A stretch of DNA of 41,845 bases from NCBI GenBank assembly GCA_016218705.1, contig JACRDC010000107.1:1-41845 (forward strand), read 5' to 3'. This DNA comes from Desulfarculus sp. (GTDB taxonomy: Bacteria > Desulfobacterota > Desulfarculia > Desulfarculales > Desulfarculaceae). Shown here in pieces: positions 1 to 41,845 of the stretch. Position 1 is the first letter of the stretch. Every line of letters starts with the position of its first letter. The notes under the pieces were generated by a model. It made no database searches, was not told the DNA's origin, and saw only the letters and a program-made list of their open reading frames with translations. The translations under genes were made by a program, and so were the position numbers.

Positions 1-132
1 ACCCATCAAGGCTAGAAGCCAACACCGTAACAAAGCCAAGGCCGCATATAACCAACACCTCGTCTACACGGCCTCGGCAATAAACCAAGGGGACATTTTC
101 CCGTTGCACTTAAGGGGACACATTGACTTGGC
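1..132. other. Window edge; possible remnant of a gene or insertion sequence end
   Basis: No gene can be assigned. A plus-strand frame is open from base 2 to a TAA at 134-136, so this could be the 3' tail of a gene that starts outside the window, but the about 44 residues match nothing I recognise. The motif AAGGGGACA occurs twice, at 87-95 and 112-120. Motifs of this kind are often seen beside transposase genes, so an insertion sequence end is possible but unproven. Confidence 0.2.
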
Positions 133-2871
133 TTAAACACCCGTGGCCGCGCCCTGCCCCTGCGCGCCGCGAGGGTCTTCGGAGCGAGTGGCCCGGGTCT
201 GGTCCAGCACCTGGCGCACCAGGGCCAGCAGGGCGGGCACCCGGTAGGGCTTGGGCAGGAAGGCCTCGGCCTGGCGCCAGGGCGGGCTGCCCTCCTCGCG
301 GGGGTCGTACATGCCGCTGACCAGGATCACCTTGAGCCCGGGAAAGCGCTCCTTGACCAGGGGCAGCAGGTCCAGGCCGCCCAGGCCCGGCATCATCAGG
401 TCCAGGAGCAGCAGGTCCGGCGGGTTTTCGCAGCCGGTCAGCAGGTCCAGGGCCTCCTGGCCGCTGGCGGCGGCCAGGGCGCGGTAGCCGCACAGGGCCA
501 GGGACTCCATGGCCAGCTCACGCACCTCGGGCTCGTCGTCCACCACCAGGACAGTCTCGCGGCCCTCCACCAGGTCCGTGGGTTCCAGGGGGCTGGGCAG
601 GGTCAAGCCGGCCCGGCCCGGGGGCAGAAAGACGCGCACCGTGGTGCCTTGGCCGGGCTGGCTAACGATCTCCAGGGTGCCCCCATGCTTTTGGATGATG
701 CCTTGGGCCATGGGCAGGCCCAGGCCGGTGCCCTGCTCCTTGGTGGTGAAGAAGGGCTCCAGGGCCTGGAGGCGGGTGCTTTCGTCCATGCCCTGGCCAT
801 TGTCGGCCACGCTGATGGCCACGGCCTGGCTGGCGCCCTGTCCCAGGTCGGTCAGGCAGGTTTCCAGCACCAGCCGGCCGCCCTGGGGCATGGCGTCGCG
901 GGCGTTGATGCACAGGTTCATCAGCACCTGATGCAGTTGGCCGGGATCGGCCTCCACCACCGGCAGGTCTGGGGCCAGGCGCGCCTGCACCTCCACGCGG
1001 GCTTGCAAGGAGTGCTCCAGGATGGTCAGCACATCCCTCACCACGGTGTTGACCTCCACCGGCTGGCGGCCGCTGTGCCCCACCTTGGCCAGGGTCAGAA
1101 GCTGCTGGGTGAGCGCCGCCGCCCGGCCAGCCGAGTTGTCTATGATGCGCAGGTAGCGGGTAAGGCGCTCATCCAGGCCGGGCTGGACCAGCATCAGCGA
1201 GGAGTAACCCATGATGCCCGAGAGCAGGTTATTGAAGTCGTGGGCGATGCCGCCGGCCAGGGTGCCCATGATCTCCATCTTCTGGGCTTGGAGAAGTTGC
1301 TCCTGCAGACGCCGCTGCTCGGTGAGGTCGCGGGCCAGGCCAAAGAAGCCCTGCGGGCGCCCCTGGCCGTCGTGCAGGGCCATGAGGAAGCCCTCCAGGT
1401 AACGGGGCTGACCCTGCTTGTCCAGCACCGTGAAGCCCAGGCCGCTGATGGCCTGGCCGTCCCCGGCCACCAGTTCCAGGCGCCGGGACACCTCCTGCTC
1501 CTGGCCCGGCTTGAGCATCTGGCTCAGGTGCAGGCCATGCACCTGCTGGCGGCTCTGCCCCAGCACCTGCTCCATGGCCTGGTTGACCTCCATGACAAAG
1601 CCACCCCGGCTGATGACGTAGCCTGGGTCGGGGGCGTTCTCGAAAAGGTCGCGGTAGCGCCGCTCGCTCTGGGCCAGGTAGGCCAGGGACTCCCGGAAGC
1701 GGTTGGAGATGGTGGTGAGCGCCCCGGCCATCCGCCCCAGCTCGCCGTGGCCGGCCGGCGGGGGCGGCTCCTCCTCCAGCACCCCGTCAGCCAGGCGCTG
1801 GGCGGCCCCGGCCAGGGCCTCCAGGGGGCGCCCCACCCAAAGGAACAGGATGGCGGCCAGGGCCAGCAGGCCCAGGGCCAGGCCAGCGGCCAGGCCCACC
1901 ATGTGCCAATGGCCCTGGCTGGCCAGGGCCGGGGCCAGGGGGACCCCTTCCGGGGCCAGGGGGACCCCTTCCGGGGCCAGGAGCACCAACCGGCCCAGGG
2001 GGGGCAGATTGCGATAAGCCCCCAGCCAGGTCTGGCCCTGCATCTCCAGGCTGAAGCCACCCTGTTCCTGGCCCATCACCGCCGCCAGCAGGGCCGGGGG
2101 CTGGGGCGCCGCCACCACCGCCGCCGGGCCATGCACCACCCGTCCCTCGTCATCCACGACCAGGGCGTGGCCGCCCGGCCCGGGTTGGAGGCCGGCCAGG
2201 AAGGCGCCCAGTTGGCGCTGGGCGTCGTAATGGAAACCTTGCTCCACCATGAGGTGGAACTCCTCGCGGTAGGCGCTGACGCAGATGACCCACTGCCAGG
2301 GCTCGAAGTATTCCAGGGCGGCCACCTTGTCGCGCACCTGTGCCTCGCCGGGGTTGGCCCAGCGGTATTCCAGGTAGCCGCGCTTCATCTGGGCGCCCTG
2401 GCGCACGAAGTCCACGTAGGCCACGTCCACGCCCTGTATCTTGGGGTGCACGGCCAGGGGTATGGACTCCGGCGCCCGGCTGATGTCCCACACAAAGGGA
2501 TAGCCGCCCAGGCCCACGCGCTGGCTAAGTAGGGCCTGGCGCACCTGCTCCTGGGCCTGCTGCTGGCTCAGTTCGCCCTTCTGCTGCCGGCGGTGGGCGC
2601 CCTGGCACATCTCCAGGTAGGCCCGGGCCAGGACCTCCAGCTCCCGGCGCACGCTAAGGCCCTCATGCTGGCGGTGCAACTCCCGCAGGCGGAGATTGCC
2701 CCTGACCTGGCCGGCCACCAGGTCGGCCTGGAGCTCCAGGCGCTGGGGGAGTTGTTGGCGCAGGTGCCGCTCCAGGGACCACTGGTGCAGCCACCACAGG
2801 CCGGCCAGGCCCACCAAGGCCAAGGCCGCCAAGGCGCCCAGCAGCCTGGCCATGAGGGGCGAGCGCCACAT
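133..2871 (-). CDS. Hybrid sensor histidine kinase (sCache_2 - HAMP-like - PAS - HisKA - HATPase - REC)
   Basis: This is a 912-residue membrane sensor kinase. An N-terminal membrane segment (about 7-26) is followed by an sCache_2-like extracytoplasmic region with YPFVWD, a G-Y-x-x-Y-R-W-A-N-P-G block and a WQWVI motif (about 120-205). A second membrane segment lies at about 323-345, then a HAMP-like linker and a PAS domain (about 405-525). The HisKA box [11 protein letters not shown] has its phospho-acceptor at His544. The HATPase has DNGQGMD and GTGLGLP, and the C-terminal receiver has VVDDE and Asp824 in LLLDLMMPG. The frame stays open far upstream, but the ATG at 2871 fits best: it lies four bases after the stop of the metallo-beta-lactamase gene, and the sequence before it is not protein-like. 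ATG 2853 is an alternative. A 21-bp tandem duplication sits just before the second membrane segment. No partner regulator is in the window. Confidence 0.9.
1931..1981. repeat. In-frame 21-bp tandem duplication inside the sensor kinase gene
   Basis: Units at 1931-1951 and 1952-1972 are identical and the start of a third follows. The duplication repeats the heptapeptide APEGVPL in the extracytoplasmic stretch before the second membrane segment of the kinase. It keeps the reading frame. Confidence 0.9.
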
Positions 2872-2875
2872 GGGG

Positions 2876-3664
2876 CTAGCTCTCGCCCAGGAGTTGGCTG
2901 TGACCGGCCCCCACGCCCAGGGCCAGGAAATCGCGGGCCGCCCACACCGGGCCGGAGAAAAGGGCGCGGGCGGAGGCCACGGCGGCCTCTGGGTCCACGT
3001 CGCCATAGAAGTGACTGAGCAACAAGGCCTTGGCCCCCGCCCGGGCGGCCAGGCCGCCGGCCTGGCGGGGGCTGGCGTGGCCGGGCTTGGGGTCGTGGTC
3101 CGAGCCGGCGCAGTGAACGATGAGCAGGCCGGTGTCCTGGCAGAAGGGAGCCAGGTCCGGGCTGGCGGGGCTGTCGCCCAGGTAGACCAGCGAGGCGCCC
3201 GTGCACTCCAGGCGATAAGCCAGGCTAAAGGGCGTGTGCCCCGCCGCTGCCGCGCGCACCAGCCAGGGACCCAGGGTGGTCTCCTGCCCGGGCTGAAGCC
3301 AGGTGGGGGCCAGCCGCTCCGGCGGGGGGCTGAGCCAGGCGCCGAAGAGCCCTTGCAGGCCGGCCAAGATGGGGGCCAGGCCTGCGTGGGCCAAAAGGCC
3401 CAGGCGGGCGGTATCACGCATATGGGGGTCGTGGTTGAGGGCAAACAGCAAGGGGATGAGGTCGCCCAGGTGGTCGGGGTGGTGGTGGGAGAGCAGCACC
3501 GCCCCCAGGGCGGCGGGGTCGCGGCCCGTGTCCAAAAGCCGGCGCAAGGCGCCCTGGCCCAGGTCCAGGAGCAGGCTGAAGCCTTTTGCCTCCAGCAGGT
3601 AGGCCGGCGAGGAGCGCTCCCGCCTGAGTTCGCAGGAGCCCGAGCCCAGCACGGTCAGACCCAT
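2876..3664 (-). CDS. Metallo-beta-lactamase-fold hydrolase, RNase Z-like
   Basis: A 262-residue soluble protein of the MBL fold. It opens with VLGSGS, typical of the RNase Z/ElaC and arylsulfatase-like branch, and has the metal motif HxHxDH as His60, His62, Asp64, His65 in SHHHPDHL. Later candidate metal ligands are YLGDS and the final LSHFYGDVD. It is shorter than typical RNase Z (about 300 or more residues), and I see no clear exosite arm, so tRNA 3' processing is not established; it could be a generic phosphodiesterase. ATG 3664 is chosen because the conserved strand starts there; an in-frame TTG at 3694 would add a low-complexity leader. The sensor kinase starts four bases after its stop, so the two are probably co-transcribed. 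Confidence 0.82.
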   Translation of the reverse strand: MGLTVLGSGSCELRRERSSPAYLLEAKGFSLLLDLGQGALRRLLDTGRDPAALGAVLLSHHHPDHLGDLIPLLFALNHDPHMRDTARLGLLAHAGLAPILAGLQGLFGAWLSPPPERLAPTWLQPGQETTLGPWLVRAAAAGHTPFSLAYRLECTGASLVYLGDSPASPDLAPFCQDTGLLIVHCAGSDHDPKPGHASPRQAGGLAARAGAKALLLSHFYGDVDPEAAVASARALFSGPVWAARDFLALGVGAGHSQLLGES

Positions 3665-3803
3665 GGCCTGGTCAAAGGCCAAGGCCAAGGCCAAGGCGCA
3701 CCGGCGGGAAAGAAGGCAGGTCTTCCACGGCCATGGCCATCCTTGTTAGGGCTACTGGTAAATCACAAGCTAGCACAGGCGGGGGGTGGGGTTCAAATCA
3801 TTA

Positions 3804-4694
3804 TCATCTGCCGGGGACCGGCGGCTGGGGCAGGAGCTTTTCCCGGCGCTGCCTGAGAGCCGCCAGGAGGGTGGCCGGCACCCGCAGGTCGCCCAGGCCC
3901 AGGCCCAGGCGAATCTCCGGCTTGGCGCGGCCGTGGAAGTCGCTGCCGCCGCTGACCACCAGGCCCAGGCGGGCGGCCAGGCGGGTCAGGGCCTGGCGGA
4001 TGGCCGTGTCGTGCTCGCTGTACAGGGCCTCCAGGCCCTCCAGGCCGTGGTCCATCAGCCGGCGCAACAGCGATTCCAAGTCGAATTGCGCCAGCTTGAG
4101 CATGCCGGGGTGGGCCAGCACCGGTAGCCCCCCGGCGGCGCGCAGCAATCCGATGCCCTGGGCGGGGCTGAAGCGCCACTTGGGCACGTAGGCCTTGGCC
4201 CCCGCCGCCAAATAGCGGCCAAAGGCCTCGCCGCGATCGCGCACGATGCCGCGCTGCAAGAGGGCCTGGGCGAAGTGGGGCCGGCCGACGAGCTGGCCGC
4301 CGGCGTGGGCAGCCACCTCCTCCAGGGTCAGCGGTATGCCCAGGTCGTTGAATTTCTGCACTATCTGGGGGTTGCGCCGGGCGCGGGCCTCTTGCAGGGT
4401 CTTTAGCCCCTCCAAGAGGCCCTGGTGGCGGTGGTCCACCCACAGGCCCAGCACGTGCAGGGAGGCGGGCTTGCCCAAGAGCTCATCGCCGTTGATGCTG
4501 ATCTCCACGCCGGGCACCACCTCCAGGCCCAGTTCCTGGCCGGCGGCCAAAAACTCCTCCAGGCCCGCGATGGTGTCGTGGTCGGTGAGGGCCAGGGCCT
4601 TGAGGCCGGCCTGGCGCCCCAGGGCCGCCAGCTCCCGGGGGGATAGGGAGCCGTCGGAGGCGGTGGAGTGGCTGTGCAGGTCGATGAGGTGCAT
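3804..4694 (-). CDS. PHP-domain phosphoesterase (YciV/RNase AM-like 3',5'-nucleoside bisphosphate phosphatase)
   Basis: A 296-residue PHP-family metallophosphoesterase. The metal ligands read in order: DLHSHSTASDGS (HxH at 7 and 9), LTDHDT, VPGVEIS, LAHPGM and the late GSDFHG. Length and motif order match the YciV/TrpH group, which removes 3' phosphates from nucleoside 3',5'-bisphosphates and trims RNA 5' ends. Family membership is clear; the exact substrate is inferred. It has an ATG start. The gene lies downstream of the AT-rich RelA/SpoT-like gene and is followed after 139 bp by the metallo-beta-lactamase gene, and its composition is normal for the region. Confidence 0.88.
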   Translation of the reverse strand: MHLIDLHSHSTASDGSLSPRELAALGRQAGLKALALTDHDTIAGLEEFLAAGQELGLEVVPGVEISINGDELLGKPASLHVLGLWVDHRHQGLLEGLKTLQEARARRNPQIVQKFNDLGIPLTLEEVAAHAGGQLVGRPHFAQALLQRGIVRDRGEAFGRYLAAGAKAYVPKWRFSPAQGIGLLRAAGGLPVLAHPGMLKLAQFDLESLLRRLMDHGLEGLEALYSEHDTAIRQALTRLAARLGLVVSGGSDFHGRAKPEIRLGLGLGDLRVPATLLAALRQRREKLLPQPPVPGR

Positions 4695-4759
4695 GAATAA
4701 TCTACAGGCGAGAGTTAATATTTCAGGAGTTATTCTGTCTTCCTAATATATTCTTTAAA

Positions 4760-5725
4760 CTAATCGTAAATGCCAGGGGTGCCTTGTGATATATTATTGA
4801 AATTTTCATCTACAATTCGTAGCGTTTCGATTAGCGCTATATCTCTTGAATACCTAAAATTAGACGAACTGCGCTCCCGAACTCTTTCTTCTAATTTAGC
4901 AAAGGCTTCTTCACCGGAACTTAATGCGGAACTTAATTGTCCGATTGAATTATAACCGCATTCTGACAGGTAGCCAATTATGCGTGATATTACAGGCTTG
5001 CTAGCCTCTGGCCTGTCGAGATACTTTTCATTTAAAAAACTAGCTAATGTGTCCATATTTATTTCCAGGGAATCTCCCACTGATGAATCACTCAATGGTA
5101 CAGGGATGTTGTCCCTATATTCAAGTTGGCGTTTATGCAATAATTCAAAATGGGTATCGGCAACATAGAACAATCCACTTAGAGCATAAAAATCTTTCTT
5201 TAAATCATTGGGGATATCTTGTTTGGTTTTATATTCAAGGTGGTGAGAGGCGGCCGCCCACGCATCCATCGCTACAGTCCTAGTTTGTATTTCGAATTTA
5301 ATGCCCTTTATTGAGTCGTACCGCGTACCGGAAAAACCATCTTTAATAGTAACAATATAATGGCAGGAAAGGTATCCGAACGAATGGTATTCTTTGTTTA
5401 ATATTTTGTTATCTTTTTCAGTAATCGCGAAGCAGTCTTGAATTACTTCCTCAAGCTTGGGAAGATCAGACAAAAACAAGCATACAACCCGTAAGCCGAC
5501 TATATCATTTACATCATTTAACGGTCGAGCATACTCTTTCCCCAAAGCTTTCTTTTTAAGTGAATCAAGCTCTTTGATGCGCTTGCTTATATTATGGATT
5601 TTTATGCCAGCCCCATCTATGCCAGCCCTCAGTGTGTGCTCCGCTTCCTCCATAAGGCACTCATAGGTAGGCAGCCGCTGGCGGTACTCCTCTTCCCACT
5701 TTTTCAAATCCTGCTGCTCAATCAT
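4760..5725 (-). CDS. RelA/SpoT-domain nucleotide (pyro)phosphokinase-like protein in an AT-rich island
   Basis: A 321-residue single-synthetase RelA/SpoT protein without the HD hydrolase, TGS or ACT domains of long Rel enzymes. The synthetase core spans about 40-170: basic helix SKRIKELDSLKKKAL, DIVGLR (Asp74, Arg79), GYLSCH (Gly117-His122) and FEIQTRT (Glu145) followed by MDAWAAASHHLEYK. The usual catalytic residues are therefore present. A C-terminal region of about 110 residues has no domain I recognise. Relatives either make (p)ppGpp or pppApp, or are toxSAS toxins that modify tRNA; the sequence alone does not separate these. The gene is far richer in A+T than everything around it (5401-5460 has 21 G/C in 60), a strong sign of recent acquisition. 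It starts 30 bp after the lipocalin stop, with a purine-rich GAGAGGGG before the ATG. Confidence 0.88.
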   Translation of the reverse strand: MIEQQDLKKWEEEYRQRLPTYECLMEEAEHTLRAGIDGAGIKIHNISKRIKELDSLKKKALGKEYARPLNDVNDIVGLRVVCLFLSDLPKLEEVIQDCFAITEKDNKILNKEYHSFGYLSCHYIVTIKDGFSGTRYDSIKGIKFEIQTRTVAMDAWAAASHHLEYKTKQDIPNDLKKDFYALSGLFYVADTHFELLHKRQLEYRDNIPVPLSDSSVGDSLEINMDTLASFLNEKYLDRPEASKPVISRIIGYLSECGYNSIGQLSSALSSGEEAFAKLEERVRERSSSNFRYSRDIALIETLRIVDENFNNISQGTPGIYD

Positions 5726-5755
5726 GCCCCCGCCCCTCTCGTAATAGCAGCGACC

Positions 5756-6289
5756 CTATTTCCCGCACTCCTGCTCGGTCATCCTCACCCGGCTGGTGTC
5801 GAAGCCCTTCTGCTTGGCCGTCTCCAGCAGGCGCGCCAAGAGCCCCGGGTCCAGGCGCGGCTCGCGGGCCAGCACCCAGACATTGCGGCGGTCAGGGCTG
5901 CCCACCAGGGCCCACTGGTAGTCCGGGTCCAGGCCGATGACCCAGTAGCCACCCCTAAAGGGCCAGTGGAAGCTGACGCTGAGCTGGGCGCCGCCGGTGC
6001 CGGGCACGGGTGCGGCCAGGCCGGTACGCGCGTACTCCTGGCCCTGGGCCGAGTGCCGGCGGCAGGTGTTTTTGATGACCAGTTCCTCGCCGTGCAGGGT
6101 GTAGCGGGCCTGGGTGCAGACGCAGCCCTCCTGGTACCAGGGCTGGCTGGAGGCCACCTCGTGCCACAGGCCCTGGTACAGCACCAGGTTGACCCGCTCC
6201 ACCGCCACCCCCGGCGGGGCCAAGGCCGGCCCGCCGCAGCCGGCCAGCAACAGCGGCATAAGGAGCAACAGGGCGGCACGGCGCAACAA
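5756..6289 (-). CDS. Lipocalin-family outer-membrane lipoprotein (Blc-like)
   Basis: About 177 residues. The N-terminus is a lipoprotein signal: two arginines, a leucine-rich core and lipobox LLAGC. The mature part has the lipocalin signature GLWHEVA, then a GC..TQARYTL strand and VIKNTC, as in bacterial Blc lipocalins, and a closing VLAREPRLD strand. Such proteins bind lipids or other hydrophobic compounds at the outer membrane. No ATG suits the signal peptide. The TTG at 6289 (or the next codon, TTG 6286) lies five bases after a perfect GGAGG, so a TTG start is chosen. The frame starts one base past the stop of the ORF6N gene, so translational coupling is likely. Confidence 0.82.
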   Translation of the reverse strand: MLRRAALLLLMPLLLAGCGGPALAPPGVAVERVNLVLYQGLWHEVASSQPWYQEGCVCTQARYTLHGEELVIKNTCRRHSAQGQEYARTGLAAPVPGTGGAQLSVSFHWPFRGGYWVIGLDPDYQWALVGSPDRRNVWVLAREPRLDPGLLARLLETAKQKGFDTSRVRMTEQECGK

Positions 6290-6290
6290 G

Positions 6291-6806
6291 CTAATCCTCC
6301 GGGTTGGTGACGAAGCCCATACGACGCACGGGGCCAGGGTCCGGGGGCTCCAGCAGTTGGCGCAACGCTTCAAAAACGATGCGGAACTGCTCGTCATAAT
6401 TGGCCTCCATGTCCTGGATGCGGGCGCGCAACTCTTCGTAACCGGCCAGCATGCGCCGCATCTGGCCGAAGGTGCGCATGATCTGGATGTTAACCTGAAT
6501 GGCCCGCTCTGAACTCAACACGCTGGAGAGCATGGCCACCCCCTGCTCGGTGAAGGCCATGGGGGCGTAGCGGGTGCCGCCGCGCTTTGAGGTCACAGAT
6601 TGTGACCTCAACCGCTCCCACTCCTCGGGCTCCAGAACGAACATGAAGTCCTCGGGAAAGCGGGAGATATTGCGCTTGACCGCCTGTTTGAGGGCCTTGG
6701 TGGGCACCCCGTAGAGGCTGGCCAGGTCACGGTCCAGCATAACCTTGACGCCGCGCAGCAGATGAATGTGCCCGGCGATGCGCTCCAGCGGTATCAGGTC
6801 GTCCAT
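6291..6806 (-). CDS. ORF6N-domain protein (phage antirepressor-type DNA-binding domain)
   Basis: A 171-residue protein. Residues about 5-90 match the ORF6N domain: VMLDRDLASLYGV, LKQAVKRNISRFPEDFMF, then RYAPMAFTEQGVAMLSSVL. The C-terminal part is a predicted coiled coil (MRRMLAGYEELRARIQDMEANYDE, shown here only as its location about 113-145). ORF6N occurs in phage and plasmid antirepressors and in chromosomal proteins of unknown role, often near mobile DNA. Here it stands alone between ferredoxin and lipocalin genes, with no other phage genes in view. It ends on the ribosome-binding site of the lipocalin gene. The regulatory target is unknown. Confidence 0.85.
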   Translation of the reverse strand: MDDLIPLERIAGHIHLLRGVKVMLDRDLASLYGVPTKALKQAVKRNISRFPEDFMFVLEPEEWERLRSQSVTSKRGGTRYAPMAFTEQGVAMLSSVLSSERAIQVNIQIMRTFGQMRRMLAGYEELRARIQDMEANYDEQFRIVFEALRQLLEPPDPGPVRRMGFVTNPED

Positions 6807-6825
6807 CCCCCTCGGCCCCGCCTGT

Positions 6826-7023
6826 CTATTCCAGCCAGTGCATGCAATGCACCGGGCAGTCGTCTATGGCCTGTTGCACGCACTCCTCCTGGCCGGTGAG
6901 GTCGCTACGCATGACCAGGGCGTGGTCGCCCGTGGAGTCCATCTGGAAGACCAGGGGGCACAGGTCCACGCAGGCCTGACAGCCGATGCAGTCCTCGAGG
7001 ACGATCTCCACCTGGCGGGGCAT
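6826..7023 (-). CDS. Small ferredoxin, D. gigas type, copy 1
   Basis: A 65-residue ferredoxin. Cysteines lie at 12, 15, 18, 22, 48, 56 and 60. The pattern C-x2-C-x2-C-x3-CP followed by a distant C and CP is that of the Desulfovibrio gigas ferredoxin, where residues equivalent to 12, 15, 18 and 56 hold one 3Fe-4S or 4Fe-4S cluster and 22 and 48 can form a disulfide. The extra Cys60 sits in a CPVxCxxW tail. It acts as a cytoplasmic low-potential electron carrier; the partner enzymes are not in the window. It lies 8 bp downstream of the second ferredoxin gene and probably forms an operon with it. ATG 7023 is chosen; the longer upstream frame overlaps the other ferredoxin. Confidence 0.85.
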   Translation of the reverse strand: MPRQVEIVLEDCIGCQACVDLCPLVFQMDSTGDHALVMRSDLTGQEECVQQAIDDCPVHCMHWLE

Positions 7024-7031
7024 GGCCGCCT

Positions 7032-7223
7032 CTATAGCCAATAGATGCAGCTCACCGGGCAGGAGTCTATGGCCTCCTGGGCGCAGGCCTCCTCGGCCGG
7101 CCCCACGTCCTGCTTGGCGATGATGGGCTTGTCCTCGCCCTGGGCGAAGACCGCCGGGCAGAGCTCCACGCACAGCCCGCAGGCTATGCACTCGTCCATG
7201 TTCTTGGCGATTCTGCCGGCCAC
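7032..7223 (-). CDS. Small ferredoxin, D. gigas type, copy 2
   Basis: A 63-residue ferredoxin with cysteines at 12, 15, 18, 22, 47, 55 and 59, the same spacing as its downstream neighbour to within one residue. The two proteins share DECIxC, the AIDxCP block and a CPVxCxxWL ending, and look like an old tandem duplication with differing charge. One iron-sulfur cluster is expected. The GTG at 7223 is chosen because it gives the normal length before the first Cys; ATG 7199 would leave only three residues before it. Lon lies 30 bp upstream on the same strand, so read-through from the heat-shock genes is possible. Confidence 0.85.
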   Translation of the reverse strand: MAGRIAKNMDECIACGLCVELCPAVFAQGEDKPIIAKQDVGPAEEACAQEAIDSCPVSCIYWL

Positions 7224-7253
7224 CTGCTCGCCGCCTTTCTATTCCCTAGGGGG

Positions 7254-9785
7254 TTATTTGCCCGCCTGGTTCTTGGGCTTGGCCTTGGCCTTGGCGGCTG
7301 GCGGGGCCGCCTTGGGGGCCGTCGCCTTGGCCGGGGCCGGGGCCGGCTTGGCCGCCGGCGCCTTGGCCTTCTTCAGGGGTAAGAAGGCGTTCTCCACCAG
7401 TTCCTCCACCCGCTGCACGGGGACGAACTTCATGGCCTTCTTGACGTTGTCGGGGATGTCAATCAGGTCGCGCTGGTTGCGCTGGGGGATGATGACGGTC
7501 TTGATGCCGGCCCGGTGGGCCGCCAGGGCCTTTTCCTTCAACCCGCCGATGGGCATGACCAGGCCGCGCAGGGTTATCTCGCCGGTCATGGCCACGTCGG
7601 GGCGCACGGGCCGGCCGGAAAGCAGGCTGAACAGGGCCGTGAACATGGTCACCCCGGCGCTGGGGCCGTCCTTGGGGATGGCCCCGGCGGGCACGTGGAT
7701 GTGGATGTCCCGGTCGGCGTAGAACTCGGGGTCCACGCCGAAGTGGCTGGCCCCGGCCCGCAGCAGGGTCACGGCGGCCTGGGCCGACTCCTTCATCACG
7801 TCGCCCAGTTGGCCGGTGAGTGTCAGGCGGCCCTTGCCAGGCATGGAGCTGGCCTCCACGAAGAGGATGTCGCCGCCCACCGGGGTCCAGGCCAGGCCGG
7901 TGGCCACGCCGGGGGTGGCGGTGCGCAAGGCCGTCTCGGGGGTGATGCGCTCCGGCCCCAGTATCTCCTTGACCAGGTCCGGGGTGACGGCCACCTTCTT
8001 CTTCTCGCCCTCGGCGATGGCCCGGGCCGCCCAGCGGCACAGGGAGCCGATCTCGCGCTCCAGGTTGCGCAGGCCGGCCTCGCGGGTGTAGCCCTCGATG
8101 ACCAGGCGGATGGCCGCGTCGCTGATGGTCACCTGGTTGGGCTTGAGACCATGCTGGTCGCGCTGGCGGGGCACCAGGTATTTCTTGGCGATCTTGAGCT
8201 TGTCCATGGCCGTGTAGCCGGGTAGCTCCAGTATCTCCATGCGGTCGCGCAGGGGGGGCGGGATGGTGTCCAGCACGTTGGCCGTGGTGATGAAGACCAC
8301 CTTGGAGAGGTCAAAGGGCAGGTCCAGGTAGTGGTCGCTGAAGGTGCTGTTCTGCTCGGGGTCCAGCACCTCCAACAGGGCGCTAGAGGGGTCGCCGCGG
8401 AAATCGGCGCCCAGCTTGTCTATCTCGTCGAGCATGAAGACCGGATTTTTGGAGCCGGCGCGCCTGAGGGACTGCACCACCCGGCCGGGCAGGGCGCCCA
8501 CGTAGGTGCGGCGATGCCCGCGTATCTCGGCCTCGTCGCGCACGCCGCCCAGGCTGATGCGCGCGAACTTGCGCCCCATGGAGCGGGCGATGGAGCGGCC
8601 CAGGCTGGTCTTGCCCACGCCGGGAGGGCCGGCGAAGCACAGAATGGGGCCCTTCATGCCGGGGTTGAGCTTGCGCACCGCCAAATATTCCAGAATGCGG
8701 CGCTTGACCTTGTCCAGGTCGTAGTGGTCCTCCTCCAGGATGGCCCGGGCTTGGGCGATGTCTATGTCGTCGGCGGTCTCCTCGTTCCAGGGCAGGTTGA
8801 GTATCCAGTCCAGATAGGTGTTGATGACGTGATACTCGCTACTGGAAGCGTGCATCTTGGCCATGCGCGAGAGCTCGCGCTCGGCCTCGGCGCGCACCTG
8901 CTCGGGCAGGTCCTTGGCCTTGAGCTTGGCCTTGAGCTCGTCGGTCTCGCTGGCCTCGCCCTCGCCCTCCTCGCCCAGCTCCTTCTGGATGGCCTTCATC
9001 TGCTGGCGCAGGTAGTAGTCCTTCTGGGTCTTCTCCAGACCTTCCTTGACCTGCTTCTGTATCTTGCTGCCCAGTTCCAGCATCTGTATCTCGCGGTTCA
9101 TCAGGTAGGTGACCCGCTGTAGCCTGAGCTTGACGTCCAGGGCCTCCACCACGCTCTGGCGCTCCTCGGGCGAGAGGTTCATGGCGCTGGCCACCATGTC
9201 GCACAGGGCGCCGGGGTCGTCCACGGTGCTGACTAGGGAGTTGAGCTCCTCGGGCAGGTGGGGGGCCAAATCCAGCACCCGGCGAAACTGGGCGCGCAGA
9301 TTGTTGATCAGCGCCATGGTCTCCAGGTCGTCGCTCTTGATGTCCTCCACCGAGCGCACCAGGGCCTTGATGTAGGGCTCGGCCTGCAGGACGTGGATGA
9401 CCCGGAAGCGGGTGAGCCCCTGGGCGATGAGCCGCACGCCCTCGCCCTCCACCTTGGCCATCTTGAGGATCATGGCCGCCACGCCGACCTCGTGCAGGTC
9501 CTCGGGCCGGGGCGGTTTGTGCCCATCGGCCTGGGGTTTGGTGGCCACCAGGCCCACGATCTTGTCGCCGCTGACCACGTCGTCAATCAGGGCCATGTGC
9601 CGGCTCTCGCCGATGAGCATGGGCAGCACCATGCGCGGGAACATGCTCATGTCCTTGACCGGCAACAGCGCGATGGTCTCGGGCAACTGGAACTGGCCGG
9701 TGAAGGGGCGTCCCTCGCCGGGGGCGCCCTGGCTGACGCTAACGTCCACCGGTCCGTCGGGGCGCAGGGATTCGTCCTTGGTCAT
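7254..9785 (-). CDS. lon: ATP-dependent Lon protease
   Basis: An 843-residue LonA-type AAA+ protease. The N-terminal substrate domain starts with [19 protein letters not shown]. The coiled-coil middle leads to Walker [10 protein letters not shown] (Lys392) and Walker B VFMLDEID. The protease domain has the Ser709-Lys752 dyad in KDGPSAG and GGLKEK, with the same 43-residue spacing as E. coli Ser679-Lys722. The protein ends in an Ala/Pro/Lys-rich tail of about 40 residues beyond the usual end. It degrades misfolded and regulatory proteins in the cytoplasm. Hsp20 is 47 bp upstream and DnaK is divergent beyond that, so the three form a proteostasis block likely to be heat-induced together. Confidence 0.98.
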
Positions 9786-9832
9786 GGTATATGCTCGCTC
9801 CCTTTTCTGACCGCCTGGCGAAAAGGCCAGGG

Positions 9833-10240
9833 CTAGCCGGCGGAGGAAAGGTCCTTGGGCAGAATGACGTACAACAGTCCCTCCTGGAACTTGGCGCGCA
9901 CCGCCGAGGCCTGAAAGGGCACCTCTATGCGGAAGGAGCGCGCGAAGCTGCCGGAGGCGATCTCCATGCGGTGGAAGCGTGCGCCGGGGTCGCAGCAGGT
10001 GGGGTGGCGGTGGCCGTAGATGCGCACCACCGGGCTGTCCACGATGACCTTGACGTCCTGGCGGACCACCCCGGCCACCTCGGCCACCAGGACCACGGCC
10101 TCGGGCGTCTCGTAGATGTCCACCGGCGGCGACCAGCCGCCGGCCTGCTCGCCGTGCTCCAGGCGGGTCATGCGCTCAAGCATCTGGCGCATGCGGTTGC
10201 CCAGCACATCGGCGCCCATTACTTTGATGGAAGGGGTCAT
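9833..10240 (-). CDS. Small heat shock protein, Hsp20/alpha-crystallin family
   Basis: A 135-residue small heat-shock chaperone. The alpha-crystallin domain runs from about 38 (WSPPVDIYETPEAVVLVAEV) to about 130, with the conserved hydrophobic strand RIYGHR, the FARSFRIEVPF segment and the late GLLYVILPK, equivalent to the usual A-x-x-x-n-G-v-L motif. There is no I-x-I/V tail: the protein ends DLSSAG right after the domain. Two adjacent cysteines (TCC) occur in the loop after RHP. It holds unfolding proteins for the DnaK system. It is the first gene of a probable Hsp20-lon unit and divergent from dnaK. Confidence 0.93.
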   Translation of the reverse strand: MTPSIKVMGADVLGNRMRQMLERMTRLEHGEQAGGWSPPVDIYETPEAVVLVAEVAGVVRQDVKVIVDSPVVRIYGHRHPTCCDPGARFHRMEIASGSFARSFRIEVPFQASAVRAKFQEGLLYVILPKDLSSAG

Positions 10241-10516
10241 GGAACCAACGCTCCTTGCTAGCGGCCAAGGGTTGAAGACGGCGATCCTGCCCGCGAAACC
10301 GGTGAATACCGGCCATGAAATTCACTATACCCTTGCCCCTGGCCCAAGAAAAGCCCCAACCCGCCGCCGCCCTTGACTAGGCCGTAACCGTTCTTACCTT
10401 TGGCTCATGAGGCCCTGGCCGGCGGTAACGCGCCGCCGGGGCCCATCCAAAAAAATAAACCCGTCCGCCGGGGCGGCAACGATTTAAGAAAAGCTATTGG
10501 GAAAGGATTACGACTC
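10241..10516. promoter_or_regulatory. Divergent Hsp20 / dnaK control region
   Basis: A 276-bp gap between two divergent heat-shock genes. Toward dnaK, TTGACT (10373-10378) is followed 16 bp later by TACCTT (10395-10400), a weak sigma-70-like pair. Toward Hsp20, the minus strand reads TATAGT near 10325 without a good -35 at the right spacing. I see no CIRCE inverted repeat and no convincing sigma-32 box. The dnaK ribosome-binding site is AAAGGA at about 10502-10507. Confidence 0.35.
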
Positions 10517-12448
<1,932 letters not shown>

Positions 12449-12495
12449 CATCAGACTCGGTGGCGGCGGCCCCGCCGCCACCGCCGCAAGCACCC

Positions 12496-12541
12496 CGCCG
12501 GGGCCCGCGGTCACCCGACCCGGGCCCCGGCGCCTTGTTTT
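12496..12541 (+). terminator. Rho-independent terminator after dnaK
   Basis: A perfect 12-bp stem (12496-12507 with 12521-12532) closes a 13-base loop and is followed by CCTTGTTTT. A second GC hairpin (12459-12467 with 12474-12482) lies just before it. Confidence 0.75.
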
Positions 12542-12670
12542 GGCCACAACAAGTGCACAAAAAAATACCCCCACGTCCCTGGGAGAGTGCTATCATGCCT
12601 TTAGCCCAACCTGCCTGGGAGACCAGCTTTGCGCGTCTTGCATCGCGGCCCATGCCATAAAAGGCAGCCC

Positions 12671-12799
12671 TACCTAACCAGTGACCACCATCGGCTCCTG
12701 CCGGGGGCGGTCTACCCCCGTACATGCCGGCGCTTGCCCGTCCCTGGACGCCCGGCGGCTCTCCGCCGCGGCCCAGGATAGACCATAACTGGTTAGGTA
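12671..12799 (+). promoter_or_regulatory. Structured leader of the first sCache gene, closed by a 12-bp inverted repeat
   Basis: TACCTAACCAGT at 12671-12682 pairs perfectly with ACTGGTTAGGTA at 12788-12799. Inside are smaller hairpins: CGGGGG / CCCCCG at about 12708-12727 with a 7-base loop, and GGCGG / CCGCC around 12753-12767. As RNA this would be a multi-branch fold ending 12 bases before the AAGGAGG of the sCache gene, the position of a translation-controlling leader. It matches no riboswitch I know. A small inverted-repeat DNA element is the alternative; no target duplication is seen. Confidence 0.4.
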
Positions 12800-12824
12800 C
12801 TTCTGCATGCCCAAGGAGGACGGG

Positions 12825-13289
12825 ATGAAAAGACGTTGGTTGCCGGTCCTGATCCTGGTATTGGCCCTGACCCTGGCCTGGGGTTCCCAGGCCAGCGCCG
12901 CCACCGCCGACGAGGCCAAGGCCATGGTGCAAAAAGCCATCGCCATGGCCAAGGAGAAGGGCCTGGATGAAACCTTCAAGGCCATTCGCGACAAGAACGG
13001 CCCCTTCTTCAAGGGGGAGCTGTACATTTTCGTCAACGACATGGACAAGAACATCACCCTGGTGCACCCTGACAAGCCCCAGATGGAGGGCAAGGACATG
13101 TCGGGGATCAAGGATGTGAAGGGCAAAATGTTTTTCTTGGAGTTCACCCGGGTGGCCAAAGAGCAAGGCTCGGGTTGGGTGGACTATTACTGGGCCAAGC
13201 CCGGCGAAAAGGACCCGGTGCTCAAGAGCACCTACGTGGAACGGGTGCCTGGCGGCAACGTGTACTTCGGCTGCGGTTTCTACAAGTAG
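12825..13289 (+). CDS. Secreted single-domain sCache_2 protein, copy 1
   Basis: A 154-residue periplasmic protein. The signal peptide covers about 1-25 (KRR, hydrophobic core, QASA cleavage). The mature protein is one sCache_2 unit: a long helix with A-x-x-M-V-Q-K-A, then GPFFKGELYIFVND, a THPD-like LVHPDKP, a G-K-D-M block, FFLEFTRVAKE, GWVDYYWAKPGEK and VYFGCGFYK at the end. Such domains normally form the sensing part of chemoreceptors and kinases; here no transmembrane or signalling part follows. The ATG at 12825 is preceded by AAGGAGG at 6-base spacing; an upstream ATG at 12807 lies before the ribosome-binding site. It is the first of a sCache-sCache-chemoreceptor series. The ligand is unknown; organic acids are common for this domain. 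Confidence 0.85.
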   Translation: MKRRWLPVLILVLALTLAWGSQASAATADEAKAMVQKAIAMAKEKGLDETFKAIRDKNGPFFKGELYIFVNDMDKNITLVHPDKPQMEGKDMSGIKDVKGKMFFLEFTRVAKEQGSGWVDYYWAKPGEKDPVLKSTYVERVPGGNVYFGCGFYK

Positions 13290-13658
13290 GGGCGCCGAGT
13301 GGCGCCTTGGGGAGACCAGGCCAGTTGGTATCGCGGAATTTACCCCAATGAAGGCAAGGAGTATACAGAGGAGAGACTAATCACCCCGGGGCCGGCGCCA
13401 CCGTCGGCGGCCTGGGCACCTTGTGTATGACATGCCCCCGGAGTAAAGCGGGGGCGGCGGGGGGGTGGGGGCCGCCCTCCGTCCCAGGTTTGGCGCCCCA
13501 ATTTTGGAACCGCAGCTTTGCGCCAATGCCTGCCTCGAGATGGATTAGGTTGGAAGGCCGCGTACTTGTCCGTCCCGCCCCGCCCCAGCCAGGGCGCGGC
13601 GCGCCAGGGCCAGCCGGGCCTTCATCTTGCCCGCAACCCTAGTACCACAAGGAGGCTT
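13290..13658. other. Intergenic region between the two sCache genes
   Basis: These 369 bp hold no gene I can support. Right after the first sCache stop there is a small hairpin (GGCGCC at about 13291-13296 and 13302-13307). CCCCCG / CGGGGG pair at about 13434-13453. The rest is GC-rich without a clear promoter. The length and the hairpins suggest that the second sCache gene may have its own transcription start or attenuation here. Confidence 0.4.
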
Positions 13659-13661
13659 ATG

Positions 13662-14129
13662 ATGAAGAAAGGCTTTTTGATGGCCCTGGCCCTGATGCTG
13701 TGCCTGACCTGGTCTGGCCTGGCCATCGCGGCGGAGGCCGATTCGCCGGACCAGGCCAAGGCCCTGGTCAAGAAGGCCGTGGCCATGGCCAAGGAAAAGG
13801 GGATGGACGAGACCCTCAAGGCCGTGGCCGATCCCAAGGGTCCCTTTGTCAGCGGTGATTACTACATCTGGGCCGGTGCCCTGGACAAGGTCATCATGGT
13901 GGCCCACCCCCATCAGCCCCAACTGGTCAACAAGGACCTGACGGTGTACAAGGACATCAAGGGCAAGCAGTTCTTCGGCGAGTTCGTGGTCAAGGCCAAG
14001 GAGGGCGGCGGCTGGGTGGACTACTACTGGCCCCGGCCCGGCACCAAGGAGCAGGTGGCCAAGTCCTCCTACGTGGAGGCCGTCCCGGGCCAAAACGTGT
14101 ATTTCGGCTGCGGTATCTATAAGAAGTAA
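13662..14129 (+). CDS. Secreted single-domain sCache_2 protein, copy 2
   Basis: A 155-residue paralogue of the preceding sCache protein. The signal peptide is about 1-24 (MKKGF, hydrophobic core, AIAA). The mature domain follows the same plan: QAKALVKKAVAMAKEKGMDE, GPFVSGDYYIWAG, VAHPHQP, a KDL-x-x-Y-KDIKGKQFF block, GWVDYYWPRPGTK and a closing VYFGCGIYKK. The regions that usually line the ligand pocket differ from copy 1 (IWAGALDKVIMVAHPH against IFVNDMDKNITLVHPD), which suggests different ligands. ATG 13662 is chosen because GGAGG at 13651 then has a 6-base spacing; ATG 13659 directly before it is the alternative. A chemoreceptor gene starts 108 bp downstream. Confidence 0.85.
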   Translation: MKKGFLMALALMLCLTWSGLAIAAEADSPDQAKALVKKAVAMAKEKGMDETLKAVADPKGPFVSGDYYIWAGALDKVIMVAHPHQPQLVNKDLTVYKDIKGKQFFGEFVVKAKEGGGWVDYYWPRPGTKEQVAKSSYVEAVPGQNVYFGCGIYKK

Positions 14130-14237
14130 CCTTTCGCTCCCGGCCCGTGCAACGGGCACGCCCGGGCGGGCCGGGAGCGGGACCAAATCCGGGCGCGCGG
14201 CCGTATAACCGGCTACGCCAACAGCGGGGTAAGGTAT

Positions 14238-16064
14238 ATGAGCCTCAGAGGCAAGGTGGTGCTGTTCATGGTCCTGGCCATGGTGGCCCTGGCCCTGGTC
14301 ACCGGCGGCAACTTCATCTTCCAGGGCAAGGTGGAACGGGCCGGTACCGTGAGCCTGGGGGTCATGGAGGCCCTGGCCAACCTGCAACAGGCCCGCGTGG
14401 CCGAGCGCACCTTTTTGCAGGAGGGCAACGCCGAGGTGGCCAAGCAGGGCGAGAGCCTGCTTGGCGCCGCCCACGACGGCCTGCTCAAGCAAAAGGACGC
14501 CGCCGGCTCCGATCAGGTGCGCCAGGAGTTGGAGACCGCCGCCCAGGAGGTGGCCGCCTACCGCAAGCTCTTCGGCCAGGTGCGCGCCAACGTGGAGCAG
14601 ATATTCAAGGGGCGGGCCGCCATGCTGCAATCGGGCATAAACCTGGCCGAGATCAGCCGCAAGAAGCTGGTGGAGCCCCTGATCCAGTTGGAGGGCGAGC
14701 TGTTTCTGGAAAGCGGCGCCGGCCTGGACGACTTCCTCACCAACCTGCGCAACGGCGCCAAGGAGATGGTGGCCCTGCAGAACCGCCTGGTCCTCAACGT
14801 GCAAGGCCTGTTCTTGAGCAACGACGAGAAGCACTTCCTGGGCGAGCAGAAGCAGATCAAGCAGGAGCGCGACCTCTTGGAGTACAACACCAAGGCGGTG
14901 CTGCCCAACCTCAAGCAAAAGGACCTGGCGGAGGGCTGGAACGCCTTCGGTCCCGACAACCAGGTCCTGGCCGAGACGGAGACCAAGCTCTACGAGGCCT
15001 GGAAGCAGAACCGGGAGTTGATGGCCAGCCTGGACAAGGCGGCCAAGGCCCTGGCCACCCGGGGCCAGCGCCTGCAAGAGGAAAGCCGCGGCGAGATGCA
15101 GGACACCGCCCGCTTGAGCAACATCCTGGGCCTGAGCGTCAGCGCCGGCGCCGTGGGCCTGCTTTTGGTCTGGGGCCTGTATCTCATCCGCAGCACCTTC
15201 GGCCCCCTGCGCCGCTCGGTGGACGCCCTGCATCAGGTGGTGGAGCAGGTGGGCTCCTCGTCCCAGGAGGCCCAGACGGTCTCCCAGCAGCTCTCCGACG
15301 GCGCCTCCCAGCAGGCCGCCAGCCTGGAAGAGACCTCGGCCTCCCTGGAGGAGATCTCCTCCATGACCCGGCAGAACGCCGACAACGCCGAGAGCGCCCG
15401 CCAGCTCATGGACCAGGCCCAGGGGCTCATGGAGCGGGCCGGCCAATCCATGGGCCAGATGAGCACCGCCATGGGCGAGATATCCTCGGCCAGCGAGCAG
15501 ATCAGCAAGATCATCAAGACCATTGACGAGATCGCCTTCCAGACCAACCTCTTGGCCCTCAACGCCGCCGTGGAGGCGGCCCGGGCGGGCGAGCACGGGG
15601 CGGGCTTCGCGGTGGTGGCCGAGGAGGTGCGCAACCTGGCCATGCGCGCCGCCGAGGCGGCCAAGAACACCCAGAACCTCATCCAGGACGCCCTGGGCAA
15701 GGTCAAGACCGGCGTGACCCTGGTGGGCCAGACCGAGACCGAGTTCAAGGAGATGGCCGGCGCCTCCCAGAAGAGCGCCTCCCTGGTGCGCGAGATCGCC
15801 TCGGCCTCCAACGAGCAGAGGGTGGGCCTGGAGCAGATCGCCAAGGCCGTCAGCCAGGTGGACCAGGTGACCCAGCGCAACGCCGGCCAGGCCGCCCAGA
15901 GCGCCGACTCGGCCGAGCAGATGCGCGGCCAGGCCGAGGTGCTCTCCCAGGTGGTGCTGGACCTGGTCAAGGTGCTGGAAGGCGGCACCGACGGCCAGGG
16001 TCAACCGCCGGCCCTGGAGGGACCGGAGGAGCGGGAACCCAAGCTTTTGCCCCACAAGGCCTAG
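14238..16064 (+). CDS. Methyl-accepting chemotaxis protein
   Basis: A 608-residue membrane chemoreceptor. TM1 is at about 7-29 and TM2 at about 295-318. The 265-residue periplasmic part is mostly helical and glutamine/lysine-rich, resembling a long helical-bundle sensor, with no sCache motif. The region after TM2 is short and poor in HAMP signature. The cytoplasmic signalling rod is clear; its kinase-contact tip runs from about 431 ([20 protein letters not shown], continuing through [17 protein letters not shown]-like sequence). Methylation-type [16 protein letters not shown] segments precede it. No CheR-binding NWETF pentapeptide is visible at the C-terminus (ends LLPHKA). The two free sCache proteins upstream may feed ligand information to it. 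The ATG at 14238 follows GGGGTAAGG. Confidence 0.95.
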
Positions 16065-16205
16065 CCCTGGCCGGCCCGGCCGGCCTCTGGTATGGTGATT
16101 CAAGCCCGGGCCGACGGCCAGGGATAAGGTCCACGATCAATCCGAGGGGGAGCGGAAAGCCCACGGCTTTCCCCTTCCCCTCCTTGCTTGCAAAGGCCAA
16201 CCGAC

Positions 16206-16874
16206 ATGGCAAACCAGGCCCCCGCTCCCACGCAAGGGCGCACCACCCTTTCGGAGCATCAGTCCAAGGAGTTCCTGCGCCAGTGGGGCATACCCTGCAC
16301 CCGCGAGGCCCTGGCCCACACGCCCCAGGAGGCCGCCGCCCTGGCCGGCGACCTGGGCTTTCCCGTGGCGGTCAAGGCCTCGGGGGCTGAATTGGCCCAC
16401 AAGTCTGATCTGGGCCTGGTGGAGCTGGACCTGCGCGGGCCAGAGGAGGTGGAGGCGGCCTGCCTCCGGCTCCTGGCGCGGTCGCCGGGGCTCACGGAGT
16501 TCCTGGTGCTGGAGATGGTGCCGGGCCGGCGGGAGCTGATCGCCGGCCTGGTGCGCGACCCCCTCTACGGGCCGGCGGTGATGCTGGGCCTGGGCGGGGT
16601 CATGGCCGAGGCCCTGGGCGACGTGGTCTTCCGGGTGGCGCCCTTGAGCCAGGACGACGCCCTGGACATGATGGAGGAACTAAAGAGCCGCAAGCTCCTG
16701 GGCCAGTTCCGGGGCGAGCCGGCCCTCATTCGCCCGGCCCTGGCCGAGCTGTTGGTCACCCTGGGGCAGATCGGCCTGGAGGCGCCCCAGGTGGCCGAAA
16801 TAGACTTGAACCCCCTCAAGATCGCCCAGGGCCGGCCCGTGGCCGTGGATGCCCTGGTGGTGATGGAGGGATAG
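16206..16874 (+). CDS. ATP-grasp protein, beta-subunit-like part of ADP-forming acyl-CoA synthetase
   Basis: A 222-residue ATP-grasp_5 protein. It has L-S-E-x-x-S-K-E-F-L at the start, VAVKASGAELAHKSDLGLV for nucleotide binding, EMVPGRRELIAGLVRDPLYGP and LGLGGVMAEAL, then FRVAPLSQDDALDM and the final EIDLNPLKI with AVDALVV. These match the beta part of ADP-forming acetyl-CoA synthetase, which converts acyl-CoA, ADP and phosphate to acid, CoA and ATP. The CoA-binding/ligase alpha part is not fused here nor found elsewhere in the window, so it must be encoded elsewhere or the protein has another role. ATG 16206 is used; the TTG at 16188 is less likely. Confidence 0.85.
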   Translation: MANQAPAPTQGRTTLSEHQSKEFLRQWGIPCTREALAHTPQEAAALAGDLGFPVAVKASGAELAHKSDLGLVELDLRGPEEVEAACLRLLARSPGLTEFLVLEMVPGRRELIAGLVRDPLYGPAVMLGLGGVMAEALGDVVFRVAPLSQDDALDMMEELKSRKLLGQFRGEPALIRPALAELLVTLGQIGLEAPQVAEIDLNPLKIAQGRPVAVDALVVMEG

Positions 16875-16984
16875 GGGGAAGCCAGGCGCGGGGGTCGAGT
16901 GCCTCGACTCCCAGCACGGGTCGGGAGGCGCCCTGGCCCAACCAGCCAAGCTGGCTCCCGTAGAAACCTTATCCAACATACAAG

Positions 16985-17013
16985 GGGCGGGGTTTGTCCC
17001 CGCCCGTGTTTTT
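16985..17013 (+). terminator. Rho-independent terminator after the ATP-grasp gene
   Basis: GGGCGGGG (16985-16992) pairs perfectly with CCCCGCCC (16998-17005) across a TTTGT loop and is followed by GTGTTTTT. It lies about 110 bp after the ATP-grasp stop. A small hairpin (GTCGAG / CTCGAC) lies at about 16897-16911. Confidence 0.7.
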
Positions 17014-17020
17014 GCCCATG

Positions 17021-17100
17021 GCCCCCCGGCGGGAGCCGGCGGCCTGGGCCAGCACGACAGCCGCAACGGACCCGTCCATGCCCCCTGGCGGGCGCGCCAC
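17021..17100 (+). repeat. GC-rich interspersed repeat R1, copy a
   Basis: It starts with CGGCGGGAGCCGGCGGCCT and continues to a CGGACCCGTCCATGCCCC core and GGCGGGCGCGCCAC. The same order of blocks recurs at 17185-17260, inverted at 22524-22600, and in part at 27454-27495. Confidence 0.6.
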
Positions 17101-17141
17101 CCCCTCACCCCGGCCCTCTCCCCCGGTGGGGGAGAGGGGGC
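17101..17141. repeat. REP-like palindrome of the CCCTCACCCC...CCCTCTCCC type
   Basis: GCCCTCTCCCCC pairs with GGGGGAGAGGG around a GGT loop, preceded by CCCCTCACCCCG. This is a wording seen in REP-type elements of many bacteria. It is wedged between R1 copies a and b. Confidence 0.6.
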
Positions 17142-17184
17142 AAGTCAGCCCGCGATGGACTCGCTTGTTTTTTGTTGTCCGATT

Positions 17185-17260
17185 GCCTGGCGGCGGGAGC
17201 CGCCGGCCTGGGCCATGACCGCAACCACAACCGACCCGTTTACGCCCGGCGCGGCTCGCG
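17185..17260 (+). repeat. GC-rich interspersed repeat R1, copy b
   Basis: It has GGCGGGAGCCGCCGGCCTGG followed by the core 17225-17247, which is identical over 23 bases to 27455-27477. Two hairpins of another family follow directly. Confidence 0.65.
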
Positions 17261-17270
17261 GCCCCGGGGT

Positions 17271-17297
17271 CCCCAAGAAAACGCAGTTTTCTTGGGG
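17271..17297. repeat. GCA-loop hairpin element H, copy 1
   Basis: CCCCAAGAAAAC, loop GCA, GTTTTCTTGGGG: a perfect 12-bp stem. It is preceded by GGGGT and followed by TGGC. Copy 2 starts 40 bp further on; copy 3 is at 41758-41784. Confidence 0.9.
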
Positions 17298-17310
17298 TGG
17301 CTTGCGGGGT

Positions 17311-17337
17311 CCCCAAAAAGGCGCAGCCTTTTTGGGG
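17311..17337. repeat. GCA-loop hairpin element H, copy 2
   Basis: CCCCAAAAAGGC, loop GCA, GCCTTTTTGGGG: a perfect 12-bp stem, again preceded by GGGGT. It ends five bases before the glgP stop codon, so it lies at the 3' end of glgP mRNA and may act as its transcription terminator or stability hairpin. Confidence 0.9.
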
Positions 17338-17341
17338 TGCT

Positions 17342-19894
17342 CTAACCCCAGGCGGCCAGGCCCAGGGCGTATTTGGAGTTGAGGTCGCCGTGGAAGGGCA
17401 CCACGCGCACCTTTAGCCCCAGGCGTCCGGTGGAGTGGCAGGCGATGCGGCCGCGGAACTCGTAGTGACCGTCGCCGCCGCCGACGGGCTCCATCTGCTG
17501 GGTGTCGCGGGAGGCGAACTGGCCGTCGGCGTTCAGGGGGCCGAAATAGATGTCGCAGGCCACGTCATCGGGGGTGAGCCCGCCCAGCTTGACCACTGCG
17601 CGCACCTCCAGCTCGTCGCCCCAGGTGAGGTTTTCGGGCATGGGGCTCATCACCTGCTGCACCTCCACCTGGCTCCAGTGCTCCATGATGCGCCGGGTCC
17701 AGGCGCCCAGTTGGCGGGCGCGGGCGAAGCCGTCCTGGGCCAGACTGTTGAAGCGCAGGGCGGCGGGCAGGTAGGACTCATCGGTGTAGTCCTCCAGCAT
17801 GCGGTGGGTGTTGAAGACCGGGCAGAGCTGCCTGAGGCTCTTCTTCATGTAGGCGATCCAGCGCCGGGGCAGGCCGTCCTCGGCGCGGTCGTAGAAGGCC
17901 GGGGCCACCTCGTTCTCCAGGGTGCGGTAAAGGGCGCGGGCCTCCACTTGGTCCTGGAGGTACTCGTCCTCGTACTGCTCGCCGGCGCCGATGGCCCAGC
18001 CCAGGCCGGGCTCGAAGCCCTCGTCCCACCAGCCGTCCAGGATGGAGAGGTTCAGCGCGCCGTTGGCGGCGGCCTTCATGCCGCTGGTGCCGCAGGCTTC
18101 CAGGGGCCGGCGGGGGTTGTTGAGCCACACGTCGGCGCCTTGCACCAGGTAGCGGGCCACGTTGATGTCATAGTCCTCGATGAAGACCATGTGCTGCCGA
18201 AAGCGCGGCTCCTGGCTGGTGGCCACGATGCGGCGTATGAACTCCTTGCCCTCGTTGTCCTTGGGGTGGGCCTTGCCGGCGAAGATGAACTGCACCGGCC
18301 GCTTGGCGTCGCCCACCAGGCGGGCCAGGCGGTCGGGGTCCTGCAAGATCATCACCGCGCGCTTGTAGGTGGCGAAGCGCCGGGCGAAGACCACGGTAAG
18401 CGCCTCGGCGTTGAGCACCTCGGCGGCCTGCCTGAGGGTCTCGGCGGATGCCCCCCGGCGCTTGAGCTGCTCCACCAGGCGGGCGCGCACGTAGGCCACG
18501 CAGCGGGCGCGGCGGCGCTCGTGGGCGCGCCACAGCTCGCCGTCGGGTATCTGGTCAATCAGCCGCCACACGGCCTGGGAGTCGGGGTCCTCCATCCAGG
18601 CCGGCCCCAGGTAGCGGTAGTAGAGGTAGGCCATGTCGCCGCTGATCCAACTGGGGATGTGCACGCCGTTGGTGATGGCGCTGATGGGCACGTCCTCCAG
18701 GGGGAAGTGGGGATAGACGTCCTGCCACATCTGGCGGCTGACCTTGCCGTGCAACTGGCTGACGCCGTTGTTGGCCGCCGACAGGCGCAAGGCCAGCACG
18801 GTCATGCAGAAGGGTTCCTGCTGGTCGTGGGGGTGGGTGCGGCCATAGGCCAGGAGGACCGGCAGGCTGATGCCCAACTCGCGCACGTAGCCCTGGAAGT
18901 GGCGGCGCACCAAGTCGGGGTCAAAGTAGTCGTTGCCCGCCGGCACGGGGGTGTGGGTGGTGAAGCAGTTGCTGGTCTTGACCATCTCGCGGGCCTCGTC
19001 AAAGGACAGGCCCTGCTCGGCGCGCAGGATGCGTATGCGCTCCAGGGAGGCGAAGGCGCTGTGGCCCTCGTTCATGTGATAGACGTTGGGCTCGATGCCC
19101 AGGGCCTTGAGGGCGCGCACCCCGCCGATGCCCAGCAGCATCTCCTGGCGGATGCGCATCTCGGTGTCGCCGCCGTAGAGCTGATGGGTCAGGGCGCGCA
19201 GGTCGGCGGGGTTCTGCTCGATGTTGGCGTCCATGAGGTAGAGGGGCACCCGGCCCACCTTGACCAGCCACAGCCGGGCCACCAGGGGCCGGCCCTCGAT
19301 GTCCACGCTGATGGAAACCTCGTGGCCCTGGCCGTCGCGCACCAGGGTCATGGGCATGTTCCAGAAGTCGTTGGCGTGGTAGCGCTCCTGCTGCCAGCCG
19401 TCGGGGTTGAGGTACTGGCTGAAGTAGCCCTGGCGGTAGGCCAGGCCCAAGGCCACCAGGGGCAGGTTCAGGTTGCTGGCGCTTTTGAGGTGGTCGCCGC
19501 TGAGCATGCCCAGGCCGCCGGAGTAGATGGGCAGGCAGTCGGCCAGGCCATATTCGGCCGAGAAGTAGGCGATCCTGAAGTTGTCGGGGGAGCGGCCGGC
19601 CAGGAAGGGGCAGTCGCTGGCCTTGAGGTAGTCGTCCAACAGGCCCACCACGCGCTCCAGTTGGGCCACGAAGCCGCTGTCCTTGGCCAGGACCTCCAGG
19701 CGTTCCTGGCTGATCTGGTTCAATAGCATCAGGGGGTTGTGCGAGACCTGCGACCACAGCCGGGCCTCCATGCGCTGGAACAGCTCCACGGCCTCGGGGT
19801 TCCAGGTGAACCAGAGGTTGCCCGCCAGGCGCCCCAGGGGTAGCAGTTGGGGGGGTAGGCTGGGCTTGACCTTGAAACTCAAGCTGGGTTGCAC
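17342..19894 (-). CDS. glgP: Alpha-glucan (glycogen/maltodextrin) phosphorylase, GT35
   Basis: An 850-residue phosphorylase of the shorter bacterial/archaeal type, with the N-terminal DUF3417 region ([21 protein letters not shown] at about 21-41). It then has [64 protein letters not shown] and the pyridoxal-phosphate site [16 protein letters not shown] with Lys607. It releases glucose 1-phosphate from alpha-1,4-glucans in the cytoplasm. The C-terminal 120 residues form the usual beta-rich extension. The start is GTG 19894, with a perfect AGGAGG nine bases upstream. It is alone on its strand; the divergent glycosyltransferase starts 178 bp away. Confidence 0.96.
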
Positions 19895-20071
19895 GGCTCT
19901 TTACCTCCTGGGATGCAGGGGGGCCTGGAGGGACCAACGCGGGAATTATCCACAGACACACGGTTCATTTTTGCCCCAATCGCCGGCGCTTTGCAAGAGC
20001 GCTTCTTGTCATGGCGCCCTCCAGCGAGGTCTGGGGCGGCCCTGTGCTATGCTGGGGCCTTGAGGCGGGGA

Positions 20072-21286
20072 ATGAAAGGTTCAGCTTTGCCGATGGCCTC
20101 CCAAAAGCCATCCCACAACTCCTTGCGCGTGCTCATGCTGCACGAGCGCCTCTCGGCCCGGGGCGGGGCCGACCGCCATCTCATCGCCATCCTGCATCAT
20201 CTGCAAGGCCGCGCCGAGACGCTGTTGGCCGTGGGGCATGACGACCAGAGCCTGCCCCCTGGGGAGCGCCCCGGCCTGGGACCGTGGGTCAGGCAAAAGG
20301 GCCTGGAGCGAGGCGGCCTTAACGGGCGCGGCGGCCAGGGGGTGGTCAGGCGCCTCAAAGGCCTCATCGCCGATTGCCGGCCCCACGTGCTCCACCTGCA
20401 CAACGTCATGGACCCGGCGCTCATGGAAGTTGCCGCCGCCACGGGGCGCGCCCTGATGACCGTGCAAGACCACCGCGTCTTCTGCCCCGGCCTGGGCAAG
20501 CTCACGCCCACGGGGGCCGTCTGCCAAACCCCCCTGGGCCAGGGCTGCCTGGCCTGCTTCGACGACCAGGACTATGGCCGCCGCCTCATTGACCTTACCC
20601 GCCGCCGCCTCGAGGCCCTTAAGGGACTGCGCCTGGTGCTGGTGCTTTCGCGCTACATGGCCGCCGAGCTCATGGCCGTGGGCCTAGACCCGGGGCGCAT
20701 CCAGGTGCTGCCGCCTTTTGTGCAAGGCCTGGAGCCTCCCGCCCAGCCCCAGGCCCAGACCCACCATCTGCTGGCCTGCCGCCTGGTGGAGCGCAAGGGC
20801 GTGGCCGTGGCCTGCCGGGCGGCGGTATTGCCGCGCGATGATCTGCCCCTGGTGGTGGCCGGCGACGGCCCCCTGGCCCCGGAGGTGGCGCGCCTGGCCG
20901 CCGCCCACCCCCAGCGTCTGCGCTACTTCGGCTGGGCCGGCCGTCAGCAGATGGGCCGGCTTCTGGCCGGGGCGGCCAGCCTGTGGCTGCCCAGCCTGTG
21001 GGCCGAGCCCTTTGGCATCGCCGGCCTGGAGGCCCTGGCCCTGGGGGTGCCGGTGGTGGCCTCCCGGGTGGGCGGCGTGGAGGACTGGCTGCGCCACGGC
21101 GTCAACGGCCTCTTGCTGCCCCCGGGCGACGCGCCAGCCCTGGCGGAGGCCGCCGCCCGCCTGGCCGGGCCCGAGGGCCGGCGCCTGGGCGCCGCCGGCG
21201 CGGCTGGCGTAGCCGCCCATTTCGGGCATAATGGACTCATGGAACGCTTGCTGGCACATTACCGCGCCGTGGCGGACGGGGCATGA
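20072..21286 (+). CDS. GT4-family glycosyltransferase
   Basis: A 404-residue GT-B glycosyltransferase. The N-terminal half opens with LRVLMLHERLSARGGADRHL (acceptor domain, glycine-rich loop) and has a CPGLGK...C...CLACF cysteine cluster in the middle (around 135-165), a feature of some GT4 enzymes. The C-terminal half has LVERKGVAVACRAAV, VVAGDGPL, RYFGWAGRQQMGRLLAGA and the nucleotide-sugar motif WAEPFGIAGLEALALGVPVVAS with its E-x7-E spacing. It probably adds a sugar to a cell-surface glycan or lipid carrier; donor and acceptor are unknown. ATG 20072 follows GAGGCGGGGA; ATG 20093 is an alternative. Its stop overlaps the next gene (ATGA). Confidence 0.9.
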   Translation: MKGSALPMASQKPSHNSLRVLMLHERLSARGGADRHLIAILHHLQGRAETLLAVGHDDQSLPPGERPGLGPWVRQKGLERGGLNGRGGQGVVRRLKGLIADCRPHVLHLHNVMDPALMEVAAATGRALMTVQDHRVFCPGLGKLTPTGAVCQTPLGQGCLACFDDQDYGRRLIDLTRRRLEALKGLRLVLVLSRYMAAELMAVGLDPGRIQVLPPFVQGLEPPAQPQAQTHHLLACRLVERKGVAVACRAAVLPRDDLPLVVAGDGPLAPEVARLAAAHPQRLRYFGWAGRQQMGRLLAGAASLWLPSLWAEPFGIAGLEALALGVPVVASRVGGVEDWLRHGVNGLLLPPGDAPALAEAAARLAGPEGRRLGAAGAAGVAAHFGHNGLMERLLAHYRAVADGA

Positions 21287-21624
21287 GCGGGCCGGGGCAG
21301 CCCGGGGCCACCGGCCCCCAGGCCCAGCACCTGCGCCAGGTCTATGAGGCCCTGCTGGTGGCCCAGGCCCGGCTCATCGCGGCCATGGGCCTGAGCGAGC
21401 TGGACCCCCGCCTGGCCCCGGCCCGGGAGGAGGCCCGGCGCCACTTTTTGCGGGCCTGGCCCCGGGCCATCAAGCGCGGCCTGGCCAAGGAGCCTCCGGG
21501 CGCCGCCGACCTCTACCTGTGCTGCCTGGCCCGGGGCCTGAGCCGCCAGGGGCTCTCGCCGCCGCCGGAACTCTTGCCCGCCGAGGGCGTGTACTTTGCC
21601 CTGGCCGCCGAGATGCTCTCATGA
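21283..21624 (+). CDS. Unknown 113-residue protein coupled to the glycosyltransferase
   Basis: I do not recognise a family. The protein is helical, rich in Ala, Leu, Pro and Arg, with no signal peptide or membrane segment. Its start ATG overlaps the glycosyltransferase stop and its own stop overlaps the start of the next gene, both as ATGA, so three proteins are made from coupled frames. The coding bias matches the neighbours, which supports a real gene. A helper role in the same glycan step is a guess from position only. Confidence 0.7.
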   Translation: MSGPGQPGATGPQAQHLRQVYEALLVAQARLIAAMGLSELDPRLAPAREEARRHFLRAWPRAIKRGLAKEPPGAADLYLCCLARGLSRQGLSPPPELLPAEGVYFALAAEMLS

Positions 21625-21956
21625 TCCGCCTGCGTCTCTTTGGCCTCTCCAGCCTGTACGGCGACCCCGTGGCCCCGGTGCAGAAGGCCCCGGCCCGCCT
21701 GGGCTGGCAGGCCTGGTTCCGCGACCTGGACCAGGTGGCCGAGGAGTCCCTGAGCGGCCAGGAACTTCTGCTGCGCGCCCGGGGGGTCTGGGCCGTGGAG
21801 CCCCAGGAGGTGGCCTCGGTGGTGGCCCGCCATGGCCGCCTGGCCGTGGGTCCCCAGGGCGATCTCCTGGTGGAGTGCCTGGACCAGGGCGCTGCCCAGG
21901 CCCTGGCCAGCGAGCTGCGCCGGCGCTTCGGCGGGCAGGTGCTGCTGGCCCCGTGA
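21621..21956 (+). CDS. Unknown 111-residue protein, third gene of the glycosyltransferase unit
   Basis: No family recognised. It has a mixed alpha/beta pattern: strand-like MIRLRLFGLSSLYG, a middle with LLLRARGVWAVEPQEVASVVARHG and a closing LASELRRRFGGQVLLAP. No signal peptide, membrane segment or metal motif is seen. The ATG at 21621 overlaps the preceding stop (ATGA); a longer frame upstream is contained in the preceding gene and is not used. The next gene, a universal stress protein, is separated by 114 bp with its own -10-like box. Confidence 0.7.
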   Translation: MIRLRLFGLSSLYGDPVAPVQKAPARLGWQAWFRDLDQVAEESLSGQELLLRARGVWAVEPQEVASVVARHGRLAVGPQGDLLVECLDQGAAQALASELRRRFGGQVLLAP

Positions 21957-22009
21957 CCCTGCTCCCCGCCTCCCCGCGCAAACACTACCCCACCCGCCGC
22001 CACCTGGCA

Positions 22010-22015
22010 TATAAT
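22010..22015 (+). promoter_or_regulatory. Probable -10 box of the universal stress protein gene
   Basis: A perfect TATAAT in otherwise GC-rich sequence, 56 bp before the ATG. No good -35 (TTGACA-like) lies 16-18 bp upstream, so an activator may be needed. Confidence 0.4.
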
Positions 22016-22070
22016 CGAGCCAAGGATCGAGACCAGTCCTGATGGGGGGACCCTACCGCGAAGGTGGCAC

Positions 22071-22544
22071 ATGGCACTTTTCAGCCATATCGTCTGTTGC
22101 AGCGATTTCTCGCCCCAGGCCGAGACGGCCCTAGAGGCGGCCACGGAGCAGGCCCGCCGCGACGGCGCCCGCCTGACCCTCTTGCACGTGGTGCTGCCCG
22201 GCGCCCCGCTCTTGCCCGGCGACAAGCCCCACGCCGCCGACCGCCTGCCCGATCAGGAGATCGTCCATCGCCTGACCACCTACATGCGCGAGCGCTACGG
22301 CCAGTGCCTGCAAGGCCTGGACTGGCGCCCGGTGCTCAGGCGCGGCCACCCCAGCGAGGAGATACTGGCCCAACTCCAGGAAAGCAACGCCGACCTGGTG
22401 GTCCTGGGCTCCCAGGGGCTCTCGGGCATGGGCCTGGTGCTCCTGGGCTCGGTGGCCGAGCGCGTCAGCCGCCGCGCCCCCTGCACCTGCCTCATCATCA
22501 GGCGGGCCGCCAGCCGCGGGCCGGGTGCCCCCGGCGGGGCATAA
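22071..22544 (+). CDS. Universal stress protein, UspA family, ATP-binding type
   Basis: A 157-residue Usp domain. It opens FSHIVCCSDFSPQAETAL, has the LTLLHVV strand and ADLVVLGSQGLSGMG, and ends with GSVAERVSRRAPCTCLII. The G-x2-G-x9-G-S/T nucleotide motif is complete (GSQG...LLGS), so ATP binding is expected. Roles in this family are broad stress survival functions; a specific one cannot be given. The last residues (about GPGAPGGA) and the TAA lie inside repeat R1 copy c, so the C-terminal tail seems to be supplied by the repeat. The start has AAGGTGG just before it. Confidence 0.93.
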   Translation: MALFSHIVCCSDFSPQAETALEAATEQARRDGARLTLLHVVLPGAPLLPGDKPHAADRLPDQEIVHRLTTYMRERYGQCLQGLDWRPVLRRGHPSEEILAQLQESNADLVVLGSQGLSGMGLVLLGSVAERVSRRAPCTCLIIRRAASRGPGAPGGA

Positions 22545-22600
22545 ACGGGCCGGGCGGCGTGGTGGCAAGTACATAGGCCGCCGGCTCCCGCCGAGGGGCC
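22524..22600 (-). repeat. GC-rich interspersed repeat R1, copy c (inverted)
   Basis: Read on the minus strand it has CGGCGGGAGCCGGCGGCCTA, then CGGCCCGTTTATGCCCC, in the same order as copies a and b. It includes the 3' end and stop of the universal stress gene. Confidence 0.6.
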
Positions 22601-22652
22601 GTCAAAAACCATACCCAGCGGGGCATCCACCTCACCGCGCCAATATGGGCCA

Positions 22653-22680
22653 GGCGGGCTTTATGCCCGCCCCTCTTGTT
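22653..22680 (+). terminator. Possible terminator before selB
   Basis: GGCGGGC (22653-22659) pairs with GCCCGCC (22665-22671) around TTTAT, followed by CCTCTTGTT. The stem is good and the T-tract broken. It ends 44 bp before selB. Confidence 0.45.
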
Positions 22681-22724
22681 GATAAACTAGGCGCCATACC
22701 CAGCAACCCCCCGGAGGCGCGGCC

Positions 22725-24629
22725 ATGAAGCAGATCGTCCTGGGCACCGCCGGCCACATAGACCATGGCAAGACCTCGCTCGTCAAGGCGCTCACCGGCA
22801 CCGACACCGACCGCCTCAAGGAAGAAAAGGCGCGCGGCATCACCATCGAGCTGGGCTTCGCCTTTTTGGACCTGCCCTCGGGCCAGCGTCTGGGCATCGT
22901 GGACGTGCCCGGCCACGAGAAGTTCGTCAAGAACATGGTGGCCGGGGCCACGGGCATTGACCTGGTGGCGCTGGTCATCGCCGCCGACGAGGGCGTCATG
23001 CCCCAGACCCGCGAGCACCTGGACATCTGCACCCTCCTGGGCGTGCGCACCGGCCTGGTGGTGCTGACCAAGATAGACATGGTGGACGAGGAGTGGCTGG
23101 GCCTGGTGCAGGAGGACGTGGCCGAGTACCTGGCGGGCACCTTCCTGGCCGGCGCGCCCATCGTGCCCGTCTCCTCGGTCAGCGGCCAGGGCCTGCCCGA
23201 GCTGGTCAAGGTGCTGGACGAGATGGTGGCCGGCCTTCAGGAGCGCCCGGCCTTTGGCCCCTGGCGCCTGCCCGTGGACCGCGTCTTCACCATGAAGGGC
23301 TTCGGCACCGTCATCACCGGCACCGCCGTGGGCGGGGCCATCGCCATCGGCCAGGAGGTGGAGATCTACCCCCGCGACGTCACCGCCAAGGTACGCGGCC
23401 TGCAAGTGCACAACCAGGAGGTGCAAGAGGCCCGCCGGGGCCAGCGCACGGCCATCAACCTGCAAGGCGTGGAAAAGGCCGTCATCGAGCGCGGCGACGT
23501 GGTGGCCAGCCCGGGCTCGCTCAGGCCCTCCCTGTGGGTGGACCTGGAGTGCGCGGCCTTGAAGGACATGCAGCGGCCCCTCAAGCACCGCGCGCCGGTG
23601 CGCCTGCACACCGGTACCGGCGAGACCATGGGCCGGGTGATGTTCCTGGACCGCGACGACCTGAAGCCCGGCGAGCACTGCTACTGCCAGGTGCGCCTGG
23701 AGGCCCCCGTGGCGGTGATGGCCGGCGACCGCTACGTGCTGCGCTCCTACTCGCCGGTGGCCACCGTGGCCGGCGGCATTGTCCTGCACCCCCACCCGGG
23801 GCGCCACAAGCGCCGGCGGCCCGAGATCATCGCCGACCTGGCCACCCTGGAGCAAGGCACCCCCGCCCAGCGCATCGCCGTGCACGCCCGCCTGTCCGGC
23901 GAGGCCGGCATCAGCGCCCACGACCTGGAGCGCCTGGTGCCCCTGCCGGCCAAGGAGCTGGAGCGCCTCTTGGCCGACATGCTCAACAAACAGGAGCTGG
24001 TGCGCTTCGACAAGGAGGGCGGCCGCATGATCGCCCGCCCGGTGCAGGATGAGTTGGCCGCCCAGGCCATCACCCTGCTGACCGAGTTCCACGCCAGCCA
24101 GCCCCTGCGCCCCGGCATGAGCCGCGAGGAGTTTCGCCAGCGCCTGAGCCCCGGCATGGAGGCCAGGCTATTCGCCCACCTCTTGCGCAAGCTCTCCGAC
24201 GAGGGCAAGCTCATCGCCGACAAGGACCTCCTGAGGCTACCCGACCACCAGGTGCGCCTGGCCGGCGGGGCCATGGCCCTGCGCGCCCGCCTGGAGCAGG
24301 CCTACGCCCAGGGCGGGCTCACCCCGCCCTTGTTCAAGGAAGTGACCGAGAAGGAGGACAAGAAGGAGGCCAAGCAGGTCTTGCAGGTGCTCCTCAACGA
24401 GGGCGTGCTGGTCAAGCTCAAGGAGGACCTCTACTACCACGCCGAGGCCCTTAACGAGATCAAGGCCCGCCTGAAGGCCTACTTCGAAAGCCACGAGCGC
24501 ATCGGGGCCCAGCAGTTCAAGGAGATCACCGGCCTGTCGCGCAAGTACCTCATCCCGCTCCTGGAGCACTTCGACGCCACCCAGGTGACGATAAGGGTCG
24601 GCGACGAAAGGGTGCTGCGCAAGAAGTAG
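22725..24629 (+). CDS. selB: Selenocysteine-specific translation elongation factor SelB
   Basis: A 634-residue translational GTPase. G1 is GHIDHGKT (10-17), G2 region [14 protein letters not shown]3 [13 protein letters not shown]4 TKID. Domains II and III follow ([21 protein letters not shown]). The C-terminal half consists of winged-helix units that bind the SECIS hairpin (for example [40 protein letters not shown], placed at about 595-634). It delivers Sec-tRNA to UGA codons. Its presence implies selenoproteins and selA/selC/selD elsewhere; none were found in this window. The ATG at 22725 follows GGAGG. Confidence 0.97.
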
Positions 24630-24700
24630 ACCGCCGCGCCTGACGGCGGCCCCCAACCCGGCCCCCCGGGGCCACGCCCCTTGACCAGGATGACCTTGGC

Positions 24701-26002
24701 ATGCTCCGCCGTCTCCAAGCACTGCTCTGGCTGGCCCTGACAGCCTGTGGCCTCGTCCTCACCTGCGCCACCGCCCAGGCCGCCCAGCCGGCGGTCAAGG
24801 TGGGCGTGCTGGCCAACTCCGGCGTGCCCCGCTGCCTGGAGCAGTGGTCCCCCACGGTGCAGTATCTCAACGAAAAGATACTCGGCCATGCCTTCAGCCT
24901 GGTCTGCCTGGAGTTCGGCGAGGTGGGCCAAGCGGTGCGGCATGGGCGCGTGGATTTCCTGCTGGCCAACCCCTCCATCGCCACCGAGCTGGCCGGTTTG
25001 GGGGTGAGCCCCATCGCCACCATCAAGAAGCCCGGCTCCTACTCGGTCTTCGCCGGGGTGATCTTCTGCCGGGCCGACCGCGCCGACATCGCCTCCCTGG
25101 CCGACCTCAAGGGCAAGACCTTCATGGCCGTGGACCCCCAGTCCTTCGGCGGCTGGCGCATGGCCTGGCGCGAGCTGCGCCAGGCCGGCCTGGACCCCCT
25201 GAAAGACTTCAGGCAACTGCGCTTCGGCGGCTATCAGGAAAGCGTGCCCCTGGCGGTGCTGGCCGGGGAGGTGGACGCCGGCACGGCGCGCAGCGGCGTA
25301 CTGGAGCGCCTGGAGCGGGCAGGCCAGCTCAAGATCAGCGATCTGCGCATACTCAACCCCCGCATCAGCGATCAACTGCCCCTGCTACACTCCACCCGCC
25401 TCTACCCCGAGTGGCCCCTGTCCCGGCTGGGGCACACCTCGGCCGAGCTGGCCGAGAAGGTGGCCGTGGCCCTCTTGAGCATGCCCGCCGACGCCCAGGC
25501 CAGCCGCGCCGCCGGCCATGCCGGCTGGACCACGCCCGAAAACTACTTGCCGGTGCGCGACCTCTTGCGCGAGCTTCGGCTGGGGCCCTATCAGGACCTG
25601 GGCGAGTTCACCCTGGAGGACGTGCTGCAACGCTACTGGCCCATGCTCTCGGTCTCGGCCCTGCTGTTTTTGAGCATGGCCCTGTCCACCGCCCTGGCGC
25701 TGCGCCTCAACCGCAAGATACGCCTGGCCCACCAGGCCACCCTGGCCGAGATGGAGCGGCGGCGCCAGGCCGAACAGGAGCGCGAGCGCCTGCTGGGCGA
25801 ATTGCAGGCAGCCCTGGCCAACGTCAAGAAGCTCAGCGGGCTTTTGCCCATCTGCGCAGGCTGCAAGAGGATACGCGACGACCAGGGCCAGTGGCAGCGG
25901 CTGGAGAAGTACCTGGAACAGAAATCCGAGGCCCAGTTCTCCCACGGCATCTGCCCCGAGTGCGCCGCCCGGCTCTATCCTGATTTGTTCAAAAAGAAAT
26001 AG
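24701..26002 (+). CDS. TtrS-like periplasmic-binding membrane receptor ending in a Cys4 motif, no kinase
   Basis: A 433-residue protein. A signal peptide (about 1-28) is followed by a PhnD/TtrS-type substrate-binding domain (about 32-290: VKVGVLANSG, VQYLNEK, DFLLANPSIATELA, SLADLKGKTFMAVDPQSFGGW, GEVDAGTARSGVLE). A membrane segment lies at about 315-336 and a charged coiled coil at 337-375. It then ends in LLPICAGCKRIRDDQGQW and a final ICPEC, with Cys385, Cys388, Cys418 and Cys421. In TtrS the same sensor module leads into HisKA and HATPase; here both are missing and the frame simply stops. The Cys4 ending is known from the ends of some two-component and PAS/GAF proteins and probably binds zinc. 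How the signal leaves this protein is not evident. Confidence 0.85.
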   Translation: MLRRLQALLWLALTACGLVLTCATAQAAQPAVKVGVLANSGVPRCLEQWSPTVQYLNEKILGHAFSLVCLEFGEVGQAVRHGRVDFLLANPSIATELAGLGVSPIATIKKPGSYSVFAGVIFCRADRADIASLADLKGKTFMAVDPQSFGGWRMAWRELRQAGLDPLKDFRQLRFGGYQESVPLAVLAGEVDAGTARSGVLERLERAGQLKISDLRILNPRISDQLPLLHSTRLYPEWPLSRLGHTSAELAEKVAVALLSMPADAQASRAAGHAGWTTPENYLPVRDLLRELRLGPYQDLGEFTLEDVLQRYWPMLSVSALLFLSMALSTALALRLNRKIRLAHQATLAEMERRRQAEQERERLLGELQAALANVKKLSGLLPICAGCKRIRDDQGQWQRLEKYLEQKSEAQFSHGICPECAARLYPDLFKKK

Positions 26003-26082
26003 GGCGGAGTCTAGAAGCAGCCGCCAGGCGGCGTGGCAATCTCTTGTTGATTACCTAGCGCATGGCGGGTCATGATAACCTC

Positions 26083-26103
26083 CGGCGGCGAGAAGCCGCC
26101 GGG
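26083..26103. repeat. Short perfect hairpin upstream of the pentapeptide gene
   Basis: CCGGCGGC and GCCGCCGG pair around GAGAA at about 26083-26103. There is no T-tract; it could be a weak terminator of the receptor gene or a leader hairpin of the pentapeptide-repeat gene. Confidence 0.4.
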
Positions 26104-26149
26104 GGTTCGTGCCTTGGCGCGGGTATTAGCGGGGAGGCGGGAAGATTAC

Positions 26150-27445
26150 ATGGAAAAGGAATTGCGGAAGATCAGCCGAAGAATGCTGCAAATGATCCTG
26201 AAAGAGCATGATTTGTGGGTGCGATACGATGGCAACCCAAAATCAAATGATAGGGCCAACCTGAGCGGTGCCGACCTGCACGGGGCTGACCTCCGCAAGG
26301 TGAATTTGGCCTATGCTTCCCTGAATCATGCAGACTTGAAAAAGGCGGACCTCAGCAAGGCGTATCTGCGCCAGGCGGACCTTAGCGGTACCGACCTGTT
26401 CGGGGCAAACCTGATTGACGCCAATCTGAAGGCGGTGAACCTGGGTAAGGCCGATCTGAGGCTGGCGGATCTGAGCCTCGCCGATCTGCGCTGGGCGGAC
26501 CTGCACGAGGCGGACCTGCGCGAGGCGGACCTGGACGGAGCGAACCTGAGCGGGGCGGACCTGCGCGGGGCGAAGTTGTGGGGGACTAGTCTGAAGTGGG
26601 CAAGGCTTGCCAGAACTCGCGTGTCCAAGAGGGAGGACCTGGCCGGCGCGCTGATAGATGGCTACGAGGGCTTTGTCTTCGACGAGGAGGACGAGGAAAA
26701 GGTCAAGGAGGACCGCGCCCAGCGCGATGACACAGCCGATCGAGCCTTTGGCACGCGGGCAGATGGAATCATCTCGTTCAATCTGCCCGACAGCTACGGA
26801 CCTGCCCAAGTGGGCCAGGTGTTGATCCTCATCACTTTCCTTTATGAGGGTGTGCGCCTGGCCATGACCGCGCCATTTGATTCGATTGACAATCTCTTCA
26901 ACAAGGCCATGCGGCCCGAGCTATACGGGGCCTATGGGGACCGCAATGCCCTGCGCATAGGCCAATTGACCAAGGGTTCGGTCTTTGGCGAAGCCGTGGG
27001 CAAGGGGGGATTAACCGAGTTTATAATTCAGCTTTGCACCATCAGGCAGGGTATCAGGACCAGAAAGGCCCAACTCCAGGCCGAGGAGGCCAAGGCCAAG
27101 CTGGAAATAGCCAAGACGGAAATGGCGGCCTGGGAAATGACCAACCACCCAACGCCTGGGGCTGAAACACCCGCGCTTGCGGCGCCCATGGATTGCTCAA
27201 CGCCCCGCCTATTAGCCAGCCCAGAGGAAAAAAAGGCCTTGGAGATGACGGTAAAGGCAACCTTTGGTGAATTGGACCACCAGCCCGAAAGGACCGAAGC
27301 CGCCCTCAAGGTGGTTGACCAAGCCACCAACTCGCTTTCCCTGCTTCAACAAAGGCTGGGCGGCGAGTTCAAGATAGATGGCAAGAACATCCCCCTTGAC
27401 CCTCCCGACGACGATGGCGAGTCCGGGGCTCCGCTGCAAGCCTAG
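26150..27445 (+). CDS. Pentapeptide-repeat protein with unrecognised C-terminal region
   Basis: A 431-residue cytoplasmic protein. After a charged N-terminal helix (1-35), about 23 consecutive A(D/N)LXX pentapeptides run from 36 to about 153, enough for some six turns of a right-handed quadrilateral beta helix. An acidic linker (EDEEKVKED at about 185) leads to a region at about 205-320 with LPDSYGPAQVGQVLILITFLYEGVRLAM and a K/A/E coiled coil at about 315-340, then a Pro-rich tail. I do not recognise this second region. Some pentapeptide proteins mimic DNA and protect gyrase, but most have unknown roles. Base composition is a little less GC-rich than in the neighbours. ATG 26150 is used, behind GGGGAGGCGGG; an upstream ATG at 26072 lies before the hairpin. 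Confidence 0.85.
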   Translation: MEKELRKISRRMLQMILKEHDLWVRYDGNPKSNDRANLSGADLHGADLRKVNLAYASLNHADLKKADLSKAYLRQADLSGTDLFGANLIDANLKAVNLGKADLRLADLSLADLRWADLHEADLREADLDGANLSGADLRGAKLWGTSLKWARLARTRVSKREDLAGALIDGYEGFVFDEEDEEKVKEDRAQRDDTADRAFGTRADGIISFNLPDSYGPAQVGQVLILITFLYEGVRLAMTAPFDSIDNLFNKAMRPELYGAYGDRNALRIGQLTKGSVFGEAVGKGGLTEFIIQLCTIRQGIRTRKAQLQAEEAKAKLEIAKTEMAAWEMTNHPTPGAETPALAAPMDCSTPRLLASPEEKKALEMTVKATFGELDHQPERTEAALKVVDQATNSLSLLQQRLGGEFKIDGKNIPLDPPDDDGESGAPLQA

Positions 27446-27453
27446 TTGAGATA

Positions 27454-27495
27454 GCCACAACCGACCCGTTTACGCCCCGTGGCGGGCACGCCACC
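27454..27495 (+). repeat. GC-rich interspersed repeat R1, partial copy d
   Basis: Bases 27455-27477 are identical to 17225-17247, then GTGGCGGGCACGCCACC as in copy a. The left block of the repeat is missing. It fills the gap between two convergent genes. Confidence 0.65.
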
Positions 27496-27854
27496 TACTC
27501 GTGCAGCGCCTCGGGCACGTCGTCCTCCAGGCGTAGCAGCACCCTTTTCCCCTTGCACAGGTCCACGCCCTCCCAGGTGACCTCGGTGCCGGTGGCGTCC
27601 ACCACCACCAGGTCCCAGCGGCAGTCGGCGGGCGGGCGCGAGAAGCTGATCCTGGCTTCCTCGCCGGGCATGAGCAGGTCGCGCTTCAGCAGGTTTTCCT
27701 GCCAGGTGGTGGCCTGGGGGGGCACCACGAAGAGCTTGTCCATGGCCAGGCCGGTCTGGTTGACCAGGGTGAAGTCGTGGCTGCCGGCCCAGGCTGGGCC
27801 GGCGGTCAAGAGCCCTAGTGCGAGCATCATGGCCGCGCAGGTTTTACACCCCAT
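27495..27854 (-). CDS. Small secreted protein of unknown function
   Basis: A 119-residue protein with a signal peptide (MGCKTCAAMMLALGLL..AWA, about 1-23) and a compact beta-rich mature domain: HDFTLVNQTGLAMDKLFVVPP, NLLKRDLLMPGEEARISFSR, CRWDLVVVDATGTEVTWEGVDLC. Two cysteines could form a disulfide. The pattern resembles a common proteobacterial family of small periplasmic proteins without known function. ATG 27854 is chosen because the signal peptide starts there and GGGGGA precedes it; the frame is open further upstream. It lies downstream of the flagellar cluster on the same strand's far side, 72 bp before the motE stop, but transcribed independently of it. Confidence 0.8.
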   Translation of the reverse strand: MGCKTCAAMMLALGLLTAGPAWAGSHDFTLVNQTGLAMDKLFVVPPQATTWQENLLKRDLLMPGEEARISFSRPPADCRWDLVVVDATGTEVTWEGVDLCKGKRVLLRLEDDVPEALHE

Positions 27855-27926
27855 CGCCGTCCCCCATTGGAGCCCTGGTCTGGCGCCGCCGGTCAATCTA
27901 GCACACTGGTGAAAACTGGCAAGTGC

Positions 27927-29003
27927 TCAGCGCTTGGCCGGGGCCGTGGCCGGTGGGGCGGCGGGGGCCGTGGGCTGGGCGGGCTGGGCGGGCTGCGCCG
28001 TGGGGGCCACGGGCATGCCCGGGGCGGCCACCGGGGCCAGGGGTACCGGCGGCACCGTGGGCGCCGGGCCGGTGGAGGCTGGCACGCTCTCGGGCTTGGC
28101 GCCGGCCTTGTAGGTCTGGGCGCCGGCCTGGGGCGGGGCCTGGGGCGGCTGGGCGGGAGCTTGCTGGGCCTGGGGCTGGGCCGCCGGGGCGGGCTTGGCC
28201 GGAGGCGGGGCGGGGGCCGGGGGCTGGGTACCGGCGGCGGCGGCGGCGCCAGCCATCTTGGCGGCCTCGCGGGACTGCTGGTGGCGGGTCAAGAGCTCGC
28301 TGATGCGCGCGGCGTGCTCGGGCTTGAGGGCGGACATGACCTTGCCCGAGGTGCGCGGGGCCATCTTGCTGAAGACCTCCACGGCCATCTGGTCGTCCAG
28401 CTTGGCCACCACGGCCCCGGCGGCGTCGGCCTTCATGTTGGAGAGCACCTTCACCAGTTGCTGCACCCGGCCCTCGCGCTGGTCCTGCTCGGTCTTGACC
28501 AGCTCCTCCAGCACGGACTGCACCTTCTTGAGGTCCTCGATGCGGGCCATGACCTCGGCCTGGAGCTTCTGCAACTCCTGGCGCTCGCGGGCCAGGCGGG
28601 CCTCCTCCAGGGCCAGGTCGGCGCGCTTCTGCTCGATGAGCTGGATCAGGCGGGGGTCGTAGGTGGGCGGGGCGGCGGGGGCGCCCAGGCCGGCGTCGCC
28701 CTCGGCGGGGGCCTTGGGGTCAAAGCCGGTGACGCTCTCCTCGCCGGCCTTGTCGCCCACCAGGATGTTGGCCGGCGTTTCCGGGGCCTTGCCGGCGGGC
28801 CTGTCGGGCAGGCTCTCGCCCGGCTTCTCGGCGGGCTTGGCCTCCTGCTTGGCGGCGGGCTTCTCCTTGCCCTTGGCCGGGGCGGCCAGGGCCTGGCCCA
28901 CCCCGGGGCCGCCCAGGGGCCAGGCCAGGAACAGGGCCACGGCCAGGGCCAGGGCGCAGGCCAAGCCCAGCCCGGCCAGGCGCCCAGGCCGCCAGGGTCT
29001 CAT
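27927..29003 (-). CDS. MotE-like flagellar protein with MgtE_N-type domain
   Basis: A 358-residue protein. A membrane anchor at about 10-40 is followed by a Pro/Ala/Lys-rich linker (about 42-115), a coiled coil (about 125-185: IEQKRADLALEEARLARERQELQ) and an MgtE_N/FliG-like helical domain (about 190-245: VKVLSNMKADAAGAVVAKLDDQMAVEVFSKMAPRTSGKVMSAL). MotE helps stabilise the MotC motor protein, and genes of this type often follow fliJ in flagellar operons. The last 110 residues are almost pure Pro/Ala/Gln, an unusually long tail. Its start overlaps the fliJ stop by four bases. Confidence 0.82.
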   Translation of the reverse strand: MRPWRPGRLAGLGLACALALAVALFLAWPLGGPGVGQALAAPAKGKEKPAAKQEAKPAEKPGESLPDRPAGKAPETPANILVGDKAGEESVTGFDPKAPAEGDAGLGAPAAPPTYDPRLIQLIEQKRADLALEEARLARERQELQKLQAEVMARIEDLKKVQSVLEELVKTEQDQREGRVQQLVKVLSNMKADAAGAVVAKLDDQMAVEVFSKMAPRTSGKVMSALKPEHAARISELLTRHQQSREAAKMAGAAAAAGTQPPAPAPPPAKPAPAAQPQAQQAPAQPPQAPPQAGAQTYKAGAKPESVPASTGPAPTVPPVPLAPVAAPGMPVAPTAQPAQPAQPTAPAAPPATAPAKR

Positions 29004-29446
29004 GACAGATTTCTCCGCGCGAAGGAACCCACCGCCACCTCGTCCAAGAGCCGTTGCTCCTGCAAAAGTTCCTCACGATCATAATCGGCCCGGTGGGTCG
29101 CGCGCAAGCTCTCCAGCACCTTGCGCTTCTTGGTGGCCTCCACCAGTTTTTGGCGGGCCTGTTCGGTCTGGGCCTTCAACACCGGCAGCCGGGCCTGCTC
29201 GCGCATCACCTGCAACCTAAGCACCGTGACGTACTCGTTGGCCAGGATGAAGTCCTTGGCCGGCATGCCCTGTTGCTCGCGCCCGGCCAGATCAAGGCGG
29301 GCGCGGGTGAGCTCGTCGCCCAGCCAGGCGATGTGCAGCTCGCACTGCTGCTGCACCTTCTGCATCTGGGCGAAGACGTTGAAGGCCAGGTCCTCCAGGT
29401 GGTGGCGGTGGTCCAGCACGGTCTGCAGGCGAAAGCGGAAGGCCAC
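29000..29446 (-). CDS. fliJ: Flagellar export chaperone FliJ
   Basis: A 148-residue all-helical coiled-coil protein with the typical FliJ start FRFRLQTVLDHRHHLED and heptads throughout. FliJ couples the FliI ATPase to the export gate. It begins with GTG (29446), eight bases after AGGAGA, and immediately follows fliI. The sequence is poorly conserved in general, so the assignment rests largely on length, start motif and position between fliI and motE. Confidence 0.88.
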   Translation of the reverse strand: MAFRFRLQTVLDHRHHLEDLAFNVFAQMQKVQQQCELHIAWLGDELTRARLDLAGREQQGMPAKDFILANEYVTVLRLQVMREQARLPVLKAQTEQARQKLVEATKKRKVLESLRATHRADYDREELLQEQRLLDEVAVGSFARRNLS

Positions 29447-29449
29447 GGC

Positions 29450-30766
29450 TTATCTCTCCTGCATGAGCCTGAGGAGTTGCTCGCGGCTGGCGGCCAGGTC
29501 CACGCCCTGGTCCTGGGGCTGGCGCAAGAAGCCGTTGATGCGCTCCATGAGGCGCAGGGCGCGGTCAATCTTGGGGTTGGTGCCCTCGGCGTAGGCGCCG
29601 ATGTTGATGAGGTCCTCGGCCCGGCGGTAGGCGGCCAACAGCTCGGTGAGCCCCCGGGCCGCCGCCAGGGTCTCGGGGGTGTTCAGCTCGCCCACCAGAC
29701 GGCTGACCGACCCCAGCACCTCGATGGCCGGGTAGTGCCCCTGGTCGGCCAGGCGCCGGGTAAGCACCACGTGGCCGTCCAGGATGGAGCGCATGGCGTC
29801 GGAGACCGGCTCGGTGACGTCGTCGCCCTCCACCAACACGGTGTAGATGCCGGTGATGGAGCCGGTGTGCTCGGTGGTGCCGGCGCGTTCCAGCAGGCGG
29901 GGCAGTTGGGCGAAGACGCTGGGGGTGTAGCCCTTGGTGGTGGGCGGCTCGCCCACCGAGAGGCCCACCTCGCGGGCGGCCAGGGCGAAGCGGGTGACCG
30001 AATCCATCATCAAGACCACGTCGGCGCCTTGGTCGCGGAAATACTCGGCCACCGCCGTGGCCAGATAGGCGGCGCGGATGCGCAACAGGGCCGGGCGGTC
30101 GCTGGTGGCCACGATGACCACGCTACGTGCCAGGCCCTCTGGCCCCAGGTCGCGCTCGATGAAGTCGCGCACCTCGCGGCCGCGCTCGCCCACCAGGCCG
30201 ATGACGCTGACGTCGGCGGCGGTGTGGCGGGCCACCATGCCCATGAGGGTGGATTTGCCCACGCCGGAGCCGGCGAAGATGCCCACGCGCTGGCCCTTGC
30301 CCAGGGTCAACAGCGAGTTGATGGCGCGCACGCCCACGTCCACCGGCTCGGTGATGCGCCGGCGGCTCATGGGCGGGGGCGGGTCGTTGAACAGGGGGTA
30401 CAGGGTCTGGTAGTCGGGGTCGGGGCGGCCATCCAGGGAATGCCCCAGGCCGTCAATAACCCGGCCCAGGAGCCCCGGTCCCACCTTGACCTGGCCCTCG
30501 GCCCCGGCGGCGGAGACCAGGCAGCCGGGGCGCAAGCCCCGGGTCTCGGCGTAGGGCATGATGAGCATGCTATCGCCCTTGAAGCCAACCACCTCGCCCA
30601 GGGCCGCCGGCCCGTGGTCCAGGTGCAAAAACACGCCGGCGCCCACGGGCAACATCAGGCCCTTGGCCTCGGCCACCAGGCCCACCACCTGGGTGACGCG
30701 GCCCATGTGCACCAGGGGGTCGGCCTGGCTCAAGGCCTGGCCGTAGTGGGCCAGCCGGCCGGCCAT
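29450..30766 (-). CDS. fliI: Flagellum-specific ATPase FliI
   Basis: A 438-residue F1-beta-like export ATPase. Walker A is GIFAGSGVGKST (Lys171), Walker B VVLMMDSVTRFALA, and between them lie VIGLVGERGREVRDF and VVATSD. The family markers YTVLVEGDDVTEPVSDAMRSILDGHVVL and PAIEVLGSVSRL follow. It energises type III export of flagellar parts at the cytoplasmic membrane. ATG 30766 shares its A with the fliH stop (TAATG) and has GGAGGAG upstream; a GTG six bases earlier is less likely. Confidence 0.97.
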   Translation of the reverse strand: MAGRLAHYGQALSQADPLVHMGRVTQVVGLVAEAKGLMLPVGAGVFLHLDHGPAALGEVVGFKGDSMLIMPYAETRGLRPGCLVSAAGAEGQVKVGPGLLGRVIDGLGHSLDGRPDPDYQTLYPLFNDPPPPMSRRRITEPVDVGVRAINSLLTLGKGQRVGIFAGSGVGKSTLMGMVARHTAADVSVIGLVGERGREVRDFIERDLGPEGLARSVVIVATSDRPALLRIRAAYLATAVAEYFRDQGADVVLMMDSVTRFALAAREVGLSVGEPPTTKGYTPSVFAQLPRLLERAGTTEHTGSITGIYTVLVEGDDVTEPVSDAMRSILDGHVVLTRRLADQGHYPAIEVLGSVSRLVGELNTPETLAAARGLTELLAAYRRAEDLINIGAYAEGTNPKIDRALRLMERINGFLRQPQDQGVDLAASREQLLRLMQER

Positions 30767-31704
30767 TACCACTCCTCCAGCTCGGGGGAGGCGGCCTCGG
30801 GTGGGGCTGCTGACGGCGCCGAGGCGGCTGGCGGGGCCTTGGAGGGCTGGGCAACGGCGGGCCGGGGTACCGGCGCGGCCTGGGGAACGGGGGCATCGCC
30901 GGGGACCGGGCCGGCCAGGGCCTGGTCCAGGGCAGCGGCCAGGTCCAGGCGCTGGGCCTGGTGGAAGGTCTCCTCCAAGAGGCTGAATATTCGCTGCCGC
31001 CTAGTGGCCAGGGTGGCGTCCACCTGGGACTGGGGTCCATCCACCAGGCAGTCGCCGGGGCGCAAGGCGGGGTCGGCCACCAGGTCCAGGTACTTGAGCC
31101 GCCCCATGCCCTCCAGCAGGCGGGGCCGGAACTCGCGCAGCCGCTCCAGGTCGTCGCCGTTGAGCCGCACGGTCAGGCGCTCGGCCTCGGCCACCCGGCT
31201 TATGGCCTCGCGCGCCACCCGGCGGATGAGGTCGGGGTCCACGGCGCCGGGGGCCAGCAGGATGCGGTCGGTGACGGCCTGCACCAGGGCGATGATCTCC
31301 TCCTCCAGCACCGCGAGAATGCCCTCGCGGGCGCGTTCCAGGACGGTGAGCGCCCGGCCCAGGTTGTCGCAGGCCGCCTCGATGCGCGCCTTGGAGGCCA
31401 CCACGCCCTCCTCCAGGCCGGCCTGGTAGCCACTCTGGTAGCCCTCATCCTGGGACTTCTGGCGGATGGCCGTGGCCTGGCCCTGGGCGCTGGCCAACAG
31501 CTTGTCGGCCTGGCGCTGTGCCACTTCCAGGGGGTTCTCGGGCCTTTCCTGGAGGTAGATGGGGATGAAGCCGCCCTCCTCCACCGGCCGGGCCGGGGCC
31601 TGGCCGGCCGCCGCGCCGGCCGGCGCGGCTTCGCCCAGCTCGGGCAGGCTGAAGTCCCTGACCCGGTGGCCCGGGGAGGGGCCGGGCTGGCTTTGGCTAG
31701 ACAA
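30766..31704 (-). CDS. fliH: Flagellar export ATPase regulator FliH
   Basis: A 312-residue FliH. A variable Pro/Ala-rich N-terminus is followed by a long helix with EGYQSGYQAGLEEGV and the conserved second half (EEIIALVQAVTDRIL, VRLNGDDLERLREF, DPALRPGDCLVDGPQSQVDATLATRRQRIFSLLEE). A Pro/Ala-rich extension of about 60 residues follows this, longer than usual. FliH holds FliI and controls its activity. The TTG start at 31704 overlaps the fliG end by eight bases and is preceded by GAGGA; no ATG fits. Confidence 0.93.
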   Translation of the reverse strand: MSSQSQPGPSPGHRVRDFSLPELGEAAPAGAAAGQAPARPVEEGGFIPIYLQERPENPLEVAQRQADKLLASAQGQATAIRQKSQDEGYQSGYQAGLEEGVVASKARIEAACDNLGRALTVLERAREGILAVLEEEIIALVQAVTDRILLAPGAVDPDLIRRVAREAISRVAEAERLTVRLNGDDLERLREFRPRLLEGMGRLKYLDLVADPALRPGDCLVDGPQSQVDATLATRRQRIFSLLEETFHQAQRLDLAAALDQALAGPVPGDAPVPQAAPVPRPAVAQPSKAPPAASAPSAAPPEAASPELEEW

Positions 31705-32710
31705 GGGCGTCCTCGGCGCCCTTGCCGCCGATCACCAGCTTGCCTTCCTTTTCCAGGCGGCGGGCGATGGTGATGATCTTCTGCTGGGCCTGCTCCACCT
31801 CGCTGACCCGCACCGGCCCCATGACCTCCAGGTCCTCCTGGATCATGGCCGCGGCGCGCTCGCTGACGTTGCTGAGGATCTTGGACTTGAGCGTGTCGCT
31901 GGCGGTCTTCAAGGCCAGGGTGAGGTCCTCGTTGCGCACCTCCTTGAGCAGGGTGCGGATGCCGCGGTCGTCCACGCTCATCAGGTCCTCGAAGACGAAC
32001 ATAAGCTGGCGAATCTGCTCGGCCAGCTCTGGGTCGTCCTCCTCCAGGCGGCTGAAGATATGCTCCTCGGTGGTCTTGTCGCAGTTGTTGAGTATCTCGG
32101 CCACGGCCTCCACGCCGCCCAGTTGCTTGGCCTCCAGGCCCTCGGTGGACAAGACCTCCCGTTGCAGCACCGTGTCAATCTCCTCCACGATGCCCGGAGG
32201 GATGACGTCCAGGGTGCTGAGCCTGAGCACCACCTCGTATTGCAGGTTCTCGGGGAACTGGCGCACCACCTCGGCGGCCTTGGACTTGGGCAGGTGGGCC
32301 AGGATCACGGCGATGGTCTGGGGGTGCTCTGAGCGGATGAAGCCGGCCAGGGTCTTGGAGTCCACCATCTTGACCCGCTCGAAGGGCACCGGCTCCTTGG
32401 CCCGGTCCAGCTCGGCCATGAGCGCGGCGGCGCCCTCGGCGCCCAGGGCCATCTGCAGGGCCTTGCGGGCCGTGGCGTCGCCGCCGATCATGGGCCCCAG
32501 CTCGCTCTTGAGCTTGCCCAGGAACTCCTTCAGGAGCTCTTCCACCAATTCGGGGTTGACGGAATCCACGTTGGACATGGCCATGCCCACCCGGCGAATC
32601 TCCTCCTGGTCCATGCGCTTGAACATGTCGGCGGTGAACTGCTCGCCCAGGGCCACCATGATGATGGCCGCCTTCTGCACGCCGCTGAACTTGTCGGTCG
32701 CCGATGCCAT
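31697..32710 (-). CDS. fliG: Flagellar motor switch protein FliG
   Basis: A 337-residue FliG. The N-terminal FliF-binding domain starts SGVQKAAIIMVALGEQ; the middle domain has the EHPQTIAVILAHL motif; the C-terminal domain carries the charged torque helix (VDDRGIRTLLKEVRNEDLTLALKTAS) and KSKILSNVSERAAAMIQEDLEVMGPVR. Length is normal. It forms the C-ring surface that meets the stator. It follows fliF after 90 bp with no obvious promoter between them. Confidence 0.97.
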   Translation of the reverse strand: MASATDKFSGVQKAAIIMVALGEQFTADMFKRMDQEEIRRVGMAMSNVDSVNPELVEELLKEFLGKLKSELGPMIGGDATARKALQMALGAEGAAALMAELDRAKEPVPFERVKMVDSKTLAGFIRSEHPQTIAVILAHLPKSKAAEVVRQFPENLQYEVVLRLSTLDVIPPGIVEEIDTVLQREVLSTEGLEAKQLGGVEAVAEILNNCDKTTEEHIFSRLEEDDPELAEQIRQLMFVFEDLMSVDDRGIRTLLKEVRNEDLTLALKTASDTLKSKILSNVSERAAAMIQEDLEVMGPVRVSEVEQAQQKIITIARRLEKEGKLVIGGKGAEDALV

Positions 32711-32800
32711 GATTTACTCTCCCAAACCGTTCGCTCTACCCATCGCGGCCCGTGGGCCTTGTTGAATTATACCCCTGGGCGCCCAATCCCACCGGGCGGG

Positions 32801-34441
32801 CTAGGGCTGGCGTATCCAGGCCCGCAAGAGGGAGGTGGTGCGCTCGGAGTCCTGGCTGACCAAGGCCAGTATCTGCTCGCGGGTGGTGATCTTGCGCGGG
32901 GCCGCCGGCTCCTCCAGCATGGCCGCGCCCTCGGCGCCGGCGGGCAGCTCCTCGCCGGGACCCACGCGGCGGGCGCCGGGGGCGCCGGGCCGGGCGGCGG
33001 CGGGCGCCGGCCGGCTGGCCAGGTAGGCGCTGACCAGGGGGCGGGCCACCAGGAGCAGGAAGGCCAGCACCAGGATCAGGTTCAGGGCCGGCTTGCCGTA
33101 CTCCTTGAGATAGTCCTGCCAGGCCTTGCCCGCCATGACCCCGGCGCTGGGGGCGATGGCGAAGGGCACGTTGGCCATGGTCACCTCGTCGCCGCGGCCC
33201 TGGTTGAAGCCCACGGCCCGTTGCACGATCTCGGTGAGCTGGCGCATCTCCTCGGCGGATCGGGGGGTGAAGGTGCGGGTGGTCTGGCCCTTTTCGCCGG
33301 CCTCCTCCTTGTAGGGGCCGTCCACCACCACGGCCACGGTCAGGCGCTTGAGCCCGCCCATGGCCTGGGTGATCTGCTTCTGGGTGCGGCTGATCTCGAA
33401 GTTGGTGGTCTCGCCCTCGCGGTTGCTTTCCGAGCCCTGCTGGGTGGTCTTCTGGCCGGGGGTGGCGTTCTGCTGGGCCAGGGTGTAGCGCTGGTCCGGG
33501 CTGCCCTCGGGGCCGGCGCTGGTGTTCTTGGAGCTGTCGCTGTTGCGGCTCTCGGAGCGGATGGCCACGGCCTCGGGGTCGAAGAGGTCCTGGGTGATGT
33601 TGGTGCGGGTGAAGTCCAGGTCGGCGGCCACGCGCACCACCGCGCGTCCCGGTCCCAGCACCTCCTCCAGCATGGACTGCACCTTGGCGCGCAGGGCCTT
33701 CTCGTAGTTGCGCTGGTAGTCCATCTGGCCGGCGGTGAGCCCGGCGGCGAACTCGGCGCTGTCGGTCTGCTTGCGGTAGATGAGGTTGCCCTTGGTGTCC
33801 ACGATGGTCACGCGGTCGTCGGTGAGGTCGGGCACCGAGGAGGCCACCAGGTGCACGATGCCGGCGATTTGGCTGGGGCTCAAAACCTTGCCGGCGCTGA
33901 GGCGCACCACCACGCCGGCGGATGGCTTCTTCTCCTCCTCCACGAACAGCGAGTCCCGGGGCATGACGATGTGCACCCGGGCCTCCTCCACCTCGCCGAA
34001 GCTGGCGATGGTGCGGGCCAGCTCGCCCTGCAGGGCGCGCTGGTAGTTGATCTTCTGTACGAAGTCGGTGGTGCCCATCTCCACCTTGTTGAAGACCTCG
34101 AAGCCTATGCCCTGGCCCCGGGGCAGGCCCTCGCCGGCCAAGGCCAGGCGGGCCTCGTGGAGGTTCTCCTGGGGTACCTTGATGGTGCCGCCGTCGCCCT
34201 CCAGGCGGTAGGGCACCTTGAGGTCCTTGAGCTTGGCCACCACCTGGGAGGCGTCGCGCTGGGCCATGCCCGCGTAGAGGGTCTGATACTCGGGCTGGTT
34301 GATCCACAACATCAGGGCGATCAACCCGCCCACCACCAGGGCGCCCCCGGCCATGAAGACCAGACGCCGGCCGGTGGACATGCCGCCCACCGCCTCCTTG
34401 AGCAACCCCAAACCCTTGGCCTTATCCTGGTCTTCCGCCAT
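32801..34441 (-). CDS. fliF: Flagellar MS-ring protein FliF
   Basis: A 546-residue FliF with two membrane segments (about 27-48 and 430-455) around a large periplasmic part. Ring-building motifs are present: QPEYQTLYAGMAQRDASQVVAKLKDLKVPYRL, ALQGELARTIASFGEVEEARVHIVMP and the VVVRLSAGKVLSPSQIAGIVHLVASSVPDL segment. The C-terminal FliG-binding tail ends ERTTSLLRAWIRQP. Transcribed with flgB, flgC and fliE. Confidence 0.97.
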   Translation of the reverse strand: MAEDQDKAKGLGLLKEAVGGMSTGRRLVFMAGGALVVGGLIALMLWINQPEYQTLYAGMAQRDASQVVAKLKDLKVPYRLEGDGGTIKVPQENLHEARLALAGEGLPRGQGIGFEVFNKVEMGTTDFVQKINYQRALQGELARTIASFGEVEEARVHIVMPRDSLFVEEEKKPSAGVVVRLSAGKVLSPSQIAGIVHLVASSVPDLTDDRVTIVDTKGNLIYRKQTDSAEFAAGLTAGQMDYQRNYEKALRAKVQSMLEEVLGPGRAVVRVAADLDFTRTNITQDLFDPEAVAIRSESRNSDSSKNTSAGPEGSPDQRYTLAQQNATPGQKTTQQGSESNREGETTNFEISRTQKQITQAMGGLKRLTVAVVVDGPYKEEAGEKGQTTRTFTPRSAEEMRQLTEIVQRAVGFNQGRGDEVTMANVPFAIAPSAGVMAGKAWQDYLKEYGKPALNLILVLAFLLLVARPLVSAYLASRPAPAAARPGAPGARRVGPGEELPAGAEGAAMLEEPAAPRKITTREQILALVSQDSERTTSLLRAWIRQP

Positions 34442-34508
34442 GTCTCAAATCCTCGCGCCCCTGCCGGGCCTCGATGCTGTTGGTCCCTGCGCTGCCTTGC
34501 CCCAGGTC

Positions 34509-34817
34509 CTAGAACTGCATGCGCATGACTTCGTGGTAGGCGTTGATGACCTTGCCACGCACCGCCAGGAGCAGGTTCATGGAGATGCTGGCCTGCTCCA
34601 CGGTTATCATGGTTTCGTGCAGGGTCTTGGTGCGCCCCACGGCCAGGTCGGTCATGGCCTGGTTGGCGCTCTGCTGCATGTTCTCCACCTTGGCGATGGA
34701 GTCCTTCATGGTGTCGGCGAAGCTCTTGCCGCCGCTTGGCGGCTTGGTCTCCTTGCGGCCCACGCCGGGGGTCTGAAGCATGTTGACGGAGGGGTCGTCC
34801 AGGCGGTAGGTGTTCAT
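34509..34817 (-). CDS. fliE: Flagellar hook-basal body protein FliE
   Basis: A 102-residue FliE: a flexible N-terminus, then FADTMKDSIAKVENMQQSANQAMTDLAVG and the highly conserved C-terminal helix MITVEQASISMNLLLAVRGKVINAYHEVMRMQF. It joins the MS ring to the rod. It starts 12 bp after flgC ends and ends 67 bp before fliF. Confidence 0.95.
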   Translation of the reverse strand: MNTYRLDDPSVNMLQTPGVGRKETKPPSGGKSFADTMKDSIAKVENMQQSANQAMTDLAVGRTKTLHETMITVEQASISMNLLLAVRGKVINAYHEVMRMQF

Positions 34818-34829
34818 TTAGGGCCTCCC

Positions 34830-35279
34830 TTAACGGCCTATTTCCAGGGCCTTCATGGCCATGCTCTTGCTGGTGTTCACCGCCGTGACGTTGGCCTCGT
34901 AGGAGCGGCTGGCGTTGATGAGGTCCGCCATCTCGGTGACCACCTCCACATTGGGCATGTTGACGTAGCCCTCCTTGTCGGCGTCGGGATGGTTGGGGTC
35001 GTAGACGCGCTTGAAGGGCGCGGGGTCGGTATCCACCTTGTCCACCAGCACGCCCCGCCGGGGGTCGCCGCCAGGCGGATAGGGCGGAAGGTCCATGGCC
35101 CGCTCCAGGTGGTTGGTGAAGGGCTGGGCCTTGAAGACCGTGATCTTGCGGCGGTAGGGGCCGCCCTCCGCGGTGCGGGTGGTGAAGGCGTTGGCCAGGT
35201 TCTGGCTGATGACGTTGATGCGGGTGCGCTGGGCGCTTAGCCCGCTGGCGCTGATCTCCATGCCGGTGATGAAGTCCAT
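34830..35279 (-). CDS. flgC: Flagellar proximal rod protein FlgC
   Basis: A 149-residue rod protein. The N-terminal motif is MEISASGLSAQRTRINVISQNLANAFTT, the middle has DPNHPDADKEGYVNMPNVEVVTEMADLINASRSYEANV, and the C-terminal helix has the amphipathic pattern seen in the FlgBCFG family. There is no signal peptide, as expected for type III export. It starts six bases after flgB. Confidence 0.96.
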   Translation of the reverse strand: MDFITGMEISASGLSAQRTRINVISQNLANAFTTRTAEGGPYRRKITVFKAQPFTNHLERAMDLPPYPPGGDPRRGVLVDKVDTDPAPFKRVYDPNHPDADKEGYVNMPNVEVVTEMADLINASRSYEANVTAVNTSKSMAMKALEIGR

Positions 35280-35285
35280 GGCCGT

Positions 35286-35684
35286 TTACTTTCCCGCCTC
35301 GCTGATGGCGTACCTGATTCCCGAGAGCTTCTTGTTCATTAGCTGCACCATGGCGTTGAACATGATGTTGTTCTCGGCCAGCTTGCTCATCTCCACGTCC
35401 AGTTGCACCGGGCCGATGTCCTTGTATTCCGGGGGGGCCTGGTCAAAGGGGCGCTGGGGCTCCAGCGGCATGTGCCGGGGGTCGGTGCGCGCCAGGGAAG
35501 GAGGCAGCACCCCGCCCTCCAGGGCGGCCCTGAGCTGCTTTTCGAACTCCAGGCCGGTGCCCCGGTAGTTGGGGGTGTCCACGTTGGCCAGGTTGCGGCT
35601 GATGAGGTTCTGGGCCGTGCCGCGGCGGTCCAGATTGGCGCGCAGCAGGTCGGTGGTGCGGTCGAAGAGTTTCACGGGGTCCAT
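35286..35684 (-). CDS. flgB: Flagellar proximal rod protein FlgB
   Basis: A 132-residue rod protein with the family N-terminus LLRANLDRRGTAQNLISRNLANVDTPNYRG and the C-terminal VEMSKLAENNIMFNAMVQLMNKKLSGIRYAI. ATG 35684 is chosen because GGAGG then lies six bases upstream; the ATG at 35690 would nearly touch that box. It is the first gene of the flagellar unit, with a sigma-54 promoter 50 bp upstream. Confidence 0.96.
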   Translation of the reverse strand: MDPVKLFDRTTDLLRANLDRRGTAQNLISRNLANVDTPNYRGTGLEFEKQLRAALEGGVLPPSLARTDPRHMPLEPQRPFDQAPPEYKDIGPVQLDVEMSKLAENNIMFNAMVQLMNKKLSGIRYAISEAGK

Positions 35685-35733
35685 GGGCATCCTCCAGCGG
35701 TTCTGACGCTCCTGGTGGGTCGCCCATGAGTGC

Positions 35734-35749
35734 AGCAAACAGCGTGCCA
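35734..35749 (-). promoter_or_regulatory. Sigma-54 promoter of the flagellar operon
   Basis: On the minus strand the 16 bases read TGGCACGCTGTTTGCT, a full match to the -24/-12 consensus TGGCACG-N4-TTGCW with correct spacing. It points at flgB, 50 bp from the ATG. A NtrC-type activator such as FlrC/FleR is expected but not encoded in the window. Confidence 0.85.
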
Positions 35750-35988
35750 GAAGCCCTCCAAGCGGGGCCGCCGGGACCCGGCCAAAATTGATTTGGCTTT
35801 TTGACACATTAGCTTGGCCGTTCCGCTCCGGCTTCCGAGCGGCCCCTGGGGCCGCCGGTTTCCGCCAAGGCTTTGACGCCGGCCGGGCCGGCACTATGTG
35901 CCCGGCTGGGGGCGCCGGCGCGCCGACGGTGGGGGCCGGGGGACCGGGCGCCCACCGCATCTGGCCATTGGCCTCGTGAACCGGTTTT

Positions 35989-36151
35989 ATACCAAGTTGC
36001 GATCAAACGAATAGTTTGATCGCAACTTGGTATGCGGGCTATGGACGGCCTCCCGGGCGCGTAAGCGCCCGGGAGGCCGGGCAAAATCACGCTTTTGCCC
36101 GCTCGAGGGCAAATCAAAGAGCCATGGATGGCTTTGATTGCATATTGGTAT
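35989..36151 (+). mobile_element. Composite palindromic element (MITE/REP-like), copy 1
   Basis: A 163-bp non-coding element. The left end is a perfect 45-bp palindrome: ATACCAAGTTGCGATCAAAC, loop GAATA, and its complement (35989-36033). Then come a 14-bp perfect stem around GTAA (36047-36078), a 9-bp stem CGGGCAAAA / TTTTGCCCG around TCACGC (36078-36101) and an AATCAAAG...GGCTTTGATT palindrome. The right end reads TTTGATTGCATATTGGTAT, an imperfect inverted repeat of the left end, so the whole has about 19-bp terminal inverted repeats. The same series recurs inverted at 41643-41845. No open frame. No clear target duplication. Confidence 0.8.
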
Positions 36152-36507
36152 TATTGGGTGCGCGGCGGGTTAGGCTTTCGCCAACCCGCGTTACGTCCGG
36201 TTTTGCACGGCCTTGCCACGGGAGCCCCGGCCCCGGCCCGAGGCAATGCCGCAACCGGCACATATATGCCCAGCGGGGGGCAGCGGGCCGGTAGGGGCGC
36301 CCCTACCCAAAATACGGGTTAGCCCCCATGGCGGATATGGCGTGGTTTTTCTAATATGTTCCAAAAGGCTGGAGATTAGGTTGGATTGGTCCGCCGCCGG
36401 GTCCCCGGCCCCCGGGGGTGGCGGGCCGGCCGGCTTCCCAGCATAGCGGCGGCCCAGGGGCGGCGCCCCGGTGGGGGGTTGATCCATAGGGCCAGCCAGG
36501 GAATGCC
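36152..36507. other. Non-coding region with further palindromes
   Basis: No gene. GCGGGTT / AACCCGC pair around AGGCTTTCGCC at about 36167-36191, a wording common in proteobacterial repeats. GTAGGGGCGCCCCTAC at about 36291-36306 is a perfect 16-bp palindrome. The rest leads to the DUF294 gene, whose ribosome-binding site AGGGA is at about 36498. Confidence 0.5.
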
Positions 36508-38445
36508 ATGGGCGATTTTCCTCTGCCGCGCATCAAGGACTTCATCCACACGGTGGTGCCCTTCGACACCCTGCGCGAGGAGGATTTGACCCGGGCGGTG
36601 TCGCGCATGGAGATCGCCTATTTCCCCCGGGGCGAGGTGATAGTCCGCTCCGGCGATGCGCCCGCCCAATTTCTGCACATCATCAAGTCCGGGTCGGTGA
36701 AGGTCACCCTGACCGACGACGCGGGCAACGAGATGCTCATTGACCTGCGGGGCGAGGGCGACTGCTTCGGGGCGGTGAGCCTGTTGCAGGGGGTCAAGGC
36801 CCTGTTCGACGTCACCGCCCGCGAGGACGTCATCGCCTTTCTGCTGCCCGGCGAGTACTTCCGGCGCCTGGTGGAGACCTACCCCACCTTCAAGCGCCAT
36901 TTCAGCTTTTCGCTGGCGCGCAACATCCAGGCCTCGCGGCGGGCCAACCAGGCGCCGGGCTCGCTACTGACCGGCGGCCAGTCGCTGGGGCTGGACGCCA
37001 TCCTGGGGCGCAGCCTGGTTTCGGAGCTGATGACCACCTCGGTGCTGGCCTGCGCCCCGGTAACCCCGGTCAAGGCGGCGGCCCGGCGCATGACCAAGCA
37101 GCGGGTGGGCTCCATCATCGTGGAGGACCAGAACGGCCTGCCCTTGGGCATCATCACCGACACCGACCTGCGGGTGCGGGTGCTGGCCGGGGGGCTGGAC
37201 GCCGACACCCCGGTCACCGAGGTGATGAGCCAGCCCATGCGCACCATCCACACCAAGGCCTACGCCTTCGAGGCCATGCTGGAGATGATCCGCCACCGGG
37301 TCCACCACCTGGGGGTGACCGAGGGCGAGCGCCTGGTGGGGGTGATAAGCGACCACGACCTCAGGGTGGTCACCGGCGCGGCGCCGGTGGGCGTGGTGCG
37401 CGACGTGGACAAGATCAGCTCGGTGGACGAGCTGGAGCTGATACACCAGCGCCTGGACCCGGTGCTGGAGATGCTCCTGCGCCTGGGCGGCTCGGCCGAG
37501 TACATGCTGGAGCTGGCCACCGAGTTCAACGACAGCCTCATCACCAAGATACTGGAGCTGAGCGAGCTGGAGATGGAGCACGAGGGCCTGGGCCGGGCGC
37601 CGGTGCCCTACGCCTGGCTGGCCCTGGGCTCGGCCGGCCGCCGCGAGCAGGCCCTGCGCACCTGCCAGATGAACGGCCTGATCTTCGCCAATCTGCCCGA
37701 GGACCGCTGGCGCAAGACCCAGGGCTGGTTCCTGACCCTGGCCAAGCGGGCGGTGGAGCGGCTGACCCAGGCCGGCTTCCCCACCTGCCCCGACGGGCTG
37801 ATGGCCAACCAGCCGGGCTGGTGCCTGAGCGAGGCCGGCTGGCAGGATACTTTCCTGCGGCTCATCGAGGAAAAGGACATCTGCGTCATGCCCCACTCGG
37901 GGCCCTTGTTCGATTTCCGGTGCGTGCACGCCGAGATGGATTTCTGCGAGCCCCTGCGGCAGATCATCCACCGGGCCCAGGAGGGCAACCGCCAGTTCCT
38001 GGCGCGCCTGGGGCGCCTGGCGCCGGGCGAGCGCCCGCCGCTGGGCTTCTTGCGCGAGTTCGTGGTGGACAAGGCCGGCCAGTACCAGGCCCGCCTGGAC
38101 CTCAAGCTTTCGGGCCTGCAGCCGGTGGTGCGCGTGGCGCGGGTCTTGGCCATGGAGCAGGGGCTCAAATCCACCAGCACCCTGGACCGCCTGGCCGAGC
38201 TGGCCCGGCGGGGCATCTTGAACGAACGCTTCGCCGGCGATCTGCGCGAGGCCTTCAGCTTCATCACCCTCTTGCGCATAGCCCGGCACCTGGAATCGCG
38301 GGCCGCCGGCCGCGAGCACGACAGCCAACTGGACCCGGCCAGCCTGTCGGCGGTGCAGCGCAAGATGCTCAAGGAGAGCTTCGCGGTCATCAGCCAGCTC
38401 CAGGAATTCGTGGAGCAGCGCTACCGCGCGCAGATGATCGCCTAA
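36508..38445 (+). CDS. cNMP-binding / CBS / DUF294 signalling protein with degenerate nucleotidyltransferase motif
   Basis: A 645-residue cytoplasmic protein. Domain order: cyclic-nucleotide-binding domain (about 15-140; FPRGEVIVRSGDAPAQFLHIIKSGSVKV), two CBS motifs (about 170-295; MTTSVLACAPVTPVKAAARRM and VTEVMSQPMRTIHTKAYAFEAMLEM), then DUF294 (about 330-475) and its C-terminal partner domain (about 510-640). DUF294 is a GlnD-like nucleotidyltransferase fold whose usual motif is GSxGRxExTxxTDQDNAL. Here it reads GSAGRREQALRTCQMNGL: the two aspartates are Cys386 and Met388, so catalysis is doubtful. Homologues with the same domain order commonly sit beside a DnaQ-type exonuclease and acetate genes, as here. 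ATG 36508 has AGGGA upstream. Confidence 0.9.
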   Translation: MGDFPLPRIKDFIHTVVPFDTLREEDLTRAVSRMEIAYFPRGEVIVRSGDAPAQFLHIIKSGSVKVTLTDDAGNEMLIDLRGEGDCFGAVSLLQGVKALFDVTAREDVIAFLLPGEYFRRLVETYPTFKRHFSFSLARNIQASRRANQAPGSLLTGGQSLGLDAILGRSLVSELMTTSVLACAPVTPVKAAARRMTKQRVGSIIVEDQNGLPLGIITDTDLRVRVLAGGLDADTPVTEVMSQPMRTIHTKAYAFEAMLEMIRHRVHHLGVTEGERLVGVISDHDLRVVTGAAPVGVVRDVDKISSVDELELIHQRLDPVLEMLLRLGGSAEYMLELATEFNDSLITKILELSELEMEHEGLGRAPVPYAWLALGSAGRREQALRTCQMNGLIFANLPEDRWRKTQGWFLTLAKRAVERLTQAGFPTCPDGLMANQPGWCLSEAGWQDTFLRLIEEKDICVMPHSGPLFDFRCVHAEMDFCEPLRQIIHRAQEGNRQFLARLGRLAPGERPPLGFLREFVVDKAGQYQARLDLKLSGLQPVVRVARVLAMEQGLKSTSTLDRLAELARRGILNERFAGDLREAFSFITLLRIARHLESRAAGREHDSQLDPASLSAVQRKMLKESFAVISQLQEFVEQRYRAQMIA

Positions 38446-38712
38446 AGCCGCGGGGGCGGCCGATAGTTTAAAAACTTCTCGGGGGCGTGGAAGAATCTCC
38501 ATCCCCGACCGGCGGGCCGGAGAGGACCGGCGGCTGGATATCAACAATATGAGGCACCTTCCCTGCCCGGGTTGCCGCGTGTGTCCCTGGCATGGGTTAT
38601 GCTTTTAATCACTGACTTGGGCGCCCGACCGATTAAGGTGCCGCCGGCTGGCGGGGCCGGGGAGGCCCCGGGGCCAGGGCCTGGGATACCTCAAGGTTAG
38701 GGAGGGCAGCGC
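38446..38712. promoter_or_regulatory. Region before the exonuclease gene with a weak sigma-54-like site
   Basis: TGGCATGGGTTATGCT at 38588-38603 keeps the GG/GC spacing of a sigma-54 promoter with two mismatches, 110 bp before the exonuclease start. A GC hairpin (GGGGCC / GGCCCC) lies at about 38655-38682. There is no gene. Confidence 0.3.
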
Positions 38713-39435
38713 GTGAACTGGGGTCTGGCCCGCCTGCGCAACAAGGTGCTGCAACTGCGCTTGGGCGGGCGCTCGCTGGACCCCCTGGCCCGGGAGAACC
38801 TGCACGCCCTGGAGGGCTTACGCCTGGACTCCCCGGCCCGCGAGCACAACTTCGTGGTCATGGACCTGGAGACCACGGGGCTGGACCCCACCCGGGACCG
38901 GGTGGTGAGCGTGGGGGCCTTCCGGCTGGTGCAGGGGCGGGTGAGGCTGGGCGAGGTTTTCTCGGAGCTGTGCAACCCCGGCCGCGACATCCCGGTGGAG
39001 TCAATAAAGGTGCACGCCATCGTGCCGGACATGATAAAGGACGCGCGCCCGGCCTGGGAGGTCTTCGAGGACTTCTTGGCCTTCATCGGCACCGACATCC
39101 TGGTGGCCCACTACGCGGCCTTTGATATTTACATCCTCAACCTGGCCATGAAGGCCCGCACGGGCTTCGGCTTGCAAAACTTGGTGCTGGACACCGTGGA
39201 GATGTGCCGGGCCCTGCTCTTGCGGCCCGACCCCTACGGGGTGTACGGCGACTTCAGGAAATGCGGCCTGGACCAGTTGGCCGAGGAATACGGCCTGGAG
39301 GTGCCCGAGCGGCACACCGCCCTGGGTGACGCTATGACCACGGCGCTGATCTTCCAGCGCTTCCTGCAAAGGATGGAGCAGGACGGCGAGGGGAGCCTGC
39401 GCGACCTGATGAGGATCGGCTCCATGAGCTTCTGA
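38713..39435 (+). CDS. DnaQ-type 3'-5' exonuclease (DEDDh family)
   Basis: A 240-residue exonuclease. ExoI is VVMDLETTGLD (Asp51, Glu53), ExoII AHYAAFDIYIL, ExoIII HTALGDAMTTA (His201, Asp206), so the DEDDh set is complete. About 45 residues precede ExoI. It is related to the proofreading epsilon subunit but here probably acts with the upstream DUF294 protein, its usual neighbour in other genomes, rather than with the replicase. The GTG start at 38713 has GGAGGG eight bases upstream. Confidence 0.92.
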   Translation: MNWGLARLRNKVLQLRLGGRSLDPLARENLHALEGLRLDSPAREHNFVVMDLETTGLDPTRDRVVSVGAFRLVQGRVRLGEVFSELCNPGRDIPVESIKVHAIVPDMIKDARPAWEVFEDFLAFIGTDILVAHYAAFDIYILNLAMKARTGFGLQNLVLDTVEMCRALLLRPDPYGVYGDFRKCGLDQLAEEYGLEVPERHTALGDAMTTALIFQRFLQRMEQDGEGSLRDLMRIGSMSF

Positions 39436-39533
39436 GCGGCCAGTCCCCAACAGCCCCGCCGCGGGGTTGGCTGAGATAAGAATTGGGCAGGCAATCGCGT
39501 CTCAATGATCCAACAAGCGTGGAGGAGGATTCA

Positions 39534-41525
<1,992 letters not shown>

Positions 41526-41544
41526 ACCGCTAATCAGCCCATCA

Positions 41545-41578
41545 GCCGGGGCGTCCCAGGGGGCGCCCCGGCTTTTTT
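41545..41578 (+). terminator. Rho-independent terminator after acs
   Basis: GCCGGGGCG (41545-41553) pairs perfectly with CGCCCCGGC (41564-41572), followed by TTTTTT. It starts 20 bp after the acs stop. Confidence 0.92.
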
Positions 41579-41642
41579 GACGCCGCCGTGGCCGCCAATC
41601 CTCCGGCCACCGCCCAGTAACCGTTGTGTTAAAATGAGTTTC

Positions 41643-41845
41643 ATACCAATATGCAATCAAAGCCATCCATGGCTTTGATTGCTGATCGGCCGGGCAAAAA
41701 CGTGGTTTTGCCCGGCCTCCCGGGCGCTTACGCGCCCGGCGGGCCATTCCCCGGGGTCCCCAAGCAAACGCAGTTTGCTTGGGGTGGATCCATGGCCCGC
41801 ATACCAAGTTGCGATCAAACTATTCGTTTGATCGCAACTTGGTAT
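41643..41845 (-). mobile_element. Composite palindromic element (MITE/REP-like), copy 2, with an extra hairpin
   Basis: The reverse complement repeats the plan of 35989-36151: the 45-bp palindrome (41801-41845, loop TATTC, the complement of GAATA), GGGCGC / GCGCCC around a 4-base loop, GGCCGGGCAAAA / TTTTGCCCGGCC, the AATCAAAGCC palindrome and the ATACCAAT end. It is 203 bp, about 40 bp longer than copy 1, mainly because a GCA-loop hairpin (41758-41784) with flanks sits between the large palindrome and the GC stem. The window ends exactly at its outer end, so flanks cannot be checked on that side. Confidence 0.8.
41758..41784. repeat. GCA-loop hairpin element H, copy 3, nested in the composite element
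   Basis: CCCCAAGCAAAC, loop GCA, GTTTGCTTGGGG: a perfect 12-bp stem, preceded by GGGGT as in the copies at 17271 and 17311. Copy 1 of the composite element lacks it. Confidence 0.9.

Follow-up and report, generated by a model that had tools for sequence, protein, structure and literature searches.

Loss of the first metal-binding aspartate in a Desulfarculaceae clade of cNMP-CBS-DUF294 proteins encoded beside an exonuclease and acetyl-CoA synthetase

Gene pairs that encode a cNMP-CBS-DUF294 protein and an exonuclease occur in several bacterial groups and are tied to acetate genes. In Pseudomonas putida, pp_0354 and pp_0353 form an operon that belongs to the MxtR/ErdR acetate regulon, and single deletions left growth on 20 mM acetate unimpaired (PMC9927547). 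In P. fluorescens, the cNMP-CBS-nucleotidyltransferase Pflu5625 belongs to the CrbS/R regulon, and no phenotype was found (PMC5715377). The assignment of PP_0354 and Pflu5625 to the DUF294 family follows the domain descriptions given in these two papers. The literature searched reports no activity for any canonical DUF294 protein, and a search for 'DUF294' returned no functional study, some of its matches possibly concerning DUF families whose longer numbers start with 294.

A gene of Desulfarculus sp. raises the question of what such a protein does once the residues expected for nucleotidyl transfer have been lost. The gene lies in a stretch of 41,845 nucleotides (contig JACRDC010000107.1; hereafter the window), in which a first-pass annotation had noticed that both Asp residues of the expected motif are replaced by Cys386 and Met388 in an intact frame. 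In this study, the protein (DUF294-A) was compared with its orthologues, with its paralogues B and C and with proteins of known structure, and the genes around it were compared across genomes.

The window protein and its altered active site

DUF294-A (Table 1) is encoded by an open reading frame of 645 amino acids with an ATG start and no internal stops. It belongs to the DUF294 family by descent, scoring 121.6 bits for DUF294 (curated cut-off 21) and 136.1 bits for DUF294_C (cut-off 22.5), and it shares the kind of domain order found in canonical members (PF03445 plus PF10335), such as paralogue C, PP_0354 and Pflu5625.

Table 1. Features of the DUF294-A block in the window
Feature	Position	Strand	Basis
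DUF294-A, cNMP-CBS-CBS-DUF294-DUF294_C protein with degenerate nucleotidyltransferase site	36508..38445	+	ORFs, Pfam; orthologues in 15 genomes
Cyclic-nucleotide-binding-like domain, residues 38-125	36619..36882	+	Pfam PF00027; PKG alignment: cassette Glu/Arg replaced (A89, K97)
CBS pair (Bateman module), residues about 171-286	37018..37365	+	Pfam PF00571; model resembles CBS-pair structures
DUF294 nucleotidyltransferase-like domain, residues 315-456	37450..37875	+	Pfam PF03445; GlnE- and DrrA-like fold
Degenerate catalytic motif GSAGRREQALRTCQMNGL, residues 374-391	37627..37680	+	C386 and M388 replace Asp
D469, place expected for third carboxylate (putative role)	37912..37914	+	Invariant column; in the model adjoins strand 470-475
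DUF294_C helical domain, residues 495-639	37990..38424	+	Pfam PF10335; less constrained than in paralogue C
DEDDh 3'-5' exonuclease-like gene	38713..39435	+	Pfam RNase_T; motif residues intact; co-duplicated with DUF294-A
Acetyl-CoA synthetase (AcsA), third gene of block	39537..41525	+	NCBIfam TIGR02188; synteny

The predicted structure of DUF294-A (mean pLDDT 81.6) matches glutamine synthetase adenylyltransferase, GlnE (1v4a, Z 27.0, and 3k7d, Z 26.2; catalytic and C-terminal halves), and the AMPylase DrrA (6yx5, Z 24.4, residues 301-645), so that the fold of residues about 301-640 is predicted to be common to all three. Among the matches listed by a sequence search of the PDB, none was a solved structure related to the DUF294 domain. 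GlnE and DrrA are active adenylyltransferases that use Asp residues of this kind for adenylylation, whereas in DUF294-A the Asp pair is missing and cNMP and CBS sensors precede the shared fold.

The metal-binding pair D-x-D that follows G-S-x-G-R-x-E is absent from DUF294-A, in which T-D-Q-D-N reads T-C386-Q-M388-N (C386, TGC at 37663-37665; M388, ATG at 37669-37671). The first-pass annotation was correct on these two replacements and on the frame, but not on the remainder of the motif, where E376 and T382 have become Ala and the PRC..N.W block has changed. A third acidic residue, expected in the FFDFR strand, is present as D469; a catalytic role for it is suggested by the superfamily.

The sensor domains had been described as normal, which holds for their folds. 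A CNB fold is recognized by PF00027 and by its match to 5bv6 (Z 20.7), and two tandem CBS motifs, found both by Pfam and in the model, make up a Bateman module that resembles 9s52 and other CBS structures. However, the Glu (FGE) and Arg of the cNMP cassette, which hold the ribose and phosphate, are absent, their places being taken by A89 and K97 in an alignment with PKG. Since further A, B and C rows, canonical paralogues included, show changes in the cassette as well, the ligand of this domain may be other than a cyclic nucleotide.

Descent and constraint of the degenerate clade

The window motif is not a sequencing error, because TCQMN recurs in copies from separate assemblies: in a 98% identical protein labelled Desulfarculus sp. 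(JACQYR010000120.1, L005/L074; genome G003) and in two 68% identical copies (L007 and L008, from G004 and G005). A third 68% identical copy (L006, G002) reads TAQHN, and copies with 46-55% identity read QGQDY, LGQNY, MSQDY, SPQDH, VVQEH, AGQEH and LFQQH. The first Asp is thus gone in 15 of 15 orthologues (Cys in four, Gly in six, and Ala, Ser, Pro, Val and Phe in one each), while the second position holds Met in four, Asp in six, Glu in two, and His, Asn and Gln in one each; Q387 between them is invariant. The Cys/Met pair, proposed as a possible clade marker, marks a four-genome sub-clade only, the residues being varied across the remainder of the clade. For the same reason, a new conserved active site built from Cys and Met is ruled out.

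The genome of the window (G000) encodes three DUF294 proteins: DUF294-A, paralogue C (contig C106, 55% identical to A) and paralogue B (contig C89, 33% identical), the latter two with TDQDN. In a maximum-likelihood tree of 43 rows (15 degenerate A rows and 28 others), the 15 form one clade (support 100/99) beside the C-type copies, with which they make up a joint group within the DUF294 family tree (97/100). D-Q-D is intact in all 28 of the other rows, including every B and C paralogue of the A-bearing genomes, as well as in 70 of 70 DUF294 proteins sampled from other genomes of the phylum (a sample rather than a census of all bacteria, 30 of the 70 coming from genomes with a weak best match) and in the remoter sequences of other groups that were aligned. 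Loss of the first Asp is therefore no chance event and has a single origin, ancestral to a paralogue clade of the Desulfarculaceae, whose named bearers are metagenome-assembled genomes of this family and the cultured Desulfocarbo indianensis strain SCBM, in which DUF294-A carries GQEH where DQDN is expected. No relative was found in the viral contigs searched, and a plasmid search gave distant relatives only. Further DQD-type DUF294 paralogues stand beside exonucleases of their own in G009, G018 and G017 (L047, L021, L049 and L050); the open frames of L049 and L050 span only 393-411 amino acids, with the sensor half seemingly absent.

Positions that are fixed in B and C and lost in A (E376, T382, R384, D386, D388, R426, N435, W438 and D542, among others) lie nearly all within the nucleotidyltransferase and C-terminal domains. 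The domains were also compared by mean identity among A and among C copies over the same 12 genomes (66 pairs, which are not independent). The sensors are about equally conserved in A and C, at 63.4 versus 63.9% for the cNMP domain and 64.9 versus 66.8% for CBS, with A below C in 39 and 42 of the 66 pairs, respectively. In contrast, the values are 49.3 versus 71.8% for DUF294 and 55.5 versus 77.8% for DUF294_C, with A below C in every pair for both domains, and four separate sister pairs agree that both are less conserved in A. The catalytic half has thus been relaxed and the sensor half has not; between G000 and G003 the CBS pair is the most constrained part of DUF294-A, at 100% identity. Alternatively, the relaxation in both C-terminal domains might reflect gradual decay of this half of the protein.

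The frame is open in every copy across several genera, and whole-protein dN/dS in five pairs of sister copies is 0.077, 0.086, 0.14, 0.18 and 0.29. A pseudogene is ruled out by this purifying selection and by the copies in other assemblies. The loss of catalytic residues is real, ancient, lineage-specific and selectively retained within a known family. Clade-wide loss of the Asp, the contrast between domains and the low dN/dS together indicate an old, selectively retained pseudo-nucleotidyltransferase, although 'dead' is a reading of superfamily chemistry, no activity being reported for the canonical proteins themselves in the literature searched.

Gene order and the linked exonuclease

In 15 Desulfarculaceae genomes the gene for DUF294-A is followed by a DEDDh exonuclease-like gene and the acetyl-CoA synthetase gene (acs), all in the same direction, and canonical paralogue B comes next, co-directional as well, wherever the contig goes on. 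The window contig ends after acs and B is located at one end of a different contig, whereas the four genes are contiguous in G003. Gaps within the block are mostly 26-200 bp, with about 270 bp between A and the exonuclease in the window and in G003, and 417-521 bp between the exonuclease and acs in two relatives. Flagellar genes (fliF, fliE, flgC and flgB-like; window 32801-35960, minus strand) diverge from the block, in the same order in G003. In Desulfocarbo indianensis the gene for a stand-alone two-CBS protein (L083:7031-7699) immediately precedes that for DUF294-A. Past DUF294-B come a sodium:solute symporter on the opposite strand in G014 and Desulfocarbo and a hybrid histidine kinase in G003 (L115:3501-5291, L083:16403-17923 and L114:3340-5733).

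In a tree of the exonucleases, A-linked and C-linked proteins are separated with support of 98/97, five ungrouped long-branch rows falling beside the A-linked group. This separation indicates that the duplication which gave rise to A also included its exonuclease, and both groups keep the DEDDh residues (D-E-D-H-D) intact. The same neighbourhood of DUF294 and exonuclease genes is present in Desulfosarcina, Marinobacter, Marinospirillum, Serpentinimonas and Actinobacteria. Motif II of the DUF294-linked exonuclease apparently has Glu (HHRGIER, HHAAIET) in place of Asp in Marinospirillum, Marinobacter, Serpentinimonas and Actinobacteria (L094, L095, L096, L092, L090 and L091), and it has Asp in the Desulfarculaceae. 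PP_0354-type systems are alike in having a downstream RNase_T exonuclease gene (pp_0354-pp_0353) and a link to acetate genes (PMC9927547, PMC5715377); DQD is kept in the canonical members sampled but gone from DUF294-A, whose catalytic and C-terminal domains also change more rapidly.

A probable retained regulator and its possible partners

The explanation that best accommodates these observations, to which we give a probability of roughly 0.6, is that DUF294-A is a retained non-catalytic sensor-regulator with the exonuclease as its likeliest partner; for the partner taken alone, the odds are less than even. The cNMP-CBS-DUF294/exonuclease pair would have been duplicated before most Desulfarculaceae diverged, and one copy placed in front of acs. 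This copy then lost its first metal-binding Asp, after which the nucleotidyltransferase site would have drifted. The protein is still under purifying selection, strongest in the sensor half. Such a distribution of constraint suggests that the remaining task is to bind a ligand and relay its state, so that DUF294-A is probably a ligand-reading regulatory subunit. The CBS pair suggests an adenylate as ligand, whose state would be passed without nucleotide transfer to a partner, most plausibly the co-duplicated exonuclease, and this output would adjust how Acs activates acetate. On the simplest reading, the sensing and partner function of the pair lives on in A, minus the transfer step. The first-pass annotation had also suggested a ligand-controlled scaffold: catalytic loss with the protein kept as a sensor or scaffold has good support from the loss across the clade, from purifying selection and from the relaxation of particular domains. 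The loss is older than the window protein. Its proposal that the neighbouring exonuclease or Acs is regulated is plausible, given the co-duplication of the former and the constant adjacency of the latter; it overlooked paralogue B, a natural partner too, which is predicted to be active and closes the same block. Several points weigh against the preferred explanation: the Desulfarculaceae G007 and G016 have an Acs (77-81% identical to that of the window) without A, the Pseudomonas deletions grew normally on 20 mM acetate, D469 and, in six copies, the second Asp are retained, and the C-terminal half is relaxed throughout. G006 has only a 59% identical Acs.

Enzyme/pseudoenzyme pairs offer a model for another, rather unlikely arrangement, in which DUF294-A is a regulatory subunit of the predicted-active DUF294-C or -B, forming a hetero-oligomer through its cNMP/CBS half and adjusting or blocking their nucleotidyl transfer. 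The part kept in A is a natural oligomerization surface, the cNMP domains of A and C are 47-67% identical within one genome, and B shares both the block of A and its distribution, G006, G007 and G016 having C only. However, B is just 30-33% identical to A overall, and co-duplication of A with its own exonuclease points to the latter instead.

It is less probable still that DUF294-A is a working nucleotidyltransferase, either with a changed metal site to which D469 and the second Asp (or whatever replaces it) contribute, or with other chemistry. Four residues (D469, Q387, R378 and E380) do not vary across the A, B and C rows and six of the 15 copies keep the second Asp, so that weak residual chemistry may persist. 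However, the first Asp is lost throughout and the second is Met, His, Asn, Glu or Gln in nine; no acidic replacement is common to the clade, the only residues newly fixed in A (F111, G161, Y332 and Y526) being non-acidic; and the catalytic domain is below that of C in conservation in all 66 pairs. A decaying duplicate without present function, to which the faster change of the catalytic and C-terminal domains and the absence of A from three family members with C might point, is strongly disfavoured by intact frames across genera, dN/dS well under 1, sensors as constrained as in the canonical paralogue and fixed synteny.

Pseudoenzymes are common, which limits the surprise, and DUF294-A resembles pseudoenzyme paralogues in general in that catalytic loss followed duplication and the protein was retained; no report of a pseudo-DUF294 clade was found in the literature searched. 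Regulators of the AcuB type have a CBS pair of similar fold (9s52) but, unlike DUF294-A, lack a nucleotidyltransferase-like part and are not DUF294 proteins. The AcuB gene of Bacillus belongs to the acu locus, close to acsA.

For the retained sensor-regulator, a bolder and doubtful extension would be that in the Desulfarculaceae a writer/nuclease pair has become a ligand-gated nuclease, in which the DUF294 half is a pure allosteric subunit that, with the active nuclease, controls acetate activation. A natural clade that has lost the transferase site but kept sensors and nuclease sets the protein's two roles apart and makes it testable whether the output of the pair needs nucleotidyl transfer at all; its clean domain-specific contrast and its place in the acs block add to its usefulness as a test case.
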